Below are positions 1 through 64,000 of a stretch of DNA of 64,000 nucleotides, piece by piece. The notes beneath the pieces are model-generated. The model was not told the origin of the DNA. It saw only the letters and a program-made list of their open reading frames with translations, and ran no database searches. Positions within the stretch are counted from its first letter, which is position 1, and each line of letters opens with the position of its first letter. The translations under genes were made by a program, and so were the position numbers. This stretch comes from Candidatus Woesearchaeota archaeon (GTDB lineage Archaea; Nanobdellota; Nanobdellia; Woesearchaeales; B29-G15), in assembly GCA_017610005.1 (NCBI GenBank), contig JAFCCU010000007.1, positions 21,414 to 85,413 on the forward strand. The letters are read 5' to 3'.

Positions 1-2
1 TA

Positions 3-452
3 ATGAAGGGGGATTTTGCATCAAGTGAAATGGCTCTAAGATTAAGTAGGCCTTCAGCGATAGTTGGATTTAATGCAGATTCAAAATATATTGAGTATTC
101 TAGGGATGGCAAGGAAAGGTTAAAAATCCACAGGCCAGAAGTTTATTGCAGAACAGCATGCCTTTGTTTATACATTAGTAGAGATGATTGGGGAGATTAT
201 GAAAAGAGACATAAAAATGCAATGTGTGTTGAGTATGATGCCAAGACTGAATTTTATTCAAGAGAGGACCCAGATGATTATAATGTAGGAGTTCATGTGC
301 AAGTTGAAAGTAAAGATTATGAGAGCTTAGTTTTATATGGGGAGGGGTTTAGAACAAAAGCAATGTATTTGGAAAAACAAGAGTATAAGGGTAAAAGCTA
401 TGTTTATATCGCAGAACTTGATCCAACAGAAAAAAGAAATGAATTTGAATAA
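3..452 (+). CDS. hypothetical protein (149 aa), directly upstream of pilin-like cluster
   Basis: ORF track; overlaps start of the next gene; no recognised motif; possible 5' truncation by window edge. Confidence 0.55.
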   Translation: MKGDFASSEMALRLSRPSAIVGFNADSKYIEYSRDGKERLKIHRPEVYCRTACLCLYISRDDWGDYEKRHKNAMCVEYDAKTEFYSREDPDDYNVGVHVQVESKDYESLVLYGEGFRTKAMYLEKQEYKGKSYVYIAELDPTEKRNEFE

Positions 453-1431
453 AAAAGGGGCAACATCTTGGGCAGCGTCATTTACTCTAGTTGAAGTGAT
501 GTTGGCTTGCATTGCAATTGGGATTATGTTTTACTTTGTTGCTCAAATGGCTGATAATTCTGTAATTCATATGAAGTATTATTCAAGGGAACTTTCCATG
601 GTAACCTTGCTTTCACAAAATTCACCAGTGCCGTTAATGATTAACTTCTCACCATCAGAAAGAGCTTTTAAACGTTTTAATTACACTTGGACTAAATCTG
701 TTTTGGAGGTTAAAAAAGCCTCAGGAGGCCCTGGAAAAATATATCCATTTTTTTGGAATCAATTGCTTTGGGATGGTTCATCTTTTGTATCCACTCCAAA
801 TTCTTTATTTTTCATAAATACTCTTGGAAGTTACAGCATTAATGATAAACCACTCGCACTTGTAACTGGCACAAAATGTTCTGACGTAAATTTACAACCA
901 AAAACTATTTTTCTTGATGCAGGTCATGGAGAAGTAATTGATACTGGATTAATAGAAGGGATAAGAAAAGAAAGTGAATTAACCTGCAATATTGCAAGAG
1001 GAGTTTCAACTTCAAGAAATTTGCAGGATGTTAAAATTAATTCTTCAAGGCCCCAAAATGAAATGGGCACAGTTTTATGTACTAATACATTTAGGTATCC
1101 AGATGATGAAATTATTTTAAGACGGAAAAGTGCAGAGCTTGTGTTAGAGTTTCAAATAGGGGATAATGATAAAGCAGTTTTTAAGGCATATGTTTTTGCC
1201 AATTCCCATCTAGCAGAAGCACAGGCAATTGCCTGTAATATTTTAAGAGAGATTAAAAGAAGTTACCCTGATAATGTAGCTATGATCTTAGTTATTCCAG
1301 TAAAAGAAGAGTTAATTGATGCTCCAATAATTAGATTGGAGTTTGGAGGAATTAGAAATAGCACAGCTATGGAAATTTTTGATTCGCCTGCAGGATTATA
1401 CAAAGCAATTGCGGGGGTTATCCATGAATAA
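439..1431 (+). CDS. type IV pilin-like N-terminus fused to N-acetylmuramoyl-L-alanine amidase (amidase_3)-like domain
   Basis: Start refined to 439 (MNLNKKG...FTLVEVMLACIAIGIMFYFV). C-terminal region has IFLDAGHGE...KESEL...INSSRP...RRKSAELVLEF...IIRLEFGGIRNSTAMEIF, matching the order of amidase_3 motifs. Confidence 0.6.
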   Translation: MNLNKKGATSWAASFTLVEVMLACIAIGIMFYFVAQMADNSVIHMKYYSRELSMVTLLSQNSPVPLMINFSPSERAFKRFNYTWTKSVLEVKKASGGPGKIYPFFWNQLLWDGSSFVSTPNSLFFINTLGSYSINDKPLALVTGTKCSDVNLQPKTIFLDAGHGEVIDTGLIEGIRKESELTCNIARGVSTSRNLQDVKINSSRPQNEMGTVLCTNTFRYPDDEIILRRKSAELVLEFQIGDNDKAVFKAYVFANSHLAEAQAIACNILREIKRSYPDNVAMILVIPVKEELIDAPIIRLEFGGIRNSTAMEIFDSPAGLYKAIAGVIHE

Positions 1432-1936
1432 GAAAGGAAGTCATTTTGGATTTGATATGATGAATTTCATTCCAAGGGGGCTTTATTGGGTGGCTGTAAT
1501 TGTTTTTGCTATAATGTTTGGTTCAATGGTTCTAAATATTAATATTGATATAATTGATGGTGAGACAAAGTTAATTGCAACTAGCCTAATTAATTCACCA
1601 GATTCATTTATTTACTATGAAAATGGGCGTGCTTATCCAGGAGTTATTGATTATGATAAATTTATTGCAGAAAAAATCCCAAAGGCATTTAATATAAATA
1701 AAACCGACCAGAAATTCTGGGGGTATAATATAACTTTATTAAAGTTTAATGGCGATAAGATATATTCAATTGTAGAAAATGAAGTATGGCACGCCCGCTG
1801 GAAGATAATTGCTGGAGCATCGGGTAGAGGTTCAGGTGCTGCGTGGAATGTTGTTACAAAATATTATGTATTAATAAAATATACAGATAGAGTAGAAAAG
1901 GGAATTTTAATAGTTGATATAACAAGGCCAACATGA
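1424..1936 (+). CDS. pilin-like/secreted protein with N-terminal MNKKG and a single TM segment
   Basis: ORF 1343-1936, start refined to ATG 1424 (MNKKGSHFGF...); hydrophobic segment. Confidence 0.6.
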   Translation: MNKKGSHFGFDMMNFIPRGLYWVAVIVFAIMFGSMVLNINIDIIDGETKLIATSLINSPDSFIYYENGRAYPGVIDYDKFIAEKIPKAFNINKTDQKFWGYNITLLKFNGDKIYSIVENEVWHARWKIIAGASGRGSGAAWNVVTKYYVLIKYTDRVEKGILIVDITRPT

Positions 1937-2418
1937 AAAAAGGACAAATACCTACATTTGTAGATTTTTTAGCAGCGTTAGCTTTTATCCTTTTTGTAAT
2001 AATTTTAATGACTCTAATGCGATTTTCCCATGAGGGTTTTAATAGAGATATTACCAATGTGTTTGAAGGTTCAGCAGGCGTTATTACTTTGCATACCCTA
2101 TTAAAAGAAGAAATTGATTTTAAGGGAGCTAATATGTCTTTTAATGAACTTATTGCAAGGTATGCCACTTACACAGATAAAAATTCAGATGAATTTTTAG
2201 CTATTACTGGAAACTTGACAAATATCACAGAAGAACTTGGACTATACAATGTTAATTTTGTTGCTAAGTGGAAACAGAGCACTGTTTTTAATATAACATC
2301 AAACGATGAATTTGATTGCAGTATCAGGTCTGGAAAGCTTCTTATTGCACCGCTTGACGCGATAGGCTCAACAACAGCAAGAAGACCTATTCAATTGGAG
2401 TTGAGATACTGTGAATAA
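1933..2418 (+). CDS. pilin-like membrane-anchored protein (MKKGQIPTFVDFLAALAFILFVIILM)
   Basis: KKGQ N-terminus followed by hydrophobic helix; overlaps preceding gene by 4 nt. Confidence 0.6.
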   Translation: MKKGQIPTFVDFLAALAFILFVIILMTLMRFSHEGFNRDITNVFEGSAGVITLHTLLKEEIDFKGANMSFNELIARYATYTDKNSDEFLAITGNLTNITEELGLYNVNFVAKWKQSTVFNITSNDEFDCSIRSGKLLIAPLDAIGSTTARRPIQLELRYCE

Positions 2419-3205
2419 AAAAGGAAGGATATATTTTATGATTGTATCAACCGGAACAATCTGTGCACTAATGCTCATGCTATTTATAAGTCATGGAAAA
2501 TTAATAAATAGTCATGAGAGCTATCTTGCCGGAGTTACAGTCACAGACACTGTTAGAAACATTCAAGGAGTGCAACTTTGGGGAAACTATTTAGATACAG
2601 CAGGAGAAAGGGCGATGATTCATACACTATATGATTATGATAATTTGCAGCTTACGCCTTTAAATTGTTTAGATGGGTCTGCAATAAGAGTTATTCCTGG
2701 GTGCAGTCCTAACTTTGATATTTTTCAAAATTCTTTAATATTATCATTTGAAGCAAGACTTAAAGAGTATATATCCCTATTAGATGAAGTAGAGTTTGAA
2801 CTTTTAGGTAAGGATTTAGAAAAACCTTCCTTTCCAACAGAATTTGAGTATTATATATTTGATGATAGGCTTTATGGGGTCCCTTATGAAGATATGACTT
2901 TTGTAGATAACTCAATCACTGTTATGTCGCATCCTTCTTTCTCTGTTAAGTTACAATATCCAATATTTGATTGGATTAGTGGAGCCTATAAAGAAGCTGA
3001 AGCATTAGATTTATTTTGCAAGGGTGAACCCAGTTACATAACATGTTTAAATGATAATATCTCTAATGAAGATGATAGGGCCTATGTTACATACGGTAAA
3101 GTTAGGATTACAACAAAACACAATATTACAAGCTTTGCCAAGAGCGTATTTGGGGGATATACTCCTAAAGAGGAGCCAATTTCTTTAATTGTTGCCTTTG
3201 AATAA
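2411..3205 (+). CDS. pilin-like/secreted protein with N-terminal MNKKG and TM
   Basis: MNKKGRIYFMIVSTGTICALMLMLFIS; overlapping operon arrangement. Confidence 0.6.
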   Translation: MNKKGRIYFMIVSTGTICALMLMLFISHGKLINSHESYLAGVTVTDTVRNIQGVQLWGNYLDTAGERAMIHTLYDYDNLQLTPLNCLDGSAIRVIPGCSPNFDIFQNSLILSFEARLKEYISLLDEVEFELLGKDLEKPSFPTEFEYYIFDDRLYGVPYEDMTFVDNSITVMSHPSFSVKLQYPIFDWISGAYKEAEALDLFCKGEPSYITCLNDNISNEDDRAYVTYGKVRITTKHNITSFAKSVFGGYTPKEEPISLIVAFE

Positions 3206-3258
3206 ATATTTTGTAAAACCCATATTCTTTTAAAAGTAACAATGTTCTAAGTCGCAGG

Positions 3259-4789
<1,531 letters not shown>

Positions 4790-4791
<2 letters not shown>

Positions 4792-4975
4792 TCAAAAGTC
4801 AAAAGTCTGAAGTCAAAAGTCAAAAGTCAAAAGTCAAAAGTCTGAAGTCAAAAGTCTGAAGTCAAAAGTCTGAAGTCAGAAGTCAGAAGTCAAAAGTCAA
4901 AAGTCAAAAGTCTGAAGTCAAAAGTCTGAAGTCAAAAGTCTGAAGTCAAAAGTCAAAAGTCTGAAGTCAGAAGTT
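4790..4975 (+). repeat. degenerate tandem repeat GTCAAAAGTCTGAA, noncoding continuation after the RPA-like stop codon
   Basis: Visible repeated agtcaaaagtctgaagtc units immediately after stop at 4791. Confidence 0.95.
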
Positions 4976-5033
4976 GGTAGTAAAAATAGTCCAGACCCCA
5001 AACCTTATAGCTCAAAACCTCAAACCCATCTTT

Positions 5034-5483
5034 ATGAAGTTTAAGACTCATCTTGCTATTGGATTGTTCTTATTTTTATCTGTGGCTTTTTTAGTGCAAG
5101 ATGTGGAGTTTTTATTTTTTGGAGTGATTTTGGGAGCGATATTTCCAGATCTTGATATTAAGACTTCAAAGTCAGGGAGGAGATTACCTTATTTGGCTGG
5201 AATGTTTAAACATCGTGGAATTTTACATTCAATAACCCCTGCAATTATTTTTAGTTTTTTATTGTACTTAGCTAATTTACCCATGTTGGGTGTTGGCTTT
5301 TTGCTTGGCTATTTATCTCATCTTGCAGCTGATTCTTTGACAAAAAAAGGGATAAGATGGTTGTATCCTCTTAAAAAACCAGTTACAAAAGGGGTATTAA
5401 GGTCAGGGGGAATAGGGGATATGATGGTTTTTCTTTTCTTTTCTGCTGCTGATTTGATATTAATTTTCTTCTTGGTCTTTTAG
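5034..5483 (+). CDS. YdjM/DUF457-family membrane-bound metal-dependent hydrolase
   Basis: MKFKTHLAIGLFLF...GAIFPDLDIKTSKSGR...HRGILHSITPAI...LGYLSHLAADSLTKKGIRWLYPL. Confidence 0.8.
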   Translation: MKFKTHLAIGLFLFLSVAFLVQDVEFLFFGVILGAIFPDLDIKTSKSGRRLPYLAGMFKHRGILHSITPAIIFSFLLYLANLPMLGVGFLLGYLSHLAADSLTKKGIRWLYPLKKPVTKGVLRSGGIGDMMVFLFFSAADLILIFFLVF

Positions 5484-5545
5484 ATACCACTAATGAGTAA
5501 TAATAAACCGTTATATTTATAAATGATGAGTTTAAAATTACAAAT

Positions 5546-6196
5546 ATGCCAGATGATCCATTTGATTTAAAGATCCAGGAATACTTTAGGGGAGTAGATT
5601 CAGCAGGTCCAAGAGAATATGATTCTGAGACTGGACCAAGGGGGATTTTTGTGCCATCTAATTTAGAACATACATCTGTTGCTTTGGAAACTTTAATTGA
5701 GAGAGGGATTATTAACCCAAGAAGACCATTTGTTGATTTAAGCTCTGGAGATGGAAGAGTTGCAATTCAAGCAAATGCTGTTTATGGTTTGATGACTATT
5801 GCAATTGAAGAAAGTAAGGCATTAATCGCAGAATCAATAGGGCATTGGCAGAATTTACAAGGAGGGATTGTATCAATCATCCCTCTTGTTTTTGTTGAAG
5901 GGGATTTTAGTAAAGATGCCACTTACGCGCAGGCAGGAATTAAATTTGAAGATGTTGGAACGTTTTTTAATTTCTCTACAAAAGATTATGAATTAATTGC
6001 AGATCAAGTTGCTGACCGTTCACCCCCCGGCACAGTATTTATGTTGTATTCTTTCGGAGCTAATAAACTACAAAATCCAGCTCTTAAATTAGTCAAACAA
6101 TTTGAGTTTGAAAAAGGATTTGATGGCCATCCCACAAAAGCTACACTTGATGTATACAAGAAGAAAAAGCAAATAAGAAATCCTTTTAGAAGGTAA
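5546..6196 (+). CDS. SAM-dependent methyltransferase-like protein
   Basis: FVDLSSGDGRVAIQA motif I-like. Confidence 0.6.
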   Translation: MPDDPFDLKIQEYFRGVDSAGPREYDSETGPRGIFVPSNLEHTSVALETLIERGIINPRRPFVDLSSGDGRVAIQANAVYGLMTIAIEESKALIAESIGHWQNLQGGIVSIIPLVFVEGDFSKDATYAQAGIKFEDVGTFFNFSTKDYELIADQVADRSPPGTVFMLYSFGANKLQNPALKLVKQFEFEKGFDGHPTKATLDVYKKKKQIRNPFRR

Positions 6197-6225
6197 ATTA
6201 TTTATTAAATTATTCTTAAGTATTT

Positions 6226-6582
6226 ATGATTATTAAATGTGATAAAAGACATTTAGCAGAACTTGCTAGTGTTGACTTTGAATCTGAGCACCCAAAGGGG
6301 CCTAACAAGGGCCAAAGTATATCAAGATTCGGTACATTTCAAAAAAAGAAACATGGTACGCATTTAAGATTAAAAATAAACTTGTTGGTTACATTAAAAG
6401 GAGATTTCCCTGGCTACAAACACTGTGAAATATATTGGCTTGCTGTAAGAAAAAGTTTTCAAGGTAAAAGAATTGGATCAGCCCTTGTCAGCTACATAAT
6501 AAAAATTGCAAAAGATAAAGGCTACAGAAAAGTTTGTCTATACACTGATGAAGGAAGCCCAAAAATTTTACAAGAAAAATAA
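6226..6582 (+). CDS. GNAT-family N-acetyltransferase
   Basis: YWLAVRKSFQGKRIGSALVSYIIKIAKDKGYRKVCLYTDEGSP acetyl-CoA binding motif. Confidence 0.75.
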   Translation: MIIKCDKRHLAELASVDFESEHPKGPNKGQSISRFGTFQKKKHGTHLRLKINLLVTLKGDFPGYKHCEIYWLAVRKSFQGKRIGSALVSYIIKIAKDKGYRKVCLYTDEGSPKILQEK

Positions 6583-6663
6583 ATTTAAAGAGATTAATAA
6601 ATTTAAGGGTTATTATGGATTTGAAACAGGTAGCACTACTGCAGTGTTATTGTGTCGAGAAAT

Positions 6664-7632
6664 CTAATTTAACCTTGCAGCCTTCTCAATTGCTGAATAA
6701 ATAAAAGTACTTGTATAAGGATATTTAGTTGGTGCCTGGTAAGGTTTGCCTGGCCTGCCATGAATATGACTTACCTCAATAATCCTTGGCGAGACTCTAT
6801 CCATCCTTCCCTTTTTTTCTACTCTAAGCTGAACTCCTTTCCTCAATTCTCTTTGTGAATTTGGATTAAGTACAACTCCTTCAGTTATCTCTACCTCATT
6901 TGAATAGCGGTGAAATAACCTAACCCTTTGCCCCACTTCAAAGTCCTCCGCAGTATACCAAATCCTTTTTGATGAAATTAATCTCATCCTTTCATTACTT
7001 AAAACAATGTCTCTTAGCCCTTTAAATGAGTCAGTGAAATAATCTTCACCTTTTACTCTTGGTGAAAATTCTGGATGAACATATAAGACAGAGACGCCAT
7101 CTACGCCCCTTGCTAAGTCAACTCCCCCTTGAGAATCATCAATAATAACAATGTTATCAAACCGCTTTCCTTCAAGATAGCTTAGTAATTCTAAGGGCTT
7201 ACTGCTTCCTTCAGTTGCAAACGCTCGTTCTTCTGGGAATAAATGTCTAATCCCCAAAATATCAAGAAACTTTGGTAACCCCAAATTATCAGTATTCGAA
7301 ATTACAATTTGTTCATGCCCTGCGTTCTCAATTGCTATTAATGTTTTATGAAGTCCTTCTGTGGGATTCATATTTTTTCTAACTAAATCAAAATTAGCGT
7401 GACCAAGGGCAACAGCTTCAGCCTGGAGTTGTAAGCAAACATGTTCAGGCAAGGAAGGCACAAGTTGTTGAAAATATTGGTACCAAGGAAGCCCATAAAG
7501 TTCGTGGATATCTTTAAGCGTAAACCGTTTATCAGTAACTCCTCCTTCTAAAACACGATTAGAAAACTCCATGACAGAAAGTTCATTACCTACCTCCATT
7601 ACCCCATGCAAATCCCAAACTATTAAGTCCAT
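6664..7632 (-). CDS. HAD-superfamily hydrolase with C-terminal accessory domain
   Basis: VWDLHGVMEVGN...IVISNTDNLGLPKFLDILGI...IVIIDDSQGGVDLARGV. Confidence 0.7.
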   Translation of the reverse strand: MDLIVWDLHGVMEVGNELSVMEFSNRVLEGGVTDKRFTLKDIHELYGLPWYQYFQQLVPSLPEHVCLQLQAEAVALGHANFDLVRKNMNPTEGLHKTLIAIENAGHEQIVISNTDNLGLPKFLDILGIRHLFPEERAFATEGSSKPLELLSYLEGKRFDNIVIIDDSQGGVDLARGVDGVSVLYVHPEFSPRVKGEDYFTDSFKGLRDIVLSNERMRLISSKRIWYTAEDFEVGQRVRLFHRYSNEVEITEGVVLNPNSQRELRKGVQLRVEKKGRMDRVSPRIIEVSHIHGRPGKPYQAPTKYPYTSTFIYSAIEKAARLN

Positions 7633-7682
7633 GAAAAAGAAGAATTGAAGTTTATTAATAAAGGTGCGTAGACACTAAAGAG

Positions 7683-8381
7683 TTAAACCTTTAGATGCAA
7701 AATGCAAAACTCTTTTTCCCAAATTTCATCAACAATTTTTGCATCTAGGGTTTTAACAATTTCAAGAATTTCAGCCTTTTTCCACCATTTGGAGGTGTAA
7801 CCGGTTCTACTCACAAATTGTCCTTTTTCAAAATCAGTTTTTAGTTGGTCTGGAGTCCCCACCATATCAGCAATTTCTGCATACATTTTAATTCCCCATG
7901 GTTTCAATGCTTCTTGTCTAAAAAATGAGATTATTAACTCTCCTCCACCTACAAGTTTTTCTTTAACACTATTAATAACACTCTTCCAATCTCCTTCGAT
8001 TGTACCAATAGTATTTTGTAATAGTAAAAATACCGGATTATCTAAATCTTCTTTTAAAACATCTGAGAGTTTTGTGATATCTCCTTCTATAACGCTGCAA
8101 TTATCATATAAAGAACACCTTCTCTTTAATTCTGGCAACATATTTGGATGGAATTCAATAGTTATAAGATGGTTTGCAAACTTGGAAATAATTGGTAAAA
8201 CTCTTCCATAACCAGAAGCAAGATCAATAAACAGCTTATTTTTTTTGTCATTAATGGCTGCAATTAGCTTAAACTCTTTTTCCATAAACTCATGAAGAGT
8301 TTTGTCATCAGAATCTTCCACAAGTTTCTGATACTTTTCAGCTGAATATGCTCTCATATTCTTAATAATTTCTTTAATCAT
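7683..8381 (-). CDS. class I SAM-dependent methyltransferase
   Basis: LFIDLASGYGRVLPIISKF...ITIEFHPNML...GGGELIISFF. Confidence 0.7.
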   Translation of the reverse strand: MIKEIIKNMRAYSAEKYQKLVEDSDDKTLHEFMEKEFKLIAAINDKKNKLFIDLASGYGRVLPIISKFANHLITIEFHPNMLPELKRRCSLYDNCSVIEGDITKLSDVLKEDLDNPVFLLLQNTIGTIEGDWKSVINSVKEKLVGGGELIISFFRQEALKPWGIKMYAEIADMVGTPDQLKTDFEKGQFVSRTGYTSKWWKKAEILEIVKTLDAKIVDEIWEKEFCILHLKV

Positions 8382-8952
8382 TTATAAAGGTTGTTTGCCT
8401 ATACCTCTTACCAGTTGTTGCTCCAAATGCTTCGGGCATAGCATAAAGATTTGCAATAGCTTCCTTTCTAATAACATGATTTGCCATGTACCTGTAACCA
8501 CTAATTGCAATATCCAGCAAATCTCCGATGGCTGGCAGGAAAGTTATTGCTTCAAAAGTATTCAGAATCCTCCTTTCTGCTTTGTAACCTTTTTCTTTTA
8601 ATGTATGCAATGACACTTTTTTAAATTGCAACTCAAAGATTTCCTCTGCTAATGAAATTACAATACCTACAGGAAAGGTAAAAAATGAAGAGATATCAAA
8701 TAGCATTCCAGGCGCACTTAAAATCCTTGCCCAGTTATCTGACTTTAATGATTGCTCATAATAATCGGCATTGTTCCTGTAACTATCTTGCACAATTTCT
8801 GCAAGATCATCTCTGCCTAAGCCCCTATCTGCTAGAGCTTCTCTAACCTGATTTCTACGGTAAAGCTTTTTTGTTTGCTTTTCAACATTGAAAGTAGGCC
8901 AGAGTATTTCATCAAAGTCACTTGCAAATTCCTGTATTATTGTTGATACCAT
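8374..8952 (-). CDS. hypothetical protein
   Basis: ORF track; overlaps downstream methyltransferase by 8 nt; hydrophobic segment. Confidence 0.6.
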   Translation of the reverse strand: MVSTIIQEFASDFDEILWPTFNVEKQTKKLYRRNQVREALADRGLGRDDLAEIVQDSYRNNADYYEQSLKSDNWARILSAPGMLFDISSFFTFPVGIVISLAEEIFELQFKKVSLHTLKEKGYKAERRILNTFEAITFLPAIGDLLDIAISGYRYMANHVIRKEAIANLYAMPEAFGATTGKRYRQTTFIND

Positions 8953-9088
8953 TGTAAGTCTTTAGGAGAGGAGAGCAATTAAAAAAGTAATTTTCAAAAA
9001 ATAAGATTTTGCTGAGAAATTTAGAAATCTTTTCGTTAATACTTGCAATCAGGAGGGAATAAGCTAGATACAGCATATAATTAGTCTT

Positions 9089-9624
9089 TCAAACAGAATC
9101 ATGATCCGGGAACATATCTTGGAACTTTTCATTGATTGAATTAAGTCTTAAAAGATGCTCTCCCCCCTCTACATAAAGAGGATATATACCTTGATGAAAA
9201 CTAGGCATAATCATTCCATCTGAGATAATAGTTGCTCTTTCTCCTGTCGGGTCTGCATTGGTCTCAAGCAAAGTTCTGGCTTGATCATACTCGCATGTTT
9301 CGATCAGTCGCGAAAGATGCACCCCAAGCGCTACTTCGACAGGACCATAAAATCGAGTAACAAGAGAAAGGACAGTTTCTGGTTCAGGTAGCAAAATTAT
9401 ACCTGGTGGGGCACCTATTATTGATTCAATAATCGCATAGGATAAAGGTTCATACTGAACAATTGCAGTTCTTTCAGGGAAATTTTCAACACCCCTATGT
9501 ACAGAGTAAATAAGAGTAAGATTTTCAAGTTGGCTTTCAATAACTGTTGGGGCTCTTGAGCTCCGGCAACAGGCCCTAAAAACGGAATTAAAAGAGCAAT
9601 TAATCCAGCTGCAATTCGTCTCAT
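9089..9624 (-). pseudogene. frameshifted secreted protein gene (signal-peptide ORF 9418-9624 plus ORF 9089-9394)
   Basis: Signal peptide MRRIAAGLIALLIPFLGPVAGAQ in one frame. The adjacent frame reads RAPTVIESQLENLTLIYSVHRGVENFPERTAIVQYEPLSYAIIESIIGAPPGIILLPEPET into ORF 9089-9394. Confidence 0.6.
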
Positions 9625-9732
9625 AAGATTAGGTAAGGACTTCTACTTTAAAATACTTTTTAAGAAATTTTATAAACAATTCAAAAGGTCACTAATTCAT
9701 GACAATTAAAAGGTTGTCATTGTGTTGTTGCC

Positions 9733-10125
9733 TTAAAATAATAAATCAGGATTAGCTTTAAACATTTCAACAACATAAGGTTCTTTTTTTAATTCTTTTA
9801 ATTCTTCTAGTGTAACCCATCTAAATTCTGTGTGCTCTTTAGAAAGAACAATCTCCCCCCCTAAGTATTTAGTTGAATAAATGATAAACTTAACATCGCT
9901 CCCGAATTGATATCTTATTAATTCAAAGAATGGCTTAAAGTCTGTTAAATTTAATTTAGTTTCTTCAAGAACTTCTCTTTTAATACCTATCTCAGGAGTC
10001 TCATTTTCTTCAACAGTGCCTCCAGGAAAATCCCAATGCCTTGGAAATGCTCTGTCATCTGGCGCACGTTTTACTATAAGAATTAAATCGCCTTTTTTAA
10101 TAATTGCTTTAACTGCGGTTATCAT
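9733..10125 (-). CDS. NUDIX (MutT-like) hydrolase
   Basis: Start refined to 10125 (MITAVKAIIKKGD); Nudix box GGTVEENETPEIGIKREVLEETKL. Confidence 0.85.
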   Translation of the reverse strand: MITAVKAIIKKGDLILIVKRAPDDRAFPRHWDFPGGTVEENETPEIGIKREVLEETKLNLTDFKPFFELIRYQFGSDVKFIIYSTKYLGGEIVLSKEHTEFRWVTLEELKELKKEPYVVEMFKANPDLLF

Positions 10126-10172
10126 AACCTTGTTGTATATATTTAGTATATAATGGCTTTGGAAATAATTAT

Positions 10173-10196
10173 GAGGAACCCCTAGAAAGGGGCCTC
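10173..10196. other. strong hairpin GAGG-aa-CCCCT AGAA AGGGG-CCTC
   Basis: Perfect 5+4 bp stem with 2-nt bulge in intergenic/5' region. Confidence 0.7.
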
Positions 10197-10337
10197 TGAT
10201 TATCTCACAACCCACTGGACATTTACAGTACGTTTCTTTATAAAGAATCATTACTTCTTAATCTTTGTCGCCAATGCGGCGGACCCCACCCTTGCAAAGG
10301 GGCTGAAACAAAATCCGAAAGGAAGGAGGTCTATCAA

Positions 10338-10613
10338 ATGACAAATAAACCAGAAAAAAAGTTTAGAGCAGGTCCAATAACTGCAACACTATGGAAAAAC
10401 AGTGTTACAAGACAGGATGGAACAACAGGTGAGTTCTACACAATTTCCCTTGAGAGGTCTTACAAAGATAAAGCCGATCAATGGGCCAAAACTCAAAGTT
10501 TAAGGGTAAATGACTTGCCAAAGGCAACTTTAGTTTTAAACAAGGCTTATGAGTTTTTAACTCTTAAGGAAGTAGATCAAAATAGTAGTGAGCCAGAGGT
10601 TGAAGAAATTTAA
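10338..10613 (+). CDS. hypothetical protein, small basic protein upstream of radA
   Basis: ORF with strong Shine-Dalgarno-like ggaaggaggt upstream of ATG. Confidence 0.75.
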   Translation: MTNKPEKKFRAGPITATLWKNSVTRQDGTTGEFYTISLERSYKDKADQWAKTQSLRVNDLPKATLVLNKAYEFLTLKEVDQNSSEPEVEEI

Positions 10614-10677
10614 GTTGGTGGGTGTGGCCAAAAGTCACACTCCTCATATCCTCAAAAAAATATTTATATATCATATA

Positions 10678-10756
10678 CCACCAGTCAAATAGGCTGGTGG
10701 AACATAAGAGTTATATGATGTGCTCGAGAACGAGTGACCCGATACGAAATCGAGCA
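10678..10756 (+). other. tandem hairpins in radA leader / 5' end
   Basis: CCACCAG(10678-10684)/CTGGTGG(10694-10700) and TGCTCGA(10721-10727)/TCGAGCA(10750-10756), downstream of TATA-like tatttatatatcata. Confidence 0.6.
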
Positions 10757-11765
10757 TGCCACTAGTGTATTCACTGGCGGCGGTCACGAGTTATTGACAT
10801 TCAAACAACATAACACGAGGTGGATTAAAATTACAAATGAAGATTTAGGAAAATTACCAGGAGTAGGTTTAGCAACAGCTGCTAAATTAAAGGACGCTGG
10901 TTACGATTCTATGATGAGTATTGCAGTTGCATCTATTGGAGAACTTGAGGAAGCTTCAGGCTTAGGCTCAAGTCCAGCAAGAAAGATAATCAACTTTGCC
11001 AGAGAAAACCTCAACATGGGGTTTCAATCAGGCATAGAATTACTTGAAAAAAGAAAAACAGTTGTAAGAATCCCATCAGGAAGTGAAGCGCTTGATAAGT
11101 TGATGGGAGGGGGCTTTGAAACTGGGTGCATTGTAGAAGCCTATGGAGAATTTGGTTCAGGTAAGACTCAAATTGCACACTTACTTTGTGTAATGGCTCA
11201 AAAGATTGATCCAGAGGCAGTTGCAGTATATATTGATACTGAAAATACCTTTAGGCCTGAAAGAATTGAACAATTAGCTAAAGGGGCAGGCCTTGATCCA
11301 AAAAAGGTTTTGCAAAATATCAAAGTAGCAAGAGCATATAATTCAGATCATCAAATGCTGCTTGCTGAAAAAGTAGGAGACTTAGCAAAAAAAGAAAACT
11401 TAAAGGTTACACTTGTTGTAGTAGATTCATTAACTGCACACTTTAGAGCTGAATTTATTGGCAGGGGAACCTTATCAGAACGTCAACAGAAATTAAACAG
11501 GCACATGCATACCCTATTAAAACTTGCAGACACTCAAAATGCTTGCGTGTTTTTAACAAATCAAGTTATGAGTACACCAGATGTTTTCTTTGGAGATCCA
11601 ACAAGAGCAATTGGGGGCCACATTGTGGCCCACGCCTCAACATTCAGAATATACCTACGTAAAGGTAAGAAGGGATCAAGGGTTGCAAAACTTGTAGATT
11701 CACCAAATCTACCTGATGGAGAAGCAGCATTTTATGTTAGGACAGAAGGGTTTGAGGATATATAA
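10734..11765 (+). CDS. radA: DNA repair and recombination protein RadA (RecA/Rad51 family)
   Basis: HhH LGKLPGVGLATAAKLKDAGYDSM; Walker A GEFGSGKTQ; VVVDSLTAHFRAEFIGRGTLSERQQKLNRHMHTL; start codon (GTG 10734) uncertain. Confidence 0.95.
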   Translation: MTRYEIEHATSVFTGGGHELLTFKQHNTRWIKITNEDLGKLPGVGLATAAKLKDAGYDSMMSIAVASIGELEEASGLGSSPARKIINFARENLNMGFQSGIELLEKRKTVVRIPSGSEALDKLMGGGFETGCIVEAYGEFGSGKTQIAHLLCVMAQKIDPEAVAVYIDTENTFRPERIEQLAKGAGLDPKKVLQNIKVARAYNSDHQMLLAEKVGDLAKKENLKVTLVVVDSLTAHFRAEFIGRGTLSERQQKLNRHMHTLLKLADTQNACVFLTNQVMSTPDVFFGDPTRAIGGHIVAHASTFRIYLRKGKKGSRVAKLVDSPNLPDGEAAFYVRTEGFEDI

Positions 11766-11809
11766 ACATTTATATATCTCATTCTCCCTAATTTTTATTA
11801 GGTGATATA

Positions 11810-11917
11810 ATGTCAAAGACAATGGACTCTGTGTGGACAATTTTAACGATTATTGCGGTTATTGTTGGAATTGCAGGGATCGTTGCAATTATCCTTAAGA
11901 TATTTGGAGTAATTTAA
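11810..11917 (+). CDS. small membrane protein (35 aa), not in ORF track
   Basis: ATG 11810 to TAA 11917: MSKTMDSVWTILTIIAVIVGIAGIVAIILKIFGVI, preceded by ggtgat and a TATA-like element. Confidence 0.6.
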   Translation: MSKTMDSVWTILTIIAVIVGIAGIVAIILKIFGVI

Positions 11918-12100
11918 GTGTACGATGTCACCAGAAGTGATGTCTTACATGTTGTTTCATTCTTCTTTACAATTATTTTAATAGGTTATGGATTAATTAA
12001 GGGATTAGACACAATTGAGCTTTGGATTAATATGGGTTACTTTTTTACCTTAATCATAATGTTTTTAGATTATTATTTTGACAGAAAGGTGAAAAAGTGA
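11918..12100 (+). CDS. small membrane protein (60 aa)
   Basis: ORF track, GTG start directly abutting previous ORF; two hydrophobic segments. Confidence 0.55.
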   Translation: MYDVTRSDVLHVVSFFFTIILIGYGLIKGLDTIELWINMGYFFTLIIMFLDYYFDRKVKK

Positions 12101-12417
12101 TATATGATTCAGAAGAAGATATTTTATCTTTATCTCGTGGAAGAAATGTCAAGGCATCAATTGATATTGGAGATTTTATTATTGACATTGATTATAAGGG
12201 ATTTGTTGCAGGTATTGAAATTTTAAATGCTTCTGAAAATCTAGATATTCCTTCTGAAACTTTAAAGAGTGCATCTATGAATGTTTCATACAAAACTAAA
12301 TATGTTGTGTTGTCACTTGTTATGAAATTTGCAAATTCAGAAAAAAGTCTAGCTATTCCGTTGGCAGTTGAATTGGGCCCCAAGGGATCAGAACAAGAAC
12401 TCTTTGCCGTAGTTTAA
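12097..12417 (+). CDS. DUF2283-like protein
   Basis: MIYDSEEDILSLS...IDYKGFVAGIEILNASENL pattern. Confidence 0.65.
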   Translation: MIYDSEEDILSLSRGRNVKASIDIGDFIIDIDYKGFVAGIEILNASENLDIPSETLKSASMNVSYKTKYVVLSLVMKFANSEKSLAIPLAVELGPKGSEQELFAVV

Positions 12418-12529
12418 TTTTTTACTTTCTCTTCGGATATATAACTGTAGGGGCTTTTGAAGGGATTTTATCTTGAGAATTTACTTCTAGGTAAAATATA
12501 TATATCTACTCCGGATTACTTAGTCTACT

Positions 12530-13054
12530 ATGAAAAAAATCCTAGTAATAATAATCCCATTAATTATTCTTGCAATTTTCTTTTACCTTGAAACAAGACC
12601 ATCTCCTTACATCGGGCCTCCACAATATAATGGTTACATTGAAGAACAGATAATGGAAGATTTGATCTATTCAGATAGGCCTATGAGCTTTCCAACCCCA
12701 GAGGCCCAGATGAGGACAAATGCTGAAGAGCTTATACATTTCGGGATAAAAAATCTAAATAATAACACCTTAAATTATCAAATTAAATTGCAGGATCTAA
12801 ATACTGATAATGAAGGTAACCCAGGCATTTGCTCTCCCGAAGAGTATATTATTTCAAACAAAGAAAACCAATGTTTTACATTTGTTTTTGATGATTCAAT
12901 TAAACCACTTGCTCCAGATCAAGTGGCTATTGAGAGTATAAAAATTAATTCTCAAAAAAGAAACAGTACCTATATGTTTAAGTTAATCATCTGGGATGTT
13001 GACAATGATAAACAATATGCAAGCAAGACCTTTTTCATTCAGGTGATCCCTTAA
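12530..13054 (+). CDS. hypothetical membrane-anchored/secreted protein
   Basis: N-terminal TM MKKILVIIIPLIILAIFFYL. Confidence 0.65.
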   Translation: MKKILVIIIPLIILAIFFYLETRPSPYIGPPQYNGYIEEQIMEDLIYSDRPMSFPTPEAQMRTNAEELIHFGIKNLNNNTLNYQIKLQDLNTDNEGNPGICSPEEYIISNKENQCFTFVFDDSIKPLAPDQVAIESIKINSQKRNSTYMFKLIIWDVDNDKQYASKTFFIQVIP

Positions 13055-14249
13055 GCCACTCAATCTCTTTATCATCAAGTTCAAGTGATTCGTTTAACTC
13101 TTGCCTGAATTTTTCATTATTCCTATATATTACTTGTATATATGGCACAGTTTCTTTAAACGCATATTTTTTTGAAGAATGAGTAACGCTAGCTAACTTT
13201 TCAGCAATTCCTTTTCTAATCAAATTCTTACGATTATATATCCAAATCTTCAAAATCCTTGAAGGTTTGTCATATTTAACAACGTGATTATATTTTTCAT
13301 CTTTTGCTAAAGATATTCCCACAGTTAAAAGAGCATTAACATAAACTAAAAACCTCCAATGCTGCCTCCTCCTAATCCTCCCTTTAAAGACAGCTGCTTT
13401 TGATAGGGCTTCATAAGCTCTTGCCAAGTCTTCAGCTTTCTTATACTCTTTAGGCATGTTTTCATCAATCCATAAGAGAACCTCATCAATATTTTCTGAT
13501 ACATTATTAAGAGCACTAAGGGCGATAGCAACTTCTTTAGTTTTTAAAATGCGAGTTATACCATCAATAAGTCCAACAACATGTCTTCTATCAGATAAAA
13601 TTTCAAGTTCATCTTTACTGAGTTTATTATCAATTCTAGTTAAAATAAATAAATCAATTATTGCGCCTCTAACATCTCCATCTGCCCTTCTTGCAAGTCC
13701 TTCTAAGCCCTCTTTGTCAAATGTAATCCCTTCCTTTGTACAAATTTCTCTTAAGACCTTAACAACTGTATCGTACTTTAACTCTTCAAACTGAATCATC
13801 TGACAGCTCTTTCTTAACTTTGAAAATTTACTTGCAAATGGATCATTAGCAGTAACAATAATTGGAAAAGCGGATTCACTTAGTAATTTAATTAAAGCTT
13901 GCACTCCTCCCCGGTCTTGCCTGCCAGCAATACCATCTATCTCATCTACCAAGATTATCTTACCCTTGAAAAGCAAACTCATTTGTTTACTTGCCGCGCC
14001 AACAATTGAGTTAATTCCAGCAGCATTTCTAAAATCACTTGCATTAAGTTCAACTAGCTCTAGTCCAAGTTCAGTAGCAATTGCAATTGCCGATGAAGTT
14101 TTTCCACAACCAGGAGGGCCATAAAGAAGGCATGCTTTTTTCCTTGGAAAATTATTAACAAAATTTTTTAATAGATTTATCCCAGAATCCTGCCCAATAA
14201 TCTGCGCAGTACTCTTAGGTGCATATTTTCTAGTCCAGAACTCCCCCAT
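13035..14249 (-). CDS. rfcL: replication factor C large subunit
   Basis: WTRKYAPKSTAQIIGQDSGI; Walker A LLYGPPGCGKTSSA; VDEIDGIAGRQDRGG. Confidence 0.93.
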   Translation of the reverse strand: MGEFWTRKYAPKSTAQIIGQDSGINLLKNFVNNFPRKKACLLYGPPGCGKTSSAIAIATELGLELVELNASDFRNAAGINSIVGAASKQMSLLFKGKIILVDEIDGIAGRQDRGGVQALIKLLSESAFPIIVTANDPFASKFSKLRKSCQMIQFEELKYDTVVKVLREICTKEGITFDKEGLEGLARRADGDVRGAIIDLFILTRIDNKLSKDELEILSDRRHVVGLIDGITRILKTKEVAIALSALNNVSENIDEVLLWIDENMPKEYKKAEDLARAYEALSKAAVFKGRIRRRQHWRFLVYVNALLTVGISLAKDEKYNHVVKYDKPSRILKIWIYNRKNLIRKGIAEKLASVTHSSKKYAFKETVPYIQVIYRNNEKFRQELNESLELDDKEIEWLKGSPE

Positions 14250-14329
14250 TTAAAATTGAAAAGGATGGAGGATTTATTAAATTATCTAAACAAAACCTTT
14301 TTAAACAATATACTACTCTTAATACCAAA

Positions 14330-14488
14330 ATGGCAAGGAATAATAAAATCTCAATGCCCTCATCTTCGGGAGGAATCGTAAGATATTTTGACGAAGATAA
14401 GTCCAAGATTAGAATTAAACCAGGTACTGTGATAATCTTAATTGGAGTTGTAGTTGTAGTTGAGATATTAATGCACACTCTTTTGTAA
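14330..14488 (+). CDS. secG: preprotein translocase Sec61-beta subunit (52 aa; not in ORF track)
   Basis: MARNNKISMPSSSGGIVRYFDEDKSKIRIKPGTVIILIGVVVVVEILMHTLL. Confidence 0.9.
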   Translation: MARNNKISMPSSSGGIVRYFDEDKSKIRIKPGTVIILIGVVVVVEILMHTLL

Positions 14489-14489
14489 A

Positions 14490-14828
14490 ATGTTTCCAGG
14501 CGTAAATCCAAGACAAATGCAGTCCATGATGAAGAAGATGGGCATAAAGCAAGTTGAAATTCCTGCTAATGAAGTGATTATTAAGACTGATGATTCTATT
14601 ATCACAATAAGCAACCCAAATGTATCAAAAGTTAATATGATGGGCCAAGATACTTTTCAAATTACAGGCACAATTTCAGAGGAATCAATTGAAACTACTC
14701 CCGAGATTAATGATGATGACATAAAAACAGTAATTGATCAAACGGGAACAACTGAAGAAAAAGCAAAAGAATTATTAATCAAAAATGAAGGAGATATCGC
14801 CAGAACAATTCTTGAATTAAAGCAGTAA
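14490..14828 (+). CDS. nac: nascent polypeptide-associated complex protein
   Basis: MFPGVNPRQMQSMMKKMGIKQVEIPANEVIIK...; C-terminal UBA-like region. Confidence 0.95.
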   Translation: MFPGVNPRQMQSMMKKMGIKQVEIPANEVIIKTDDSIITISNPNVSKVNMMGQDTFQITGTISEESIETTPEINDDDIKTVIDQTGTTEEKAKELLIKNEGDIARTILELKQ

Positions 14829-14859
14829 ATTTATAAGGTCAGCATTACTATCTGATTAT

Positions 14860-15345
14860 ATGGAAAAATTTCAAGAATCACGTGCAAAAGCACAAAAGTC
14901 TGTGAAAATTGCAGACCATATGCTTTTTGTAACTTATCCTCTAATCAAGGATGATAAATTACTAATGGCGATCCTTGAAAATATTTTTTTAGCGTTCACA
15001 AATGGTATGGGATCTGTTCTTTATTATGAACGCCTATTCAAAAGAGTGCCACCATTTCACGAAACATTTGATAGTAAATATAATTTATTTGTAGAAAAAA
15101 TCATGCCAAAATACGGCCTTCATTCAAGGTTCACAACAATTATTAAGCGAGTAAAAGAGATGGTTGTAGCACATAAAGCATCTCCCATGGAATTTTCACG
15201 GGGGGGCAAATTTGTTATTTGCTCAGAAGATTATAGGTTAAAAACATTAACTCCCGAGCAATTAAAGATTTATGTGACTGATGCAAAAGAGTTTTTAAAA
15301 TTAACAAGCAGGATTGTGGAGAAAAATGAGTATATATTTAAGTAA
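14860..15345 (+). CDS. hypothetical protein
   Basis: ORF track; genomic context upstream of a similar ORF. Confidence 0.65.
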   Translation: MEKFQESRAKAQKSVKIADHMLFVTYPLIKDDKLLMAILENIFLAFTNGMGSVLYYERLFKRVPPFHETFDSKYNLFVEKIMPKYGLHSRFTTIIKRVKEMVVAHKASPMEFSRGGKFVICSEDYRLKTLTPEQLKIYVTDAKEFLKLTSRIVEKNEYIFK

Positions 15346-15853
15346 TGCACAAGATCAACTTAAAAGAATAGATCATCTAATTTATGTTTCATTAAAATAT
15401 ACTAGGACAGTTGATGTTTTAAAGTCAATCCTAAAACGATTAATTGCATGTTTTGATGAGTGTATATCTGGCTTACTTGAATTAAGTGTAGACAGAGAAA
15501 AAATTCCAGAGATTCCAACAAATGTAGTTGCTAGGATGAGAACAATAATTGAATTATTCTCTCACCCCGAAATTGAAAAACTATTAAATTTCTATGTTAT
15601 GCTAAGAAAAATTGACAAAGAAACACCTATTAAATCTAATGAATATAGGCGTGGAGTTAGAATGAGTGTTATTTTAAAAGATACTGTTGTGGAAGTTGAT
15701 ATTGATAATGTTGAAGAGTACTTTAAATTGGCTCAGAGTTTTTTTAGAATCTGCTTAAAGATATTTGAAGTTACTAATGAAACTGGGCAAGACCCTGATT
15801 TGGAAAGTGTCATAAGGGGCGTTGCAATTGACCTTGAATTTGAACGTGGATAA
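15326..15853 (+). CDS. hypothetical protein, possible divergent paralogue of 14860-15345
   Basis: ORF track with start refined to 15326 (MSIYLSNAQDQ). Confidence 0.6.
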   Translation: MSIYLSNAQDQLKRIDHLIYVSLKYTRTVDVLKSILKRLIACFDECISGLLELSVDREKIPEIPTNVVARMRTIIELFSHPEIEKLLNFYVMLRKIDKETPIKSNEYRRGVRMSVILKDTVVEVDIDNVEEYFKLAQSFFRICLKIFEVTNETGQDPDLESVIRGVAIDLEFERG

Positions 15854-15854
15854 A

Positions 15855-16637
15855 ATGGATAAAGTCCTTGGTATTGTTTCTGGAAAAGGAGGAGTTGGAA
15901 AAACTACTACTGCAATTAATTTAGGGCTTGTGCTAAACAATTTTGGAAGAAGAGTTGTTGTTGTTGATGGAGATTTATTAAAACCAAATATCGGTGCTGT
16001 TTTGGGGGTTAAATTAAAAGAAATAAAGAATCATACAATTCATCACGCAGTTAAAAATAATAAAAAGCTTGATGAAATTGTTTATGTCCATTCTTCTGGC
16101 TTAAAATTTATTCCTGGGGACCACACTGATTCATCAATTAAAGATTTAAATAAAGAGGTCTTTGAAGATATGAAGAGTTCTGAGTTAATAATCTTAGATA
16201 CTCCTCCCGGGTTTGGAGAGGATACAAGGGCAGCAATTAGAATATGTGATGCAGTCTTAGTGGTGGTTACTCCCGAAGAAGCTTCGATTCAGGCCGGAAT
16301 TAAAACAATTAACATTGCAAGAGAAGAAAAAGTAAAAATTACTGGAATAGTTTTAAACAGAAAAAGAGAAGGTAGTTACGGCAAAACTGAAATTGAAAGT
16401 ATAACCGGTATTCCAGTTATCGGCGAGATTATAGAAGATAAAAGTTTTGAAGAGGCAGCATATAATAGGCACCCAGTAACTTATTATTATTATGATTCTA
16501 GTGTGACTGATGGCTACAAGGCACTTGCGGCAAAACTCCTTGGTGAGAAGTATGAAGGCATCCAAGATAAAAAAGAAAGAGATAGTCCGATTAATAAAAT
16601 TCTTAAGAAATTAGGTTTTAAGCCATTAAATTTATAA
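15855..16637 (+). CDS. MinD/ParA-family P-loop ATPase
   Basis: MDKVLGIVSGKGGVGKTTTAINLG deviant Walker A; VVDGDLLKPNIG; LILDTPPGFGEDTR. Confidence 0.9.
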   Translation: MDKVLGIVSGKGGVGKTTTAINLGLVLNNFGRRVVVVDGDLLKPNIGAVLGVKLKEIKNHTIHHAVKNNKKLDEIVYVHSSGLKFIPGDHTDSSIKDLNKEVFEDMKSSELIILDTPPGFGEDTRAAIRICDAVLVVVTPEEASIQAGIKTINIAREEKVKITGIVLNRKREGSYGKTEIESITGIPVIGEIIEDKSFEEAAYNRHPVTYYYYDSSVTDGYKALAAKLLGEKYEGIQDKKERDSPINKILKKLGFKPLNL

Positions 16638-16661
16638 AGGGATGCAATTTCCATATCTTAA

Positions 16662-16750
16662 ATTAAGCCTATTTTCCACAAAATGCGTAGGAAATGCTCT
16701 ATGGCCGGCTTAATCCACTCAGAAGTGCCAGAGCTGTACTTTCTGATGAT
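16662..16750 (+). other. putative structured rps13 leader
   Basis: ATTAAGCC(16662-16669)/GGCTTAAT(16707-16714) perfect 8-bp inverted repeat plus CACT-CAGA-AGTG hairpin before the rps13 ATG. Confidence 0.45.
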
Positions 16751-16755
16751 ACAAA

Positions 16756-17211
16756 ATGGAACAAACTGAATTTAGACACATTGTGAGAATAGGGGGCTCA
16801 GACCTTCCAGGTACAAAGTCAGTCCTATTTGCTTTAAGAAAAGTTAAAGGTATTGGATTTATTATGGGAAATGCCATTTGCCACTTATCTCAAATTGATA
16901 GAACTAAAAGAGCAGGAGATTTAAGCGATACTGAGATTAGAAAATTAAATTCTACCATTGAAAATTTGAAAAATGAAAGCTTGCCTAAATGGCTTGTTAA
17001 CAGAAGAAAAGATCCAGAAACTGGTGTTGATAAACATTTAATGGGTCCAGACTTAATGCTTGCAAAAGAAGATGATATTAAAACTTTAAGAAAGATTAAG
17101 AGTTATAAGGGATTTAGACATGGTAAGGGCCTTCCTGTAAGGGGTCAGAAAACTAAGTCCAATTTTAGAAGAAACAAAGGTAAATCTTTGGGAGTAAAGA
17201 GGAAGAGATAA
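16756..17211 (+). CDS. rps13: 30S ribosomal protein S13
   Basis: FRHIVRIGGSDLPGTKSVLFALRKVKGIG...; conserved S13-S4-S11-RpoD order. Confidence 0.97.
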   Translation: MEQTEFRHIVRIGGSDLPGTKSVLFALRKVKGIGFIMGNAICHLSQIDRTKRAGDLSDTEIRKLNSTIENLKNESLPKWLVNRRKDPETGVDKHLMGPDLMLAKEDDIKTLRKIKSYKGFRHGKGLPVRGQKTKSNFRRNKGKSLGVKRKR

Positions 17212-17789
17212 TGGGAGATCCAAAATTCCAACATAAAAAGTACGTCACTCCAGACCATCCTTGGCAAAAAGAGAGACTTGAATCAGAGCGAGCTTTTATG
17301 CAAGAGTATGGAATTAGAAATAAAAAAGAATTATGGAAGATGGAGTCTTTGAAAAAAAGGTTTGCTGCGAGAGTTAAGGAGCTTATTGCAGATGAATCAA
17401 AACAAAGCGAACTTGAAATGCAGCAACTTTTGGGAAGAATGTATTCTCTTGGTTTAATTGAAGACCAGGGTGCTGATGTGGATGTTCTTTTAAGTTTAGA
17501 ACTAAAATCTGTTCTTGATAGAAGATTACAAACTCTTGTTTTAAGGAAAAATTTAGCTCACACAATTAAACAAGCCAGACAATTTATTGTTCATGGTCAT
17601 ATTTATGTAAAAGATAAAAAAATGACTTCTCCATCCCATATTACTAAAAGAGATGAAGAAGCAGGCTTAAGATTTTCAGCAGATTCAAAGTTAGCTGTGC
17701 CTAATCACCCAGAGGTTAGTAAGGAAGTTAAACCAAAAAAACCTCGACCTCCAAAAGAGGATAAGAGAAGAAGAGGTAGACGAAGATGA
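17211..17789 (+). CDS. rps4: 30S ribosomal protein S4
   Basis: [30 protein letters not shown]; synteny. Confidence 0.97.
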
Positions 17790-18187
17790 GACCAACAACT
17801 GGACTTAGATGGGGTGTAGCACATATATTCTCTTCATATAATAATACTATAGTTCATATTACAGACATTTCAGGGACTGAAACAATTGTTATTAAGTCTG
17901 GTGGAATGATTGTTAAGGCAGATAGAATGGAATCTTCTCCAACTGCAGCAATGATTGCTGCAAAAGAAGCTTCCCAAGCTGCAAGAGACGTTGGAATAAA
18001 CGCTCTTCATGTTAAAATCAAGGCCCCCGGAGGCCATAATGGTCCACATTCACCTGGTCCTGGAGCACAAGCTGCAGTTCGCGCATTTTCCAGAATGGGA
18101 ATGAAGATTGGAACAATTGAAGATGTCACTCCGCAACCACATGATGGATGCCGAAAGAAAGGAGGAAGACGGGGTCGAAGAGTATGA
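17786..18187 (+). CDS. rps11: 30S ribosomal protein S11
   Basis: [23 protein letters not shown]...[16 protein letters not shown]. Confidence 0.97.
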
Positions 18188-18969
18188 AACTAGTCTCAAA
18201 AAATAAGGAAGACACTAGAAGAACCTTTGTAGTCGAAGGAGAACCTTATTGGTTTGTAAATTCATTAAGAAGAATAATGGCCACAGAAGTTCCAGTTTTA
18301 GCTATTGAAGATGTGGAATTTAGAAAAAATGATTCAGCAGCATATGATGAAATTGTTGCATTAAGACTTGGTTTAATGCCACTTAAAACTGATATTAAAA
18401 ATCTAAATTTGAAGAGTGAATGTAATTGTAAGGGAGCAGGTTGCTCAATGTGCGAAGTTAAATATCATTTAAAAGAAAAAGGCCCAAAAACTGTTTATGC
18501 AAAACATATAAAATCATCAGACCCAAAATTAATGCCTGTTTTTGAAGATATGCCAATTGTTAAACTTGGCAAAGGCCAAGAATTAGAGTTTGAGGCAATT
18601 GCTGTTTTAGGAAAAGGTAATGTACATATGAAATGGTCTCCTGGATTATTTCACTATAAATACTTTCCAAAAATAAACACTGGCAAATCAACATGCACTG
18701 AAGCAATTGACAGATGCCCTCTTGGCATTCTTGAGTTAAAAGCTGGCAAGGTTGTTGTTAATGAACTTAAACAATTAGATTGTCATTTATGTGAAGCATG
18801 TTCAGATGCTTGTAAAGATATCAAAGTAGAACTTGACGAAAATAAACATGTGATCATGATGGAGTCCTGGGGGCAATTAACTTGCAAAGAAATTGTTCAT
18901 AAGGCATCTTCTATTTTTGAAGATAAACTTAATGAGTTTGCAGAAAAAATTGCTAAGGATAAAAAATGA
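18184..18969 (+). CDS. rpoD: DNA-directed RNA polymerase subunit D, with Cys-rich ferredoxin-like insert
   Basis: Start refined to 18184; [31 protein letters not shown] cluster; synteny. Confidence 0.95.
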
Positions 18970-19304
18970 AAAACCAAATAACAACAAAATTAACTGAGAA
19001 AGTGTATGAAAAAGCACGTACTGATAAGAGTAAATTTTGGTGGGTAATTGCAAAGGAACTTGAAAAGTCAAGAAGGACTCGCCCAGAAGTTAATTTATAC
19101 AAATTATCCAAAGTTACTAAAGATGGTGAAACTGTTTTAGTTCCAGGAAAAGTACTTGGTACAGGTACCTTAGATCACAAATTAAATGTTATTGCACTTT
19201 CATTTTCAGCTACTGCCCTAGAAAAATTAGGAAAAATGGCAGTAACATTATCTGACTTAGTTGATTCAGGAAAAACTCCAAAGGCAGTGAGGATTATAAA
19301 ATGA
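18966..19304 (+). CDS. rpl18e: 50S ribosomal protein L18e
   Basis: RTRPEVNLYKLSKVTKDGETVLVPGKVLGTGTLDHKLNVIALSFS; synteny. Confidence 0.95.
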   Translation: MKNQITTKLTEKVYEKARTDKSKFWWVIAKELEKSRRTRPEVNLYKLSKVTKDGETVLVPGKVLGTGTLDHKLNVIALSFSATALEKLGKMAVTLSDLVDSGKTPKAVRIIK

Positions 19305-19729
19305 TTATTGATGCAAAAGGATTAATTTTAGGCAGAATTGCAGGTCTTGCAGCTGAACAAGCATTAAGGGGCAACACAGTAATCATAGTAAACTCAGCAG
19401 AAGCAGTAATTTCTGGGAGAACAAAAAGTACTATTGCCAAAGGTAAGAAACGACAAGAGATTGGTGTTGTTAAACAGGGACCATACACTCCAAAAAAACC
19501 AGCGGGCTTAATGAGAAGAGCTGTTAGGGGAATGCTTCCTTGGAAAAAAGCCAGAGGGCGTGAAGCGTTTTCAAGAGTTAAGTGTTATGAAGACTATCCA
19601 GAAGATATTAAAGGAGAAGTATTACAAGTTCCAGAAAAAATTAAGGCTACTAAGTTAACAACCCTTAAAAGAATTACTTTGGGCGAATTATGCATAGCTG
19701 TAAGTGGAGCTAAGGGGAAGAATAAATGA
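19301..19729 (+). CDS. rpl13: 50S ribosomal protein L13
   Basis: MIIDAKGLILGRIAGLAAEQALRGNTVIIVNSAEAVISG...AVRGMLPWKKARGREAF. Confidence 0.96.
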   Translation: MIIDAKGLILGRIAGLAAEQALRGNTVIIVNSAEAVISGRTKSTIAKGKKRQEIGVVKQGPYTPKKPAGLMRRAVRGMLPWKKARGREAFSRVKCYEDYPEDIKGEVLQVPEKIKATKLTTLKRITLGELCIAVSGAKGKNK

Positions 19730-20121
19730 AGAAAGTAATCTTAACCTCAGGAAAGAGAAAAAGAGCAGTAGCAAGAGCCCACCTCAAGGAAGGCCAAGGT
19801 ATTGTGAAGGTTAATAACATTAATATTGAGAATTTTGAACCAGCTATTTGTAAAATGAAAATCCTTGAACCATTGATTTTAGCAGGGGAAAAGGCAAAAA
19901 AGGTTAACATCTCAGTAAATATTATTGGTGGTGGAGTTGTTGGTCAAGCTGAAGCAGCAAGACTAGCTGTTGCAAGAGCCTTAGCTGAATATGATAAGGG
20001 TCTTGAATCAGTATATCTTGAGTACGATAGAAACTTGCTAGTTGCAGATGTTAGACGAAATGAACCACATAAACCTAACAGAAGTAAACCAAGAGCTAAA
20101 CGACAGAAATCCTACAGATAG
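19726..20121 (+). CDS. rps9: 30S ribosomal protein S9
   Basis: SGKRKRAVARAHLKEGQG...GGGVVGQAEAARLAVARAL...KPRAKRQKSYR. Confidence 0.97.
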   Translation: MKKVILTSGKRKRAVARAHLKEGQGIVKVNNINIENFEPAICKMKILEPLILAGEKAKKVNISVNIIGGGVVGQAEAARLAVARALAEYDKGLESVYLEYDRNLLVADVRRNEPHKPNRSKPRAKRQKSYR

Positions 20122-20220
20122 GATTTCTCGGCATTTTCGTAAATAAAAATACGACAGAAATCCTACAGATAGGATTTCTCGGCATTTTCGTAAATAAAAA
20201 TACGACAGAAATCATACAGG
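20101..20220 (+). repeat. 51-bp tandem repeat (2 full copies plus 18 bp) across the rps9 3' end
   Basis: CGACAGAAATCCTACAGATAGGATTTCTCGGCATTTTCGTAAATAAAAATA at 20101-20151 and 20152-20202; CGACAGAAATCATACAGG at 20203-20220; internal hairpin GAAATCCTA-CAGA-TAGGATTTC. Confidence 0.95.
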
Positions 20221-20227
20221 TGAAAAA

Positions 20228-20425
20228 ATGATAATCCCAGTTAGATGTTGGAGTTGTGGCAAACCAGTTGGCCAGTTATGGGACTCTTTCAATGCTAAAG
20301 TTAAGAAAGGAGAGACCCCAAAAAAAGCAATGGATGAACTGGGATTAGAAAGATACTGCTGCAGATCATTATTCTTAGGCCATGTTGATTTAATTGATAT
20401 CGCTGGCAAATATAAAAAGTTCTAA
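20228..20425 (+). CDS. rpoN: DNA-directed RNA polymerase subunit N
   Basis: MIIPVRCWSCGKPVGQLWDSF...LGLERYCCRSLFLGHVDLI. Confidence 0.97.
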   Translation: MIIPVRCWSCGKPVGQLWDSFNAKVKKGETPKKAMDELGLERYCCRSLFLGHVDLIDIAGKYKKF

Positions 20426-20511
20426 CCTATTTTTAAAGAATTCTTCCAAATATATTCTCCAAAGTCAAAACCTTTTTATACTGCCTGCAAATAACTTAGT
20501 TAAGTTCTACT

Positions 20512-21915
20512 ATGTATGATGTGATTGTGATTGGGGCTGGGCCTGCGGGATTATTTGCTGCAGATAAACTAGCTGATAATAATCTTAAGGTTTTAGTTGT
20601 TGATAAAGGTAAGGACATTAAAAAAAGAAAGTGCAAAATTAATTCAACAAGAATGGGATGTCTTAAGTGTAAGACTTGCGATATAATGTTTGGAGTAGGG
20701 GGTGCTGGCGCATTTTCTGATGGGAAATTAATCTTCTCAACAAAGATAGGAATCTTTATGGATCAACTAGAGATTACTGATGAACAAGCAGCAAAATACA
20801 TGGAGAGAGTAGAAAACATTTTTCTTGATTGTGGGATTGATAAAACAATATATGGCACTTCAAAAAGGGTTAAAGAGTGGTTAAAAAGAACTGAAAAAGT
20901 AGATGAATTAGTTAAATTAAATAATCCAAATAAAACCCCTTCAATTAAATTGGTGCCGTCAAAACAACGCCATATTGGATCAGATAATACTCCTTTGGTA
21001 ATTGGTAGGTTTAAGGAAAAATTAGAAGCGAAGGGAGTTACTTTTAAATTAAATTTTGAAGTTCAAGAGATTTTAAAAAATGATAATTTCTATATTAAAC
21101 GGGGAACTGAAATTGAGCAATCTAAGTATCTAATTGTGGCTCCAGGAAGAGGGGGAGCTTATTGGTTTAGAGACACAGCCCACAAATTAGGAATCAAAAC
21201 CGCATTTGGTCCAATTGATGTAGGGGTTAGAGTTGAAGTTTTAGCCAAAGACATGGATGAGATAACCAAGGTAATTTATGACCCAAAATTTTGGATTGAT
21301 ACGCCCACTTATGGGGATCGCGTAAGAACTTTTTGCACTAATCCCAGGGGTTTTGTAACGATTGAACAATTTGAAAACATGCAAATTGTTAATGGTCATG
21401 CAATGAGAAACAAAAGAACAAAAAATACAAATTTTGCAATGCTTTCAACAATAAATTTAACTAAACCTATTGTAGATACCACCGAATACGGAAGGAATAT
21501 TGCAAGATTTTGCAATTACATTGCCGATGGCAAACCCATTATTCAAAAGCTTGGCGATTTAAAGCGGGGAGGTAGGAGTTATCAAAAAGGTATTGATAAA
21601 AACGTTGTTAGACAGACTCTTAAAACAGTGTGCACAGGAGACTTAGGCCTTGCTTATAATTACCGTATTATTATAAATATTTTGGAGGGCTTGCAAATGT
21701 TAAATATGGTTATTCCAGGTGTTTACAAGGATAGCACATTACTTTACGCCCCAGAAGTTAAGTTTTATGACACAAGATATACTACTGACTCGAATTTGCA
21801 AACCAATGTGCCTGGATTGTATGTTGCAGGCGATGGGGCAGGTAAATCAAGAGGTATTGTTGGGGCTGCTGTAACTGGTATTCTCGCCGCAGAAGGCGTA
21901 ATTAGAAATTCTTAA
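20512..21915 (+). CDS. FAD-dependent dehydrogenase/oxidoreductase (COG2509-like)
   Basis: YDVIVIGAGPAGLFAADKL; ...NVPGLYVAGDGAGKSRGIVGAAVTGILAAEG. Confidence 0.88.
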   Translation: MYDVIVIGAGPAGLFAADKLADNNLKVLVVDKGKDIKKRKCKINSTRMGCLKCKTCDIMFGVGGAGAFSDGKLIFSTKIGIFMDQLEITDEQAAKYMERVENIFLDCGIDKTIYGTSKRVKEWLKRTEKVDELVKLNNPNKTPSIKLVPSKQRHIGSDNTPLVIGRFKEKLEAKGVTFKLNFEVQEILKNDNFYIKRGTEIEQSKYLIVAPGRGGAYWFRDTAHKLGIKTAFGPIDVGVRVEVLAKDMDEITKVIYDPKFWIDTPTYGDRVRTFCTNPRGFVTIEQFENMQIVNGHAMRNKRTKNTNFAMLSTINLTKPIVDTTEYGRNIARFCNYIADGKPIIQKLGDLKRGGRSYQKGIDKNVVRQTLKTVCTGDLGLAYNYRIIINILEGLQMLNMVIPGVYKDSTLLYAPEVKFYDTRYTTDSNLQTNVPGLYVAGDGAGKSRGIVGAAVTGILAAEGVIRNS

Positions 21916-22226
21916 TTATAATCTCTCCAGGTATGGCCACACTTTGTACACTTTAGAAACTTAGTTGCTGCTTCGTCGGCCGATCTTGTTTGTACGAGCC
22001 AGTAATACGCTTCGCCGTTTTTACACTCCGGACAATCTTCTTTTGTTTTAGGTAGAATTTGTGGTTCTTCTTCCACTACTTCAACTCTTCTAGTTTCTTT
22101 GATAACTTCTGCCTTAACAGTTGTTTTTCCTTTTGGAATTACCTTAAAATTACAACTGGCACATTCAAGTTCTCCTGTTTTTTTCCCTGGTTTTAAGATT
22201 GATCCACATTTTGGACAAAAAAGCAT
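21912..22226 (-). CDS. transcription factor S (TFS / RPB9-like)
   Basis: MLFCPKCGSILKPG...CASCNF; C-terminal CPECKNGEAYYWLVQTRSADEAATKFLKCTKCGHTWRDY. Confidence 0.93.
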   Translation of the reverse strand: MLFCPKCGSILKPGKKTGELECASCNFKVIPKGKTTVKAEVIKETRRVEVVEEEPQILPKTKEDCPECKNGEAYYWLVQTRSADEAATKFLKCTKCGHTWRDYN

Positions 22227-22230
22227 TTTA

Positions 22231-22950
22231 TCACCCTATCCTCTTGCCTATTAAAAAGCTTATTAAGTCTACAAATTTAATTTTTACGTAACCAAGATAT
22301 GGGATTTTTAAAGCTGAAACCCCTAAGACTCGATCTTCATTAATATTTACTTCTGCAATAGTTGAATCATCAAATGATGCACTATTATGGTCCCCTTTGG
22401 TAGTAAAATACCATTCATCTCCTAGTTTTTTCTTTTCAACTACTCGATGGATTATGGGGTATTCTTTATTGGCCCTAAATACAATTACATCTCCTAATTT
22501 GATATCTTCAGGCTTTTTCCCTCTAAGAATAATAATATCTCCTCTTTTAAATCCAGCACTGTGGAATGGAAATTCTGCAAATTGCTCTTTGGTTAGATTG
22601 TGATGGGATTCATAATAAAACCCACAATTCTCCCAATAAAAGTCAAAATCAACACTTCGTTTTGTACTAAACATAACCCCACAAACTGCCCAAGATGTTT
22701 TATCATAGATAAGACAGTTAGACCCTGTTCTATCGAAGGTTTTGCATGGATGAATCATCCTATGATCCATACTTTCTGAAACAACTGCAACAATTGGATG
22801 GCTTGTTCCAAGGATTAAACCAATCCCTGGATAAAGGAGAAATTTGATTAATACAAATGCTAAAACTATGTTTAAAACCCAACTCCAAACAGAATTACTA
22901 TGCCATAAAAATTTCCAAAAAATCTTCCATAATCTAAGCAATTCACCCAT
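22231..22950 (-). CDS. signal peptidase I (archaeal S26B-type) with approximately 60-residue Cys-containing insertion
   Basis: VAVVSESMDHR...FKRGDIIILRG...GDVIVFRANKEYPIIHRVV...FTTKGDHN. Confidence 0.88.
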   Translation of the reverse strand: MGELLRLWKIFWKFLWHSNSVWSWVLNIVLAFVLIKFLLYPGIGLILGTSHPIVAVVSESMDHRMIHPCKTFDRTGSNCLIYDKTSWAVCGVMFSTKRSVDFDFYWENCGFYYESHHNLTKEQFAEFPFHSAGFKRGDIIILRGKKPEDIKLGDVIVFRANKEYPIIHRVVEKKKLGDEWYFTTKGDHNSASFDDSTIAEVNINEDRVLGVSALKIPYLGYVKIKFVDLISFLIGKRIG

Positions 22951-23006
22951 ATTTTACTCACAAAGTTGCATAAAGCATAAAAAGCTATCGGTTTATCTTA
23001 ATCTTT

Positions 23007-23618
23007 GTGGTAAAAGAAAAAATAGTTGAGGATTATGGAAATGATAACTACTCTGGAATTCTGCAATTACGATGTAAAAATAAGGAAAAATTAGATGTTG
23101 TTATGGGTTATATTAAAAAAGGGCAAGGCTTATGCAAGGTAGTTCTTGCAAAAAATGGGTATGATATTTTTGTTGGTCCAAGGGGAGTAATGAATAAATT
23201 GATTAAAGCATTACCTTTGACCTTTGGCGGGAAACTTTCTTACACCACTCAATTAGTAACAATTAGGCGTCAAACAAGTAAAGAGGTTTATAGATATTAT
23301 GTGCTTTATTGGATTTTTCCTTATTCTAAGGGAGAAATAATTGTAATTGATAATTCCCCCATAAGAATTACTGGGATCTCTAAAAAGATTACTGGAAATA
23401 ATCTTGCAACAGGAAAGCGAATTACATTTATTTATGATAAAGAAGACTTTGAAAAATTAGTTGTTCATAAAGTAAGAGCTTCAAAGTATTCACCTAAATT
23501 AACCCTTCTTCATCCTGAAACGTTTCAGGAGACTATCCCTGTTAATGAGGCCTTAAAAAAACAAGAAGAGTATGACGTTGTAGCACTTAAAGAGAAAGTG
23601 TATATTGTTAACCAGTAA
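23007..23618 (+). CDS. NMD3-like protein core (N-terminal zinc motifs absent)
   Basis: YSGILQLRCKNKEKL...NGYDIFVGPRGVMNKLIKALPLTFGGKLSYTTQLV...KEVYRYYVLYW resembles NMD3 core. Confidence 0.5.
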   Translation: MVKEKIVEDYGNDNYSGILQLRCKNKEKLDVVMGYIKKGQGLCKVVLAKNGYDIFVGPRGVMNKLIKALPLTFGGKLSYTTQLVTIRRQTSKEVYRYYVLYWIFPYSKGEIIVIDNSPIRITGISKKITGNNLATGKRITFIYDKEDFEKLVVHKVRASKYSPKLTLLHPETFQETIPVNEALKKQEEYDVVALKEKVYIVNQ

Positions 23619-24207
23619 ACATCCTAAGTGCATAAATTGCAAGCGCTGCAATCAAAGGGATTGTTAAATTATCTTCTAATTTCGCCCAATGAAATCTTAT
23701 TTCAATAACCTCAATAAACATCCCAAATGAACTAGCAACGAGAGCTTCAAGGGGAGTTACAAAAAATATTGTTAGATTAAATGCTACAAGCCATCCTGCA
23801 AAACTTCCTTCAAGCGTTTTATGCTTTGACAACCATCCAGGGTGTTTTATTTTACCAAAGAGTTTTCCAAAGATGTTTGAAACAGAGTCTCCTGCAGCAA
23901 GTACAATAATTGCAGCTAATGCAATATCTCTTGGAAAAGCTAAAAGCACAATTGAAGCCCCCATGAAAAATGTAATAAATCCACGCCCAGGAAACCTATT
24001 AATATCTTCTTTTCTTTCAAACATATTTACAAGCCAATTTACAAATGGAAGTTTAATTATACTATTTAATAGAAAGATTGCTTCAGATAATACCCCCAAA
24101 GCAAATAAGTAATATGGTGATAAATCTGTAAAAATATAAACATTAACAATTGCAATGCCTAGTAGAAAATGTGCAATTTGCCTTCTAAATTCTAATCTTA
24201 AATCCAT
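23608..24207 (-). CDS. dolichol kinase / CDP-archaeol synthase-like membrane CTP transferase
   Basis: AAGDSVSNIFGKLFGKIKHPGWLSKHKTLEGSFAGWLVAF motif. Confidence 0.78.
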   Translation of the reverse strand: MDLRLEFRRQIAHFLLGIAIVNVYIFTDLSPYYLFALGVLSEAIFLLNSIIKLPFVNWLVNMFERKEDINRFPGRGFITFFMGASIVLLAFPRDIALAAIIVLAAGDSVSNIFGKLFGKIKHPGWLSKHKTLEGSFAGWLVAFNLTIFFVTPLEALVASSFGMFIEVIEIRFHWAKLEDNLTIPLIAALAIYALRMFTG

Positions 24208-24782
24208 TTTTTTATATGCTTACTAATAAATTCAATATAGTGCTTGCGTTCTTCTTCAACTAAAAAGAAATGACCAATTACATATCCAATAATTGCGCCT
24301 GCAAAAACATCTGATAAATAATGATAGGAAAAAAAGACTCGACTTATTCCTACACCAATTGCAAAGAGTATCCAAAACCATTTGAAGAATGGAAACTCTT
24401 TATCTAGAATAGGAACTGTTGCAAAGGCAATTGCTGCATGAATGCTTGGAAATGAAGAGCCAATAATTGGGAATGCAAAATCCATTGGTCTAGGCCTTGC
24501 AATTAATAATTTAAGTAAAAACGAAACAATTCCTGAAGTTAAAAAACTCAGCCATAAAATTGGAATCCATTTCTTTTTATGTTCATGCCACATAAATAAG
24601 CTTGACATAAACACCATTACTATAAATACAGAGCCAAGATGAGTTACCCACTGCATCAAATATATTAAGAATGCATGCTGAATAGACGCCATCCCTAAAA
24701 TTATTTCTTTATCAAAAAGAAGGCTAAATATAGCTAATAAAACTATTATAAAAAATTCAATTTTGTAAAAGATTCGTTTCAT
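24198..24782 (-). CDS. PAP2-family phosphatase
   Basis: KLLIARPRPMDFAF...GSSFPSIHAAIAFA...SRVFFSYHYLSDVFAGAIIGY. Confidence 0.92.
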   Translation of the reverse strand: MKRIFYKIEFFIIVLLAIFSLLFDKEIILGMASIQHAFLIYLMQWVTHLGSVFIVMVFMSSLFMWHEHKKKWIPILWLSFLTSGIVSFLLKLLIARPRPMDFAFPIIGSSFPSIHAAIAFATVPILDKEFPFFKWFWILFAIGVGISRVFFSYHYLSDVFAGAIIGYVIGHFFLVEEERKHYIEFISKHIKKWI

Positions 24783-24803
24783 TTGTTAGGTCTACTTATT
24801 GTT

Positions 24804-24995
24804 TGCTAGGTGAACTTGCTTATGAGTTACATAAAAATGGGGATTACTAACACTAAAAATACCCTCCCTGGCAGGGATTTTTATTTGTTAGGAATACCCT
24901 TATAGTGGATGGGTGAAGTTACTTTTGAGTTGCATTAAATTGGGGATTTCTAACACTAAAAATTCCTCCAACCATGGTTGGAATTTTTATTTTAT
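24804..24995. repeat. two-copy structured repeat (approximately 56-bp conserved block plus hairpin, period 103 bp)
   Basis: 24804-24860 and 24907-24963 align with few mismatches (…GAGTTRCATWAAAWTGGGGATTWCTAACACTAAAAAT), each followed by an AAAAATNCC…GG(A)NTTTTTATTT hairpin. Confidence 0.85.
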
Positions 24996-26159
24996 TTGTC
25001 GTACTCTGGGCGTAACATAGTCTGATTTGATTAGTGCTTTAATAAATTTTTGTGGATTTATAAATTCTCTAGTTTCCTGCGCAACAATGTAATTTCCTTT
25101 AATTTGACAACCTTTATGTGCTTTCTTAAATGCTTCAACATGCGTTTTTGCAGTTATTGGAGGCCCCCTTATTTTATATTCTTTGGGAAGTTCCCCTTCA
25201 AACTCAAACCAGAAACTTGCATTTTTCTTCCAGTACCATCCTTTATCAATAAGTTTAAAGCCGTATCGTTTGCTCTCCCTAACGATATAATTAAACACAC
25301 AAACCATTTTGGCACCAGCAATATCCACTTTTGCATCAAGTGGAGTTACATCCAACCAAACTCCTAATTTTGAAAGATCACTTTTTTTTTTGATTTCCTC
25401 AACAAAAAATTCTTTATTGGGCCCAAATTCTTTAGCAAGCTTGACAAATTTATCAAAGTTTTCTTTAGTTAATGCTGCAGCAGTATTTCTTGAATCTTGC
25501 ACTGGATCAATTAATAGTAATGGCCCAAGTTTTGAGGTATTTAGACTAAGGGCTGCTTCAGTTGCATTTTGATAAACTTTATTTGGATCAATAAGTTGCC
25601 TTGACTTCCATTTAGAAGCTTCTTTTAATAACTCTAAAAATCCCCCATAATAACAGACTAGAATTTCACAAACATAACCTGAGAATCCTCTTATATAACT
25701 CTCTGCCCCATAAAGATTATTTGCCTTTAGTAGCGCCTTAAGAAGCATGATACCTTCTTTTATTTTAGTATTAGAATTTTTATTTACCCATTTTACATGA
25801 AGTGGAGAGATATCGGTGATGTTTTTAGAGTCATTAGCTTTCTTAATTTCTACTATTGGCACCACTTCGAACGTTATGCCTTTAAATTCCACTTGAAAAT
25901 AATCCCTGCTACCATGTACTCTAGTAATTAGCTTAAATTTAGAAAGTATTTTTGCAAGTTTCTCAGAAATATCATTATCTTTCTCAAATCTTACAAATAA
26001 ATCTACATCTTTTATTCCTTTAAGCCAAGTGCCCTTAGCATAAGAGCCACCAACGAAAGTATTTCTGGGTAATTTTTTTATAAATTCATCTACAATAGCC
26101 TTAACTTCAATAATTTCAGACTTAGATGGTGCAATTTCTTTTAGTATTGAATTTAACAT
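24987..26159 (-). CDS. cca: CCA-adding enzyme (class I tRNA nucleotidyltransferase)
   Basis: FVGGSYAKGTWLKGIKDVDLFVRF; YIRGFSGYVCEILVCYYGGF; start refined to MLNSILKEIAPS. Confidence 0.92.
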   Translation of the reverse strand: MLNSILKEIAPSKSEIIEVKAIVDEFIKKLPRNTFVGGSYAKGTWLKGIKDVDLFVRFEKDNDISEKLAKILSKFKLITRVHGSRDYFQVEFKGITFEVVPIVEIKKANDSKNITDISPLHVKWVNKNSNTKIKEGIMLLKALLKANNLYGAESYIRGFSGYVCEILVCYYGGFLELLKEASKWKSRQLIDPNKVYQNATEAALSLNTSKLGPLLLIDPVQDSRNTAAALTKENFDKFVKLAKEFGPNKEFFVEEIKKKSDLSKLGVWLDVTPLDAKVDIAGAKMVCVFNYIVRESKRYGFKLIDKGWYWKKNASFWFEFEGELPKEYKIRGPPITAKTHVEAFKKAHKGCQIKGNYIVAQETREFINPQKFIKALIKSDYVTPRVRQIK

Positions 26160-26266
26160 TATAATTCTTAGAAATGTTAGGCTATAAAAAGTTTTCACTT
26201 GTGAACGTCACCAAAACCCTTAAATATGTCTAACTTTTTCTCTTAATATCAAAAAGGGATGCTTAA

Positions 26267-29200
26267 ATGACTAAAATTAATAGGATTGTCATGCAGGGGT
26301 TTAAGTCATTTGCTAAGACTACTGAATTGCCTTTTGATTCTGGATTTAATGTTGTGCTTGGCCCTAATGGGTCTGGGAAGAGTAATGTTACTGATGCAAT
26401 TTGTTTTGTGCTTGGAAAATTGGGTGCAAAAGGCCTTCGGGCAGAAAAACAAGCAAATTTAATTTATGATGGGGGAAAAACAAAAAGCCCTGCAAAATTT
26501 GCAGCAGTTTCAATTTATTTTGATAATTCTGGCAAAGAATTTCCTTATGAAGGAAAAGAAATCGTAATTTCTAGAAGAGTTTTACCAACTGGCAATTCTT
26601 TATATAAGATTAATGACATTAAAAGTTCAAGAAAAGAAATTATTGATCTCTTAAGTTTAGCAAAAATTGATCCAAATGGTTATAATATAATTCTCCAAGG
26701 GGACATTGCTAAATTTGTTGAAATGTCAACAGAGAGTAGAAGGCAGGTAATTGAAGAGATTGCAGACATAACCCTTTATGAAGACAAGAAACGTCAAGCA
26801 TTACTTGAATTAAATAAAGTAGATGACAAATTAAAAGAAGCAAAAATTGTCCTAACTGAAAGAAAAACTTACCTTGATGAACTCCGAGTGGAACATAGGC
26901 AAGCTAAAAGATATAAAGAGATGACTGATAGAATAGATTCTTCAAAAGCAACTTACTATCATTTAAAAATTTTAGATAGAACTCAATCCTTAGAAAATAT
27001 AGATTCTAGATCAGAAAAGATGCAAGGGGATATATCTAAAAACCAGTCTAAGCTTTCTGAACTTAAAGGGGCAAGTGATGAAACTCAAAAAGGAATTGAT
27101 AAAATAAACGCTGAAATTGAAGAGAAGGGGGAAAAAGGACAAGTTGATATGCATAAGAAAATTGAGGATTTAAGAGTTAATATTTCTGCTAATTCTGCTC
27201 GAATTGAAGGTTGTAAAGAAGAATTAAATAAAATTGAACAAAGAAGAGAAGGATTAAAAAGACAAGAGACTGAACTTGATGAGCGCTTAGGCGGTTTATC
27301 TGCAGAAGTAAAACAACTTGAATCTGATAAAAAAAAACTTTTAGAAAGTAGAACAGAAATTCAAAAGAAACTTGCTTTAATCAAACAAAAATATAATGTT
27401 GAAGATACAACTAGAATTGAGAGCCAAGTGACAGAACTTGATAATTTTGCAGATGACCTTTCTTCAGAACTATTGACTTTAAGAGAAAAACAACAAGAAT
27501 TAATGAGAACAAAAGACTCTTTAGAAATGCAGCTTAATAACCTTGAACAGAGAATTGAAAAATTAGCTGAAGTTGAAGCAACAAACAAAAAAGAACTTGT
27601 AGTTTTAAAAGAATTAAAAACTCAATTTAAAATAAGAACTGTTGAGTTAAATAAAAAATTAAATGAGGATTCTGCAATGGCTGCAAGACTTGCAACCCTG
27701 CGAGATCAATTATTAAAATCTCGCGAAGAGCTAGTTAAACTTAGTCAAAAACAATCTTCATTAAACGAACATATTGCGGGCAATATGGCAATTAAAAAAG
27801 TTCTTGAAAGACGTGACCCTGGTGTTTTTGGAACTGTTTCATCTTTGGGTTCTGTTAGCAGTAAATTCTCCCTCTCATTAGATGTTGCTGCCGGGTCTCA
27901 CTTAAAAGATATTGTAGTAAATGATGATTCAATTGCTGTTAAATGTATTAAATATTTAAAAGAAAATAGACTTGGAATTGCAACTTTTTTACCCTTAAAT
28001 AAGCTACGAGTCTCGCCATCGGATCAAAAAATAAGAAGCCTTGTTAAGGCAGATGGAGTCCAAGGTTTAGCAATTGATCTTCTTAAGTATGATCCCAAAT
28101 ATGCAAAAATTTTCCAATGGGTTTTTAGGGACACATTAATTGTTGATAATATCGATGTTGCAAGAAGACTTGGTGTTGGAACTGCCAGAATGGTTACAAT
28201 TGATGGAGATTTAGTTGATAGATCAGGCGCGATGGTTGGAGGGTATAGAAGAGGTAAAAAGAGTTCACTTGGTTTCCAAGAAGAAGAAGTCACTAAAAAC
28301 TTATCTGAGGTTAAGGCCCGTGTTAGCACTTTAACAAACCAAGTAGTAGATTTGGAACAAGAAAAAGTTAGGAGTGAGGAGATTATTGTTGCATTAAAAC
28401 ATAAAAAAGCAGATTTAGAAGCAGAGATTATCAAATCTGAAAGATCCCTTCATTTGGACTCTGATGATTTGGGTGCAACTGCAAATAAGAGAGAAATATT
28501 ATCTACAAATCTAAGTGTTGCAGACAAAGCGTTGGCCATATTATTAAAAGAAATTGCCGATAAAACCAAACAATTAACTGAAAAGAAGATGGAAAAAGAG
28601 AGATTAAAACAAAAACTCTTAATTGTTCGTGATCCAAAACTTCTCGGAGAGATTAATTCATATGAAGAAAAGATTAGATCAATTCATGAAGAATTAGTTA
28701 GAATTGATGGGCATATAAAGAATAATACTGCTCAAGGTAATGAGGTCTTTAGAAAGGAACTTGATCGTGTGCACCTTGTTTTAAAGCAACTTATTAAAGA
28801 AGAGAAAGGATTTACTGATGAGATTGATAAGAAGATTAAGACCAATAATGAATTAGATGCAAAATTAGAAGGGATGGAGAGTAAGGCCCAGGCATTTTAT
28901 TCTAAATATAAAGAACTTTTCAAGAATAGAAATGAGTTTGTTGATAAATTAAGAGAACTTGATGTTAAAAAAGCTGAGCTTAATGAACAAACAAGGCAAA
29001 TTGAATTAAAATTAAACCAAGTTTCACTTGATAGGGCAACAATTAAAGCACAACTTGCAGGACTTGAAGAGGAGTCAAAACAATTTAAGGATGTGGGGCT
29101 TTTTGAAGGAAAAACAATCGGAGAATTAAAGCGCGAGATTGACCGCTATGAAGGGATGGTTGCAACATTTGGAACTGTTAACTTAAAATCCTTAGAAATT

Positions 29201-29761
29201 TATGATGCTGTTGAAGAGGAGTATAAGAATCTAACACAAAAACGAGAACTTCTATTAAAAGAAAAAGAAGATGTTGGAAAGATGATGGAAGAAATTGAGC
29301 TTAAGAAAAAAGGTCTTTTTATCCAATCTTTTGAAAAATTAAATTTAAAATTCCAAGAATTTTTTAAGAAATTATCCGCAAAAGGTGGTGAAGCTTTCTT
29401 AACCATTGAAAATGAGGAAAATCCTTTTGATGGAGGAGTCCAGATTAGAGTTAAAAGAACAGGCAAACGCTATGTAGATTTAAGATCATTATCTGGTGGG
29501 GAGAAAGCAATGACCGCATTATCTTTAATATTTGCAATCCAAGAATACGATCCTGCAACATTTTATATTATGGACGAGGTTGATGCAGCACTTGATAAGC
29601 AAAATTCAGAAAAGTTAGGCAAGCTTATCAAGGAATATTCAAGCAAGGCCCAGTATATTGTGGTATCCCATAATGATTATATTATCCAGGGAGCAGATAC
29701 TCTGTTTGGTGTAAGTATGTCAGAACATGGAATATCTAAAATAATATCTTTAAAGATTTAA
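26267..29761 (+). CDS. smc: chromosome segregation protein SMC
   Basis: Walker A VVLGPNGSGKSNVTDAICFVLG; long coiled coils; hinge; LRSLSGGEKAMTALSLIFAIQEYDPATFYIMDEVDAALDKQN. Confidence 0.97.
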   Translation: MTKINRIVMQGFKSFAKTTELPFDSGFNVVLGPNGSGKSNVTDAICFVLGKLGAKGLRAEKQANLIYDGGKTKSPAKFAAVSIYFDNSGKEFPYEGKEIVISRRVLPTGNSLYKINDIKSSRKEIIDLLSLAKIDPNGYNIILQGDIAKFVEMSTESRRQVIEEIADITLYEDKKRQALLELNKVDDKLKEAKIVLTERKTYLDELRVEHRQAKRYKEMTDRIDSSKATYYHLKILDRTQSLENIDSRSEKMQGDISKNQSKLSELKGASDETQKGIDKINAEIEEKGEKGQVDMHKKIEDLRVNISANSARIEGCKEELNKIEQRREGLKRQETELDERLGGLSAEVKQLESDKKKLLESRTEIQKKLALIKQKYNVEDTTRIESQVTELDNFADDLSSELLTLREKQQELMRTKDSLEMQLNNLEQRIEKLAEVEATNKKELVVLKELKTQFKIRTVELNKKLNEDSAMAARLATLRDQLLKSREELVKLSQKQSSLNEHIAGNMAIKKVLERRDPGVFGTVSSLGSVSSKFSLSLDVAAGSHLKDIVVNDDSIAVKCIKYLKENRLGIATFLPLNKLRVSPSDQKIRSLVKADGVQGLAIDLLKYDPKYAKIFQWVFRDTLIVDNIDVARRLGVGTARMVTIDGDLVDRSGAMVGGYRRGKKSSLGFQEEEVTKNLSEVKARVSTLTNQVVDLEQEKVRSEEIIVALKHKKADLEAEIIKSERSLHLDSDDLGATANKREILSTNLSVADKALAILLKEIADKTKQLTEKKMEKERLKQKLLIVRDPKLLGEINSYEEKIRSIHEELVRIDGHIKNNTAQGNEVFRKELDRVHLVLKQLIKEEKGFTDEIDKKIKTNNELDAKLEGMESKAQAFYSKYKELFKNRNEFVDKLRELDVKKAELNEQTRQIELKLNQVSLDRATIKAQLAGLEEESKQFKDVGLFEGKTIGELKREIDRYEGMVATFGTVNLKSLEIYDAVEEEYKNLTQKRELLLKEKEDVGKMMEEIELKKKGLFIQSFEKLNLKFQEFFKKLSAKGGEAFLTIENEENPFDGGVQIRVKRTGKRYVDLRSLSGGEKAMTALSLIFAIQEYDPATFYIMDEVDAALDKQNSEKLGKLIKEYSSKAQYIVVSHNDYIIQGADTLFGVSMSEHGISKIISLKI

Positions 29762-30882
29762 AATACTTCTAAAACAAGTTTAATATCTTTTACAGTTTTG
29801 TCAAATGTATACATTTCAGTTACAGTATTTCTTGCATTATTTCCAAATCTAATTCTTTTAATGTCATCCTTAAACATATCTACAATTAATTTTGAAAGCA
29901 TGTAAGAATCAAATGTTGAGAAAAAAGCACCATTTTTCCCTTCCATAACATAGTCTCTCATTAAACCTACTCTTGTGACGAGCACAGGCACTCCACAAGC
30001 CATTGCTTCAAGGGTTGAAAGAGAGGTTGTTTCTGTTAAACTTGGAAGACAGTAAACATCTATTGCCTGTAAAAAGGGGATAACATTATCTTGTGAACCC
30101 ACATGAACAACGCCTTCTTTATTATTAAGAAGTTTGTTTAAATCTTTAATTCCTTCTCCCACAACAAGCAAATGAAGATTGCCAATCTGTTTTCTTGCGC
30201 GCAAAAAAGCTCTGTATAATGTGATTAGATTCTTCTCTCTGCCAATTCTTCCGACATATCCAATAATTCTATCCTTACTTGAAAATCCAATGGCCTCTTT
30301 TGCTTTATCTTTATCTTTTGTCGGAGTAAACTTATCAATATCAATCCCTAAGAAAACTGGTTTTGTTGGAGTGGTAACTTTATTCTTTCGAAGTATTCCT
30401 CCCACCTCTAATGTTGGAACCATAATAAGTTTGCATTTATTAAATAGATACCTTGCCCACCATTTTGTAAATTTGTGCATTGTTCCTTGAAGTAGTCTTC
30501 CTGAAAGACTTTTTGGAATAAGTTCCCAATCAATTGAATGAATAAACGAAAGTACGCTCTTTTTTTGCCTTGATCCAAGCAAAATGCCAGCGGCTCCAAT
30601 TGGCCCAAGCGTATGGGTCCAGATAGTGTCTGCCCATTTTATATGCTTTTTAATACTCCCCATTACAATCTTTGGAAATACATAATCTGCAGCGTGGATT
30701 TTTCCTAAAGGGATTCTAATTACTTCAACACCTTCTATTGGTTCTAAAGATCCATCAAATTTTGGAGCAATAACTCTTAATTCAAAATCATCCTTTATCC
30801 TTGGAATAAGTTCAGTTAAGAATCTTGCAATACCGTCCCACCGTGGCAAATATGAGTCAGTGCAAATTAAAATTTTCTTCAT
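29758..30882 (-). CDS. GT4-family glycosyltransferase
   Basis: GYVGRIGREKNLITLYRAF...PSLTETTSLSTLEAMACGVPVLVTRVG. Confidence 0.9.
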   Translation of the reverse strand: MKKILICTDSYLPRWDGIARFLTELIPRIKDDFELRVIAPKFDGSLEPIEGVEVIRIPLGKIHAADYVFPKIVMGSIKKHIKWADTIWTHTLGPIGAAGILLGSRQKKSVLSFIHSIDWELIPKSLSGRLLQGTMHKFTKWWARYLFNKCKLIMVPTLEVGGILRKNKVTTPTKPVFLGIDIDKFTPTKDKDKAKEAIGFSSKDRIIGYVGRIGREKNLITLYRAFLRARKQIGNLHLLVVGEGIKDLNKLLNNKEGVVHVGSQDNVIPFLQAIDVYCLPSLTETTSLSTLEAMACGVPVLVTRVGLMRDYVMEGKNGAFFSTFDSYMLSKLIVDMFKDDIKRIRFGNNARNTVTEMYTFDKTVKDIKLVLEVF

Positions 30883-31529
30883 TTTATTTTTAAAAAAACC
30901 TCTGCATATTTAGTTTTTGCGCGCAATCCTGCAAGAATTGCAGTAATCCAATAAGCAAAAATCCCCATTCTTACAACAGGCACATGGCTTTGACTTTTTT
31001 GAAGTCTTAATGCTTCAATTTTATTTGAAAATGTTTTTGATATATCAACATACATCTTGGGGGAATTGGTTTTTCTAATAATCAAAGGATTCCACACATT
31101 AAAAGAATATATGTTTATTGTTTTCATATTTTCTGTAAGTTTTAATGTAAAATTAACAACAGCCCGATGATCTGGCAATGGATCATCAATTGAATGAGTA
31201 AAAATCTTTTTAATTTTATATGTTTTAATAATCTTTTTTATTTGCTCTTTAATTTTATCTTTATTTAATTCTTCTCTAAACTTTCCTTCTTTAAACCCCA
31301 GGATTATATCCTTATACTCACCAGTATGTTCTGCAGCCTTAATTGTTTCAGCTTTTCTTTGTCTACGAACAACAGTTTCCTTAAACCACGGATTTCCAGA
31401 TTCTCCATAAGAAAAAATAACCACAATAACCTTCTTGCCTTCGGCTGAAAGTTTTGCAATAGTTCCCCCTGCACCGATTATGTGATCATCGGGATGTGCA
31501 CATAAGATTAAAATGCCATTGTCTTCCAT
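30879..31529 (-). CDS. PIG-L / LmbE-like deacetylase
   Basis: ILCAHPDDHIIGAGGTIAKL...THSIDDPLPDHRAV. Confidence 0.9.
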   Translation of the reverse strand: MEDNGILILCAHPDDHIIGAGGTIAKLSAEGKKVIVVIFSYGESGNPWFKETVVRRQRKAETIKAAEHTGEYKDIILGFKEGKFREELNKDKIKEQIKKIIKTYKIKKIFTHSIDDPLPDHRAVVNFTLKLTENMKTINIYSFNVWNPLIIRKTNSPKMYVDISKTFSNKIEALRLQKSQSHVPVVRMGIFAYWITAILAGLRAKTKYAEVFLKIK

Positions 31530-31603
31530 TATTAATCAGACCATCTATTTATTTAAAAGGTTTTTGGCATAAGTATTATAAAGTATACTGATAAAATATT
31601 TGC

Positions 31604-32053
31604 ATGGAAGATTTATCCAAATTTGTAAAAAAGAAGCAGTTTCAAGGCTTTACTGATAAACAAATCAAAAAGCAGCTTAAAGATAATGGATATTCAAATT
31701 ATGATATTTATCAAGCATTTACTCCACAATTCTTTAGTAATTTACAAAAGCCAGAAACCCAAGAAGAAAAACCTGCATATTCAAAATTGCATGAATCTAA
31801 TATTACTCCAAGTAACATTCCTCCAATTAATATTCTTCCAACCAAGATTCTTCCAACCAATATTGAACCCTTGGCCATTGCTGCAATCATCTTTGCATGG
31901 ATAATTCCTTTTTTTGGAGCAATCTTAGGAGTAATAGCATTATTCAAGTTAAGGGATTCTGAAAAAGGAGGAAAACCTCTAGCTGTAATGGCAATTATAA
32001 TAGGTATTGTATCCTCAATCTCCTTTTTTTTATCATTTTTGAGCTATTTTTGA
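31604..32053 (+). CDS. DUF4190-like membrane protein
   Basis: AIAAIIFAWIIPFFGAILGVIALFKLRDSEKGGKPLAVMAIIIGIVSS. Confidence 0.65.
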   Translation: MEDLSKFVKKKQFQGFTDKQIKKQLKDNGYSNYDIYQAFTPQFFSNLQKPETQEEKPAYSKLHESNITPSNIPPINILPTKILPTNIEPLAIAAIIFAWIIPFFGAILGVIALFKLRDSEKGGKPLAVMAIIIGIVSSISFFLSFLSYF

Positions 32054-32216
32054 GCTTAAGTTTTTAAATATCTTAATTGGACAAAAGGTTTTTAAATCAT
32101 CACCTGTTTTTCTGCTCATTAATGCAACGGAATACCGTAAATTAAAGATTAACGGAATTCTGACGTCAAAAAGCACTCCGGTGCAAATTAAAAATTTCCC
32201 TATCAGTTTTTTTGAC

Positions 32217-32290
32217 GGGACGGTAGCTCAATCTGGGAGAGCGCCAGACTGAAGATCTGGATGTCGAGGGTTCAAATCCCTCTCGTCCCA
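32217..32290 (+). tRNA. tRNA-Phe (GAA)
   Basis: GGGACGG...CCAGA-CTGAAGA-TCTGG anticodon arm; GAGGG-TTCAAAT-CCCTC T-arm; acceptor TCGTCCC + A. Confidence 0.95.
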
Positions 32291-32300
32291 TTTCTCTTCA

Positions 32301-32464
32301 TTCTTTTAATCAATTCATTAGCATAGTTCTAAGTGGCATGGGACGATAGGTAGCGAACGTTAGTGAGCGTGTCTCGAGTCCCCTATACAGTCTGCAGTCT
32401 GGAGTGAATTTTTCTTTTAATCAATTCATTAGCATAGTTCTAAGTGGCATGGGACGAGAGGTAG
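32301..32464. repeat. 53-bp direct repeat pair downstream of tRNA-Phe (32301-32353, 32412-32464)
   Basis: TTCTTTTAATCAATTCATTAGCATAGTTCTAAGTGGCATGGGACGA(T/G)AGGTAG twice. Confidence 0.95.
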
Positions 32465-32511
32465 TCTGGAGTACGGAGTCTGGAGTAAAAACATAGCTCA
32501 AACCTCAAACC

Positions 32512-33993
32512 TCAAACCCCAACCTGCTCTTTAATATCCTTGGCTATCTTGGGTCCTACAAGAATTTTCAATTCAGAAAGAGAAATCTTCTTTACTTCAC
32601 GTAAGGTCTTAACTTTGTTTCTAAACAGTTTCCTCGCTCTTACTCTTCCAATATTTTTAAGCTTTAATAAGGGCAATAGCTCTTCTTTTACACCATACTT
32701 AAGCCTGATTCTTAGTTTGTCAATTTGATTAATATTCTTTTTTTCTTCTAAAATATTAGCTAGTTCTTTTGTTGAGTACAAAAGCCACTCTGCAATATCA
32801 AGTTTATACCTTGTTTCTCCGGGTCTTGAACCAAACTCTTCCATGATCTCTTCCTCATCAGTTTCATCAACCCAGGACAAGAGCATTGCAGCAGTCTTTA
32901 CAGAATTTAAAAAAGTATCATAGTCTTGCTCAAAGTAACTTGGTTCCTCAGCTAAAAGTTCTGAGAAATGTTCTCCTAAAAATTCTTGATAGTGGTCATA
33001 TTCTTTTTGCCTTACACGAATTAGTGGGCGCATTTCAAGAGTTGAGCAAATAAGTTGCAATAAAGAAAATGGGGTAACAGAAATTCCTTTCATACGTTTA
33101 ATGCCTTTAATCAGATGATTAGCAGCCAAGGGATCTAGATATAATTCAGACACACGCTTACCTAATAGCGTCGCAGTCAAACGAGTATTCTCAAGTTCAT
33201 TGGCAGATACAAAATCCCCTCCTTTTGGGCCTGCTAAAAACTTCCAGTCAATAAGCTGCAATTTTACTTTATCAATAATTTTAAAGAGCGCATCTAAATC
33301 CTCAAATTGTTTAGCCCAAAAGGTTCTTGAAAAAAAGTCACGTAAACTTTCTTCAGTTTTGGCAATACCAGTTACAACTAGTGAAAGTAAGTATGTTCTT
33401 AAAACAGGTTCAACAGCAAGTTTTGAAAAAATCTTTTCAGGTTCTCCATTGATAAACCTTTTAATGATATCTTGCTTTTCATCTTCGCTTTTAGCAATTA
33501 CTATTGATTCTCCAAATTCTTCCTTTCCAGGCCTTCCGGCGCGCCCGGCAGCTTGATGGTATTCAAGCACAGGGATTAATTCTAAACCCCGTTTGCCATA
33601 CCTTTTAACATCCCTCATGATGCTTCTAAATGCAGGCAAATCAACTCCTGCAGCCATTGTTGTTGTGCAACAGATAATATTCACTGTACCCTCTCTAAAG
33701 CCATCCTCAATTAACTCTCTTTGCTTTGAGTGGAGGCCCGAATGGTGAAATGCAATACCTTTTTTTATACATCTAGCAAGCCTTCTACATTGTTTTGTGG
33801 GGCTAGCTAAAACAGATTTAATATTTTCTGAAAATTCATTTAAATCAACATCTTTTATATGTTCAGAAATAGATTCAGCACTCGCTTCAGCTGATCTTTT
33901 AGTATTTACAAATATTAATGCCTGTTTTTTTAATCTAATGGTATCTAACGCTAGATCAATTACAGGTTGATTTGTAGGTGTTAAAATATCCAT
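32512..33993 (-). CDS. Ski2/Hel308-like helicase lacking RecA1 domain (RecA2 and C-terminal domains only)
   Basis: QALIFVNTKRSAEASA...AFHHSGLHSKQRELIEDGFREGTVNIICCTTTMAAGVDLPAFR...YHQAAGRAGRPG; no Walker A or DEAH box in the ORF. Confidence 0.82.
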   Translation of the reverse strand: MDILTPTNQPVIDLALDTIRLKKQALIFVNTKRSAEASAESISEHIKDVDLNEFSENIKSVLASPTKQCRRLARCIKKGIAFHHSGLHSKQRELIEDGFREGTVNIICCTTTMAAGVDLPAFRSIMRDVKRYGKRGLELIPVLEYHQAAGRAGRPGKEEFGESIVIAKSEDEKQDIIKRFINGEPEKIFSKLAVEPVLRTYLLSLVVTGIAKTEESLRDFFSRTFWAKQFEDLDALFKIIDKVKLQLIDWKFLAGPKGGDFVSANELENTRLTATLLGKRVSELYLDPLAANHLIKGIKRMKGISVTPFSLLQLICSTLEMRPLIRVRQKEYDHYQEFLGEHFSELLAEEPSYFEQDYDTFLNSVKTAAMLLSWVDETDEEEIMEEFGSRPGETRYKLDIAEWLLYSTKELANILEEKKNINQIDKLRIRLKYGVKEELLPLLKLKNIGRVRARKLFRNKVKTLREVKKISLSELKILVGPKIAKDIKEQVGV

Positions 33994-34031
33994 AAAAAGT
34001 AAAAAGAAAAAGAAGTTAAAAAAGTTATGGC

Positions 34032-35345
34032 TTATTCGATGATAAGCTCTGGTGGTCTGTTCATATTCTCAACAATGATTTTTACATCAATTGAGCCTGC
34101 AGCACCCTTACTGTCTGTTGCGGTGACTGTAACAATATAGTCTCCTGCATCATCAAAACCAGTGGGTTTTGAGTTGGTTGTCATCCATCCAGAGTATGCA
34201 ATGGTGTAACTATCTCCATCTGGATCAATTGTTACTGGTTCGATGTTTACAGTTTCTCCTTCTTTAACAGTAATGTCAGTTATCCTTTGGATTACTGGTG
34301 CTCTGTTAACTGGAGTTACTGTGACCTTAAAGGTTTCAGTTGCAATGGCAATACCATCTGTTGCAGTGACGGCAACTTCGTAGCCTCCTTCATCTCCTTC
34401 AACAGTCTGCCATGTTCCATCTTCCCCAATGGGGTCAGAGAATGTTACTGTTATTTGATCATCATCCAGATCAGTTACAACTGGGCTCACAGTGATAAGC
34501 GCCCCTTCAATAACTGTAATTGGATTAATAGACAAGATTGCAGGTGGTCTGTTGACATTTACAACATTAACCTTAATATCTTTTGCAACACTTGTTTTTC
34601 CATCACTTGCAATGATTGTAACAATGTAAGATCCAGTATCATCAAATGATGTGACATATTCTGAACTATCCATCCAACCAGTATAGGTAATTGTTACTGG
34701 GTCATTGTCTGAGTCTGTGATTACAGGTGCAAGGGTAACTGTTTCACCTTCATTGACGGTAATCTCTTTTATAATGTCAATGACTGGTGCTTTATTCTTT
34801 GGTTCAATCATTAACAATACTTCTTTAGTAATAATTGCTTCACCATCGGATACAGTAATTTCTACTCTATATTGGCCAGCATCTCCTTCAACAGTCTGCC
34901 ATGTTCCATCTTCACTTAATGGCTCACTGTAAGTTATGATTAGGTCATCATTGTCTGGATCAAGCGCTGTAACACTTAATTCAACCAAATCTCCTTCACC
35001 ATAGTTTTTTACAGGAATTCCTGCAGGAGTATCAATAACCTCAACAGGTCCATCAATAACCTCTTCTAAAGGCTCTTCTGTAACCTCATCAACAGGTTCA
35101 TCAATAACCTCTTCTAAAGGCTCTTCTGTAACCTCATCAACAGGTTCTTCTAAGATAACTTCTCCTGTGACTGGAGGCGCGTCCTCCTCAATTACAACAA
35201 CGGTGGGTTCCTCTCCCGTTTCGTTGAAGAAAGAGACAAAAACTTCGGTCTCATCTGTTGTTCCGGTCTGCGGTGTGCAGCCAAAGAGTATCAAACTAAA
35301 AATCAATACTCCTAAAACTATTCCTTTCTTTTCCATTCCCTCCAC
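34032..35345 (-). CDS. lipoprotein with tandem Ig/cadherin-like extracellular repeats
   Basis: Lipobox-like LIFSLILFGC; repeats of NRAPVI...ITVKEGETV...DPDGD...GDYIVTVTATD; EPVDEVTEEPLEEVID tandem. Confidence 0.8.
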   Translation of the reverse strand: MEGMEKKGIVLGVLIFSLILFGCTPQTGTTDETEVFVSFFNETGEEPTVVVIEEDAPPVTGEVILEEPVDEVTEEPLEEVIDEPVDEVTEEPLEEVIDGPVEVIDTPAGIPVKNYGEGDLVELSVTALDPDNDDLIITYSEPLSEDGTWQTVEGDAGQYRVEITVSDGEAIITKEVLLMIEPKNKAPVIDIIKEITVNEGETVTLAPVITDSDNDPVTITYTGWMDSSEYVTSFDDTGSYIVTIIASDGKTSVAKDIKVNVVNVNRPPAILSINPITVIEGALITVSPVVTDLDDDQITVTFSDPIGEDGTWQTVEGDEGGYEVAVTATDGIAIATETFKVTVTPVNRAPVIQRITDITVKEGETVNIEPVTIDPDGDSYTIAYSGWMTTNSKPTGFDDAGDYIVTVTATDSKGAAGSIDVKIIVENMNRPPELIIE

Positions 35346-35489
35346 CTCATTTTGGAGTTTATCAAATAAATAAGCATATTTGTAATCATTATAGAATAAA
35401 AAACTTATATATAAAACTTGTTGTTATCGGGTATATATTACTGTTTTCCGAGGACAAGTCTTAAATATCTGTAGTTTTATTAAAAAAAG

Positions 35490-36362
35490 ATGGATTTAAA
35501 ATTATTTTTTAGAAGCGCTTCAATTGTTTTAAATTCAGACTGTAATACTAATTGTGTCTTCTGTTTTTTCCATTCAGATAATGTTAAGCATCCAAAAAAC
35601 GAACAAATTTCTAAGGAATTTTTTGAAAAATTAATCCAGCGGCTAGATAATTTCAAACCAAATTTAAAAATACATAGTGATGGAGAACCATTAAAACATC
35701 CACAGTTATGGGAATTTATTAATTTTGCAAGAGATAAAGTTAGTTCAATTGAAGTTTTAACTAATTTAAGAGAAAAAAATATTGTTAATAATATTTTGCA
35801 AGGGGAGGTAGATGCGTTACTTATTAATCTTCCAGCTGCAAATAATGAAGATTATATTAAACATAGGCCTGGAGACACTGAAGGCTTTGATATTGTATTA
35901 AATAATTTAAAAGAGTTAAAATCAAAAAAACTTTCTATTAATCCTTTAGTAATTCTTTCACAGGTTTTAACAAAATATAACTCTGATCAAAAATCCCTTG
36001 AGGATTACATTGATTTAGCCAAATCTCTTGGAGCATTTAAAATCAAATTTACTAAAATGATTGGAGTTAAAAGAACAGAAAATTTAATTCCCTCAAGCCC
36101 TCCAAATAAACAATTAAGAGATGCTTTAATTGAAAGGGGAGAAACTATGAGGGTGGAATTTGATGAATTTCCCGTCTCCAGTAATCCCAGAACAGAATGC
36201 TCAATGACTGCAATGGTCAATTTAGATGAAACAATTTCTTATTGCTGTAAGTTAAGAGATGTAAAACTCGAAAAATTCTTCTCATCAGATAAAGAATTAG
36301 CTGAAGAAATCAAAATACTTTCAAAAAAACACAAAGATAGACTATGCGAAGATTGCATGTGA
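35490..36362 (+). CDS. radical SAM protein with C-terminal Cys cluster
   Basis: CNTNCVFCFF (CxxxCxxC); C-terminal CSMTAMVNLDETISYCCKL...CEDCM. Confidence 0.85.
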   Translation: MDLKLFFRSASIVLNSDCNTNCVFCFFHSDNVKHPKNEQISKEFFEKLIQRLDNFKPNLKIHSDGEPLKHPQLWEFINFARDKVSSIEVLTNLREKNIVNNILQGEVDALLINLPAANNEDYIKHRPGDTEGFDIVLNNLKELKSKKLSINPLVILSQVLTKYNSDQKSLEDYIDLAKSLGAFKIKFTKMIGVKRTENLIPSSPPNKQLRDALIERGETMRVEFDEFPVSSNPRTECSMTAMVNLDETISYCCKLRDVKLEKFFSSDKELAEEIKILSKKHKDRLCEDCM

Positions 36363-36706
36363 TTGCATGTTCAAAGAATAAACGTTTTCTGAGAAAAAAG
36401 AGTAGCACCCACCTTTTTACTAAATCTCATAGAAATCAAAGATTTCTAGGACACGGAAAATCTCTGAATTTCCCGTGTTTTGGAAAAATTTAAGTTAGGT
36501 TCGACGTTGATAAAGGATCGATTTTTCCGCAGGAGAAGGGAGCAACGCTCCCACCTTTTTACTAAATTTTTTGGAAAAATTTAGATGTAAAACTCGAAAA
36601 ATTCTTCTCATCAGATAAAGAATTAGCTGAAGAAATCAAAATACTTTCAAAAAAACACAAAGATAGACTATGCGAAGATTGCATGTTCAAAGAATAAACG
36701 TTTTCT
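36257..36706 (+). repeat. duplicated 3' end of the rSAM gene (36257-36390 and 36583-36706) separated by approximately 192 bp hairpin-rich segment
   Basis: Near-identical approximately 124-bp blocks; first copy carries extra 10 bp tgattgcatg; intervening CCCACCTTTTTACTAAAT x2, AGAAATC/GATTTCT, ACACGG/CCGTGT, GGGAGC/GCTCCC. Confidence 0.95.
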
Positions 36707-36789
36707 TCTAATTTCAGATCGCTATATTTGATTTAAGAAACGGTGTTTTTCACTTCAGACTTCTTACTTCAGACTTCATACTAAGAAAT

Positions 36790-36889
36790 GGGCCCGCTGA
36801 GATTTGAACTCAGGACCACTCGATTTCTAAAGGTTATTTTTACAACCAATATATCAGTCGAGCGCTCTACCAGACTAAGCCACGGGCCC
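36790..36889 (-). tRNA. tRNA-Ile (GAT) with 26-nt intron at 37/38 (intron approximately 36826-36851)
   Basis: Reverse complement GGGCCCGTGGCTTAGTCTGGTAGAGCGCTCGACTGATA[intron]ATCGAGTGGTCCTGAGTTCAAATCTCAGCGGGCCCA; CTCGA/TCGAG anticodon stem. Confidence 0.93.
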
Positions 36890-36965
36890 GTGGGTAGAAT
36901 GGAGTTATAAACTATTTATAAAGGTTACTGTAACATTTTTATAATAATTAAACTTTACAAATGAA

Positions 36966-38099
36966 ATGTTATACTATTTTTCATATCCTACTAAGGGGAG
37001 AATTACTGGAGCTAATCTTTTTTACAGTAGAATTGCAGAGATATTAGAAGGAAAAGGGACATTAATTGAATCATTTTGGGATTTTGTTAATGGAGGGATT
37101 AAGAAACTAACACAAAAGGATGTGTTAGTTACAAATAATGGCCCTTATGCATTTATTTTTGCATATTTAAGAAAATCAAATGGACAGAAATTTAGGATTA
37201 TTAGAGATGTTCAAACAAGTCTTCATTGTAGTTATTTATTCCAGGAAATGGTGTTGCAAGAGTTCACCCAAGAAAATGATGCAGTATTATTCCCTTCAAA
37301 CTACACAAGAAACCTTTACTTAAAGATATTCCCAGATTTAAAAAATTCATTTGTGTGTTACCCTTTAATTGAATCTTTCCCAAAAATAAATAGAACTCCC
37401 CCAAGGGAGTTTACAGTGGGATACTTAGGGAGAGCATCATTAGCTAAGAATTTTGATCAAATAATTAATATTGCTAAAAAAATTAAAGGTAATATCCTTG
37501 TGGGTGGCGCGATTGATTTTAAAGAGCTTCCGGATAATGTTATCCAATTGGGAAATGTTGATGACATTTGGGAATTTTTTAGTAAGATTTCAGTTTTAGC
37601 ATTTCCTTCCACTGCAAATATTGAAAGCTTGGGGAGGGTACTACTTGAAGCAAATCATGCAGGGGTGCCAAGTGTAACTGCAGAGTTTGGAGCATCTCCT
37701 GAATTATCTCCCAATAATGTAAAAATAACTTCTTTTAGAAACGAAGAAGAATTACTTCACAATCATCCTTTGGGAGTTATTGATGAATTAGAATTTATTG
37801 AAAAATTAAATTATAAAAACTTAGGTTCAAATGAGTTTTATCAAAATCATGATAAACTATTTCTTCAAATCATCATGGGTAATGCAAGGAGTCAAGAAAG
37901 AATAAAATTAAACCCAAATGTTGAAAATTTTATTGCTCTTACCAAAATATATATAAATGCAGACTACAAAATAGGTAATGTAGAAGCAATAAGAGAATAT
38001 ATTGCTTTATTAAAAAAAGAGGAGCTTTTTGAGATTGGGCAGACATCGCACAATATCTTAAAAACGCTAAAATTTGTACCAAAATGGAATCTCTCTTAA
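36966..38099 (+). CDS. glycosyltransferase (GT4-like)
   Basis: FTVGYLGRASLAKNFDQIINIAKKIKGN...VLAFPSTANIESLGRVLLEANHAGVPSVTAEFGASPE. Confidence 0.82.
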   Translation: MLYYFSYPTKGRITGANLFYSRIAEILEGKGTLIESFWDFVNGGIKKLTQKDVLVTNNGPYAFIFAYLRKSNGQKFRIIRDVQTSLHCSYLFQEMVLQEFTQENDAVLFPSNYTRNLYLKIFPDLKNSFVCYPLIESFPKINRTPPREFTVGYLGRASLAKNFDQIINIAKKIKGNILVGGAIDFKELPDNVIQLGNVDDIWEFFSKISVLAFPSTANIESLGRVLLEANHAGVPSVTAEFGASPELSPNNVKITSFRNEEELLHNHPLGVIDELEFIEKLNYKNLGSNEFYQNHDKLFLQIIMGNARSQERIKLNPNVENFIALTKIYINADYKIGNVEAIREYIALLKKEELFEIGQTSHNILKTLKFVPKWNLS

Positions 38100-38458
38100 A
38101 TCAAAAGAAGACAAAAGAGAAGGTATTATCGTTTTTACTTGTCTTTTTGATATTACTTGTACCGATATCTATCTTAACTTCACCCAAAGAATCTAATGTT
38201 GTAATTACGGGCCTTTACACTGAAGAGTTTAATAAGTCTGCTCAACTGGTATCTTTCAGGGTTAAAAGTAATTCTGAATCAGATCTTCATTGCAAACTTA
38301 GAATTGAATTGTTTAGGCAGAAAGTGATGGTTGATAAGTTTTTCAAGGAGGTTGGTTTTATCCCTTCAATGGGGATCGTAGAAAAAGAAATGATTTTAAG
38401 AGCGCCCTCTGGAGAAAACGATTTTTTACTTACTCCTGAATGCTGGTCAGTTAATTAA
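38084..38458 (+). CDS. hypothetical membrane-anchored protein
   Basis: N-terminal TM VLSFLLVFLILLVPISIL. Confidence 0.65.
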   Translation: MESLLNQKKTKEKVLSFLLVFLILLVPISILTSPKESNVVITGLYTEEFNKSAQLVSFRVKSNSESDLHCKLRIELFRQKVMVDKFFKEVGFIPSMGIVEKEMILRAPSGENDFLLTPECWSVN

Positions 38459-39622
38459 GGGGTCTTTCCCGTAAATTTCAGCAATTGCTTTTGATCCCCC
38501 CCTACATCTTAGGAGGAGTTTACATTTTTCACATTTTTTAGGTACATTTGATAAGTTTCTTAATTGTCTCCATTCTTCACTATTCCATGCGTTATAAAGA
38601 GATTTAATATCCCCATAGGTTTTAGGAGAGTAGTAGCTAGGTTTTATTTTTCCATTAGTTGACACTACCATTCTGTTTGCCCCATCATCATAAACTCCCC
38701 CGCAAGATATCAATGTTAATTTTTCATTAAGGCAAAGGGGGATTGCATTGGCAATTTTAAATCCTTTACCGTATAATAAATTTAATCTAAAGATTTCTTC
38801 AATTGCAAATTTTAAATCTGGGTTAGCAACATTCATTGGTCTATAAAACTCAAGTAAGTATTTATCAGAATAAAGTTTGTAATATTCTTCAAGTTTTTTG
38901 ATATTCTCATTTGTTAAGACTATCCCCCCCCTAAGGACCTTTACACCTTCTAATTCGGGGGTACTGTTGCCATGAAATGAGATTAAAACATTATCAATAT
39001 TCTTTTTTATAAATTCCCCCATTTTTTGATCAATTAATGTGCCATTAGTATTAAGCCACACATGAAAACCAACTTTCTTTGCAAAATTTACCATTTCAAT
39101 AAAATCTGGATGAAGTAGGGGTTCGCCACCTGTAAATCTAATAAAATTAACATTCATTTCTTTTGTTTGCAAAATGATATTTTTAATTACATTTAGTGGA
39201 AGATTCTTCCTTTCTTGTCTTTTATCTAAATTGTAGGAGTATTTATTAAAGCAAAATTCACAGTTTAAATTACAGTTATCAGTTACTTCAATTACTACTT
39301 CTTTGGGAATATCTGGGATACTTTTTACAAGATGCTCAGATTCTTTGAAAAAACCATTACAATGCAAATTAAATTTACAAGAGAAACATTCTTTATTTTT
39401 AATTTTCTCTTTACATGGCGTATTGTCTAATAAGAAAAAATGGCTCTCAAACAGACACATTGGAAGTTTAGGGAATTTTAAATTAATTAGATGAGAATAT
39501 TGGGTAATTTGAAAGAGGTAGCTTATGAATTCTGATTTTTTTAAAGATGTATTTAGGTTTATTGTAATATCTTTTCCCCCTGCTGCATAAGATTTTTTAA
39601 ATATTGAAGAAAAATCTTCCAT
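38447..39622 (-). CDS. radical SAM/SPASM maturase (HxsC-like candidate)
   Basis: CNLNCEFCF; FTGGEPLLHPDF; SPASM-like CGGVYDDGANRMVVSTNGKIKPSYYSPKTYGDIKSLYNAW...CEKCKLLLRCRGG; located beside HxsB/HxsD-like genes. Confidence 0.8.
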   Translation of the reverse strand: MEDFSSIFKKSYAAGGKDITINLNTSLKKSEFISYLFQITQYSHLINLKFPKLPMCLFESHFFLLDNTPCKEKIKNKECFSCKFNLHCNGFFKESEHLVKSIPDIPKEVVIEVTDNCNLNCEFCFNKYSYNLDKRQERKNLPLNVIKNIILQTKEMNVNFIRFTGGEPLLHPDFIEMVNFAKKVGFHVWLNTNGTLIDQKMGEFIKKNIDNVLISFHGNSTPELEGVKVLRGGIVLTNENIKKLEEYYKLYSDKYLLEFYRPMNVANPDLKFAIEEIFRLNLLYGKGFKIANAIPLCLNEKLTLISCGGVYDDGANRMVVSTNGKIKPSYYSPKTYGDIKSLYNAWNSEEWRQLRNLSNVPKKCEKCKLLLRCRGGSKAIAEIYGKDPLIN

Positions 39623-39658
39623 AAATTAAATTAATAGAAGACTTTATTTAAAGTTTAC

Positions 39659-39997
39659 TTAATAGCTAGAATGATGAACAACCATGTTCCCTGAGGCAGT
39701 ATAAGAGATTGTGACATTACCTAACTCTGTCTCATAAAATTTTTCTTTTATTACTGTGTCAGAACCCATAGTCGTTTCGGGAGATTGAATTGCTTTACTA
39801 AATCCTATTGGGTAAATTCTTCCCTTAACAGCTTTTAGAGAAATTGCAGCCCCGATTGCAGCCCCGCCAACAATCGACCCCACAGTTAATGCACTTTGTT
39901 TAGAGATCTGACCGCGTTCACCCTTCACAAAAGAGTTAATATCTTTTCTTAATTTAGGTAGAACTCCTTTCTTTTTTATTCCTCTTTTTGATTTCAA
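39659..39997 (-). CDS. candidate RiPP precursor (HxsA-like, C-terminal VVHHSSY)
   Basis: 112 aa; LRKDINSFVKGERGQISKQSALTVGSIVGGAAIGAA...; overlapping H-x-S tripeptides HHS and HSS at C-terminus; between the two rSAM maturases. Confidence 0.65.
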   Translation of the reverse strand: MKSKRGIKKKGVLPKLRKDINSFVKGERGQISKQSALTVGSIVGGAAIGAAISLKAVKGRIYPIGFSKAIQSPETTMGSDTVIKEKFYETELGNVTISYTASGNMVVHHSSY

Positions 39998-40031
39998 TCA
40001 GTGCACCTTTACCAAATAACATTAATATTGT

Positions 40032-41354
40032 TTATAAATCTTTTGTTTCAGCCCATTTAAGGAACATCTTTTCGTATGATTTTTCTGAAAAAAATTTCTC
40101 AAAGAGGAATTCAAATTGGGCCATAACAACCTTACAATCAAAATTACCGATTTTAGGAATTGGAGAACCTGTTTCTGCAAAACTTGCTACCGGGCACACC
40201 CCGCAAAATGGTTTAAACGCGCATCTTTTGCAAAAAAGAAGTTCATTTTGAGAGCACTTAATAATTCCTTTTCCTGAATGGATTATATCTTTATAATCTT
40301 CTACTACATTGCCTAACTTAAAGACATCATCTTCAATCATCCTGCCTTCATCACATGTGTAAACATCTCCATTGTATTCATAAGCAAGTTGAGATATAAC
40401 TGCCCCACAAGGGCTTTCTAAATCAGTAAAAAGAGGATTCTCATTTAAAATTGCTTTTTTTATAAGAATAGTAGTATACACTTCACTTATTTTTTCATTT
40501 ATTAAAAGATTAATTAGTTCTTTCCAAAATTCAATATACCTCTCGGGAGAGACTTTTTCATCCTTGCCCTTTCCAATTGCCCTAACTGGCTTAACCCAAA
40601 TGCGGCTAAATCCGAACTTTTTATACTCTCTAATAATTTCTTTTGGGTATTTTAAAGAATCTTTTGAAATCACAGCAATTGCAGAAAGATTTTGTCTCAT
40701 CCTTTTTTGAATAATCGGAATCCATTTTTTTAAGGCATCGTAGCTTCCCGGTCTATTTTTTTCTTGCAATTCTCTTGGACCATCAAGGGAAGTGCAAAGC
40801 CAGACTCTATTTTTTACTAGGAAATCCAGTTTTTCATTGGTAAGCGCAGTCAAATTACTAACCATTGTAAATTGAATTTCTTTATCTGTTTCCCTTGCTT
40901 TTTTTATTGCATAATTAACAATATACTTAACAATCTTAAAATTTAAAAGTGGTTCTCCTCCTTGAAATTCAATTTTTAAATTCTTTTTTGGACTTTTGAA
41001 AATAAAATCAACAACATTTTTCGCAGTTTTCTCAGTCATATCAAATTCATTTGTATTAACTATTGGTGCCTGGCAATATTTGCAAAGAAGATTACACCTT
41101 CTTGTGGGTACTACTATATGGAGGCTTGGGCCAATAAATATTTGAGCTTTGTTTCTTCTGTAGTTTCTGATTATGCTTTCTTTATTTGCATTAGTTACAA
41201 TTATCCCATTTTCTTCTAGAATCTGATGAAGTTTTTTAGTATATTTTTTTGTTTTAAACAACAGATAGTCAGATTTATTTAAGATTACATAGGACCCAGC
41301 ATCATTTGTTATTAGATAACTATTTCCAATCCGTTTGACCCTTGCATTAAACAT
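40032..41354 (-). CDS. radical SAM/SPASM maturase, HxsB-like
   Basis: RRCNLLCKYCQ; IEFQGGEPLLNF; SLDGPRELQEKNRPG; CGAVISQLAYEYNGDVYTCDEGRM...CSQNELLFCKRCAFKPFCGVCPV. Confidence 0.82.
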   Translation of the reverse strand: MFNARVKRIGNSYLITNDAGSYVILNKSDYLLFKTKKYTKKLHQILEENGIIVTNANKESIIRNYRRNKAQIFIGPSLHIVVPTRRCNLLCKYCQAPIVNTNEFDMTEKTAKNVVDFIFKSPKKNLKIEFQGGEPLLNFKIVKYIVNYAIKKARETDKEIQFTMVSNLTALTNEKLDFLVKNRVWLCTSLDGPRELQEKNRPGSYDALKKWIPIIQKRMRQNLSAIAVISKDSLKYPKEIIREYKKFGFSRIWVKPVRAIGKGKDEKVSPERYIEFWKELINLLINEKISEVYTTILIKKAILNENPLFTDLESPCGAVISQLAYEYNGDVYTCDEGRMIEDDVFKLGNVVEDYKDIIHSGKGIIKCSQNELLFCKRCAFKPFCGVCPVASFAETGSPIPKIGNFDCKVVMAQFEFLFEKFFSEKSYEKMFLKWAETKDL

Positions 41355-41589
41355 TCTGCATAATCCCTAAACAATAATTAAAGAATTCAAGTCCTAATTC
41401 AGTTAAGTCAAATCCTTCATCTTTTGGAGTCATTGTAATTATATACTCTCCTTTGTCCAAATCTAAATTAATAAAAGTAGATTCAGAAAAAGCTTCGCTT
41501 GCAAGAAGTATTGCTTTTTTTAAATAAATTTCAGAATTAAGATAGAGAGTTACAACATTATTTTTATGATCCACATTAATGTTTTTCAT
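41347..41589 (-). CDS. divergent HxsD-like small protein
   Basis: VTLYLNSEIYLKKAILLASEAFSESTFINLDLDKGEYIITMTPKDEG aligns by eye to the neighbouring HxsD-like protein. Confidence 0.6.
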   Translation of the reverse strand: MKNINVDHKNNVVTLYLNSEIYLKKAILLASEAFSESTFINLDLDKGEYIITMTPKDEGFDLTELGLEFFNYCLGIMQNV

Positions 41590-41896
41590 CTTCTTCACAG
41601 CTTGATAATGCAGTCTTAATTAATGCGTCAGATATCTCTTGTTGTTTTTTTGATTCCATCGTGTATACTTGAGATGAAATCAATTCATTTCCAAATTCCA
41701 ATGCAAGGCTGTTTACATCTCCCTTGCCTTTTGGTTTAATTGTTACAGTTATTTTACTATCTGGGTCTCCACTTAAGATAACATAGGCTTTATCAGTCAT
41801 TGTGTAGGCTGCATTTAACACTGCCTCAAGAGAATATAGCTCTGGATTAACAAAAAACTCTGCAAAATCATCATATAATTTAACATTCTCAACCAT
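41576..41896 (-). CDS. HxsD-like small protein
   Basis: VNPELYSLEAVLNAAYTMTDKAYVILSGDPDSKITVTIKPKGKGDVNSLALEFGNELISSQVY pattern of HxsD. Confidence 0.7.
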   Translation of the reverse strand: MVENVKLYDDFAEFFVNPELYSLEAVLNAAYTMTDKAYVILSGDPDSKITVTIKPKGKGDVNSLALEFGNELISSQVYTMESKKQQEISDALIKTALSSCEEDEKH

Positions 41897-41927
41897 TAAA
41901 AACCCCAAGCGAGAATAACTTAAATTG

Positions 41928-43028
41928 TTATATAAAGCTTTCTATAAGGGCCCTAAATAAGATTATAATATCTGCTCCAAAAATTACTATTAATAAACAT
42001 CCAAAAAACATAAAAGGTGCAAAAGGCAATGCTTCAAAAACTCTTATTTTATCTTCTTTTAAAAAACCTTTATTGTGAATTGATTTAATTTTTTTAATAT
42101 CTTTTTTAGTCATTCCATCTCCGACATAAGAAAAAACTGAATTAAAAGCACCCTTAATCATCATAGCGCCAATCAATGAGAATCTTAAAAAAGTTCTTTT
42201 CTCAAAGCAGTCTGGCCGTGTTTGTATGATATCTTCTGCAGGGATCATGCCTTCTTTAATTTCAGAAATTTTAATCTCTTTTGAAAATAACTCATAAGAA
42301 ATTCCGATTAAATAAAATCTTAGAGCAAGAAATGTTAAAAGCATTAATGCAAAATTATACAGGGAGTGTAGGGAAAAAGCTGTTGTTCCTTGGACAAAAA
42401 CCCTCACTATACAGATTACAAACCCCACAGAAATTGCTTTGAGTTTTAATCCTTTGTTTAATAAAAAAAGGAAAAGAAACATAAAAGTTATACCAATAAA
42501 AAAGTTACTTGGAATCTTTAATGCTTTCAATATAATCTCAATAATCCACCCAAATCCAAATATAAACAGTGAAAGAGTAACTAATATTCTTAATGATAAT
42601 ACATTTAGAAGAAAGCTTCCAATTCTTTTTGGTCCAGCTTTAAATGGAATATAAATTATGTAAAATACTAAAAGGGGAACAAATGTGTTAACAAGTATTG
42701 AAAATGATGGAAAATAAGAAATATATGAAACTTTGTAAACAATTGGGAATATGATAAAAGAATAAGCGATAAAAAGCTTTGCATCTCCAGCACTCCAAAG
42801 GCCAACATACCAAAGCATATACCCAAATGCAATTGATATTAAAGCATTTATCACATAGTTTGATGTAAATGCGAAACTAAAATTTAAAGAATAAGTTAAT
42901 GCAAAAATTGCCCCAAAAATAATACCTAGTAGAATCCATTTATTTCTAACAATCTTATATTTAAAGTCCTCATATGAAGTAATAACACCAAAAATAATTA
43001 AGAATGTGAGTATTAGATAATTTACCAT
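41928..43028 (-). CDS. archaeal prepilin/preflagellin peptidase (A24, FlaK/PibD-like)
   Basis: Multi-TM; SYEDFKYKIVRNKWI; WSAGDAKLFIAYS; SYVGDGMTKKDI. Confidence 0.88.
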   Translation of the reverse strand: MVNYLILTFLIIFGVITSYEDFKYKIVRNKWILLGIIFGAIFALTYSLNFSFAFTSNYVINALISIAFGYMLWYVGLWSAGDAKLFIAYSFIIFPIVYKVSYISYFPSFSILVNTFVPLLVFYIIYIPFKAGPKRIGSFLLNVLSLRILVTLSLFIFGFGWIIEIILKALKIPSNFFIGITFMFLFLFLLNKGLKLKAISVGFVICIVRVFVQGTTAFSLHSLYNFALMLLTFLALRFYLIGISYELFSKEIKISEIKEGMIPAEDIIQTRPDCFEKRTFLRFSLIGAMMIKGAFNSVFSYVGDGMTKKDIKKIKSIHNKGFLKEDKIRVFEALPFAPFMFFGCLLIVIFGADIIILFRALIESFI

Positions 43029-43030
43029 TT

Positions 43031-43417
43031 TTATGTGCTGTTACAGGGAGTTCCATTGATTAATACCTTACTACTCCCAATCCCCACCATCTCTCCTAGT
43101 TCATCTAAAAATACTAAATTATCATTTTCATCAACAAAATATATACAAAAGTCGCTTGAAATTCCAGTGAAGTTTTTTAGGCTTTCATAGCCTTCATCGT
43201 TTAATGTTTCAAGTAATGCCGGATCAATTTTCCTTTCATTAATTACATTTAACTTATCTCGGAGGGCTGAAAAAAGTTCTTCTCCCTCTTGCTTTAAATT
43301 TGCCATATCAGAATTATGGGTTTGAGAAACTGAAAAAGCTATAACACTTATAATAATCATTACAAATAAAAATACACCAACCATCGCATCAATTGACCAC
43401 GCTTGACCTTTTTTCAT
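43031..43417 (-). CDS. pilin-like protein with class III signal peptide
   Basis: MKKGQAWSIDAMVGVFLFVMIIISVIAFSV. Confidence 0.75.
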   Translation of the reverse strand: MKKGQAWSIDAMVGVFLFVMIIISVIAFSVSQTHNSDMANLKQEGEELFSALRDKLNVINERKIDPALLETLNDEGYESLKNFTGISSDFCIYFVDENDNLVFLDELGEMVGIGSSKVLINGTPCNST

Positions 43418-43421
43418 TTTA

Positions 43422-43895
43422 TCATCCAGTTATTACTGGTTTTGTAATGCACGAAATTTTTACTTCTTCTATTGTTTTTTCAATAAGATTTTGAATATCT
43501 GGTCCAACACAAATTTCACCAGTAACATTTGCGGACACCAGCAAAACACTTGAAATATACTTGCTTGATTCGTTTGCAAGGATTATTATTTCTGCTTTAA
43601 CATCTCTTGCTGTTGGATTAATCTTTCTTAATTCTGAAGAGTTTATAAGTGTTACGTTGTAAATTAAATTCCCAGCATAAACTGGCAAGGAAAAATTTCT
43701 TCTGTACCCAGGAGATACTTGTTCTGCAAGTTCAATTTCTTTTTCTAATATATTTTTAATTATCAAAAATGCCCCTTGTTCTCTTTCTGTTTGTGTATCC
43801 TTATTTTTTACAGCAAATACCCCCATAAATACCACTAATACAAAAACCATAAAAGTAATCATTAAAGATGCTTCAATACTTGTTTGGGCTTTCAT
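43422..43895 (-). CDS. pilin-like protein
   Basis: MKAQTSIEASLMITFMVFVLVVFMGVFAV. Confidence 0.75.
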   Translation of the reverse strand: MKAQTSIEASLMITFMVFVLVVFMGVFAVKNKDTQTEREQGAFLIIKNILEKEIELAEQVSPGYRRNFSLPVYAGNLIYNVTLINSSELRKINPTARDVKAEIIILANESSKYISSVLLVSANVTGEICVGPDIQNLIEKTIEEVKISCITKPVITG

Positions 43896-44344
43896 ATTAT
43901 TTTGACATTGGCATAATGTGTTCCATCTGCACTAATATTTGCTGAGATAATTAAACTTTTAAGGCCCTTGGCAAAACTCAGTTCATCAAATGAACCATTA
44001 ATATTAACATCTGAATCAAAGACTAAAGTTTCATTGCCTCGTTCATTTGCAAAGATAAAAATAAATTGGTTAGCACCTGTAGCCCAATTATTTAAGACAT
44101 AAATATCAACCACATTAGATGGCATATCTGCCCTAAGGGTCATCTTGGCAGGAACTCCTTGATAATAAACTTCATAAGCTGTATTTACAATATCATTTCC
44201 TAACCTATAAAGCTTTGATTCAGTTAATTCATTTGAAGATTTTCTAACATTTGTAAGAAAAATAAAAGTTGTTGGAACAAATATAAGAAGAATTAAGGCA
44301 ACTACTAATAAATATTCCATAGCGGCCTGCCCTCTTTTTTTCAT
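43892..44344 (-). CDS. pilin-like protein with class III signal peptide
   Basis: MKKRGQAAMEYLLVVALILLIFVPTTF. Confidence 0.8.
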   Translation of the reverse strand: MKKRGQAAMEYLLVVALILLIFVPTTFIFLTNVRKSSNELTESKLYRLGNDIVNTAYEVYYQGVPAKMTLRADMPSNVVDIYVLNNWATGANQFIFIFANERGNETLVFDSDVNINGSFDELSFAKGLKSLIISANISADGTHYANVKII

Positions 44345-44374
44345 ATTAGAATAAAAAATAAGTTAGTATATAAA

Positions 44375-44854
44375 TTATTCCACAATGGCCATTAATTCTC
44401 CGCTTGCCGTATGGGTATAATCCGAGCTTGAAGCCACAGAATACCATTCAATCTCAACATCCCACTTGGCCTTGGTATTTGACCCAGCGTATTCTACAGG
44501 GATTAGGCACTTTGATCCTGGAGGTGTGCCCGTTAATTCAAAAGAATGGGATGCACCATTTCGAAGAAGTTCTGGTGTGGGCGAAGAAAAATTACAACTA
44601 ACAGAACCACCAAATGTCCCTGTTGTAGCATTAATTGAAACAATTTTAATGTCAGTTCCTCTCCCATTTTCAAGAGTCATTAAAATTTTACCAACTCCTG
44701 AGGGCGAGGTAACCAAATGATCCTTACAATTAAGCCCCATTTGAACCTGACACTTCTCAGGTAAAAGAGTATTTGGATTTAAAATCCCAAAGTATGCTAA
44801 TGCTCCAATAACCACAAGCACGAATTCCATTGCTGCTTGACCTTTCTTATTCAT
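44375..44854 (-). CDS. archaeal pilin (paralogue 3, shortest N-terminal helix)
   Basis: MNKKGQAAMEFVLVVIGALAYFGILNPNTLLPEKC; C-terminal WYSVASSSDYTHTASGELMAIVE. Confidence 0.85.
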   Translation of the reverse strand: MNKKGQAAMEFVLVVIGALAYFGILNPNTLLPEKCQVQMGLNCKDHLVTSPSGVGKILMTLENGRGTDIKIVSINATTGTFGGSVSCNFSSPTPELLRNGASHSFELTGTPPGSKCLIPVEYAGSNTKAKWDVEIEWYSVASSSDYTHTASGELMAIVE

Positions 44855-44864
44855 TATAATCACC

Positions 44865-45353
44865 TCACTCCACAATCGCCATTAATTCTCCACTGGCTGT
44901 ATGAGTATACTCTGCACCTGTTGCAACAGAATACCATTCAATTTCAATATCCCATTTTAATTTAGTATTGGATCCTGCATAGGCGTAAGTAATGTTGCAC
45001 CACTTTTTATTTGTACCATTTGTTAAGTTAAAAGATTTTGATGCCCCATTTCTTAAGAGAATGGCAGAACTTGGATCTAGGGTACAGTTAACTAAATCTC
45101 CTAAGGAAGTTGTTGATGCAGTAATATTTGCAATTTGGATATCACTCCCTCTCCCATTTTCAAGAGTCATTAAGATTTTACCATCACTATTTGTTTTGGT
45201 TGTAACCAAATGATCCTTACAATTAAGCCCCATTTGAACCTGACACTTCTCAGGTAAAAGAGTATTTGGATTTAAAATCCCAAAGTATGCTAATGCTCCA
45301 ATAACCACAAGCACGATCAGAAATTCCATTGCTGCTTGACCTTTTTTATGCAT
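44865..45353 (-). CDS. archaeal pilin (paralogue 2)
   Basis: MHKKGQAAMEFLIVLVVIGALAYFGILNPNTLLPEKC; C-terminal WYSVATGAEYTHTASGELMAIVE. Confidence 0.85.
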   Translation of the reverse strand: MHKKGQAAMEFLIVLVVIGALAYFGILNPNTLLPEKCQVQMGLNCKDHLVTTKTNSDGKILMTLENGRGSDIQIANITASTTSLGDLVNCTLDPSSAILLRNGASKSFNLTNGTNKKWCNITYAYAGSNTKLKWDIEIEWYSVATGAEYTHTASGELMAIVE

Positions 45354-45400
45354 TGATAATCACCTTTTTAATCTTATTAGTTTTTCTTATTATATAAACT

Positions 45401-45889
45401 TTATTCTATGGAGGCAAGAATTTCTCCACTTGCCGTGTGAGTGTACTCTTTACTTGTAGAGTACCATTTAATATCAAGACCCCAGGCGTATTTTCCAATC
45501 TCTCCAGAATAACTAGATGGAATTTTGCATTTTGCAGTAGAAGAATTTGTTATGTTAAACATAAATCTCTTTCCATTCCTTACTTTTTCTGGGCCAATCC
45601 ATTCACAGTTAGTATTAAGTTCATCAGATGTTGCATTAATGTAAGTAAAGGTAATACCCTCCCCCCTAGAATTAGTTAAAACCAAGAGGATCGTACCATT
45701 ATCCTCTGCGTTAGTTGTTACCACATAATCTTCACAGGCCATTCCTACAGGGGTATTACATTTATTAGGGATAATTTTTTGAGGGTTCATAATCCCCATG
45801 CTAGCGAGTGCACCAATAACAACGAGCACGACTAAGATGGCCCACCCATAAGTCATCAGAAATTCCATTGCTGCTTGGGCCCTTTTCAT
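45401..45889 (-). CDS. archaeal pilin (paralogue 1, full-length N-terminal helix)
   Basis: MKRAQAAMEFLMTYGWAILVVLVVIGALASMGIMNPQKIIPNKC; C-terminal WYSTSKEYTHTASGEILASIE. Confidence 0.85.
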   Translation of the reverse strand: MKRAQAAMEFLMTYGWAILVVLVVIGALASMGIMNPQKIIPNKCNTPVGMACEDYVVTTNAEDNGTILLVLTNSRGEGITFTYINATSDELNTNCEWIGPEKVRNGKRFMFNITNSSTAKCKIPSSYSGEIGKYAWGLDIKWYSTSKEYTHTASGEILASIE

Positions 45890-46036
45890 TATACTCCTCC
45901 ACACAGGGTAGCGTATTTAAAAGTTTCGTTGTAAACGAAAAGATTAGTTTAATGGAGTTTACCTCCCCACCATACAAAATTCTCCAGACTCTAGACTAAC
46001 AATAACCTTTTATACCCATTTATCTTTGACTTTCCA

Positions 46037-46684
46037 ATGGGAGATATTGATCAAATAATTAGACTTCTAAAGGTGCATTATAAACAGTATCCTGAACCAA
46101 TAATTACTCAAATTGGCAAGGAACATTTCCCCTTTAAGGTTTTAATAAGTACAATTTTATCCCTTAGAACAAAAGATATTGTAACAGCAAAAGCTTCTAA
46201 GAAATTATTTGAATTAGCTTCAACCCCTCAGGAAATGCTAACTTTAAGTGAAGAAAAAATCCAAGAGGTAATTTATCCTGTAGTTTATTTTAGAGTTAAA
46301 TCTAGAACAATTAGGCACATTTCAACTGTTTTATTAGAAAAATATAGGGGGAATGTGCCAGCAGACTTAGATGAACTTTTAACAATTAAGGGAGTTGGTA
46401 GGAAGACTGCCAACTTGGTAATGATTGAGGCATTTTCCAAAAACGCAATGTGCGTTGATACCCATGTCCACAGAATCAGTAATCGGTTAGGGATTGTAAA
46501 TACAAAAAATCCAACAGAAACAGAATTTGCTCTAAGAGAAAAGTTACCAGTAAAATATTGGAATGATTATAATGCATTATTGGTTGCGCATGGTCAAAAC
46601 ACTTGCTCACCGATTTCTCCGAAATGTTCAATTTGTAAGTTATTGCCTTTTTGCAAGCAAGTTAACGTGGTAAAACGTAGATAA
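46037..46684 (+). CDS. nth: endonuclease III
   Basis: HhH LLTIKGVGRKTANLV; VDTHVHRISNRLG; FeS CSPISPKCSICKLLPFC. Confidence 0.95.
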   Translation: MGDIDQIIRLLKVHYKQYPEPIITQIGKEHFPFKVLISTILSLRTKDIVTAKASKKLFELASTPQEMLTLSEEKIQEVIYPVVYFRVKSRTIRHISTVLLEKYRGNVPADLDELLTIKGVGRKTANLVMIEAFSKNAMCVDTHVHRISNRLGIVNTKNPTETEFALREKLPVKYWNDYNALLVAHGQNTCSPISPKCSICKLLPFCKQVNVVKRR

Positions 46685-46761
46685 AATAAGATTTTGATAT
46701 ATTTTTAAAATGGATTTTACCTTACAATAAACTATTTAAAGTTAGAACCATAAATTTTTGC

Positions 46762-47745
46762 ATGGGAAATAAGGAAGATATTATTGCATTAATGCGTCAG
46801 CGTGGCCCAATCATCCCCCTGCACGTAGCAAAACTTCTTGGTACAAACACATTAATTGCTTCAGCCCATCTTTCTGAATTAAGATCTAAAGATGCAATTA
46901 AAATATCTCATGTGAAATTAGGGGGAACCCCATTATATTATCTTGCAGGCCAAGAATCGAGACTTCAAGATTATGCAGATAAACTTCACGAAAAGGAAAG
47001 GCGAGCTTATGAACTTTTAAAAAATGAAAAAGTATTAAGCGACACAAGTCAGTCTGCAGTTGTAAGATTTGCATTAAGGCAGATTAAGGATTTTGCGAAA
47101 CCAGTTGAGGTTAAAGTGGGGGAAAGAAGAACCCTTTTTTGGCGCTGGTATTTAACACCCATGGCTGAAGTTGGAGAATTAATTAAAAACCAATTAAAGT
47201 TAGCAAGTAGTAACACAGCAGAGAGATCTTCAGATTCCAAACCTCAACCTCCAAAACAGTCTGAAGTTAGCCATCCTCAGTCTGAAGTAAAAAGTATTCC
47301 TCATTCAATCCCCCCTCCCATTGTAGAAACTCAAGCCCTCCACCCTAAAACAGTCTACAATTCACAGTCCACAATAGTTCAAGACCCCAAACCCAAAAAT
47401 ATCTTTAATCAAGAAAGGCCTTCTCCTGTTGTGGGGTCAATCTCTGATGGATTTTTGGGGAAGATTAATAATTATTTTGAAGAAAAAGGGATTGTTGTTG
47501 AAGAAACAGAGATTATTAAAAAGGCAAAACATGGTTATTTTATTATTAGAATTCCAAGCCCAGTTGGAGAGCTTTTTTACTTTTGCGAAGCAAAGCAAAA
47601 AAAAAGTATTAGCGAGGGAGATATTAGTGAAGCCATAGTAAGATCTGAAAAATTACCATTATTATTTATTACTGGGGGGATTCCCACTAAAAAAACAAAA
47701 GAAATGATTGAGAAGAATAAAGGCATTAAATTTGTCACAATTTGA
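46762..47745 (+). CDS. DNA-binding/wHTH protein with low-complexity linker and possible nuclease-like C-terminal domain
   Basis: N-terminal wHTH-like LMRQRGPIIPLHVAKLLGTNTLIASAHLSELRSKDAIKIS; Ser/Pro-rich linker; C-terminal domain GYFIIRIPSPVGELFYFCEAKQKKSISEGDI. Confidence 0.6.
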   Translation: MGNKEDIIALMRQRGPIIPLHVAKLLGTNTLIASAHLSELRSKDAIKISHVKLGGTPLYYLAGQESRLQDYADKLHEKERRAYELLKNEKVLSDTSQSAVVRFALRQIKDFAKPVEVKVGERRTLFWRWYLTPMAEVGELIKNQLKLASSNTAERSSDSKPQPPKQSEVSHPQSEVKSIPHSIPPPIVETQALHPKTVYNSQSTIVQDPKPKNIFNQERPSPVVGSISDGFLGKINNYFEEKGIVVEETEIIKKAKHGYFIIRIPSPVGELFYFCEAKQKKSISEGDISEAIVRSEKLPLLFITGGIPTKKTKEMIEKNKGIKFVTI

Positions 47746-47804
47746 TTTTAACCTCTTTATAATGGTTAAAAAGGTTTAAAAAAGAACTACCCTCTAAAGA
47801 GTGT

Positions 47805-48662
47805 ATGGGCAAAATTCCTATTAAAAAAATTATTCCTTGTGTAATCATAATAATTCTTATTTTAACTGTAATTATTGGTCTTTCCCTTATCCCCCCTAAA
47901 GAAGAATGGGTTAGTGATTCTTTTAGGGAGATGTACTTCTTAGAGGGGATGGAATATGAAGAGTTTATTGAAGGTTTTGCTATTGAATGCCCAGATATTG
48001 ATACTTGCCCAATGGAGACCCTGGCCATTCTAGCATCAAAAGCTAAAACTGAAAATTATCCCATTGAAGAGATTCCAGGCATAGGGGCAATAAAGGAAAG
48101 GGCGCAAAAATTGCTTTTGAATTCAAGGCAAAATATTAATGATCCAGAGGTTTTTTGGAATCTTCATGATTCAATTAAAATTGTTAAATATTTAGGAGGG
48201 TTTTCAAGAGAAGATGTTGATTCTTGGTTAATTTTTTTAGGAGAGTTAAGGATCAAAGAATTGTGTATTGAACTTTATGAAGCGGAACCAGTCAAGGAAG
48301 GAATTAGTAATTATGGGTTTTCAATGGATACCTTAGAAGAATATTCCACATTTTGTAGATTAAGGAGGTTTAGTACGATTAATTTCTTGTCAATTGAGGA
48401 ACCACCAAGTGTAACTTATTATAAAGATAAGGTAGAAGATTATGATTCGGTCTATTTTGATATTTGTCAAGATCTTAGTGAGATAAATGCTAATGGAGAA
48501 ATTCATTTAACAACCCTCTGGGGGTTAAATTTCTTGGTAAATCATATTTACTGTAATTTAGCATTAAGCCCAAAAGATGCGAAAATTGTTGAAGATGTTA
48601 AAAATGCGGATGCAGAGTCTTCAGAGATGGCAAGAGTCAAACAAGTGCTTGAGTTATTTTAA
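47805..48662 (+). CDS. hypothetical membrane-anchored protein
   Basis: N-terminal TM IIPCVIIIILILTVIIGLSL. Confidence 0.6.
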   Translation: MGKIPIKKIIPCVIIIILILTVIIGLSLIPPKEEWVSDSFREMYFLEGMEYEEFIEGFAIECPDIDTCPMETLAILASKAKTENYPIEEIPGIGAIKERAQKLLLNSRQNINDPEVFWNLHDSIKIVKYLGGFSREDVDSWLIFLGELRIKELCIELYEAEPVKEGISNYGFSMDTLEEYSTFCRLRRFSTINFLSIEEPPSVTYYKDKVEDYDSVYFDICQDLSEINANGEIHLTTLWGLNFLVNHIYCNLALSPKDAKIVEDVKNADAESSEMARVKQVLELF

Positions 48663-49421
48663 AAAATATTTTATTTCTAGTATTGTGTGAGCAAATCCTT
48701 TTTTTATGAGATAGATTCTTGGGTGGAACAGCATTAAGAATAGAAAGTGGAAAAATGTATTTTTCTTGGAACTTATTTTTCTAAAAAAGAGATTTACAAT
48801 CATTTGTTTGTAAGTAAACTTTTTTGGCAATTTAAAAAAGTGATTTATAAATTCAGTACAATTATGTTTAATCGCAAGTTGTTCAAATAAATTCCATTTA
48901 AAGTCTTTCTGGGTTAGTTGGGTTATCCTTTTTGAATTAAGTTTGAAGCCCATCCCAAAATCTTTAAAATACATAGATATGATAAGATAAATCGCTTCAA
49001 ATTCTGGCCTTAAAATTTTTATTTTCCCCCATTTTTTACTGTACTCTAACCAGATTTCATTTTCAGAGATATTAAAAGGATTTGATTTGTCAAATAATGC
49101 CCAGTGAAGTTCCATTGCATGTTTAAATTTTTTGTGAGTGTAAACATAATGGAATCCAAAGTTATTTAGGTAGTTTAAAGAGAAAAATTGGGTATAATCC
49201 AAATAACCTGCAGCAATAATACTTTTTTGACATTTAATTAGGTCTTTTTTTTTAATGAGAATGTCAATATCTACTGAATTTACTAAGGATTTTGGGTCAT
49301 TGAGGGCATCTTTTGCCCCTTTAAGAAAAATTACTGGTACATTAATAATTGAAATTAAGTATTGAATTTGTTTAGTATAGTTTTTTGTTATTAATACCTG
49401 GGTGATTTTTGAATGATCCAT
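48654..49421 (-). CDS. NTP_transf_5-like nucleotidyltransferase
   Basis: VIFLKGAKDALNDPKSLVNSVDIDILIKKKDLIKCQKSIIAAGYLDY...AMELHWALFDKSNPFNISENEIWLEY pattern. Confidence 0.75.
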   Translation of the reverse strand: MDHSKITQVLITKNYTKQIQYLISIINVPVIFLKGAKDALNDPKSLVNSVDIDILIKKKDLIKCQKSIIAAGYLDYTQFFSLNYLNNFGFHYVYTHKKFKHAMELHWALFDKSNPFNISENEIWLEYSKKWGKIKILRPEFEAIYLIISMYFKDFGMGFKLNSKRITQLTQKDFKWNLFEQLAIKHNCTEFINHFFKLPKKFTYKQMIVNLFFRKISSKKNTFFHFLFLMLFHPRIYLIKKGFAHTILEIKYFLK

Positions 49422-49586
49422 AATATCTTTTAAGAATTAGTTTGCCTTATTAAACTTTTTATGTAGCTCCCAAAAATACCTTAAATTACTTTGGTTTGAC
49501 CATTTGCACTGAAAATTAAAATATAATAACAAAACTGAAATTATTATAGATAAAATTTAAATACGCGAGTTAGGAACTTAATACTA

Positions 49587-49850
49587 ATGAGACTTTCCGA
49601 TAAGGTTGAATGGTCAAGGGAAGAAGGGAAAAACTTTTTGATTAGTTTTGAATCAGGGAAACTTTTCTCCCTTAATGAAACTGCAAGTAGGATTGTTGAG
49701 TTAATAGGGGAAGGGAATGGAACTAATGAGATATTATATTCATTGGGAAACGAATTTGATGTAGATAAAGAAAAGTTAACACTAATTGTTAATAATTTTA
49801 TTACTCATTTAGAAGGCGAAGGGATAATTATTAGAGGAGACAAGAATTGA
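49587..49850 (+). CDS. PqqD-family / RiPP recognition element (RRE)-like protein
   Basis: FLISFESGKLFSLNETASRIVELIGEGNGTNEILYSLGNEFDVDKEKLTLIVNNFITHLEGEGII. Confidence 0.85.
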   Translation: MRLSDKVEWSREEGKNFLISFESGKLFSLNETASRIVELIGEGNGTNEILYSLGNEFDVDKEKLTLIVNNFITHLEGEGIIIRGDKN

Positions 49851-50668
49851 AGAAAGGAGGAATAACTATTGCAGGAATCAGTATGGAAATTGAGTTTAGC
49901 TCAAACATTTTGTTTGAAAAATTTTTCTCTGTACATAATGCTTGGAAATCCCCAGAAGCAAATTCAGATTATCATATCCAGCTTGAATTAGATCCCATTG
50001 TGAGGAAGGTTAAGGGGGCAACTTTTAATGAATCAAGGGGATGGGTGCATTCAGTTTCAGATGCATGGGATATTAGATACAATCAAAAATTAAAAAAGTT
50101 TTTTGTTAAGATTAATAATAGCTTCTTAGAAGAAAAAAAGTGCCTTTTTCCTTTTTTGAGGATGATCTATGCAATTGCATTGAATGAGAATGAAGGGTTT
50201 ATTTTGCATGGTTCAAACATAGTATTAGGGGATAAGGCGGTTGTTTTTAGTGGTCCAAGCGGGGCAGGTAAGACAACAATTGCACGAAATTGTAAATCTT
50301 CTGTATTAAATGATGAATGTTCTGTTATCCGCGGTTTTGGAGATAAGTTTATTTGTTATGGTAACCAGCTAGGGGGGGACAGGGATGTTATCTCTTTAAA
50401 TCAAGAGGCAGATTTAGAATTAGTTTATTTTTTGGATGGTTGGGGAGAGAATATATTAGAAGAATTAGCTCCATCTCAAAGTATAAAAAAACTTATGATA
50501 AATGACATTTTTATGATGTATTTTGTTGGAACGCCTGGCGCAAGCGACTATTTAAAAAGAGAGTTTACTAATTTGAATAAAGCAAATAAATATCTAAATT
50601 TCCTTTCCTTGAAACTAAAAAGAAATGTAGATTTCTCGAAAGTATATTCTCAGTTAGAGATCAGTTGA
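49847..50668 (+). CDS. HPr kinase/phosphorylase-like P-loop kinase
   Basis: GFILHGSNIVLGDKAVVFSGPSGAGKTTIARNCKSSVLNDECSVI; overlaps PqqD-like stop. Confidence 0.8.
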   Translation: MKKGGITIAGISMEIEFSSNILFEKFFSVHNAWKSPEANSDYHIQLELDPIVRKVKGATFNESRGWVHSVSDAWDIRYNQKLKKFFVKINNSFLEEKKCLFPFLRMIYAIALNENEGFILHGSNIVLGDKAVVFSGPSGAGKTTIARNCKSSVLNDECSVIRGFGDKFICYGNQLGGDRDVISLNQEADLELVYFLDGWGENILEELAPSQSIKKLMINDIFMMYFVGTPGASDYLKREFTNLNKANKYLNFLSLKLKRNVDFSKVYSQLEIS

Positions 50669-50848
50669 TTAAATAAATGTGAAAAATAACGTTTATAGTT
50701 TGGGGAAAGATACATCCTACCATGGGTTCCCAGTCCAGGGATTAAGGCCCTTATGATATGAATTCTCGTATTCTTCAATGTGAGAAAGCTTTTAATTTTT
50801 TTGGAAATTGTGATTTAATTATTTAAGGCCATATTTAAAATGGAAAAA

Positions 50849-50857
50849 CTTATAAAC
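50849..50857 (+). promoter_or_regulatory. TATA-box-like element for small ORF 50879-50974
   Basis: cttataaac approximately 26 nt before the ATG. Confidence 0.45.
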
Positions 50858-50878
50858 TAATTTTCTTTAACTAAGTTT

Positions 50879-50974
50879 ATGGCCAAAAAAGAGAGTAAAA
50901 AAAAGTTCGAGAATCCAGAGATTATCTTTATCGATAAAGTTGAACCAAGTATTGTCTCAGCCGAGTTTTCTTAA
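50879..50974 (+). CDS. 31-aa candidate RiPP precursor peptide (not in ORF track)
   Basis: ATG...TAA translation MAKKESKKKFENPEIIFIDKVEPSIVSAEFS; FENPEI resembles YxxPxL leader motif; next to PqqD, HprK-like and NTase genes. Confidence 0.55.
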   Translation: MAKKESKKKFENPEIIFIDKVEPSIVSAEFS

Positions 50975-51320
50975 ATAATCTTAAAATTATTGTTTTTAGT
51001 ACAAATAATCTTTCTTTAAAGTTGATTGTAACTTTTGCCTTGCCAATATAATTTATAAATTTCCAGGGCCTATCAAATGAGCCATTATTATCCCCCTTCG
51101 TAATCGCTTTTTCCCAAATTTTGAAGTAGTATCTATGGAGCACTAGTTGGTTATTTGATAAATAAAGGACTATATCTCCAAACTTAGGCATTGCTGTGGG
51201 GTCGATTGTGATTTTTTGCCCTGGTTGGATTTTAGGTAACATACTAATTGAAGTTTTACTGAGTTTTAATGTTCCATCCCTTTTAAGATATTTTTTGATT
51301 AATTTCTTTTTAACTTGCAT
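50928..51320 (-). CDS. S24/S26 (signal peptidase-like) serine peptidase
   Basis: TSISMLPKIQPGQKITI...KFGDIVLYLSNNQLVLHRYYF...AITKGDNNGSFDRPW. Confidence 0.78.
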   Translation of the reverse strand: MQVKKKLIKKYLKRDGTLKLSKTSISMLPKIQPGQKITIDPTAMPKFGDIVLYLSNNQLVLHRYYFKIWEKAITKGDNNGSFDRPWKFINYIGKAKVTINFKERLFVLKTIILRLFKKTRLRQYLVQLYR

Positions 51321-51396
51321 ATATTGAATATTTTACTATAATATTTATTATTTTGTATTAGAAGCATATTTATACTAATTATTCTTGGGGAATTGA

Positions 51397-53139
51397 GTGA
51401 AAACAAAAATTTGGTTATTATTAATCTTAATTATTCTACAGTTCTTTTTGATTAATCATTATATGCCCATATCTGAAGTTATTACCCCTCAACCAATCGT
51501 AAATGATGATTATCCATTGCACCTTTATGATGTGCTGCTTCATAGAGAATCAATCCTCTCAGGTAATTCTGAATTTATTGTTTTTGGATATGGTCAGAAA
51601 GTGTTGTATGTGGCTGGATTGTACAAGTCAATGGGTGTGGCAATATTAAGTCTGATGTTTCCTATTAATGTTGTTGTATTCTTTAAGATTTATTTTTTTG
51701 CAATGTCTCTTTTTCTTCCTCTTTTAATATATTTTTCAGGTATCAATTTTGGCCTAGAAAAAAAAATAGCATTTATTTCCGGATTATTTTCAATAGTACT
51801 TTGGAATTTTTCCAATCCAATCCATTCAGAGGTTTATTATGGATTAATTCCTTACCTTTTTTTAATTCCAGTTTGGATTTTGGGTATCTCTTTTTTTAAC
51901 TTATTTAGGCAGGAAAAAAAGGAGAAGTATTTAATTATTGGTACAATCATTTTGGCCTACACATTTTTTATGCACCCTTTTTTCTGGGTTCTTTCAGTTC
52001 CAGCTATTTTTTTAATGTTTTTATTTTCAGGACCGAAGCATAGATTGGTGCTATTTGGAATAGTAGGAATCTTGATTGTAGTTGTAGTTCATATAGTTAT
52101 GTTTAGGGCAAGTATTAATCTCCCTTCTAAAGAACCAATGTTTCATCAAGGAAAACTTGATGCGCTAATCAGCGAGCTGATTTTTTCCCCTATTTACATA
52201 ATTTCCCTTATTCTAGGTATTTGGGGGGTGATTATTTCAAAAAATAAAAATTTTAAATTAATTGGAGGGGGAGGGATGATTTTCCTTTTTTGTTTAGGAT
52301 ATCTTGGAAATTATTTCCCTATTAATTTTCTTCAATTAAGTAGGGCCACGTTTGCGTTGTCTTTCCTTTGTACTATCCCTTCTGGGTTGGCGCTAATAAC
52401 AATTTTTCAAAAGAAAAAAGTTTTAGTAATTCTTGGAATATTTGCGTTAATCTACATTTTTATTTCGCCATATTCAATCACAGAGCAATGGGAAAAAACA
52501 ATTTCTACAGAAATTCCCCCTCATTTGGAAAGTTTGATTGATTGGATTAGGGAGAACGGTGAAGAGACAATTTTATTTGAGACATCTGGTGCCAAAACAA
52601 ATCATTTTTATCTTGGCCATATAAATATCCTATTTCCACAGATATTAAACATGGAGTTTGCAGGTAACCCTTACCCCTATATTGGTAGCTCAAATAATTT
52701 TTATTTTTCAAATTTTTACGAAGGAATTTTGCATGATTCGCCCATAAGTAATTACACTTGTAGTTCATTAAATAGGGTTTTCAATGTTTTTAAGATAAGA
52801 ACGATTGTTGCATTTACTCCAGAAAGTCAAAGTAAGTTTTTTGAATGTGGGTTTTTGGAATCTAAAACAATTAATGTTGAAAGTGGGGGAGAGATAAGGA
52901 TATACAAAATAAATTCTTCTCATCCAGAATTTTATGATGGAAAATCAAGTTTTACTTTTTCAAAGAGAATGATAAACTCCTCTTCTGAATTTGTTATATT
53001 GAGGCAGAGATATTACCCCTCATTAAAAACCCTTGAAGGCTTTAAGCTGTATCCTGTGAAGGTAAATATCTTTAATAATTATAGTATAGATTTTGTGAAA
53101 GTTGAAAATAATATGAAACCCTTCACTTTAACTAGCTAA
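51397..53139 (+). CDS. polytopic membrane protein, GT-C glycosyltransferase-like
   Basis: Multiple TM segments; NDDYPLHLYD after first TM. Confidence 0.6.
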   Translation: MKTKIWLLLILIILQFFLINHYMPISEVITPQPIVNDDYPLHLYDVLLHRESILSGNSEFIVFGYGQKVLYVAGLYKSMGVAILSLMFPINVVVFFKIYFFAMSLFLPLLIYFSGINFGLEKKIAFISGLFSIVLWNFSNPIHSEVYYGLIPYLFLIPVWILGISFFNLFRQEKKEKYLIIGTIILAYTFFMHPFFWVLSVPAIFLMFLFSGPKHRLVLFGIVGILIVVVVHIVMFRASINLPSKEPMFHQGKLDALISELIFSPIYIISLILGIWGVIISKNKNFKLIGGGGMIFLFCLGYLGNYFPINFLQLSRATFALSFLCTIPSGLALITIFQKKKVLVILGIFALIYIFISPYSITEQWEKTISTEIPPHLESLIDWIRENGEETILFETSGAKTNHFYLGHINILFPQILNMEFAGNPYPYIGSSNNFYFSNFYEGILHDSPISNYTCSSLNRVFNVFKIRTIVAFTPESQSKFFECGFLESKTINVESGGEIRIYKINSSHPEFYDGKSSFTFSKRMINSSSEFVILRQRYYPSLKTLEGFKLYPVKVNIFNNYSIDFVKVENNMKPFTLTS

Positions 53140-53335
53140 ACTTTTACATTCCTTTTTTTGGAACTATTGAAACTAGGAATAGCAGTTTAAGGCCCCTCGC
53201 AAAAGTAAAAATTTTTAATGGCTTACAAGATTTTTTATTAACTCCCTTAAGGAAATTTCAATAGAACAAAAGGTACTTCTTGCATTATCTGATTCTTCAC
53301 AAAAGCTTAAAAACCCTCCTTCTTTAATCAACTAC

Positions 53336-54355
53336 ATGGGCACAAAATTAAAAGAGTTAATTACTCCTAAATTAATTTCAATTGAAGACTTAAGTAATAA
53401 AATCTTAATTGTGGACGCTTTTAATGTACTTTATCAATTCTTAACTTCAATAAGGCAAATGGACGGTACTCCTCTTAAAACTTCAAAAGGGATTGTTACT
53501 TCCCATCTTGTTGGTCTATTTAACCGCACAACCAAATTAATGCTTGAAGGATTAAAGTTAGTATTTGTATTTGATGGTAAAAGTCCTGAATTAAAATATC
53601 AAGAAAGAGAAAGAAGAAAAGCATTAAAACTTGATGCAGAAGCAAAATATACTGCTGCAAAAGAAGCTCATGATGTAGAATCTATGAAGAAGTATGCTGC
53701 TCGTTCATCTAGATTAAATACTGAAATGATTGAAGATGCAAAAGCCCTTCTAGAAGCTTTAGGTGTTCCTGTAATACAGGCTCCAGGAGAAGGTGAAGCC
53801 CAGGCTGCATCAATGGTGTCTGATGGCCTTGGCTATGCAGTAGTCAGCGAGGATTATGATACTTTACTTTTTGGTGTTTCAAGATTAATTAAAGGATTAT
53901 CTATTTCAAGAAGAAAAAAAGAGAGGGATAAATTAAATTATAAAAAAAGTGAGATTTCAATGATTCATCTTGAAGATGTTTTAAATGAGCTTAAAATTAA
54001 TCAGGATCAATTAATTGTACTTGGAATATTAATTGGAACTGATTTTAATCCAGGAGGGATAAAAGGCATTGGCCCTAAAAAAGCGTTACAGCTTGTTCAA
54101 AATAAATCTTTTGAAGAAATTTTTTCAGTTGTTAATTGGGAATTTTCACATTCCTGGCAGGAGGTTTTTAAAATATTTAGTGAATCCAACACAGTTAAGG
54201 CGGATGTAACATGGGGGAAACTTGATAGAAAGAATATTACAGAATTACTTATCAATAAATTTGAGTTTTCTGAAAATGTAGTTAATAAGAAACTTGATTT
54301 ACTTGAAAAAAAACAAGGTCCAAAAGCTCAACAATCCTTGGGGGCATTTATATGA
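53336..54355 (+). CDS. fen: flap endonuclease 1
   Basis: VDAFNVLYQFLTSIRQMDGTPLKTSKG; VFDGKSPELK; APGEGEAQAASMVSDG; GTDFNPGGIKGIGPKKAL; C-terminal PIP-like QQSLGAFI. Confidence 0.97.
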   Translation: MGTKLKELITPKLISIEDLSNKILIVDAFNVLYQFLTSIRQMDGTPLKTSKGIVTSHLVGLFNRTTKLMLEGLKLVFVFDGKSPELKYQERERRKALKLDAEAKYTAAKEAHDVESMKKYAARSSRLNTEMIEDAKALLEALGVPVIQAPGEGEAQAASMVSDGLGYAVVSEDYDTLLFGVSRLIKGLSISRRKKERDKLNYKKSEISMIHLEDVLNELKINQDQLIVLGILIGTDFNPGGIKGIGPKKALQLVQNKSFEEIFSVVNWEFSHSWQEVFKIFSESNTVKADVTWGKLDRKNITELLINKFEFSENVVNKKLDLLEKKQGPKAQQSLGAFI

Positions 54356-55350
54356 AATATGCACAAGTAAATAAGAAGTTAGCTGAAAAATTAAAAAAGT
54401 TTTTAGCAAAAAATAACCTAGGCGCAGAAGGGTTCCCTATAAAAATAACTAAAGAGGCCATTGCATTTGCTGTGACTAAGGAATTTAAATTTCAAGGAGT
54501 AACCTTTAAAGATTTTAAGGTTAAAGCACAAAAAAAAGAAAGTTTGCAAAGTCTTATGTCCTCAACAGAAATTGAACTATCTAAATTACCAACTGGGTTT
54601 GATACTGTTGGGGAAATTGCAATTCTGGATATTAATGAAAGTGTTAAAAAATATGAAAAAGAAATTGCAAGCAATATATTAAAACTTCATAATAATATAA
54701 CTACTGTTGTAAAAAAGGCCTCTGAACATGCTGGAGAATTTCGTTTACAAATGTATACACATTTGGCAGGGAAAAAGACACTGGTAACAATCCATAAAGA
54801 AAACAATGCAAGAATAAAATTAGATATTTCAAAAGTTTATTACTCTCCAAGATCTTCTACTGAAAGGTTAAGGGTAGCTAAACAAATTAAACCAGGAGAG
54901 AATGTGCTTGTCATGTTTTCAGGCTGTGGCCCATTTGTATTTGTTATTGCAAAAAATTCCAAGGCAAAAAATATTGTAGGAATTGAGCTTAATCCAGAAG
55001 GCCACAAATTTGCTCTTGAAAACAAAAAAATAAACAAGGTAGAAAATGTGGTTCTCCTTAATGGAGATGTAAGAAAAATTATCCCTACTTTAAATGAAAA
55101 ATTTGATAGAATAGTAATGCCCCTTCCAAAAACAGGAGAATTATTTTTAAAAGATGCAATTACCGTTGCAAAAAAGAATACAATAATCCACTTTTATGAC
55201 TTTGAAAATGAAGTGGGATTTATAAAAACAGCAAAAAAGAAAATTGAGAATAGGTTAGGGAAAAAAATCAAAGTTTTAAATGGAACATTGTGTGGCTCTT
55301 ATTCTCCTGCATTATCAAGAATTTGCATTGATTTTAAAGTTTTGAATTAA
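54352..55350 (+). CDS. Trm5-like tRNA (guanine-N1) methyltransferase
   Basis: LSKLPTGFDTVGEIAILDI; VYYSPRSSTERLRVAKQIKPGENVLVMFSGCGPFVFVIAKN; RIVMPLPKTGELFL. Confidence 0.88.
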   Translation: MKYAQVNKKLAEKLKKFLAKNNLGAEGFPIKITKEAIAFAVTKEFKFQGVTFKDFKVKAQKKESLQSLMSSTEIELSKLPTGFDTVGEIAILDINESVKKYEKEIASNILKLHNNITTVVKKASEHAGEFRLQMYTHLAGKKTLVTIHKENNARIKLDISKVYYSPRSSTERLRVAKQIKPGENVLVMFSGCGPFVFVIAKNSKAKNIVGIELNPEGHKFALENKKINKVENVVLLNGDVRKIIPTLNEKFDRIVMPLPKTGELFLKDAITVAKKNTIIHFYDFENEVGFIKTAKKKIENRLGKKIKVLNGTLCGSYSPALSRICIDFKVLN

Positions 55351-56047
55351 AATAATTAATCCACTCAATTACCTTTGATAATTCTTCAGCAAACCTTTGC
55401 TCTAATTTTTCTAATGATTGATCGTAGTACTCCTTATGGGTATTAAACTTTGAATGGGTATTAATTAATTTTTCTTTAAAGTCCTTGACGTCTCTTTCAG
55501 CTTTTTTTATTGACTCTTCTATTTTCTCTTTAGCTTCAGCTTCAACCCTTGCTAATTTACCAAGCACTTCTTTTTGGAAAGAATCAAGTTTTGCTTCAAC
55601 GCGTGCTAGTTCCTTAGGGATTTCATCTTTCTTTAAAACTCTTAGTTCCTCAATAAGTTCTTTTTTAACGATGTGGAGTTCAGTTTCTATTGGTTTTATA
55701 GGTGGGGCAGGGGCTTGGTTTTTTAGCTTATTTTCAATATCTTCAATTTTTCTAAGGATATCTTTTGTTTTTACTTCCAGTTTAGAATCTACATCTACTT
55801 TTGCATCTTTCTTAATTTGTATGATGTCTTCTTTTAACTCTTTTATAAAATTAGAACTAACTTGGGACTTTTTATGGGATTCAAATGAATCTTTTAGTTG
55901 TTTAAATTCAGTGGAATAAAGTTTTTCTAGATTAACAAGTCTAATTTTTAATTCACTTGGTTTTCTTGGAGCAATAGGTTTTCTATTTACCTTCTTTCTT
56001 ATACTCCCTACTTTTGGGGGGTCTGGGATAATTGGTAATTCTTTCAT
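55334..56047 (-). CDS. coiled-coil protein
   Basis: Long heptad-rich Glu/Lys/Leu sequence. Confidence 0.7.
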   Translation of the reverse strand: MKELPIIPDPPKVGSIRKKVNRKPIAPRKPSELKIRLVNLEKLYSTEFKQLKDSFESHKKSQVSSNFIKELKEDIIQIKKDAKVDVDSKLEVKTKDILRKIEDIENKLKNQAPAPPIKPIETELHIVKKELIEELRVLKKDEIPKELARVEAKLDSFQKEVLGKLARVEAEAKEKIEESIKKAERDVKDFKEKLINTHSKFNTHKEYYDQSLEKLEQRFAEELSKVIEWINYFNSKL

Positions 56048-58668
56048 TTCATATTCCTGTTAATATATTCAATCCACTTGCCAGTCTTTTTGAGTTGTTC
56101 TAAACAATAATCTTGGAATTCCTCAAAAGATTCAGCTTTTTTACTGGTCTTTTCAATTCTCTTATTTAAGCCTTCAATATGTGCTCCGATTGTGGAGAAT
56201 TGTTGGTTCACGCCTCTTGTGCCAGGTACGACTTTGATATTTTTATCCATATCTTTGATAATTTCTGCAAACGAATCAACTTTTTTATTTATTTCTTTAA
56301 TCCCTGTTTTCATGAAATTCAGTTGATTAGCACTTACAGTTGAACCTTCATATGATTTTATCTCTTCTTCAATTCTGTTAATTTTGCGCTTCAGGTTTGA
56401 AATATTTGGGTTATTTGTTCTTTTTGAAATATTCTTAACTTGTTCTGCCAAAATTTCGATTCTTCCATCCATCATTTTAATTGCAGAAGTTGAGTCTTTT
56501 AGAATCCTGCTATCTTTGGCTAATCCATTTAACTTACTCCCAAATTCTTTCTTACTTATGGCTCCCCTCATTTTAATAGAGGGTAAGGACTTTGTTCTTT
56601 TCATTGTCCTTAATATTTCTTCAAAAGAATCAACTCGTTTTGTAACATCTTTAAATCCTTTTTTAATGAAATTTAATTGATCAACATTAACTGCATTTCC
56701 AATGAATGTATCAATTTCCTGCCACATTTTCTTTAATTCTTTTTTTAGTTGAGGCACATCACTATTAGTTCCTTTAGACAATCCAGAGTAAAGCCCATCA
56801 AGTCTTGCATTAACTTCAATTAATCCATGTTTTAATGGACTTAGATTTGCATTTGTTGCAACACGTTTTGTTAAACCAATAAAATCCCTTCTTAATTTTC
56901 CGATTTCTTTTGTATCAATAATCTTTTTATTTGCAATTACAAGTTTTTCTTCAAGGAGAGCCATTTGTTCTGTTATTGGCTTTAATTCTTTTTTAGATAA
57001 AATCCCATTCTTAAGTGTTGCTAACTCTTCTTTTATTTGCATAATGTCTCTAGTATTGCTCATCTTTGGAGCACGTTTTACAACTGCAGTTACCCTTGAA
57101 TCAATATTTTCTAATTTTCTTCTTAATGTTTCAAATTCAGTTGTTTTTACAAATTCTTTTGGTGATTGTTTTATTACTGGAGTCTTTGGAAGGGTCTTTA
57201 GTTTTTCAATATCTTCTCTTAGTGAAGTTACACATTCAATTTCTTTTCCTAATCTTAGAAGTTCTTTATCCACTTTAGGATTTTGCATAGTAATTGGTTT
57301 ACCTGTTGCAGCTTTGATTACTTCTTTTCGGATAGTTGAAATTTGCTTTTCAAGGTCTAAAATCTTTTCTTGAAGTGGCCTTACATCAGTATTGCCTGAG
57401 ATTCTTTCAAGACTAGCCTTTAAACGCTTTAATTCACGATCAATTTTCGGATTAGTTACATTAATTGGCTTACCTTTTATTGCCCTTAAAAAGTCATATG
57501 AAACACTATCAAGTTCTTTACTTAAGACCTTAAGTTGAGATTGGATGGGTTCTAAGTGACCAATTGTAGCCGATCTTTTTGAAAGAAGGGAGTACTCTTG
57601 TTTAAGCTGTCTTATGTCATTTCTTTGAGCGTCAACTTGTGCCACAAAATTATCAGGTATTGATGGAATATCTGACATGTTTTTATCAAAAGTTTCAATG
57701 GCCCTCATTCGAGATGTTAATCCATCAATCTTGTCTCTAAGCTCTGTTTCCAAGACTGAAACATATTCTTGACTTGCAATTTCACTATTCATTTCATCAA
57801 TCTGGTTGGCAAGAGTCTCCAATTTTTTATCAAATGTAAGTTTTAAGGATGCCTCTCCGGGTTCAGAAGTTTTTATTCCAGTATGTTCAAGCACACTTAC
57901 TTTGGCTTTTAATTTTGCAAGCGAAGTACTTGTTTGATCAACAGTTCTATGAACATTATCTAGTGCCTTATTTAGTCTTCCAGTAAGTTCTGTTTCAAAT
58001 GTTTCAAGTGAAGCATACTTTGTTGATTTTAGTGATTTAAGAATCTCTTTTGCTTCTAATACTGAGTCTTGTAATTCATCAGAATTGATACTTGGTTTTT
58101 CTTGCTTTTCAAGCTTTCTTATTGCACTGTCAAGTTCATCAAGCCTATCTCTTAAGTCTTCATTGTCATCGCTTTTTTTTGTTAATAATGGTTTATGGAG
58201 CTTCTCAACTTTTACACCACTAACTGCTTTTTTGATTTTTTCATCAATCTCTTGATTTAAGTGAGATAGATCAACACCTCCCTCAAGTTCTTTAATATTT
58301 GTAACATTATCTTCAATTCTTCCATCAAGGGTAGCAAGAGCCTCTCTTAAACTCTCACGAATAGACTCATCTGACTCATTAATCTTTGATGTTATAAGAT
58401 CTTCAAAACTTTCACTAGGCTTCAGCCCCTTAGATTTTTCAAGCATTGACTGAAGTTCTAATTTATAATCAGCAGGATTAGGAGAATTACTCTCAATTAA
58501 TTCTTTAACTTTTTTTTCAAAATTGGCAATAAAATCAAAAACTTGAGCATTTAATTTTTCGCTTGTTGCAATCTTATTTGTTAGGGCATCAACTTTTTTA
58601 TTTAATAAAGTTAAATCTGGAGAACTAGATCCAACTGTCTCTACTTGATCACCCCTTTTACCAAACAT
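56044..58668 (-). CDS. large coiled-coil protein (874 aa)
   Basis: Repeated heptad and LPQL/IEKL segments across the whole ORF; internally repeated KGFKDVTKRVDSFEEILRTMKR / TGIKEINKKVDSFAEIIKDMDK. Confidence 0.75.
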   Translation of the reverse strand: MFGKRGDQVETVGSSSPDLTLLNKKVDALTNKIATSEKLNAQVFDFIANFEKKVKELIESNSPNPADYKLELQSMLEKSKGLKPSESFEDLITSKINESDESIRESLREALATLDGRIEDNVTNIKELEGGVDLSHLNQEIDEKIKKAVSGVKVEKLHKPLLTKKSDDNEDLRDRLDELDSAIRKLEKQEKPSINSDELQDSVLEAKEILKSLKSTKYASLETFETELTGRLNKALDNVHRTVDQTSTSLAKLKAKVSVLEHTGIKTSEPGEASLKLTFDKKLETLANQIDEMNSEIASQEYVSVLETELRDKIDGLTSRMRAIETFDKNMSDIPSIPDNFVAQVDAQRNDIRQLKQEYSLLSKRSATIGHLEPIQSQLKVLSKELDSVSYDFLRAIKGKPINVTNPKIDRELKRLKASLERISGNTDVRPLQEKILDLEKQISTIRKEVIKAATGKPITMQNPKVDKELLRLGKEIECVTSLREDIEKLKTLPKTPVIKQSPKEFVKTTEFETLRRKLENIDSRVTAVVKRAPKMSNTRDIMQIKEELATLKNGILSKKELKPITEQMALLEEKLVIANKKIIDTKEIGKLRRDFIGLTKRVATNANLSPLKHGLIEVNARLDGLYSGLSKGTNSDVPQLKKELKKMWQEIDTFIGNAVNVDQLNFIKKGFKDVTKRVDSFEEILRTMKRTKSLPSIKMRGAISKKEFGSKLNGLAKDSRILKDSTSAIKMMDGRIEILAEQVKNISKRTNNPNISNLKRKINRIEEEIKSYEGSTVSANQLNFMKTGIKEINKKVDSFAEIIKDMDKNIKVVPGTRGVNQQFSTIGAHIEGLNKRIEKTSKKAESFEEFQDYCLEQLKKTGKWIEYINRNMK

Positions 58669-58725
58669 AGTAATTCCTCTTGAGATTAATGATCCTGTCG
58701 ACTATAAAAAGTTTGTTCACTACTA

Positions 58726-60429
58726 TCAAATGTTCAATTCCACTTCTTCAACCTCTCCAATAGTGATATCTGAGAGGTCTGTGGCATTATCAATCCCTTT
58801 GATTCTAACTATCGTATCATTGATTTCATAGACGATAGTGTAGAGTTTTCCCGCTTCAGTTACTTCAATAAATGATAAGAATGGGAAAAGATTCACAAAT
58901 TCATTTAGGAGAGGTTCTTCATTTAATTTTCTAACCTTAATATTAAATTCATTTGACTTTGTAATATTTTGAATGTTTGACGCATAAATTGATGCTTTTT
59001 CACTGCCAGTAAAACCATCTTCTGGGTTAAAAAAAACTTTCCCAGATTCAATTTGCATCCTAATACCCTCTGGTTGTTCTACAGTATAACTTAAATTTGT
59101 ACCAGTAAAATAATCTGATAAAATTAATGAGAAACTTCTATTTTGTTCAATAATAATATCTGGGATATTTTGAATTAAAGTTGGTTGCACATATTCAATC
59201 ATTGTTTGAAATATATAATCTATAGAGGTTAGAGTTAATGTTCCTTCTCCTTCTATTTCAATGATTAATTTAATCCCACTTGCATTCATTTCTAATTCAC
59301 AAGTCTCTTTACATTCATCAGAAAATCTTATTATTGGATTTTCTGGGTCTGGAGTCTGCAGTCCGGAGTCTGCAGTATTGTTGGATTCAGTTTCATTTAT
59401 CGTTGGGGTTTCTGTATCGTTAATAATTGGGGTGATTGATCCTCCTCCTGAGTCCGGAGTCTGCAGTCCGGAGTCTGCAGTATCAGGTTCTTCAGTTTCA
59501 TTTATCGTTGGTACTTCTGTCTCGTTAATTACTAGCACTTCAGTTTCATTTATTATGGGTTCTTCAACTGGACTTTCTGTCTCATTTCCTGCTTCTACAA
59601 TTGGCTCTTCAGTCTCATTTATTATATTCTCACCCGGACTTTCTTCCACAGTTTCTGTTTGGGCCTCTAGTTCTTCACTTGGCACATCAACAACTTCTTC
59701 TGGTTCTTCTTCAACAGGATCTTCCTCAATACTTGGTGCTTCACTTGTTTCATCCCCAGACTCTTCAACAACTTCTTTTGACTCTTCTTCAACCGGAGGC
59801 TCACTTGCCTCTTCTCCAGATTCCTCTAGAGTATCTTCCACAACTGGTTCTTCCACTGGAGCATCTTCATTAGGTACTTCCTCTACTGGACTTTCTTCAG
59901 CAGGAGATTCACTTGCATCTTCTTCAGACTCCGCACTTTCTTCAACAGGACTTTCACTAACCTCTGGACTTGATTCTTCAGCAGGTGCTTCACTTGTTTC
60001 TTCCACCAGCTCTTCTTCTCCTGACTCCAGACTGCTAACTCCAGACTCCGTCCCTAAATCAGAAATTACATTTCCTGTGATTAATGATCCTCCAATTTCT
60101 TCAACAGGCTCTTCAACAATCTCTCCGACATCTGAAGTGTCAAGTATTAGTAAATTTCCTTCTGGGCGCTCAAGATAAACACGAGCTTTTCCAGCACCCA
60201 CAAATTCTCCGTTTACATCTAGCCCTTGCAAAATCCCTAAATCCTCAAGTTCAACATAATAATCAGCATTTTCAGAAAAACTTTCATCTACATCTATGGT
60301 GAATTCCACACTCGGAGAAAAGATAACTAAACCCACAATTCCCTTGCCCCCAAAGTAAAGCAAAGCAAAAATTGCTGCAGCAATTACAATATATTTTAAG
60401 GCAGTTGAATATTCCTTAGGTACCCTCAT
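58726..60429 (-). CDS. membrane-anchored surface protein with acidic (PVEE/ESPAEES) low-complexity region
   Basis: N-terminal TM YIVIAAAIFALLYFGGKGIVGLVIFSP; long Glu/Ser/Pro-rich tract. Confidence 0.78.
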   Translation of the reverse strand: MRVPKEYSTALKYIVIAAAIFALLYFGGKGIVGLVIFSPSVEFTIDVDESFSENADYYVELEDLGILQGLDVNGEFVGAGKARVYLERPEGNLLILDTSDVGEIVEEPVEEIGGSLITGNVISDLGTESGVSSLESGEEELVEETSEAPAEESSPEVSESPVEESAESEEDASESPAEESPVEEVPNEDAPVEEPVVEDTLEESGEEASEPPVEEESKEVVEESGDETSEAPSIEEDPVEEEPEEVVDVPSEELEAQTETVEESPGENIINETEEPIVEAGNETESPVEEPIINETEVLVINETEVPTINETEEPDTADSGLQTPDSGGGSITPIINDTETPTINETESNNTADSGLQTPDPENPIIRFSDECKETCELEMNASGIKLIIEIEGEGTLTLTSIDYIFQTMIEYVQPTLIQNIPDIIIEQNRSFSLILSDYFTGTNLSYTVEQPEGIRMQIESGKVFFNPEDGFTGSEKASIYASNIQNITKSNEFNIKVRKLNEEPLLNEFVNLFPFLSFIEVTEAGKLYTIVYEINDTIVRIKGIDNATDLSDITIGEVEEVELNI

Positions 60430-60545
60430 TGACCAGAAAAGAGATTATGATTATTTAAAACTTGCGAAATATTCAAGCTTGATTTTTGTTTTAACTAATC
60501 TCCCAAGGCGAAACTATTTATACTAGTTTATTACAAATAGGACTT

Positions 60546-61820
60546 ATGAGACAGGACTATATTCAACGAACTTATAACCCAAAAAATACTGACTTAGTTG
60601 CCGAATATTTCATTGAGGCAGCAAAAGGGTTCACCTTGCCTGAAGTTGCCAATGCAGTTGCAGGAGAAAGTTCAATTGATACTTGGACAGATATTAAAAC
60701 ACTAAACCCAGCGTTAGCTAAGCGTCTTAAACCCCATGTGTTTTACATTCAAGGAAACATTGTCAAAATTGCTTATAATCATGAACTCTTTGAGCCTGGT
60801 TCAGTTGCCCAGATATTAAGCTCAATTGCTGGAAATATTCTAAGTATGAAGATGGTTAAGAATATTAAACTATTAGATTTTCACTTGCCAAAATTATTTG
60901 TTAGTTCTTTTCTTGGGCCATTGTTTGGAATTGAAGGAATTAGAAAAGTCTTAAAGGTTCCTAAAAGACCTCTTATTGGTACAATTGTTAAACCAAAAAC
61001 AGGGCTTACTCCAAAAGAACATGCTACAGTTGCTTATAACTCCTGGCTAGGGGGTTTAGATTTAGTTAAAGATGATGAGAATTTAACTAATCAGGGGTTT
61101 AACCCATTTAAAGAAAGGGTAAAACAAACATTAAGGGCGAGAGATATTGTTGAAAAAGCCACTAAGGAAAGAAAAGCTTACATGGCAAACATCACCGCAG
61201 GCACAACTGAAGAGATGATTAAACGAGCAGAGTATGTAAAATCTTTGGGTGGAAGGTATGTAATGGTAGATATTATTACAAGTGGATGGACTGCCTTACA
61301 ATCTTTAAGAATTGCAAATAAGAAATTAAAATTAATTTTGCACGGGCACAGGTGCATGCATTCAGCAATTACTAGAAATGAAAAACATGGAATTTCAATG
61401 CTTGCAATTGCAAAGTTAACAAGGCTTGTTGGCTTTGATCAATTGCATACTGGAACAATAATTGGTAAAATGGAAGGAAAAAGAAGAGAGATTCTTGATA
61501 TTGATTATGAGATGGAACACCAAAATGTTGAAGAGAATAATATCAATCGGGTGTTAAGACAAAAATGGTATGATTTAAAATCATTAATGCCTGTGGCCAG
61601 TGGAGGTATTCAACCTTGCATGATCCCGGAACTTTATGCAAATTTTGGGAATGATATAATAATGCAATTTGGTGGGGGAGTTCATGCTCACCCAGATGGC
61701 ACATTGGCAGGCGCTTCAGCTGCAAGAGAAGCATTAACTGCAACTCTTAAAAAAATTCCATTAAAAGAGCATGCAAAGAATCATCCAGAATTAATGGCAG
61801 CACTTAAAAAATGGGGTTAA
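60546..61820 (+). CDS. rbcL: ribulose-bisphosphate carboxylase large subunit, form III-like
   Basis: GTIVKPKTGL; LDLVKDDENL; HGHR; LHTGTIIGKMEG; ASGGIQP; FGGGVHAHPDG all retained. Confidence 0.96.
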   Translation: MRQDYIQRTYNPKNTDLVAEYFIEAAKGFTLPEVANAVAGESSIDTWTDIKTLNPALAKRLKPHVFYIQGNIVKIAYNHELFEPGSVAQILSSIAGNILSMKMVKNIKLLDFHLPKLFVSSFLGPLFGIEGIRKVLKVPKRPLIGTIVKPKTGLTPKEHATVAYNSWLGGLDLVKDDENLTNQGFNPFKERVKQTLRARDIVEKATKERKAYMANITAGTTEEMIKRAEYVKSLGGRYVMVDIITSGWTALQSLRIANKKLKLILHGHRCMHSAITRNEKHGISMLAIAKLTRLVGFDQLHTGTIIGKMEGKRREILDIDYEMEHQNVEENNINRVLRQKWYDLKSLMPVASGGIQPCMIPELYANFGNDIIMQFGGGVHAHPDGTLAGASAAREALTATLKKIPLKEHAKNHPELMAALKKWG

Positions 61821-62857
61821 TGAAAACCAAGATTCTAAAAATAAATAGGAATAATCCTGATCTTAAGTTAATTGAAGTTGCAGCAAAAACCATTAATGCT
61901 GGAGGGGTTGTTGCTTTTCCTACTGAAACTGTTTATGGGCTTGGCGCAAATGCTCTGGACCCAAAGGCAGTTAAAAAAATCTTTAAGGCAAAAGGCAGAC
62001 CTTCAGATAATCCCTTAATTGTGCATGTTTCAAGTATAAAGATGGTGAGGAGTCTTGTAAAAAAGATTCCAAGAGATGCAAGTAAATTAATGAAAATTTA
62101 TTGGCCAGGCCCCTTATCTATTATTCTTGAAAAATCAGATATTATTCCAGATGAAGTTTCAGCTGGCCTAAGAACAGTGGCAATAAGGATGCCCTTTCAT
62201 CCAATTGCACTTGCTTTAATTGAAGCTGCAGGAGTGCCTATTGCCGCCCCCTCAGCCAACCTCTCAGGTAAACCAAGTCCAACGCGAGGAAGCGATGTTA
62301 TCGACGATTTAGAAGGCAAGGTACCAATTATAATTAATGGTGGTAGATCAGATATTGGTGTTGAGTCAACTGTGCTTGATATGAGCAAAAAGCCTTATAC
62401 CATATTAAGGCCAGGAGGCCTTGCAATGGAAAGTATTGCAAAACATATATCTGTTAGGTTGCACTCTACTCTTGGTGGGACAATTGGGAAAAATGAAGTT
62501 CCAGAATCTCCTGGAATGAAGTACAGACATTACGCCCCGAAAGCAAGATTAATTGTTCTTAGGGGAAACCAAAATAAATTAACAAATGCAATTAAAGAAT
62601 TAGCAGGAGCTTTTCGTGATCAGGGATTAAAGGTAGGGGTTTTGGCACCATACCACGAAGAATTTGAGTCTACTATGACAATTACTTCAGGTCAGCAAAA
62701 AGGTCAGATGGCATCAGTTTTATTTGGTGCATTACGAGAATTTGATAAAGAAAAAATGGATGTTATATTAGTAGCAGGCATTACTGCAAGAGGCATTGGT
62801 TTAGCGGTTATGAATCGGCTTGAGAAAGCTGCAGATTACAGGGTTATTAAGATATGA
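61820..62857 (+). CDS. threonylcarbamoyl-AMP synthase (Sua5/YrdC)
   Basis: GGVVAFPTETVYGLGANA; KGRPSDNPLIVHV; WPGPLSIIL; APSANLSGKPSPT; SPGMKYRHYAPKA. Confidence 0.95.
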   Translation: MKTKILKINRNNPDLKLIEVAAKTINAGGVVAFPTETVYGLGANALDPKAVKKIFKAKGRPSDNPLIVHVSSIKMVRSLVKKIPRDASKLMKIYWPGPLSIILEKSDIIPDEVSAGLRTVAIRMPFHPIALALIEAAGVPIAAPSANLSGKPSPTRGSDVIDDLEGKVPIIINGGRSDIGVESTVLDMSKKPYTILRPGGLAMESIAKHISVRLHSTLGGTIGKNEVPESPGMKYRHYAPKARLIVLRGNQNKLTNAIKELAGAFRDQGLKVGVLAPYHEEFESTMTITSGQQKGQMASVLFGALREFDKEKMDVILVAGITARGIGLAVMNRLEKAADYRVIKI

Positions 62858-63126
62858 GAACAATAAAAATTATCGTGTCTGGCACTGTTCAAGGAGTATT
62901 CTTTCGTCATGAAACCTGCAAGGTTGCAAGAGAATTAAACCTCAAAGGTTATGTTAGAAATTTAAACAATGGCTCTGTTGAAATTGTTGCAAGAGGAGAT
63001 GAAAAAGCAATTTACAAATTAATTGAATTTGCAAGAGATGGTCCAAGCGGGGCAAGTGTGACTGGCATTGAAGTTATTGAACTAAATGAAAGTGTTGAGT
63101 TAAATCCGTTCACAATTAGGTATTAA
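62854..63126 (+). CDS. acylphosphatase
   Basis: VSGTVQGVFFRHETCKVARELNLKGYVRNLNNGSVEIVARGDE. Confidence 0.95.
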   Translation: MRTIKIIVSGTVQGVFFRHETCKVARELNLKGYVRNLNNGSVEIVARGDEKAIYKLIEFARDGPSGASVTGIEVIELNESVELNPFTIRY

Positions 63127-63156
63127 ATTTATAAGTTAGAGTTCATTCTTTCTTTT

Positions 63157-63501
63157 ATGGCAAAAAAATTTACATTAGAACAACATGTTGCACGAGTGGA
63201 TCATTTATTAGGAACGATAAAAACCGTTGCTTCTTCATTTCAGATTAATCCAGATAAACCGTTTAGACCACAAATAAGGGAACTTCACATGATTCTCCTC
63301 CCAACTTATAGGGTCATTGAAGAACACATTTATCAAATCACCCAGTTGCTTCCAAGATGTGATAGGCAAGTAATGAGGTATGATAGGATGTATGATGCAA
63401 TCGTTAGAAAAAGGGAATATGCAGAAGCTACAGAAAGATTACAAGAAACACAAGGTTCAGGGATGTTGGGACTATTAGATCTTGCCACGCTAATAACCTA
63501 A
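63157..63501 (+). CDS. hypothetical protein
   Basis: ORF track; TATA-like ttataagtt upstream. Confidence 0.6.
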   Translation: MAKKFTLEQHVARVDHLLGTIKTVASSFQINPDKPFRPQIRELHMILLPTYRVIEEHIYQITQLLPRCDRQVMRYDRMYDAIVRKREYAEATERLQETQGSGMLGLLDLATLIT

Positions 63502-63719
63502 AACTCAGTTAACTCTTTACTTTTGTAAATATCAAAAAGTTCTCCAATTTTTTACTTGAATGCCCTTTAACAATTTCTAACATTTGTGCCGGGAATTCTT
63601 ATTGAAGAAATTCAAGAAGAAATTTCTTTGAATCCATTTTTGATTAAGTACTAGATTTATAAATGGTGTCTCATTAACTTTTTTTATTATGTTTTGATTA
63701 GGGCATGTAGGGGAAAATA

Positions 63720-63998
63720 ATGGGGAAAATTTTAGAACATAGAATTAACCGCCACCTAAAGAAGGGGATGGCATTAGCAGGAGAAGTTTCTTCCCATCTC
63801 GGAGACACTTCAAAATTAGTAGCTACCTGCAATGCAGCTTGCACCCATATGATGAAGGTGATTGAACTTGCTCCAAAAGGTGATTCAAGAGCAAAGATTG
63901 CTTCAGAAGCATATGCTGCTACTGGCATCTTGCGTGTTAGAGTTATTGATGCAGTAACAGTTCATAATTGCTATGCAGAATTAATGAGTTATTCTTAG
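63720..63998 (+). CDS. hypothetical protein
   Basis: ORF track near window end; terminates at 63998. Confidence 0.55.
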   Translation: MGKILEHRINRHLKKGMALAGEVSSHLGDTSKLVATCNAACTHMMKVIELAPKGDSRAKIASEAYAATGILRVRVIDAVTVHNCYAELMSYS

Positions 63999-64000
63999 AA

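Follow-up and report, generated by a model that had tools for sequence, protein, structure and literature searches.

Gene content of the locus

The window analysed here, a stretch of 64,000 nucleotides from a Woesearchaeota contig, carries on one strand, in this order, six pilin-like genes, an A24 peptidase, HxsD, an HxsD-like protein, HxsB, an ORF of 112 amino acids and a second rSAM gene. Several adjacent genes of this run overlap. The 112-residue ORF (positions 39659–39997, minus strand) begins with a TTG codon immediately 3′ of an in-frame TGA; a GGTG precedes this start by about six bases. Its product ends in ...VTISYTASGNMVVHHSSY. The ORF is separated by 34 bases from the rSAM gene before it and by 36 bases from the one after it. 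An initial annotation had read it as an HxsA-type precursor with a reduced core, situated between two maturases and ending in NMVVHHSSY. Coordinates and translation confirmed the terminus and the position between two rSAM genes on the same strand, and the leader-like stretch (LRKDINSFVKGERGQISKQSALTVG) and Gly/Ala-rich hydrophobic segment are present as described. That reading was incomplete, as it missed two HxsD proteins, a dedicated prepilin peptidase paralogue and a pilin operon.

The upstream rSAM gene (40032–41354, minus strand) encodes an rSAM/SPASM maturase of 440 residues, which matches TIGR03978 over its full length (367.1 bits, E = 1.3e-109). This is 3 bits below the model cutoff of 370, a value passed at 24 of 28 related loci, and we count the protein as HxsB. 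The alignment shows that it retains the CxxxCxxC motif (C87, C91 and C94) and the SPASM cysteines. Of 279 genomes of the phylum, 28 have HxsB. At two other loci (L166:6066–7337, minus strand; L168:6393–7625, plus strand) the cassette takes a pseudo-rSAM form, with HxsB-like proteins without CxxxCxxC encoded in the order A24-HxsD-HxsD2-HxsB.

The enzyme on the other side of the ORF (391 residues; 38447–39622, minus strand) is also an rSAM/SPASM protein (PF04055, 72 bits; SPASM, 23 bits). We rejected its identification as HxsC, since none of 25 genomes, that of the window among them, gave a match above the 267.9-bit cutoff of TIGR03977. Of the two flanking maturases, the upstream one therefore stands, and the downstream one is not a recognised Hxs maturase. 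Among 148 genomes of the phylum, its closest match was within the same genus, where congener G001 has a syntenic homologue; the best matches outside the genus were 38–39% identical and located away from Hxs loci. A precursor without an rSAM neighbour, which the initial annotation took as a sign against its reading, was not encountered among the congeners: HxsB and the second rSAM adjoin the precursor in all three. A further rSAM gene on the opposite strand (35490–36362, plus strand) has weak similarity to TIGR04317, and a tRNA-like sequence with an intron in the anticodon loop, not reported by ARAGORN, is present at 36788–36890 (minus strand).

Both HxsD-type proteins score above their model cutoffs. 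HxsD1 (110 residues; 41576–41908, minus strand, with a possible alternative ATG start at 41896) gave 51.3 bits against TIGR03976 (cutoff 50), and the HxsD-like protein HxsD2 (83 residues; 41347–41598, minus strand) gave 49.5 bits against NF038315 (cutoff 41). An AlphaFold model of HxsD1 (pLDDT 88) produced weak matches to Rpb11-like and ferredoxin-like folds (best Foldseek E-value 2.7e-3, best Z 7.2); a PqqD-like winged helix (RiPP recognition element) was not among the matches listed.

Directly upstream of the A24 gene are the six consecutive pilin-like genes, whose translations have class III-type signals (43031–45904, minus strand; genes 1–3 at 43031–43417, 43422–43895 and 43892–44344, genes 4–6 at 44375–44875, 44865–45353 and 45401–45904). 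Four pilin-like genes occupy the equivalent position in congener G002 (L066). A pilin operon directly upstream of A24 was found only in the window's genome (G000) and G002, the G001 contig stopping at A24. Outside the window's genus, a pattern search, which was strict and may miss divergent pilins, found no pilin operons beside Hxs loci, and pilin linkage was therefore rejected as a general Hxs feature.

The leader and its associated peptidase

The N-terminal stretch of the 112-residue protein, PKLRKDINSFVKGERGQISK..LTVG, falls within a family of leaders from HxsA3/HxsA4-type precursors that the present analysis defines and that has members in archaea and bacteria. A profile iterated from the window ORF detected a precursor-like ORF at most HxsB loci of the phylum. 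The named Hxs loci include archaeal MAGs titled Woesearchaeota, Nanoarchaeota and other DPANN groups, and, among bacteria, Patescibacteria, Elusimicrobia, Omnitrophota and others. One contig titled Aminicenantes bacterium (L121, JAFCCF010000004.1) is probably from a mislabelled MAG; it has the same length (37,978) as contig C12 of G044, a genome of the window's archaeal order.

The 76 distinct leaders of precursor-like ORFs could be aligned without gaps around E-x-[GA]. They include one false positive, L062, an unrelated protein that was set aside, as were partial profile matches to unrelated membrane proteins in G072 and G201. The conserved columns are F/Y at −7 (75 of 76), E at −3 (74 of 76), G/A at −1 (75 of 76), K/R at +4 (71 of 76) and G/A/S at +11 (76 of 76), followed by a hydrophobic helix. 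All of these features are found in the window protein, whose conserved leader spans residues 14–40 by the column counts (PKLRKDINSFVKGERGQISKQSALTVG; 39878–39958, minus strand).

The curated HxsA3 model (NF038309) aligned with the leader only (residues 13–43, E = 2.3e-4), at 20.9 bits against a cutoff of 65; the leaders are alike, and we did not file the protein as an HxsA3 member. TIGR03979, the model for His-Xaa-Ser repeat precursors, gave no match to the ORF, which has a single terminal HHSS and no repeat. The 56-residue part after the helix contains two overlapping H-x-[ST] motifs, and at least two such motifs occurred in 4% of 300 composition shuffles. The motif count alone is thus weakly unlikely by composition; this, together with the score below the HxsA3 cutoff, is what might be expected if the ORF encoded an unrelated small membrane protein that ends in HHSSY by chance. 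We regard that explanation as extremely improbable, and it is already contradicted by the leader alignment and the gene order: the leader scores 66 bits against the family profile (of whose 28 rows it is one), the HxsA3 match was obtained with the single sequence, and the gene lies next to HxsB in each of the congeners. The ORF was therefore accepted as Hxs-type because of homology. By sequence, it is a true relative of Hxs rSAM substrates, reduced to a single His-x-Ser-Tyr tail.

Family f9 of the window's order has this leader too, either in front of Gly/Cys-rich cores with Hint-like domains or in fusions that place it behind an HxsD domain. Two such fusions join an HxsD domain and an Hxs leader in a single protein (L177:9064–9651 and L179:5396–7342, both minus strand), the second with three Hint/intein-like modules after the leader. 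At L176:7838–8548 and L068:14764–15573 (both minus strand) a Gly/Cys-rich or Asp/Thr-rich stretch and then a Hint-like domain come after the leader, in place of His-x-Ser repeats. The HxsD-leader fusions, found in two genera, suggest that HxsD contacts or binds the leader.

The first gene of the Hxs cassette encodes an A24 prepilin peptidase paralogue of 366 residues (41928–43028, minus strand; PF01478, 33.7 bits, cutoff 26.5; PF06819, 32.3 bits, cutoff 23.4). Both catalytic aspartates, D21 and D82 (in GD82), are retained in the alignment. Hxs-linked A24 proteins are 355–400 residues long at most loci, nearly all have both aspartates, and no NCBIfam model matched them above cutoff. A second, canonical A24 is encoded elsewhere in the window's genome, and most of the Hxs-positive genomes checked likewise have a canonical enzyme of about 280–305 residues away from the cassette. 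In the window's order, A24 is within 6 kb of HxsB at 27 of 34 loci and, at 21, immediately precedes HxsD in the same orientation; the corresponding figures for the named archaeal loci, a set that overlaps the first, are 28 of 36 and 22. A24-like genes are present at about 10 of 43 bacterial Hxs loci and never directly upstream of HxsD; among those checked, L106 (28.5 bits) and L155 (41.9 bits) pass the Pfam cutoff of 26.5, and four others are below it.

The A24 paralogue was found in all 26 leader-bearing genomes and in 6 of the 253 others (n = 279; p about 3e-31, an optimistic value as genomes were treated as independent), the partial leader matches in G072 and G201 being left out of the count. 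The link with HxsB is looser (21 of the 26, and 7 of the 253). Five leader-bearing genomes lack a strong HxsB match, and the leader-A24 pair is therefore not confined to His-x-Ser cores. In f9 the leader occurs without His-x-Ser cores, and the HxsB-like proteins of two f9 genomes (G211 and G231) lack CxxxCxxC. This sets the roles apart: leader and A24 form the constant pair, and the modifying enzyme varies.

The A24 paralogue thus probably removes the leader of Hxs precursors. Prepilin peptidases cut just before the hydrophobic helix, and AlphaFold and the sequence place such a helix, a predicted membrane anchor, at residues 33–57 of the window protein (39827–39901, minus strand), with N-in/C-out topology predicted by the positive-inside rule. 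A24 cleavage is favoured because the leader site sits just before this helix. Co-occurrence and position make cleavage at E-R-G29|Q30 (codons about 39908–39913) likely, with cleavage after G40, an equally conserved candidate site, as the alternative. The first site reads R-G-Q in G000 and G001, as in the adjacent pilins, and mostly E-G-K elsewhere; R-G-Q was found only in the window's genus. Glu at +5 is a hallmark of pilins. The window protein has R28-G29-Q30 and the helix but Gln34 at +5, and so does not have the class III signal of type IV pilins. Throughout the family, Glu is found at +5 in 17 of 76 leaders and is thus not conserved, and −2 is acidic in most members, unlike archaeal prepilin sites; a strict archaeal prepilin or class III signal was rejected as a family rule.

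In many relatives the helix is followed by an A-x-A-like motif, compatible with signal peptidase. The HxsB-modified precursor could accordingly be cut by signal peptidase or another protease, with A24 serving the pilins or another substrate and being merely co-inherited, as the pilin genes directly upstream of A24 in the window's genus might suggest. We consider this unlikely. A clean A-x-A is missing from the window protein and its congeners, the pattern search found no pilin operons near the A24 paralogue outside the window's genus, and most Hxs-positive genomes have their separate canonical prepilin peptidase. The paralogue, moreover, tracks the leader in every leader-bearing genome, including the five without a strong HxsB match.

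The C-terminal tail

The protein terminates in HHSSY (H108–Y112; 39662–39676, minus strand), which alignment and motif counts define as a reduced core of one H-x-S-Y unit. Most relatives have H-x-S repeats at the C-terminus, with H-x-S-[Y/W] as the commonest final unit, and the terminus HSSY is common to the window ORF, L054, L069, L070, L073, L079 and L090. Counts were made on precursor-like ORFs of up to 300 residues, 70 with the false positive L062 and 69 without it. The last residue was W, Y or F in 41 of 70, and an aromatic residue was within the last three positions in 55 of 70. The number of H-x-[ST] motifs per ORF ranged from 0 to 54, and 19 of 70 (18 of 69 without L062) had two or fewer, so that the repeats, which the initial annotation took as the rule for substrates, are usual and not universal. 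In the precursors at L060:3203–3868 (minus strand) and L061:7733–8230 (plus strand), H-x-T repeats (HSTHGTHTTH) replace H-x-S. At L064:6161–9091 (plus strand), a precursor-like ORF of 977 residues with long repeats around HSNC/HDNC and TYPDT adjoins an A24 gene.

The orthologue alignment proposed by the initial annotation showed a spacer that varies and a final H-x-S-[Y/W] unit that is kept; in an alignment of 20 sequences, the core region had a single invariant residue, H109, the last His. The orthologues thus support the reading as an Hxs-type precursor whose core is reduced, through the conserved leader, the HxsB and HxsD neighbours and the terminal unit. Orthologues without a C-terminal H-x-S, which had been expected to speak against this reading, were found in one of two congeners: the G001 precursor ends in THSHHVSY, and that of G002 in VTHEHSTTSSSSSTSSTSTSY (HEHST...TSY), where H-x-T occurs once and H-x-S is absent. 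The L070 precursor ends in VTHSHHGSHGNHSSY, and we therefore infer, as the simplest history, that repeats were lost within the window's genus and the terminal unit was kept in two of its three species.

The absence of repeats from all three congeners, and of H-x-S from one, could also mean that the precursor has decayed, losing its modification along with the repeats and persisting as a pilin-like membrane protein. This seems to us quite improbable, as the congener leaders are 61–73% identical, the active-site cysteines of the maturase are intact, and the six-gene cassette is kept in G002 and, up to the contig limit, in G001. The terminal His and Tyr of the window protein also fit the family pattern. 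A low-confidence AlphaFold model of the precursor (pLDDT 65, pTM 0.29) has helices at residues 16–24 and 33–57 and ends in three strands, the last of which contains HHSS, no more than a hint of a three-stranded C-terminal sheet.

Proposed pathway and relation to known systems

We think it rather probable that the locus encodes an Hxs-type precursor matured by HxsD and HxsB, freed of its leader by A24 and presented as a surface-anchored modified peptide. Membership of the leader family, the cassette, the co-occurrence and the reduced core are direct observations from sequence. In the proposed precursor, a recognition leader in the cytosol would be followed by a single transmembrane helix and by an outward C-terminal domain ending in a single H-x-S-Y. 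To judge from gene neighbours and fusions, the HxsD proteins would hold the leader, and HxsB would modify His, Ser or Tyr in the tail ahead of membrane passage, perhaps assisted in the window's genus by the second rSAM. The chain would insert N-in/C-out, and the A24 paralogue would cut off the leader on the cytoplasmic side, with E-R-G29|Q30 as the likeliest site and G40 as the alternative, leaving a membrane-anchored, surface-exposed modified peptide. In the window's genus, where its gene is part of a pilin operon, this product may serve as a minor subunit resembling a pilin. As a tentative extension, the protein might be an rSAM-modified pilin-like subunit, with an HxsB-matured HHSSY and its own prepilin peptidase, assembled in or at the base of a type IV-like pilus from the same operon, and DPANN Hxs precursors might more broadly be released or anchored via the prepilin peptidase route.

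To our knowledge, leader removal by this route is known from no other RiPP. A search of the open-access literature found no description of an Hxs-system product, and nothing relevant linking Hxs to prepilin peptidase or DPANN. The variant described here points to a peptidase that probably removes the leader and to an exactly placed candidate site for the cut, and it has a core of only one unit, whose chemistry should be far easier to read by mass spectrometry than that of repeat-rich precursors. It would link the modification of peptides to their display on the surface of very small archaea that probably depend on a host, for which a standing question is how cells make contact with one another.

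The Hxs system (HxsA, HxsB, HxsC and HxsD; TIGR03979, TIGR03978, TIGR03977 and TIGR03976) was predicted by Haft and Basu (cited in PMC9062424). The window resembles it in having HxsB (367 bits), an HxsD above cutoff and a small His/Ser-tailed precursor beside the maturase, and differs in lacking HxsC and repeats and in having two HxsD-type proteins and an A24 paralogue as a cassette gene. NCBI already curates HxsA3- and HxsA4-type precursors (NF038309, NF038313), and two sister proteins from archaea, L076 and L050, score above the HxsA4 cutoff of 55 bits (59.2 and 65.8 bits, respectively). The window protein has their leader, but reaches 20.9 of the 65 bits set for HxsA3 and has one terminal unit in place of a repeat.

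Like the archaeal A24 enzymes PibD/FlaK and EppA, the window paralogue has PF01478 and PF06819 domains and both catalytic aspartates, and its candidate substrate has a cationic N-terminus, a Gly before the site and then a hydrophobic helix; unlike them, Hxs-linked paralogues are longer (355–400 residues), divergent from the canonical copy and encoded with Hxs genes. With type IV pilins (class III signal), the 112-residue protein has in common R-G-Q, the helix, a three-stranded C-terminal sheet predicted with low confidence, and a pilin operon. It differs from them in Gln34 at +5, a long cationic leader and a His/Ser tail with its own rSAM maturase.

Follow-up and report, generated by a model that had tools for sequence, protein, structure and literature searches.

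Linear polyphosphorylated peptides (LPPs), which involve LppA/K/B/S/D/N in Paenibacillus alginolyticus, were described in 2026 (PMC13381572) and are, according to Popov et al., restricted to Bacillota (PMC13381572). In this pathway, with LppB presenting the precursor, LppK polyphosphorylates the core at Ser3; cleavage after FET is the work of LppS, which is homologous to SipW, and LppN was inactive in the test host (PMC13381572). Concerning the phosphorylated lasso peptides of the paeninodin type, the C-terminal Ser is the target of PadeK-type kinases and of PsmK, and a hexose on the phospho-Ser results from PsmN. Lassopeptides are among the classes covered by a survey of archaeal RiPPs, which leaves kinases unmentioned, and a literature search of incomplete coverage found no paper on an archaeal system of the kind reported here.

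The window, by which we mean the whole 64-kb stretch of DNA that was analysed, lies on contig C25 of a 1.58 Mb woesearchaeal genome that is 92% complete. It contains a cluster which we consider, with some reservation, probably to be an archaeal RiPP cluster working like that of the bacterial LPPs, the bacterial counterpart being already published. The features of the cluster are as follows (positions in the window).

48654..49421, minus strand: NTP_transf_5 nucleotidyltransferase, PsmN/LppN-like (PF14907, 58 bits, cut-off 31.2; profile of the four relatives, E 8.3e-21)
49556..49561, plus strand: TATA-like TTTAAA at -31 of the RRE start (promoter element search)
49587..49850, plus strand: PqqD-family RiPP recognition element, RRE (PF05402, 44.8 bits, cut-off 23.4; matches to RREs of known structure)
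49847..50668, plus strand: putative peptide kinase of PEPCK/HPr-kinase fold (held-out profile from the other loci, E 1.7e-28; AF2 model, pLDDT 80.7; fold matches)
50849..50854, plus strand: TATA-like CTTATA at -30 of the 31-aa ORF, the spacing of a leaderless transcript (promoter element search)
50879..50974, plus strand: candidate precursor peptide MAKKESKKKFENPEIIFIDKVEPSIVSAEFS (FxxPxI leader motif; cut suggested between VSA and EFS; C-terminal Ser31)
50928..51320, minus strand: small S26 (archaeal signal peptidase-like) protein, putative leader peptidase (TIGR02228, 35 bits, E 9.3e-9, below the model cut-off of 51.85; held-out profile, E 1.9e-13)
51397..53139, plus strand: polytopic membrane protein, possible GT-C-type glycosyltransferase (association with the cluster uncertain)

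A first-pass annotation of this DNA had listed an NTP_transf_5-like protein, a PqqD-like RRE, a P-loop HprK-like kinase (in which GPSGAGKTT is indeed seen), a 31-aa ORF and a small S24/S26-like peptidase; an ORF check of the window found all five frames at these positions, and the four family assignments agree with the matches given above and with the kinase model discussed below. A Pfam search with the membrane protein gave no match; a membrane protein of the PMT_2 (GT-C) family is found near the cluster in each of the four related loci (L011, L012, L071 and L073).

Comparison with LPP and lasso peptide systems

Judged by the LppB PDB sequence, the only direct sequence comparison, and by description for the other Lpp proteins, the locus appears to have in common with LPP a discrete lasso-type RRE, an HprK-like kinase, an NTP transferase, an archaeal-type signal peptidase (Ser-His-Asp) as leader peptidase, a YxxP-type leader and the lack of a macrolactam cyclase. 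It differs in its host, which is archaeal and not a member of the Bacillota, and in its precursor of 31 aa, compared with 35-200 aa in LPP, while the archaeal relatives, unlike LPP, carry radical-SAM enzymes. Only the [YF]xxPx[IL] part of the LPP leader signature YxxPxVLxHQxIxFETxxS is present in the archaeal loci, and no ABC transporter that could represent an MsbA-like exporter was found among the genes surrounding the window locus; since both the full signature and the exporter are lacking, we do not file the locus as LPP, though it would be LPP-like in its working. No matches were returned from plasmids when an LppB fragment, the S26 protein and the kinase served as queries.

The locus shares a B1-type RRE with the paeninodin-like systems (PadeK, ThcoK, PsmK/PsmN), as well as the kinds of genes which there encode the HprK-like kinase acting on the C-terminal Ser and the NTP transferase leading to hexose on the phospho-Ser, but it has no adjoining cyclase C, its genome has no B2 cysteine protease (Transglut_core3, PF13471, no match at 92% completeness), and an S26 peptidase is present instead. 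Asn_synthase matches occur only on other contigs, none of them near the locus: one is an ordinary AsnB that starts MCGIYGF and lies among glycan genes, another an archaeal AsnB-like protein of 375 aa, and the third a frame of 458 aa that barely exceeds the cut-off. A lasso cluster with dispersed genes, to which a cyclase and protease elsewhere in the genome would have pointed, was therefore rejected, there being no B2 protein and the two Asn-synthase proteins inspected looking ordinary and not lying near the locus. The HPr-rel-A system (TIGR04352/TIGR04353) likewise combines a PqqD-like protein with an HprK-related kinase, but its models score far below cut-off in the window (15.5 bits against a required 200, and 20.8 against 35).

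Conservation among Woesearchaeales

Searches that took in as many as 371 genomes from the phylum and 352 from the order yielded four further loci, L011 (G216), L012 (G370), L071 (G405) and L073 (G461), so that the loci compared are few, namely five, and the named relatives are metagenome-assembled genomes (MAGs). Kinase, RRE and NTP_transf_5 genes are clustered in all four relatives and the S26 gene in three; no S26 protein was found in 16-20 kb around L011/L053. Among the 352 genomes of the order, each of the six with the strongest RRE matches has an HprK-like kinase and an NTP_transf_5 protein adjoining, and this clustering exceeds chance. A contig scan returned two relatives only, both Candidatus Woesearchaeota MAGs. 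Conserved clustering, together with the lack of a B2 protease and of a nearby cyclase, supports the proposal of the first-pass annotation that recognition and tailoring modules have here been assembled into an archaeal system that is not of the lasso kind. Its description as stand-alone holds for the window locus and fails for the four relatives, all of which carry radical-SAM genes within the cluster or next to it. In the same-genus genomes G001 and G002 neither the kinase nor the RRE was found and the genes beside FEN1 differ from those of the window, which makes the cassette an accessory one within the genus.

L049 (G014), a version more distantly related, comprises an RRE, a kinase, a family-2 glycosyltransferase and NTP_transf_5; its PqqD protein (L049:9810-10253, minus strand), which adjoins the other three genes, has a C-terminal extension YETPRLVKFEDMQDLLLLDPVHEVHEQQGWPWKKDGTA; here an RRE and its own precursor apparently form one protein. 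A family-2 glycosyltransferase fused to an HprK-like kinase is found at L071:9717-11339 (minus strand), linking phosphorylation with sugar transfer. Among the candidates that were rejected, the kinase match of L013 was false, the protein being an ABC transporter, L014 has a kinase-like match but no PqqD was noted, and L050 and L051 contain PqqD without a kinase.

Elsewhere in the window, positions 38447-43028 hold a radical-SAM cluster of His-Xaa-Ser (hxs) type with an HxsB-like protein (367 of 370 bits), HxsD and HxsD-like proteins above cut-off and a weak HxsA3-like match, adjoining an A24 prepilin peptidase and pilin-like genes. L012 has a similar arrangement; the same-genus L074 shows conservation of the rSAM/HxsB part. 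The genome as a whole has 60 Radical_SAM matches in its 1.58 Mb, with dense arrays on contigs C10, C50, C24 and C4, and a RuBisCO large chain is encoded at 60546-61820 of the window.

Putative maturation proteins and proposed precursor peptide

Among NCBIfam models the lasso PqqD chaperone comes nearest to the RRE. A profile built from six archaeal RREs matched TbiB1 (5v1u, 6.6e-14), PbaB1 (9x90, 6e-11), LppB (9x8z, 8.5e-7) and the RRE of the TfuB1 crystal structure in the PDB, and the window RRE was itself recovered by a held-out profile from the other loci (E 1.2e-14); by these profile comparisons, the PqqD protein of the window is an RRE of the lasso/LPP type.

The kinase gene overlaps that of the RRE by 4 bp. 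No Pfam model scored above its cut-off against the protein, and sequence searches of the PDB returned generic P-loop proteins only. An AF2 model based on five sequences (pLDDT 80.7, pTM 0.82; with three sequences the model was poor, pLDDT 43) matched PEPCK with Z 13.9 over 242 residues and HPr kinase 1knx with E 1.1e-6, and as modelled the protein has the PEPCK/HPr-kinase fold. Lasso kinases have a catalytic His-Lys-Asp-Asp motif; H121, K142 and D156 are invariant across the five kinases and match the His-Lys-Asp of the lasso/LPP kinases, but the fourth residue in the window is Glu (E157) and not Asp. Together, fold and catalytic residues support a kinase role.

Ser26, His62 and Asp77 are invariant in an alignment of the four S26 proteins, D83 is present in that of the window, and a transmembrane segment is not evident by eye. 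In a search with the S26 subfamily, the four training members, which match by construction, scored 154-252 bits and the next match 56, and no close match was found in genomes without the cluster. The NiSOD maturation protease (TIGR02754) is also of S26 type and is weakly matched by three of the four S26 proteins, but archaeal signal peptidase fits them better and no NiSOD was noticed nearby. The window NTP_transf_5 protein has the core KG...DIDIL; it lacks the first ~58 PF14907 positions, its N-terminus being ~90 aa shorter than in the relatives. As a refinement of the first-pass annotation, leader peptidase is the best reading for the S26 protein, and precursor for the 31-aa ORF.

The 31-aa ORF has a basic N-terminus, an FxxPxI motif and a C-terminal Ser, and its core contains no Cys; 47 bp of it run antisense to the 3' end of the S26 gene. 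When a leader is defined as [YF]xxPx[ILV] following at least three K/R residues, this is the only ORF with such a leader in the 64 kb; in Markov-model sequences of equal length about 0.8 such ORFs arise on average by chance (~0.03 within the 2.7-kb cluster). A TATA-like element at the distance seen here occurs at ~3.5% of random positions; of 14 local genes, 8 show one at -27 to -31. In every one of the five loci there is a single short [YF]xxPx[IL] ORF with a basic start, the candidates in the relatives being MKKKYKKPDIKKFVELSDLSDIVVSATSEIISE (L012), MIKKDSYEKPTIKKIGNLSDLANKVCTTTGTEA (L011), MHKKKKEYVKPKLICIKEKIHFGAITCVTGPALTPC (L073) and MKKKTLEYEKPTLKLIKNVGELNCCKTC (L071).

By held-out profile, a precursor beside the maturation genes was found in four of the five loci (E 1e-7 to 0.004), while that of the window is identified by motif, position and promoter only. 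Since the profile of the four relatives did not recover the window peptide (E 1.8, rank 3), the case for the latter is built on its position, its uniqueness in 64 kb, the TATA element at -30 and the pairing of RRE and leader contacts. In the crystal structure of LppB, D70 bonds the leader Tyr (PMC13381572). At the aligned position the four relatives have Asp, and their peptides Tyr, where the window has Ile and its peptide Phe; these changes appear compensatory, the swap representing one event only. A whole-genome search with a precursor profile that included the window peptide found no better candidate, and the 31-aa ORF looks like the precursor of the window cluster.

Proposed maturation pathway and alternatives

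From the observed genes and families, the fold of the kinase model, the clustering, the leader motif and the promoter element, we infer the following catalytic steps, cleavage site and product. The RRE would bind the FxxPxI leader motif of the 31-aa precursor, and the kinase would phosphorylate a Ser, most likely the C-terminal Ser31, where several phosphates on the one residue are possible. The S26 peptidase would then cut off the leader, perhaps between VSA and EFS, which would reduce the peptide to a core of three residues whose third is Ser, and NTP_transf_5 may add a nucleotidyl group, or a hexose as PsmN does, to the phospho-Ser. A linear product would be expected, given that no enzyme able to close a ring is seen. 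Signal peptidases follow a -3/-1 rule, which permits cleavage after VSA, and VSA is also present in the L012 peptide; the cut at this point, giving a core EFS with Ser3 as in LPP, is guessed from these two loci. Against the pathway as a whole stand the divergence of the window precursor and its antisense overlap with the S26 gene, the Glu in fourth position of the kinase motif, the short N-terminus of NTP_transf_5 and the lack of an exporter among the surrounding genes.

The window locus, as the only one of the five without radical-SAM enzymes, could be a reduced remnant. Taken further, it would be a decaying radical-SAM RiPP cluster whose ancestral B12/SPASM enzymes were lost in the window lineage, a reading which fits the radical-SAM genes of all four relatives, the shortened NTP_transf_5, the window precursor being the most divergent and the situation in G001 and G002, where the kinase is missing and other genes lie beside FEN1. 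Decay is nevertheless unlikely, given that none of the five window ORFs is disrupted and their active-site residues are invariant, that promoter elements stand at canonical spacing before both RRE and peptide, that the RRE and peptide changes look compensatory and that the peptide core has no Cys. A different substrate is judged a little less likely again: RRE, kinase and S26 protein would act on another small peptide or protein encoded elsewhere, as the failure of the held-out profile and the antisense overlap with the S26 gene might suggest, but the 31-aa ORF, with its own TATA element, is the sole window ORF with the defined leader and lies inside the cluster, and the genome offered no better candidate to a profile that contained it. 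Least probable among these alternatives is joint maturation with the His-Xaa-Ser system 7-10 kb away (38447-41908) as one larger RiPP locus. The same-genus G002 has hxs genes at the syntenic place without kinase or RRE, the peptide has no His-Xaa-Ser repeat, and pilin, repair and unknown genes lie in between; these points outweigh the closeness of both systems in the window and the arrangement in L012, where NTP_transf_5 directly follows hxsB and the hxs genes adjoin those for kinase, RRE and S26.

Returning to the LPP-like reading, we suggest tentatively, as possible rather than probable, that these loci form a separate archaeal lineage of cyclase-free phospho-RiPPs. The window would be its simplest member, with a product Glu-Phe-Ser bearing phosphate(s) and a sugar or nucleotide, the relatives would add B12/SPASM radical-SAM enzymes to the kinase/RRE/S26/NTP core, and the products may serve as signalling or surface peptides in DPANN archaea. 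In this archaeon with its tiny genome, a compact gene set probably produces a short peptide that is phosphorylated and trimmed, by a kind of natural-product pathway so far described only in the Gram-positive Bacillota. The locus offers a testable peptide, kinase and peptidase for archaea whose secreted chemistry is almost unexplored, and the occurrence of the four-protein logic of LPP in DPANN archaea, with a leader code of their own and radical-SAM partners in the relatives, suggests a module of greater age or mobility than has been assumed.

Follow-up and report, generated by a model that had tools for sequence, protein, structure and literature searches.

Very probably, the 31-codon open frame analysed here is a genuine gene for a precursor from which a small modified peptide (RiPP) is made, and its product is likely to be a short linear phosphopeptide whose precursor would be bound by an RRE, phosphorylated by an HprK-like kinase and cleaved by a SipW-like peptidase. 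The frame was studied in its window, the whole stretch of 64,000 nucleotides of archaeal DNA that was analysed, and the features of the locus were collected in Table 1.

Table 1. Positions of the candidate precursor gene, its promoter element and the genes of the surrounding insertion in the window.
Feature	Position	Strand	Remarks
Candidate precursor peptide, 31 aa	50879..50974	+	ATG...TAA; K-rich leader start, F10xxP13xI15
TATA-like promoter element, TTATA from -29 relative to ATG	50850..50856	+	Leaderless spacing
Insertion with five genes, 2.7 kb	48663..51396		Flanking genes adjacent in same-genus G002
NTP_transf_5 nucleotidyltransferase, 255 aa	48654..49421	-	PF14907 1.4e-15
PqqD-type discrete RRE, 87 aa, leader-binding	49587..49850	+	PF05402 1.6e-11
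HprK-like kinase, 273 aa	49847..50668	+	H121, P-loop K142, D156 invariant
Archaeal-type signal peptidase I (S26/SipW-like), 130 aa	50928..51320	-	TIGR02228 9.3e-9; S26/H62/D77

Re-translation of the frame gave MAKKESKKKFENPEIIFIDKVEPSIVSAEFS, in which F10-ENP-E-I15 conforms to [Y/W/F]xxPx[L/I/V] and residue 31, the C-terminus, is Ser, so that the short ORF, the FxxPxI motif and the terminal Ser of the original prediction were all recovered. Ser24, Ser27 and Ser31 were the candidate phosphorylation sites, and neither Cys nor Thr was found in the core. The convergent arrangement with the S26-like gene, also claimed before, was seen as an overlap of 47 nt (50928-50974), which takes in the stop and the 15 codons before it and limits the core sequence. 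Since FENPEI and the rest of the first 16 codons lie outside the S26 gene, the motif cannot be explained as an antisense artefact. When 61 genomes were searched with the 31-aa peptide, only the self match and chance-level matches were obtained, as expected for leaders so short and divergent. The cluster was absent from both same-genus genomes, and no orthologue of the ORF was available for codon-level conservation.

The TATA-like element and leaderless start proposed upstream of the ORF were borne out, as TTATA stands at the spacing usual for this genome. TATA-like words before ATG clustered at -30 to -26, with 43 of the 89 occurrences in that 5-base bin; a TATA-like box preceded 46% of 63 genes, where shuffled sequence gave about 10%, while sites of Shine-Dalgarno type were rare (8%). 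From this peak and the rarity of Shine-Dalgarno-like sites, leaderless transcription was taken to be the local norm. Of the other short intergenic ORFs, 85 in all, just 8 had such a TATA box. The TATA boxes and leaderless starts, together with FEN1 and class III signal-peptide pilins, point to an archaeal organism. Elsewhere in the window, an unlisted 52-aa ORF resembling SecG/Sec61-beta (14330-14488, plus strand) was also preceded by a TATA box at leaderless spacing.

The five genes were recognized as one insertion because the orthologues of the flanking genes (47805-48662 and 51397-53139) nearly abut in the same-genus genome G002, only 42 nt apart; PqqD and NTP_transf_5 were absent from G002 and from the other same-genus genome, G001. 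Within the insertion, PqqD and the kinase are flanked by the divergent NTP_transf_5 gene on one side and by the ORF with the convergent peptidase on the other. Nothing convincing was found when repeats were sought at the borders, no exporter gene was present in the insertion, and the sole PF00664 match of the genome sits on another contig. H121, K142 and D156 of the kinase were kept in five archaeal homologues, with weak HMM matches, and structure prediction of the kinase gave only a low-confidence model (pLDDT 34). The kinase-only scan of the genome collection gave no matches, the two-kinase alignment matched only G045's own contig, and the kinase profile met only P-loop matches among PDB sequences. 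For the peptidase, the TIGR02228 match is under the curated cut-off and S26, H62 and D77 were conserved in the alignment.

PqqD was found in 6 of the 362 genomes of the order. All five of the other PqqD genomes carried HprK and NTP_transf_5 and three of them the S26 peptidase; radical SAM genes were located at four of these loci (G129, G131, G143 and G045), and NTP_transf_5 was single-copy in each PqqD genome, bar one weak second match in G045. The original prediction had proposed looking for the same short ORF near PqqD/HprK pairs in relatives, and a Lys-rich leader-like peptide with YxxPx[IL] was indeed present at 5/5 of the other PqqD+HprK loci, four times intergenic (MIKKDSYEKPTIKKIG... 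in G129, MMKKKTLEYEKPTLKLI... in G131, MKKKYKKPDIKKF... in G143 and MHKKKKEYVKPKLICI... in G045) and once as a tail fused to the C-terminus of PqqD (YETPRLVKFEDMQ... in G090). Most archaeal relatives had radical SAM genes and Cys/Thr-rich cores, and for this reason their chemistry may differ. Several peculiarities were also noted: a natural PqqD-precursor fusion with a C-terminal YETPRLVKFEDMQDLLLLDPVHEVHEQQGWP tail on the RRE, adjoining HprK and NTP_transf_5 (L014, 6810-7253, minus strand); a 540-aa glycosyltransferase-HprK fusion adjoining PqqD in G131 (L012, 6717-8339, minus strand); and contig C40 of G045 (L049), the apparent public record of which is titled Candidatus Aminicenantes bacterium although the genome groups with the archaeal order, possibly a mislabel or binning error.

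The leader criterion required an ATG start, 20-60 aa, a position mostly outside longer ORFs and [YFW]xxPx[ILV] early, within the first residues, with at least two K/R before it. Applied to 284 kb of control DNA, it gave 3 matches, none like the locus peptides. At the six PqqD+HprK loci (window included), exactly one match was obtained at five, the sixth being the PqqD fusion, and under the fixed criterion a leader-like peptide was found at 0/6 loci with one partner only, namely L019 and L021 (PqqD without HprK) and L082-L085 (NTP_transf_5 without PqqD/HprK; L083 is a 5.6-kb contig). For the difference between two-partner and single-partner loci the Fisher test gave p = 0.002 including the fusion and 0.015 without it, and the comparison is partly a fresh test because the criterion already stood when the NTP_transf_5 loci came to light. 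After anchoring of the archaeal leaders on the motif, hydrophobic residues were present at +9 in 6/6 and at +12 and +15 in five of six each; these positions lie outside the selecting motif and were matched by shuffles in about 0.5% of trials. At the level of sequence, the locus comparison supports the earlier claim of a precursor with an RRE-binding-type leader motif beside PqqD/HprK.

The structure model of PqqD (pLDDT 87) was nearest to the lasso B1-leader complexes of TbiB1 (5v1u, TM 0.82) and TfuB1 (6jx3, TM 0.79). In complexes of known structure the leader Tyr is held by an acidic residue of the RRE. For LppB this is D70, through a hydrogen bond; the bend at the Pro is fixed by N33, and F74 packs on the Pro (PMC13381572). 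N30, I67 and F71 of the window PqqD align with N33, D70 and F74 of LppB. The D70-equivalent was D/E in 13/13 Tyr-leader pairs (G045, G143, G131, G129, G090, Butyrivibrio, two of B. thuringiensis, Halopiger, Paracoccus, Sulfitobacter, TbiB1 and TfuB1), Q in 3/3 Trp pairs (PbaB1, Priestia and Paenibacillus) and I opposite the Phe of the window, a residue with no hydroxyl available for bonding. All pairs with an identifiable leader were taken in, and Phe/Ile is a single case. The leader and PqqD of the window thus appear matched, on one Phe case, and because leader residue matches RRE residue, the ORF is tied to its neighbour beyond the features by which it had been selected.

The closest known system is that of the linear polyphosphorylated peptides (LPP; lppA/K/B/S/D/N; Nat Commun 2026;17:6633, PMC13381572). 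In Paenibacillus, LppB presents LppA, LppK puts up to four phosphates on one core Ser, which sits near the core start, the leader is removed by the SipW-like LppS (S29/H68/D93) in an RRE-dependent manner, and LppN was without effect in the heterologous host (PMC13381572). The window cluster has in common with LPP the discrete RRE, the HprK-like kinase, the NTP transferase, the archaeal-type signal peptidase and a short precursor with an aromatic-xxPx[V/I] leader, and both are without cyclase or B2. It differs in its archaeal host, in the Phe/Ile pair where LPP has leader Tyr and RRE Asp, and in a very short core, whereas LPP precursors span 35-200 aa. The cluster was classed as LPP-like rather than LPP because an MsbA-like exporter is missing and the full leader YxxPxVLxHQxIxFETxxS is unmatched, the HQxIxFETxxS extension being absent. 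Among bacteria, an analogue was seen in Butyrivibrio with the gene order HprK-(MKKAYVKPEL...)-PqqD-S24/S26. An HprK-related kinase adjoining a PqqD protein is also the mark of HPr-rel-A (TIGR04352/TIGR04353), but the scores of both window proteins, 15.5 of 200 and 20.8 of 35 bits, fall far short of its curated cut-offs. In the open-access journal literature covered, the term "linear polyphosphorylated peptide" occurred in PMC13381572 only, and no report of such archaeal clusters, whether in connection with PqqD, HPr kinase or lasso peptides, was met; a survey of archaeal RiPPs mentions lassopeptides across archaea with no PqqD/HprK detail (PMC12144867).

The original prediction had pointed to a lasso product, and a paeninodin-like lasso precursor with its cyclase encoded elsewhere was weighed on this account. 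The leader motif, the HprK-type kinase, the NTase, the PqqD-type B1 and the terminal Ser are common to the window and the paeninodin/pseudomycoidin systems (PadeK, ThcoK, PsmK/PsmN), the Ser follows Phe as in precursors ending in ...TFS, and three PF00733-matching places exist elsewhere in the genome. Against this, the PF00733 macrolactam cyclase was absent from the cluster and from the contig of the window, the B2 leader peptidase (PF13471) was absent from the genome (92% complete), where an SpI-type peptidase stands in its place, and the Thr-2 signature was missing. The leader is FxxP and not WxxP, and the proline-contacting RRE position is Asn (N30, the YxxP type) rather than the Gly of paeninodin; compared with the lasso leader [Y/W]xxPx[L/I], the window has FxxPxI with what seems a matching RRE residue, I67. 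The lasso system was rejected for want of the cyclase in the cluster and of B2 in the genome, and we regard such a precursor as most improbable. A candidate archaeal phospho-lasso system was observed on a Halopiger plasmid, where a lasso precursor-like ORF (MSGNKDSSQYSPPELTEYGSIESVTEQ...; L088, 6635-6796, minus strand), absent from the plasmid gene table, adjoins HprK, asnB, B2 and PqqD.

Equally remote is a radical-SAM-dependent RiPP whose maturase is encoded elsewhere, for instance the Hxs maturase at a distance of about 9 kb. Radical SAM genes do accompany four of the related clusters, but the insertion holds none, Cys and Thr are both absent from the core, and the Hxs genes are present both in the window's genome and in G002, which is without the insertion. 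This His-Xaa-Ser radical-SAM peptide system (38447-41908, minus strand; HxsB TIGR03978 1.3e-109) comprises two HxsD-type proteins, a second radical SAM protein and an HxsA3-like small protein (2.3e-4), adjoins class III signal-peptide pilins and what appears to be a prepilin peptidase, and was conserved in G002 and partly (HxsB and small proteins) in G143. Somewhat less remote, though still unlikely, is a chance open frame in the intergenic gap, with PqqD, HprK, NTase and peptidase acting on another substrate. The frame has just 31 codons and a 47-nt overlap with the S26 gene, and there is no orthologue to show codon-level conservation. This reading was rejected on the control-DNA rate of 3 per 284 kb and on the locus controls, every comparable locus having a matching peptide and no partial locus any; the TATA box at exact leaderless spacing and the matching leader and RRE residues also argue against it, and the other ORFs of at least 30 aa in the insertion gaps were only TTG-start frames, all without the motif.

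For the phosphopeptide precursor, the following route is proposed by analogy. The Lys-rich leader F10xxP13xI15 would pair as a beta strand with PqqD, and its Phe would enter a pocket lined by I67, the usual acidic residue being replaced, as judged from the LppB, TbiB1 and TfuB1 complexes. Presented by the RRE, the peptide would then be phosphorylated by the HprK-like kinase on a Ser of the C-terminal region, most likely S27 or S31. Both are likely acceptors by comparison with known systems, and phosphorylation of the terminal Ser is plausible: Ser31 is preceded by Phe, and phospho-lasso precursors at plasmid loci end in ...TFS, TLS, TIS or FES. A terminal Ser is not common to the other archaeal precursors, the ends of which are A, C, E or C. 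PsmK/PsmN act on the terminal Ser of pseudomycoidin, first by phosphorylation and next by glycosylation (PMC9266682), and in the window the phosphate may likewise receive a further group from the nucleotidyltransferase. The S26/SpI enzyme is probably the leader peptidase, as in LPP, and would strip the leader, so that a linear phosphopeptide some 3-6 residues long would remain. Cleavage after I25, in the LPP register, would give VSAEFS; the product would be EFS if the cut fell instead behind A28, at a V-x-A signal-peptidase-like site.

Tiny unannotated ORFs adjoining PqqD/HprK pairs are easily overlooked. The cluster ORFs of B. thuringiensis and Halopiger were unlisted in the PLSDB gene table, which is incomplete, and the original records may list them. 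On B. thuringiensis plasmid pHS18-3 (L086, 4510-5179), five tandem copies of MNYTSPTIKxVxSKGSASCACGxLVGNGNS, absent from the plasmid gene table, were observed upstream of radical SAM-PqqD-S24/S26.

LPPs were stated to be confined to Bacillota (PMC13381572). The present locus would extend this phosphopeptide pathway to archaea with about the smallest imaginable gene set, and would add Phe/Ile as a third leader-RRE specificity pair beside Tyr/Asp and Trp/Gln. We put at about even chances the wider proposal that DPANN-like archaea possess a linear phosphopeptide pathway, minimal and horizontally moved, with an archaeal-type signal peptidase as its leader peptidase and with a shift of leader and RRE to a Phe/Ile pairing expected to be orthogonal to the Tyr/Asp and Trp/Gln systems.
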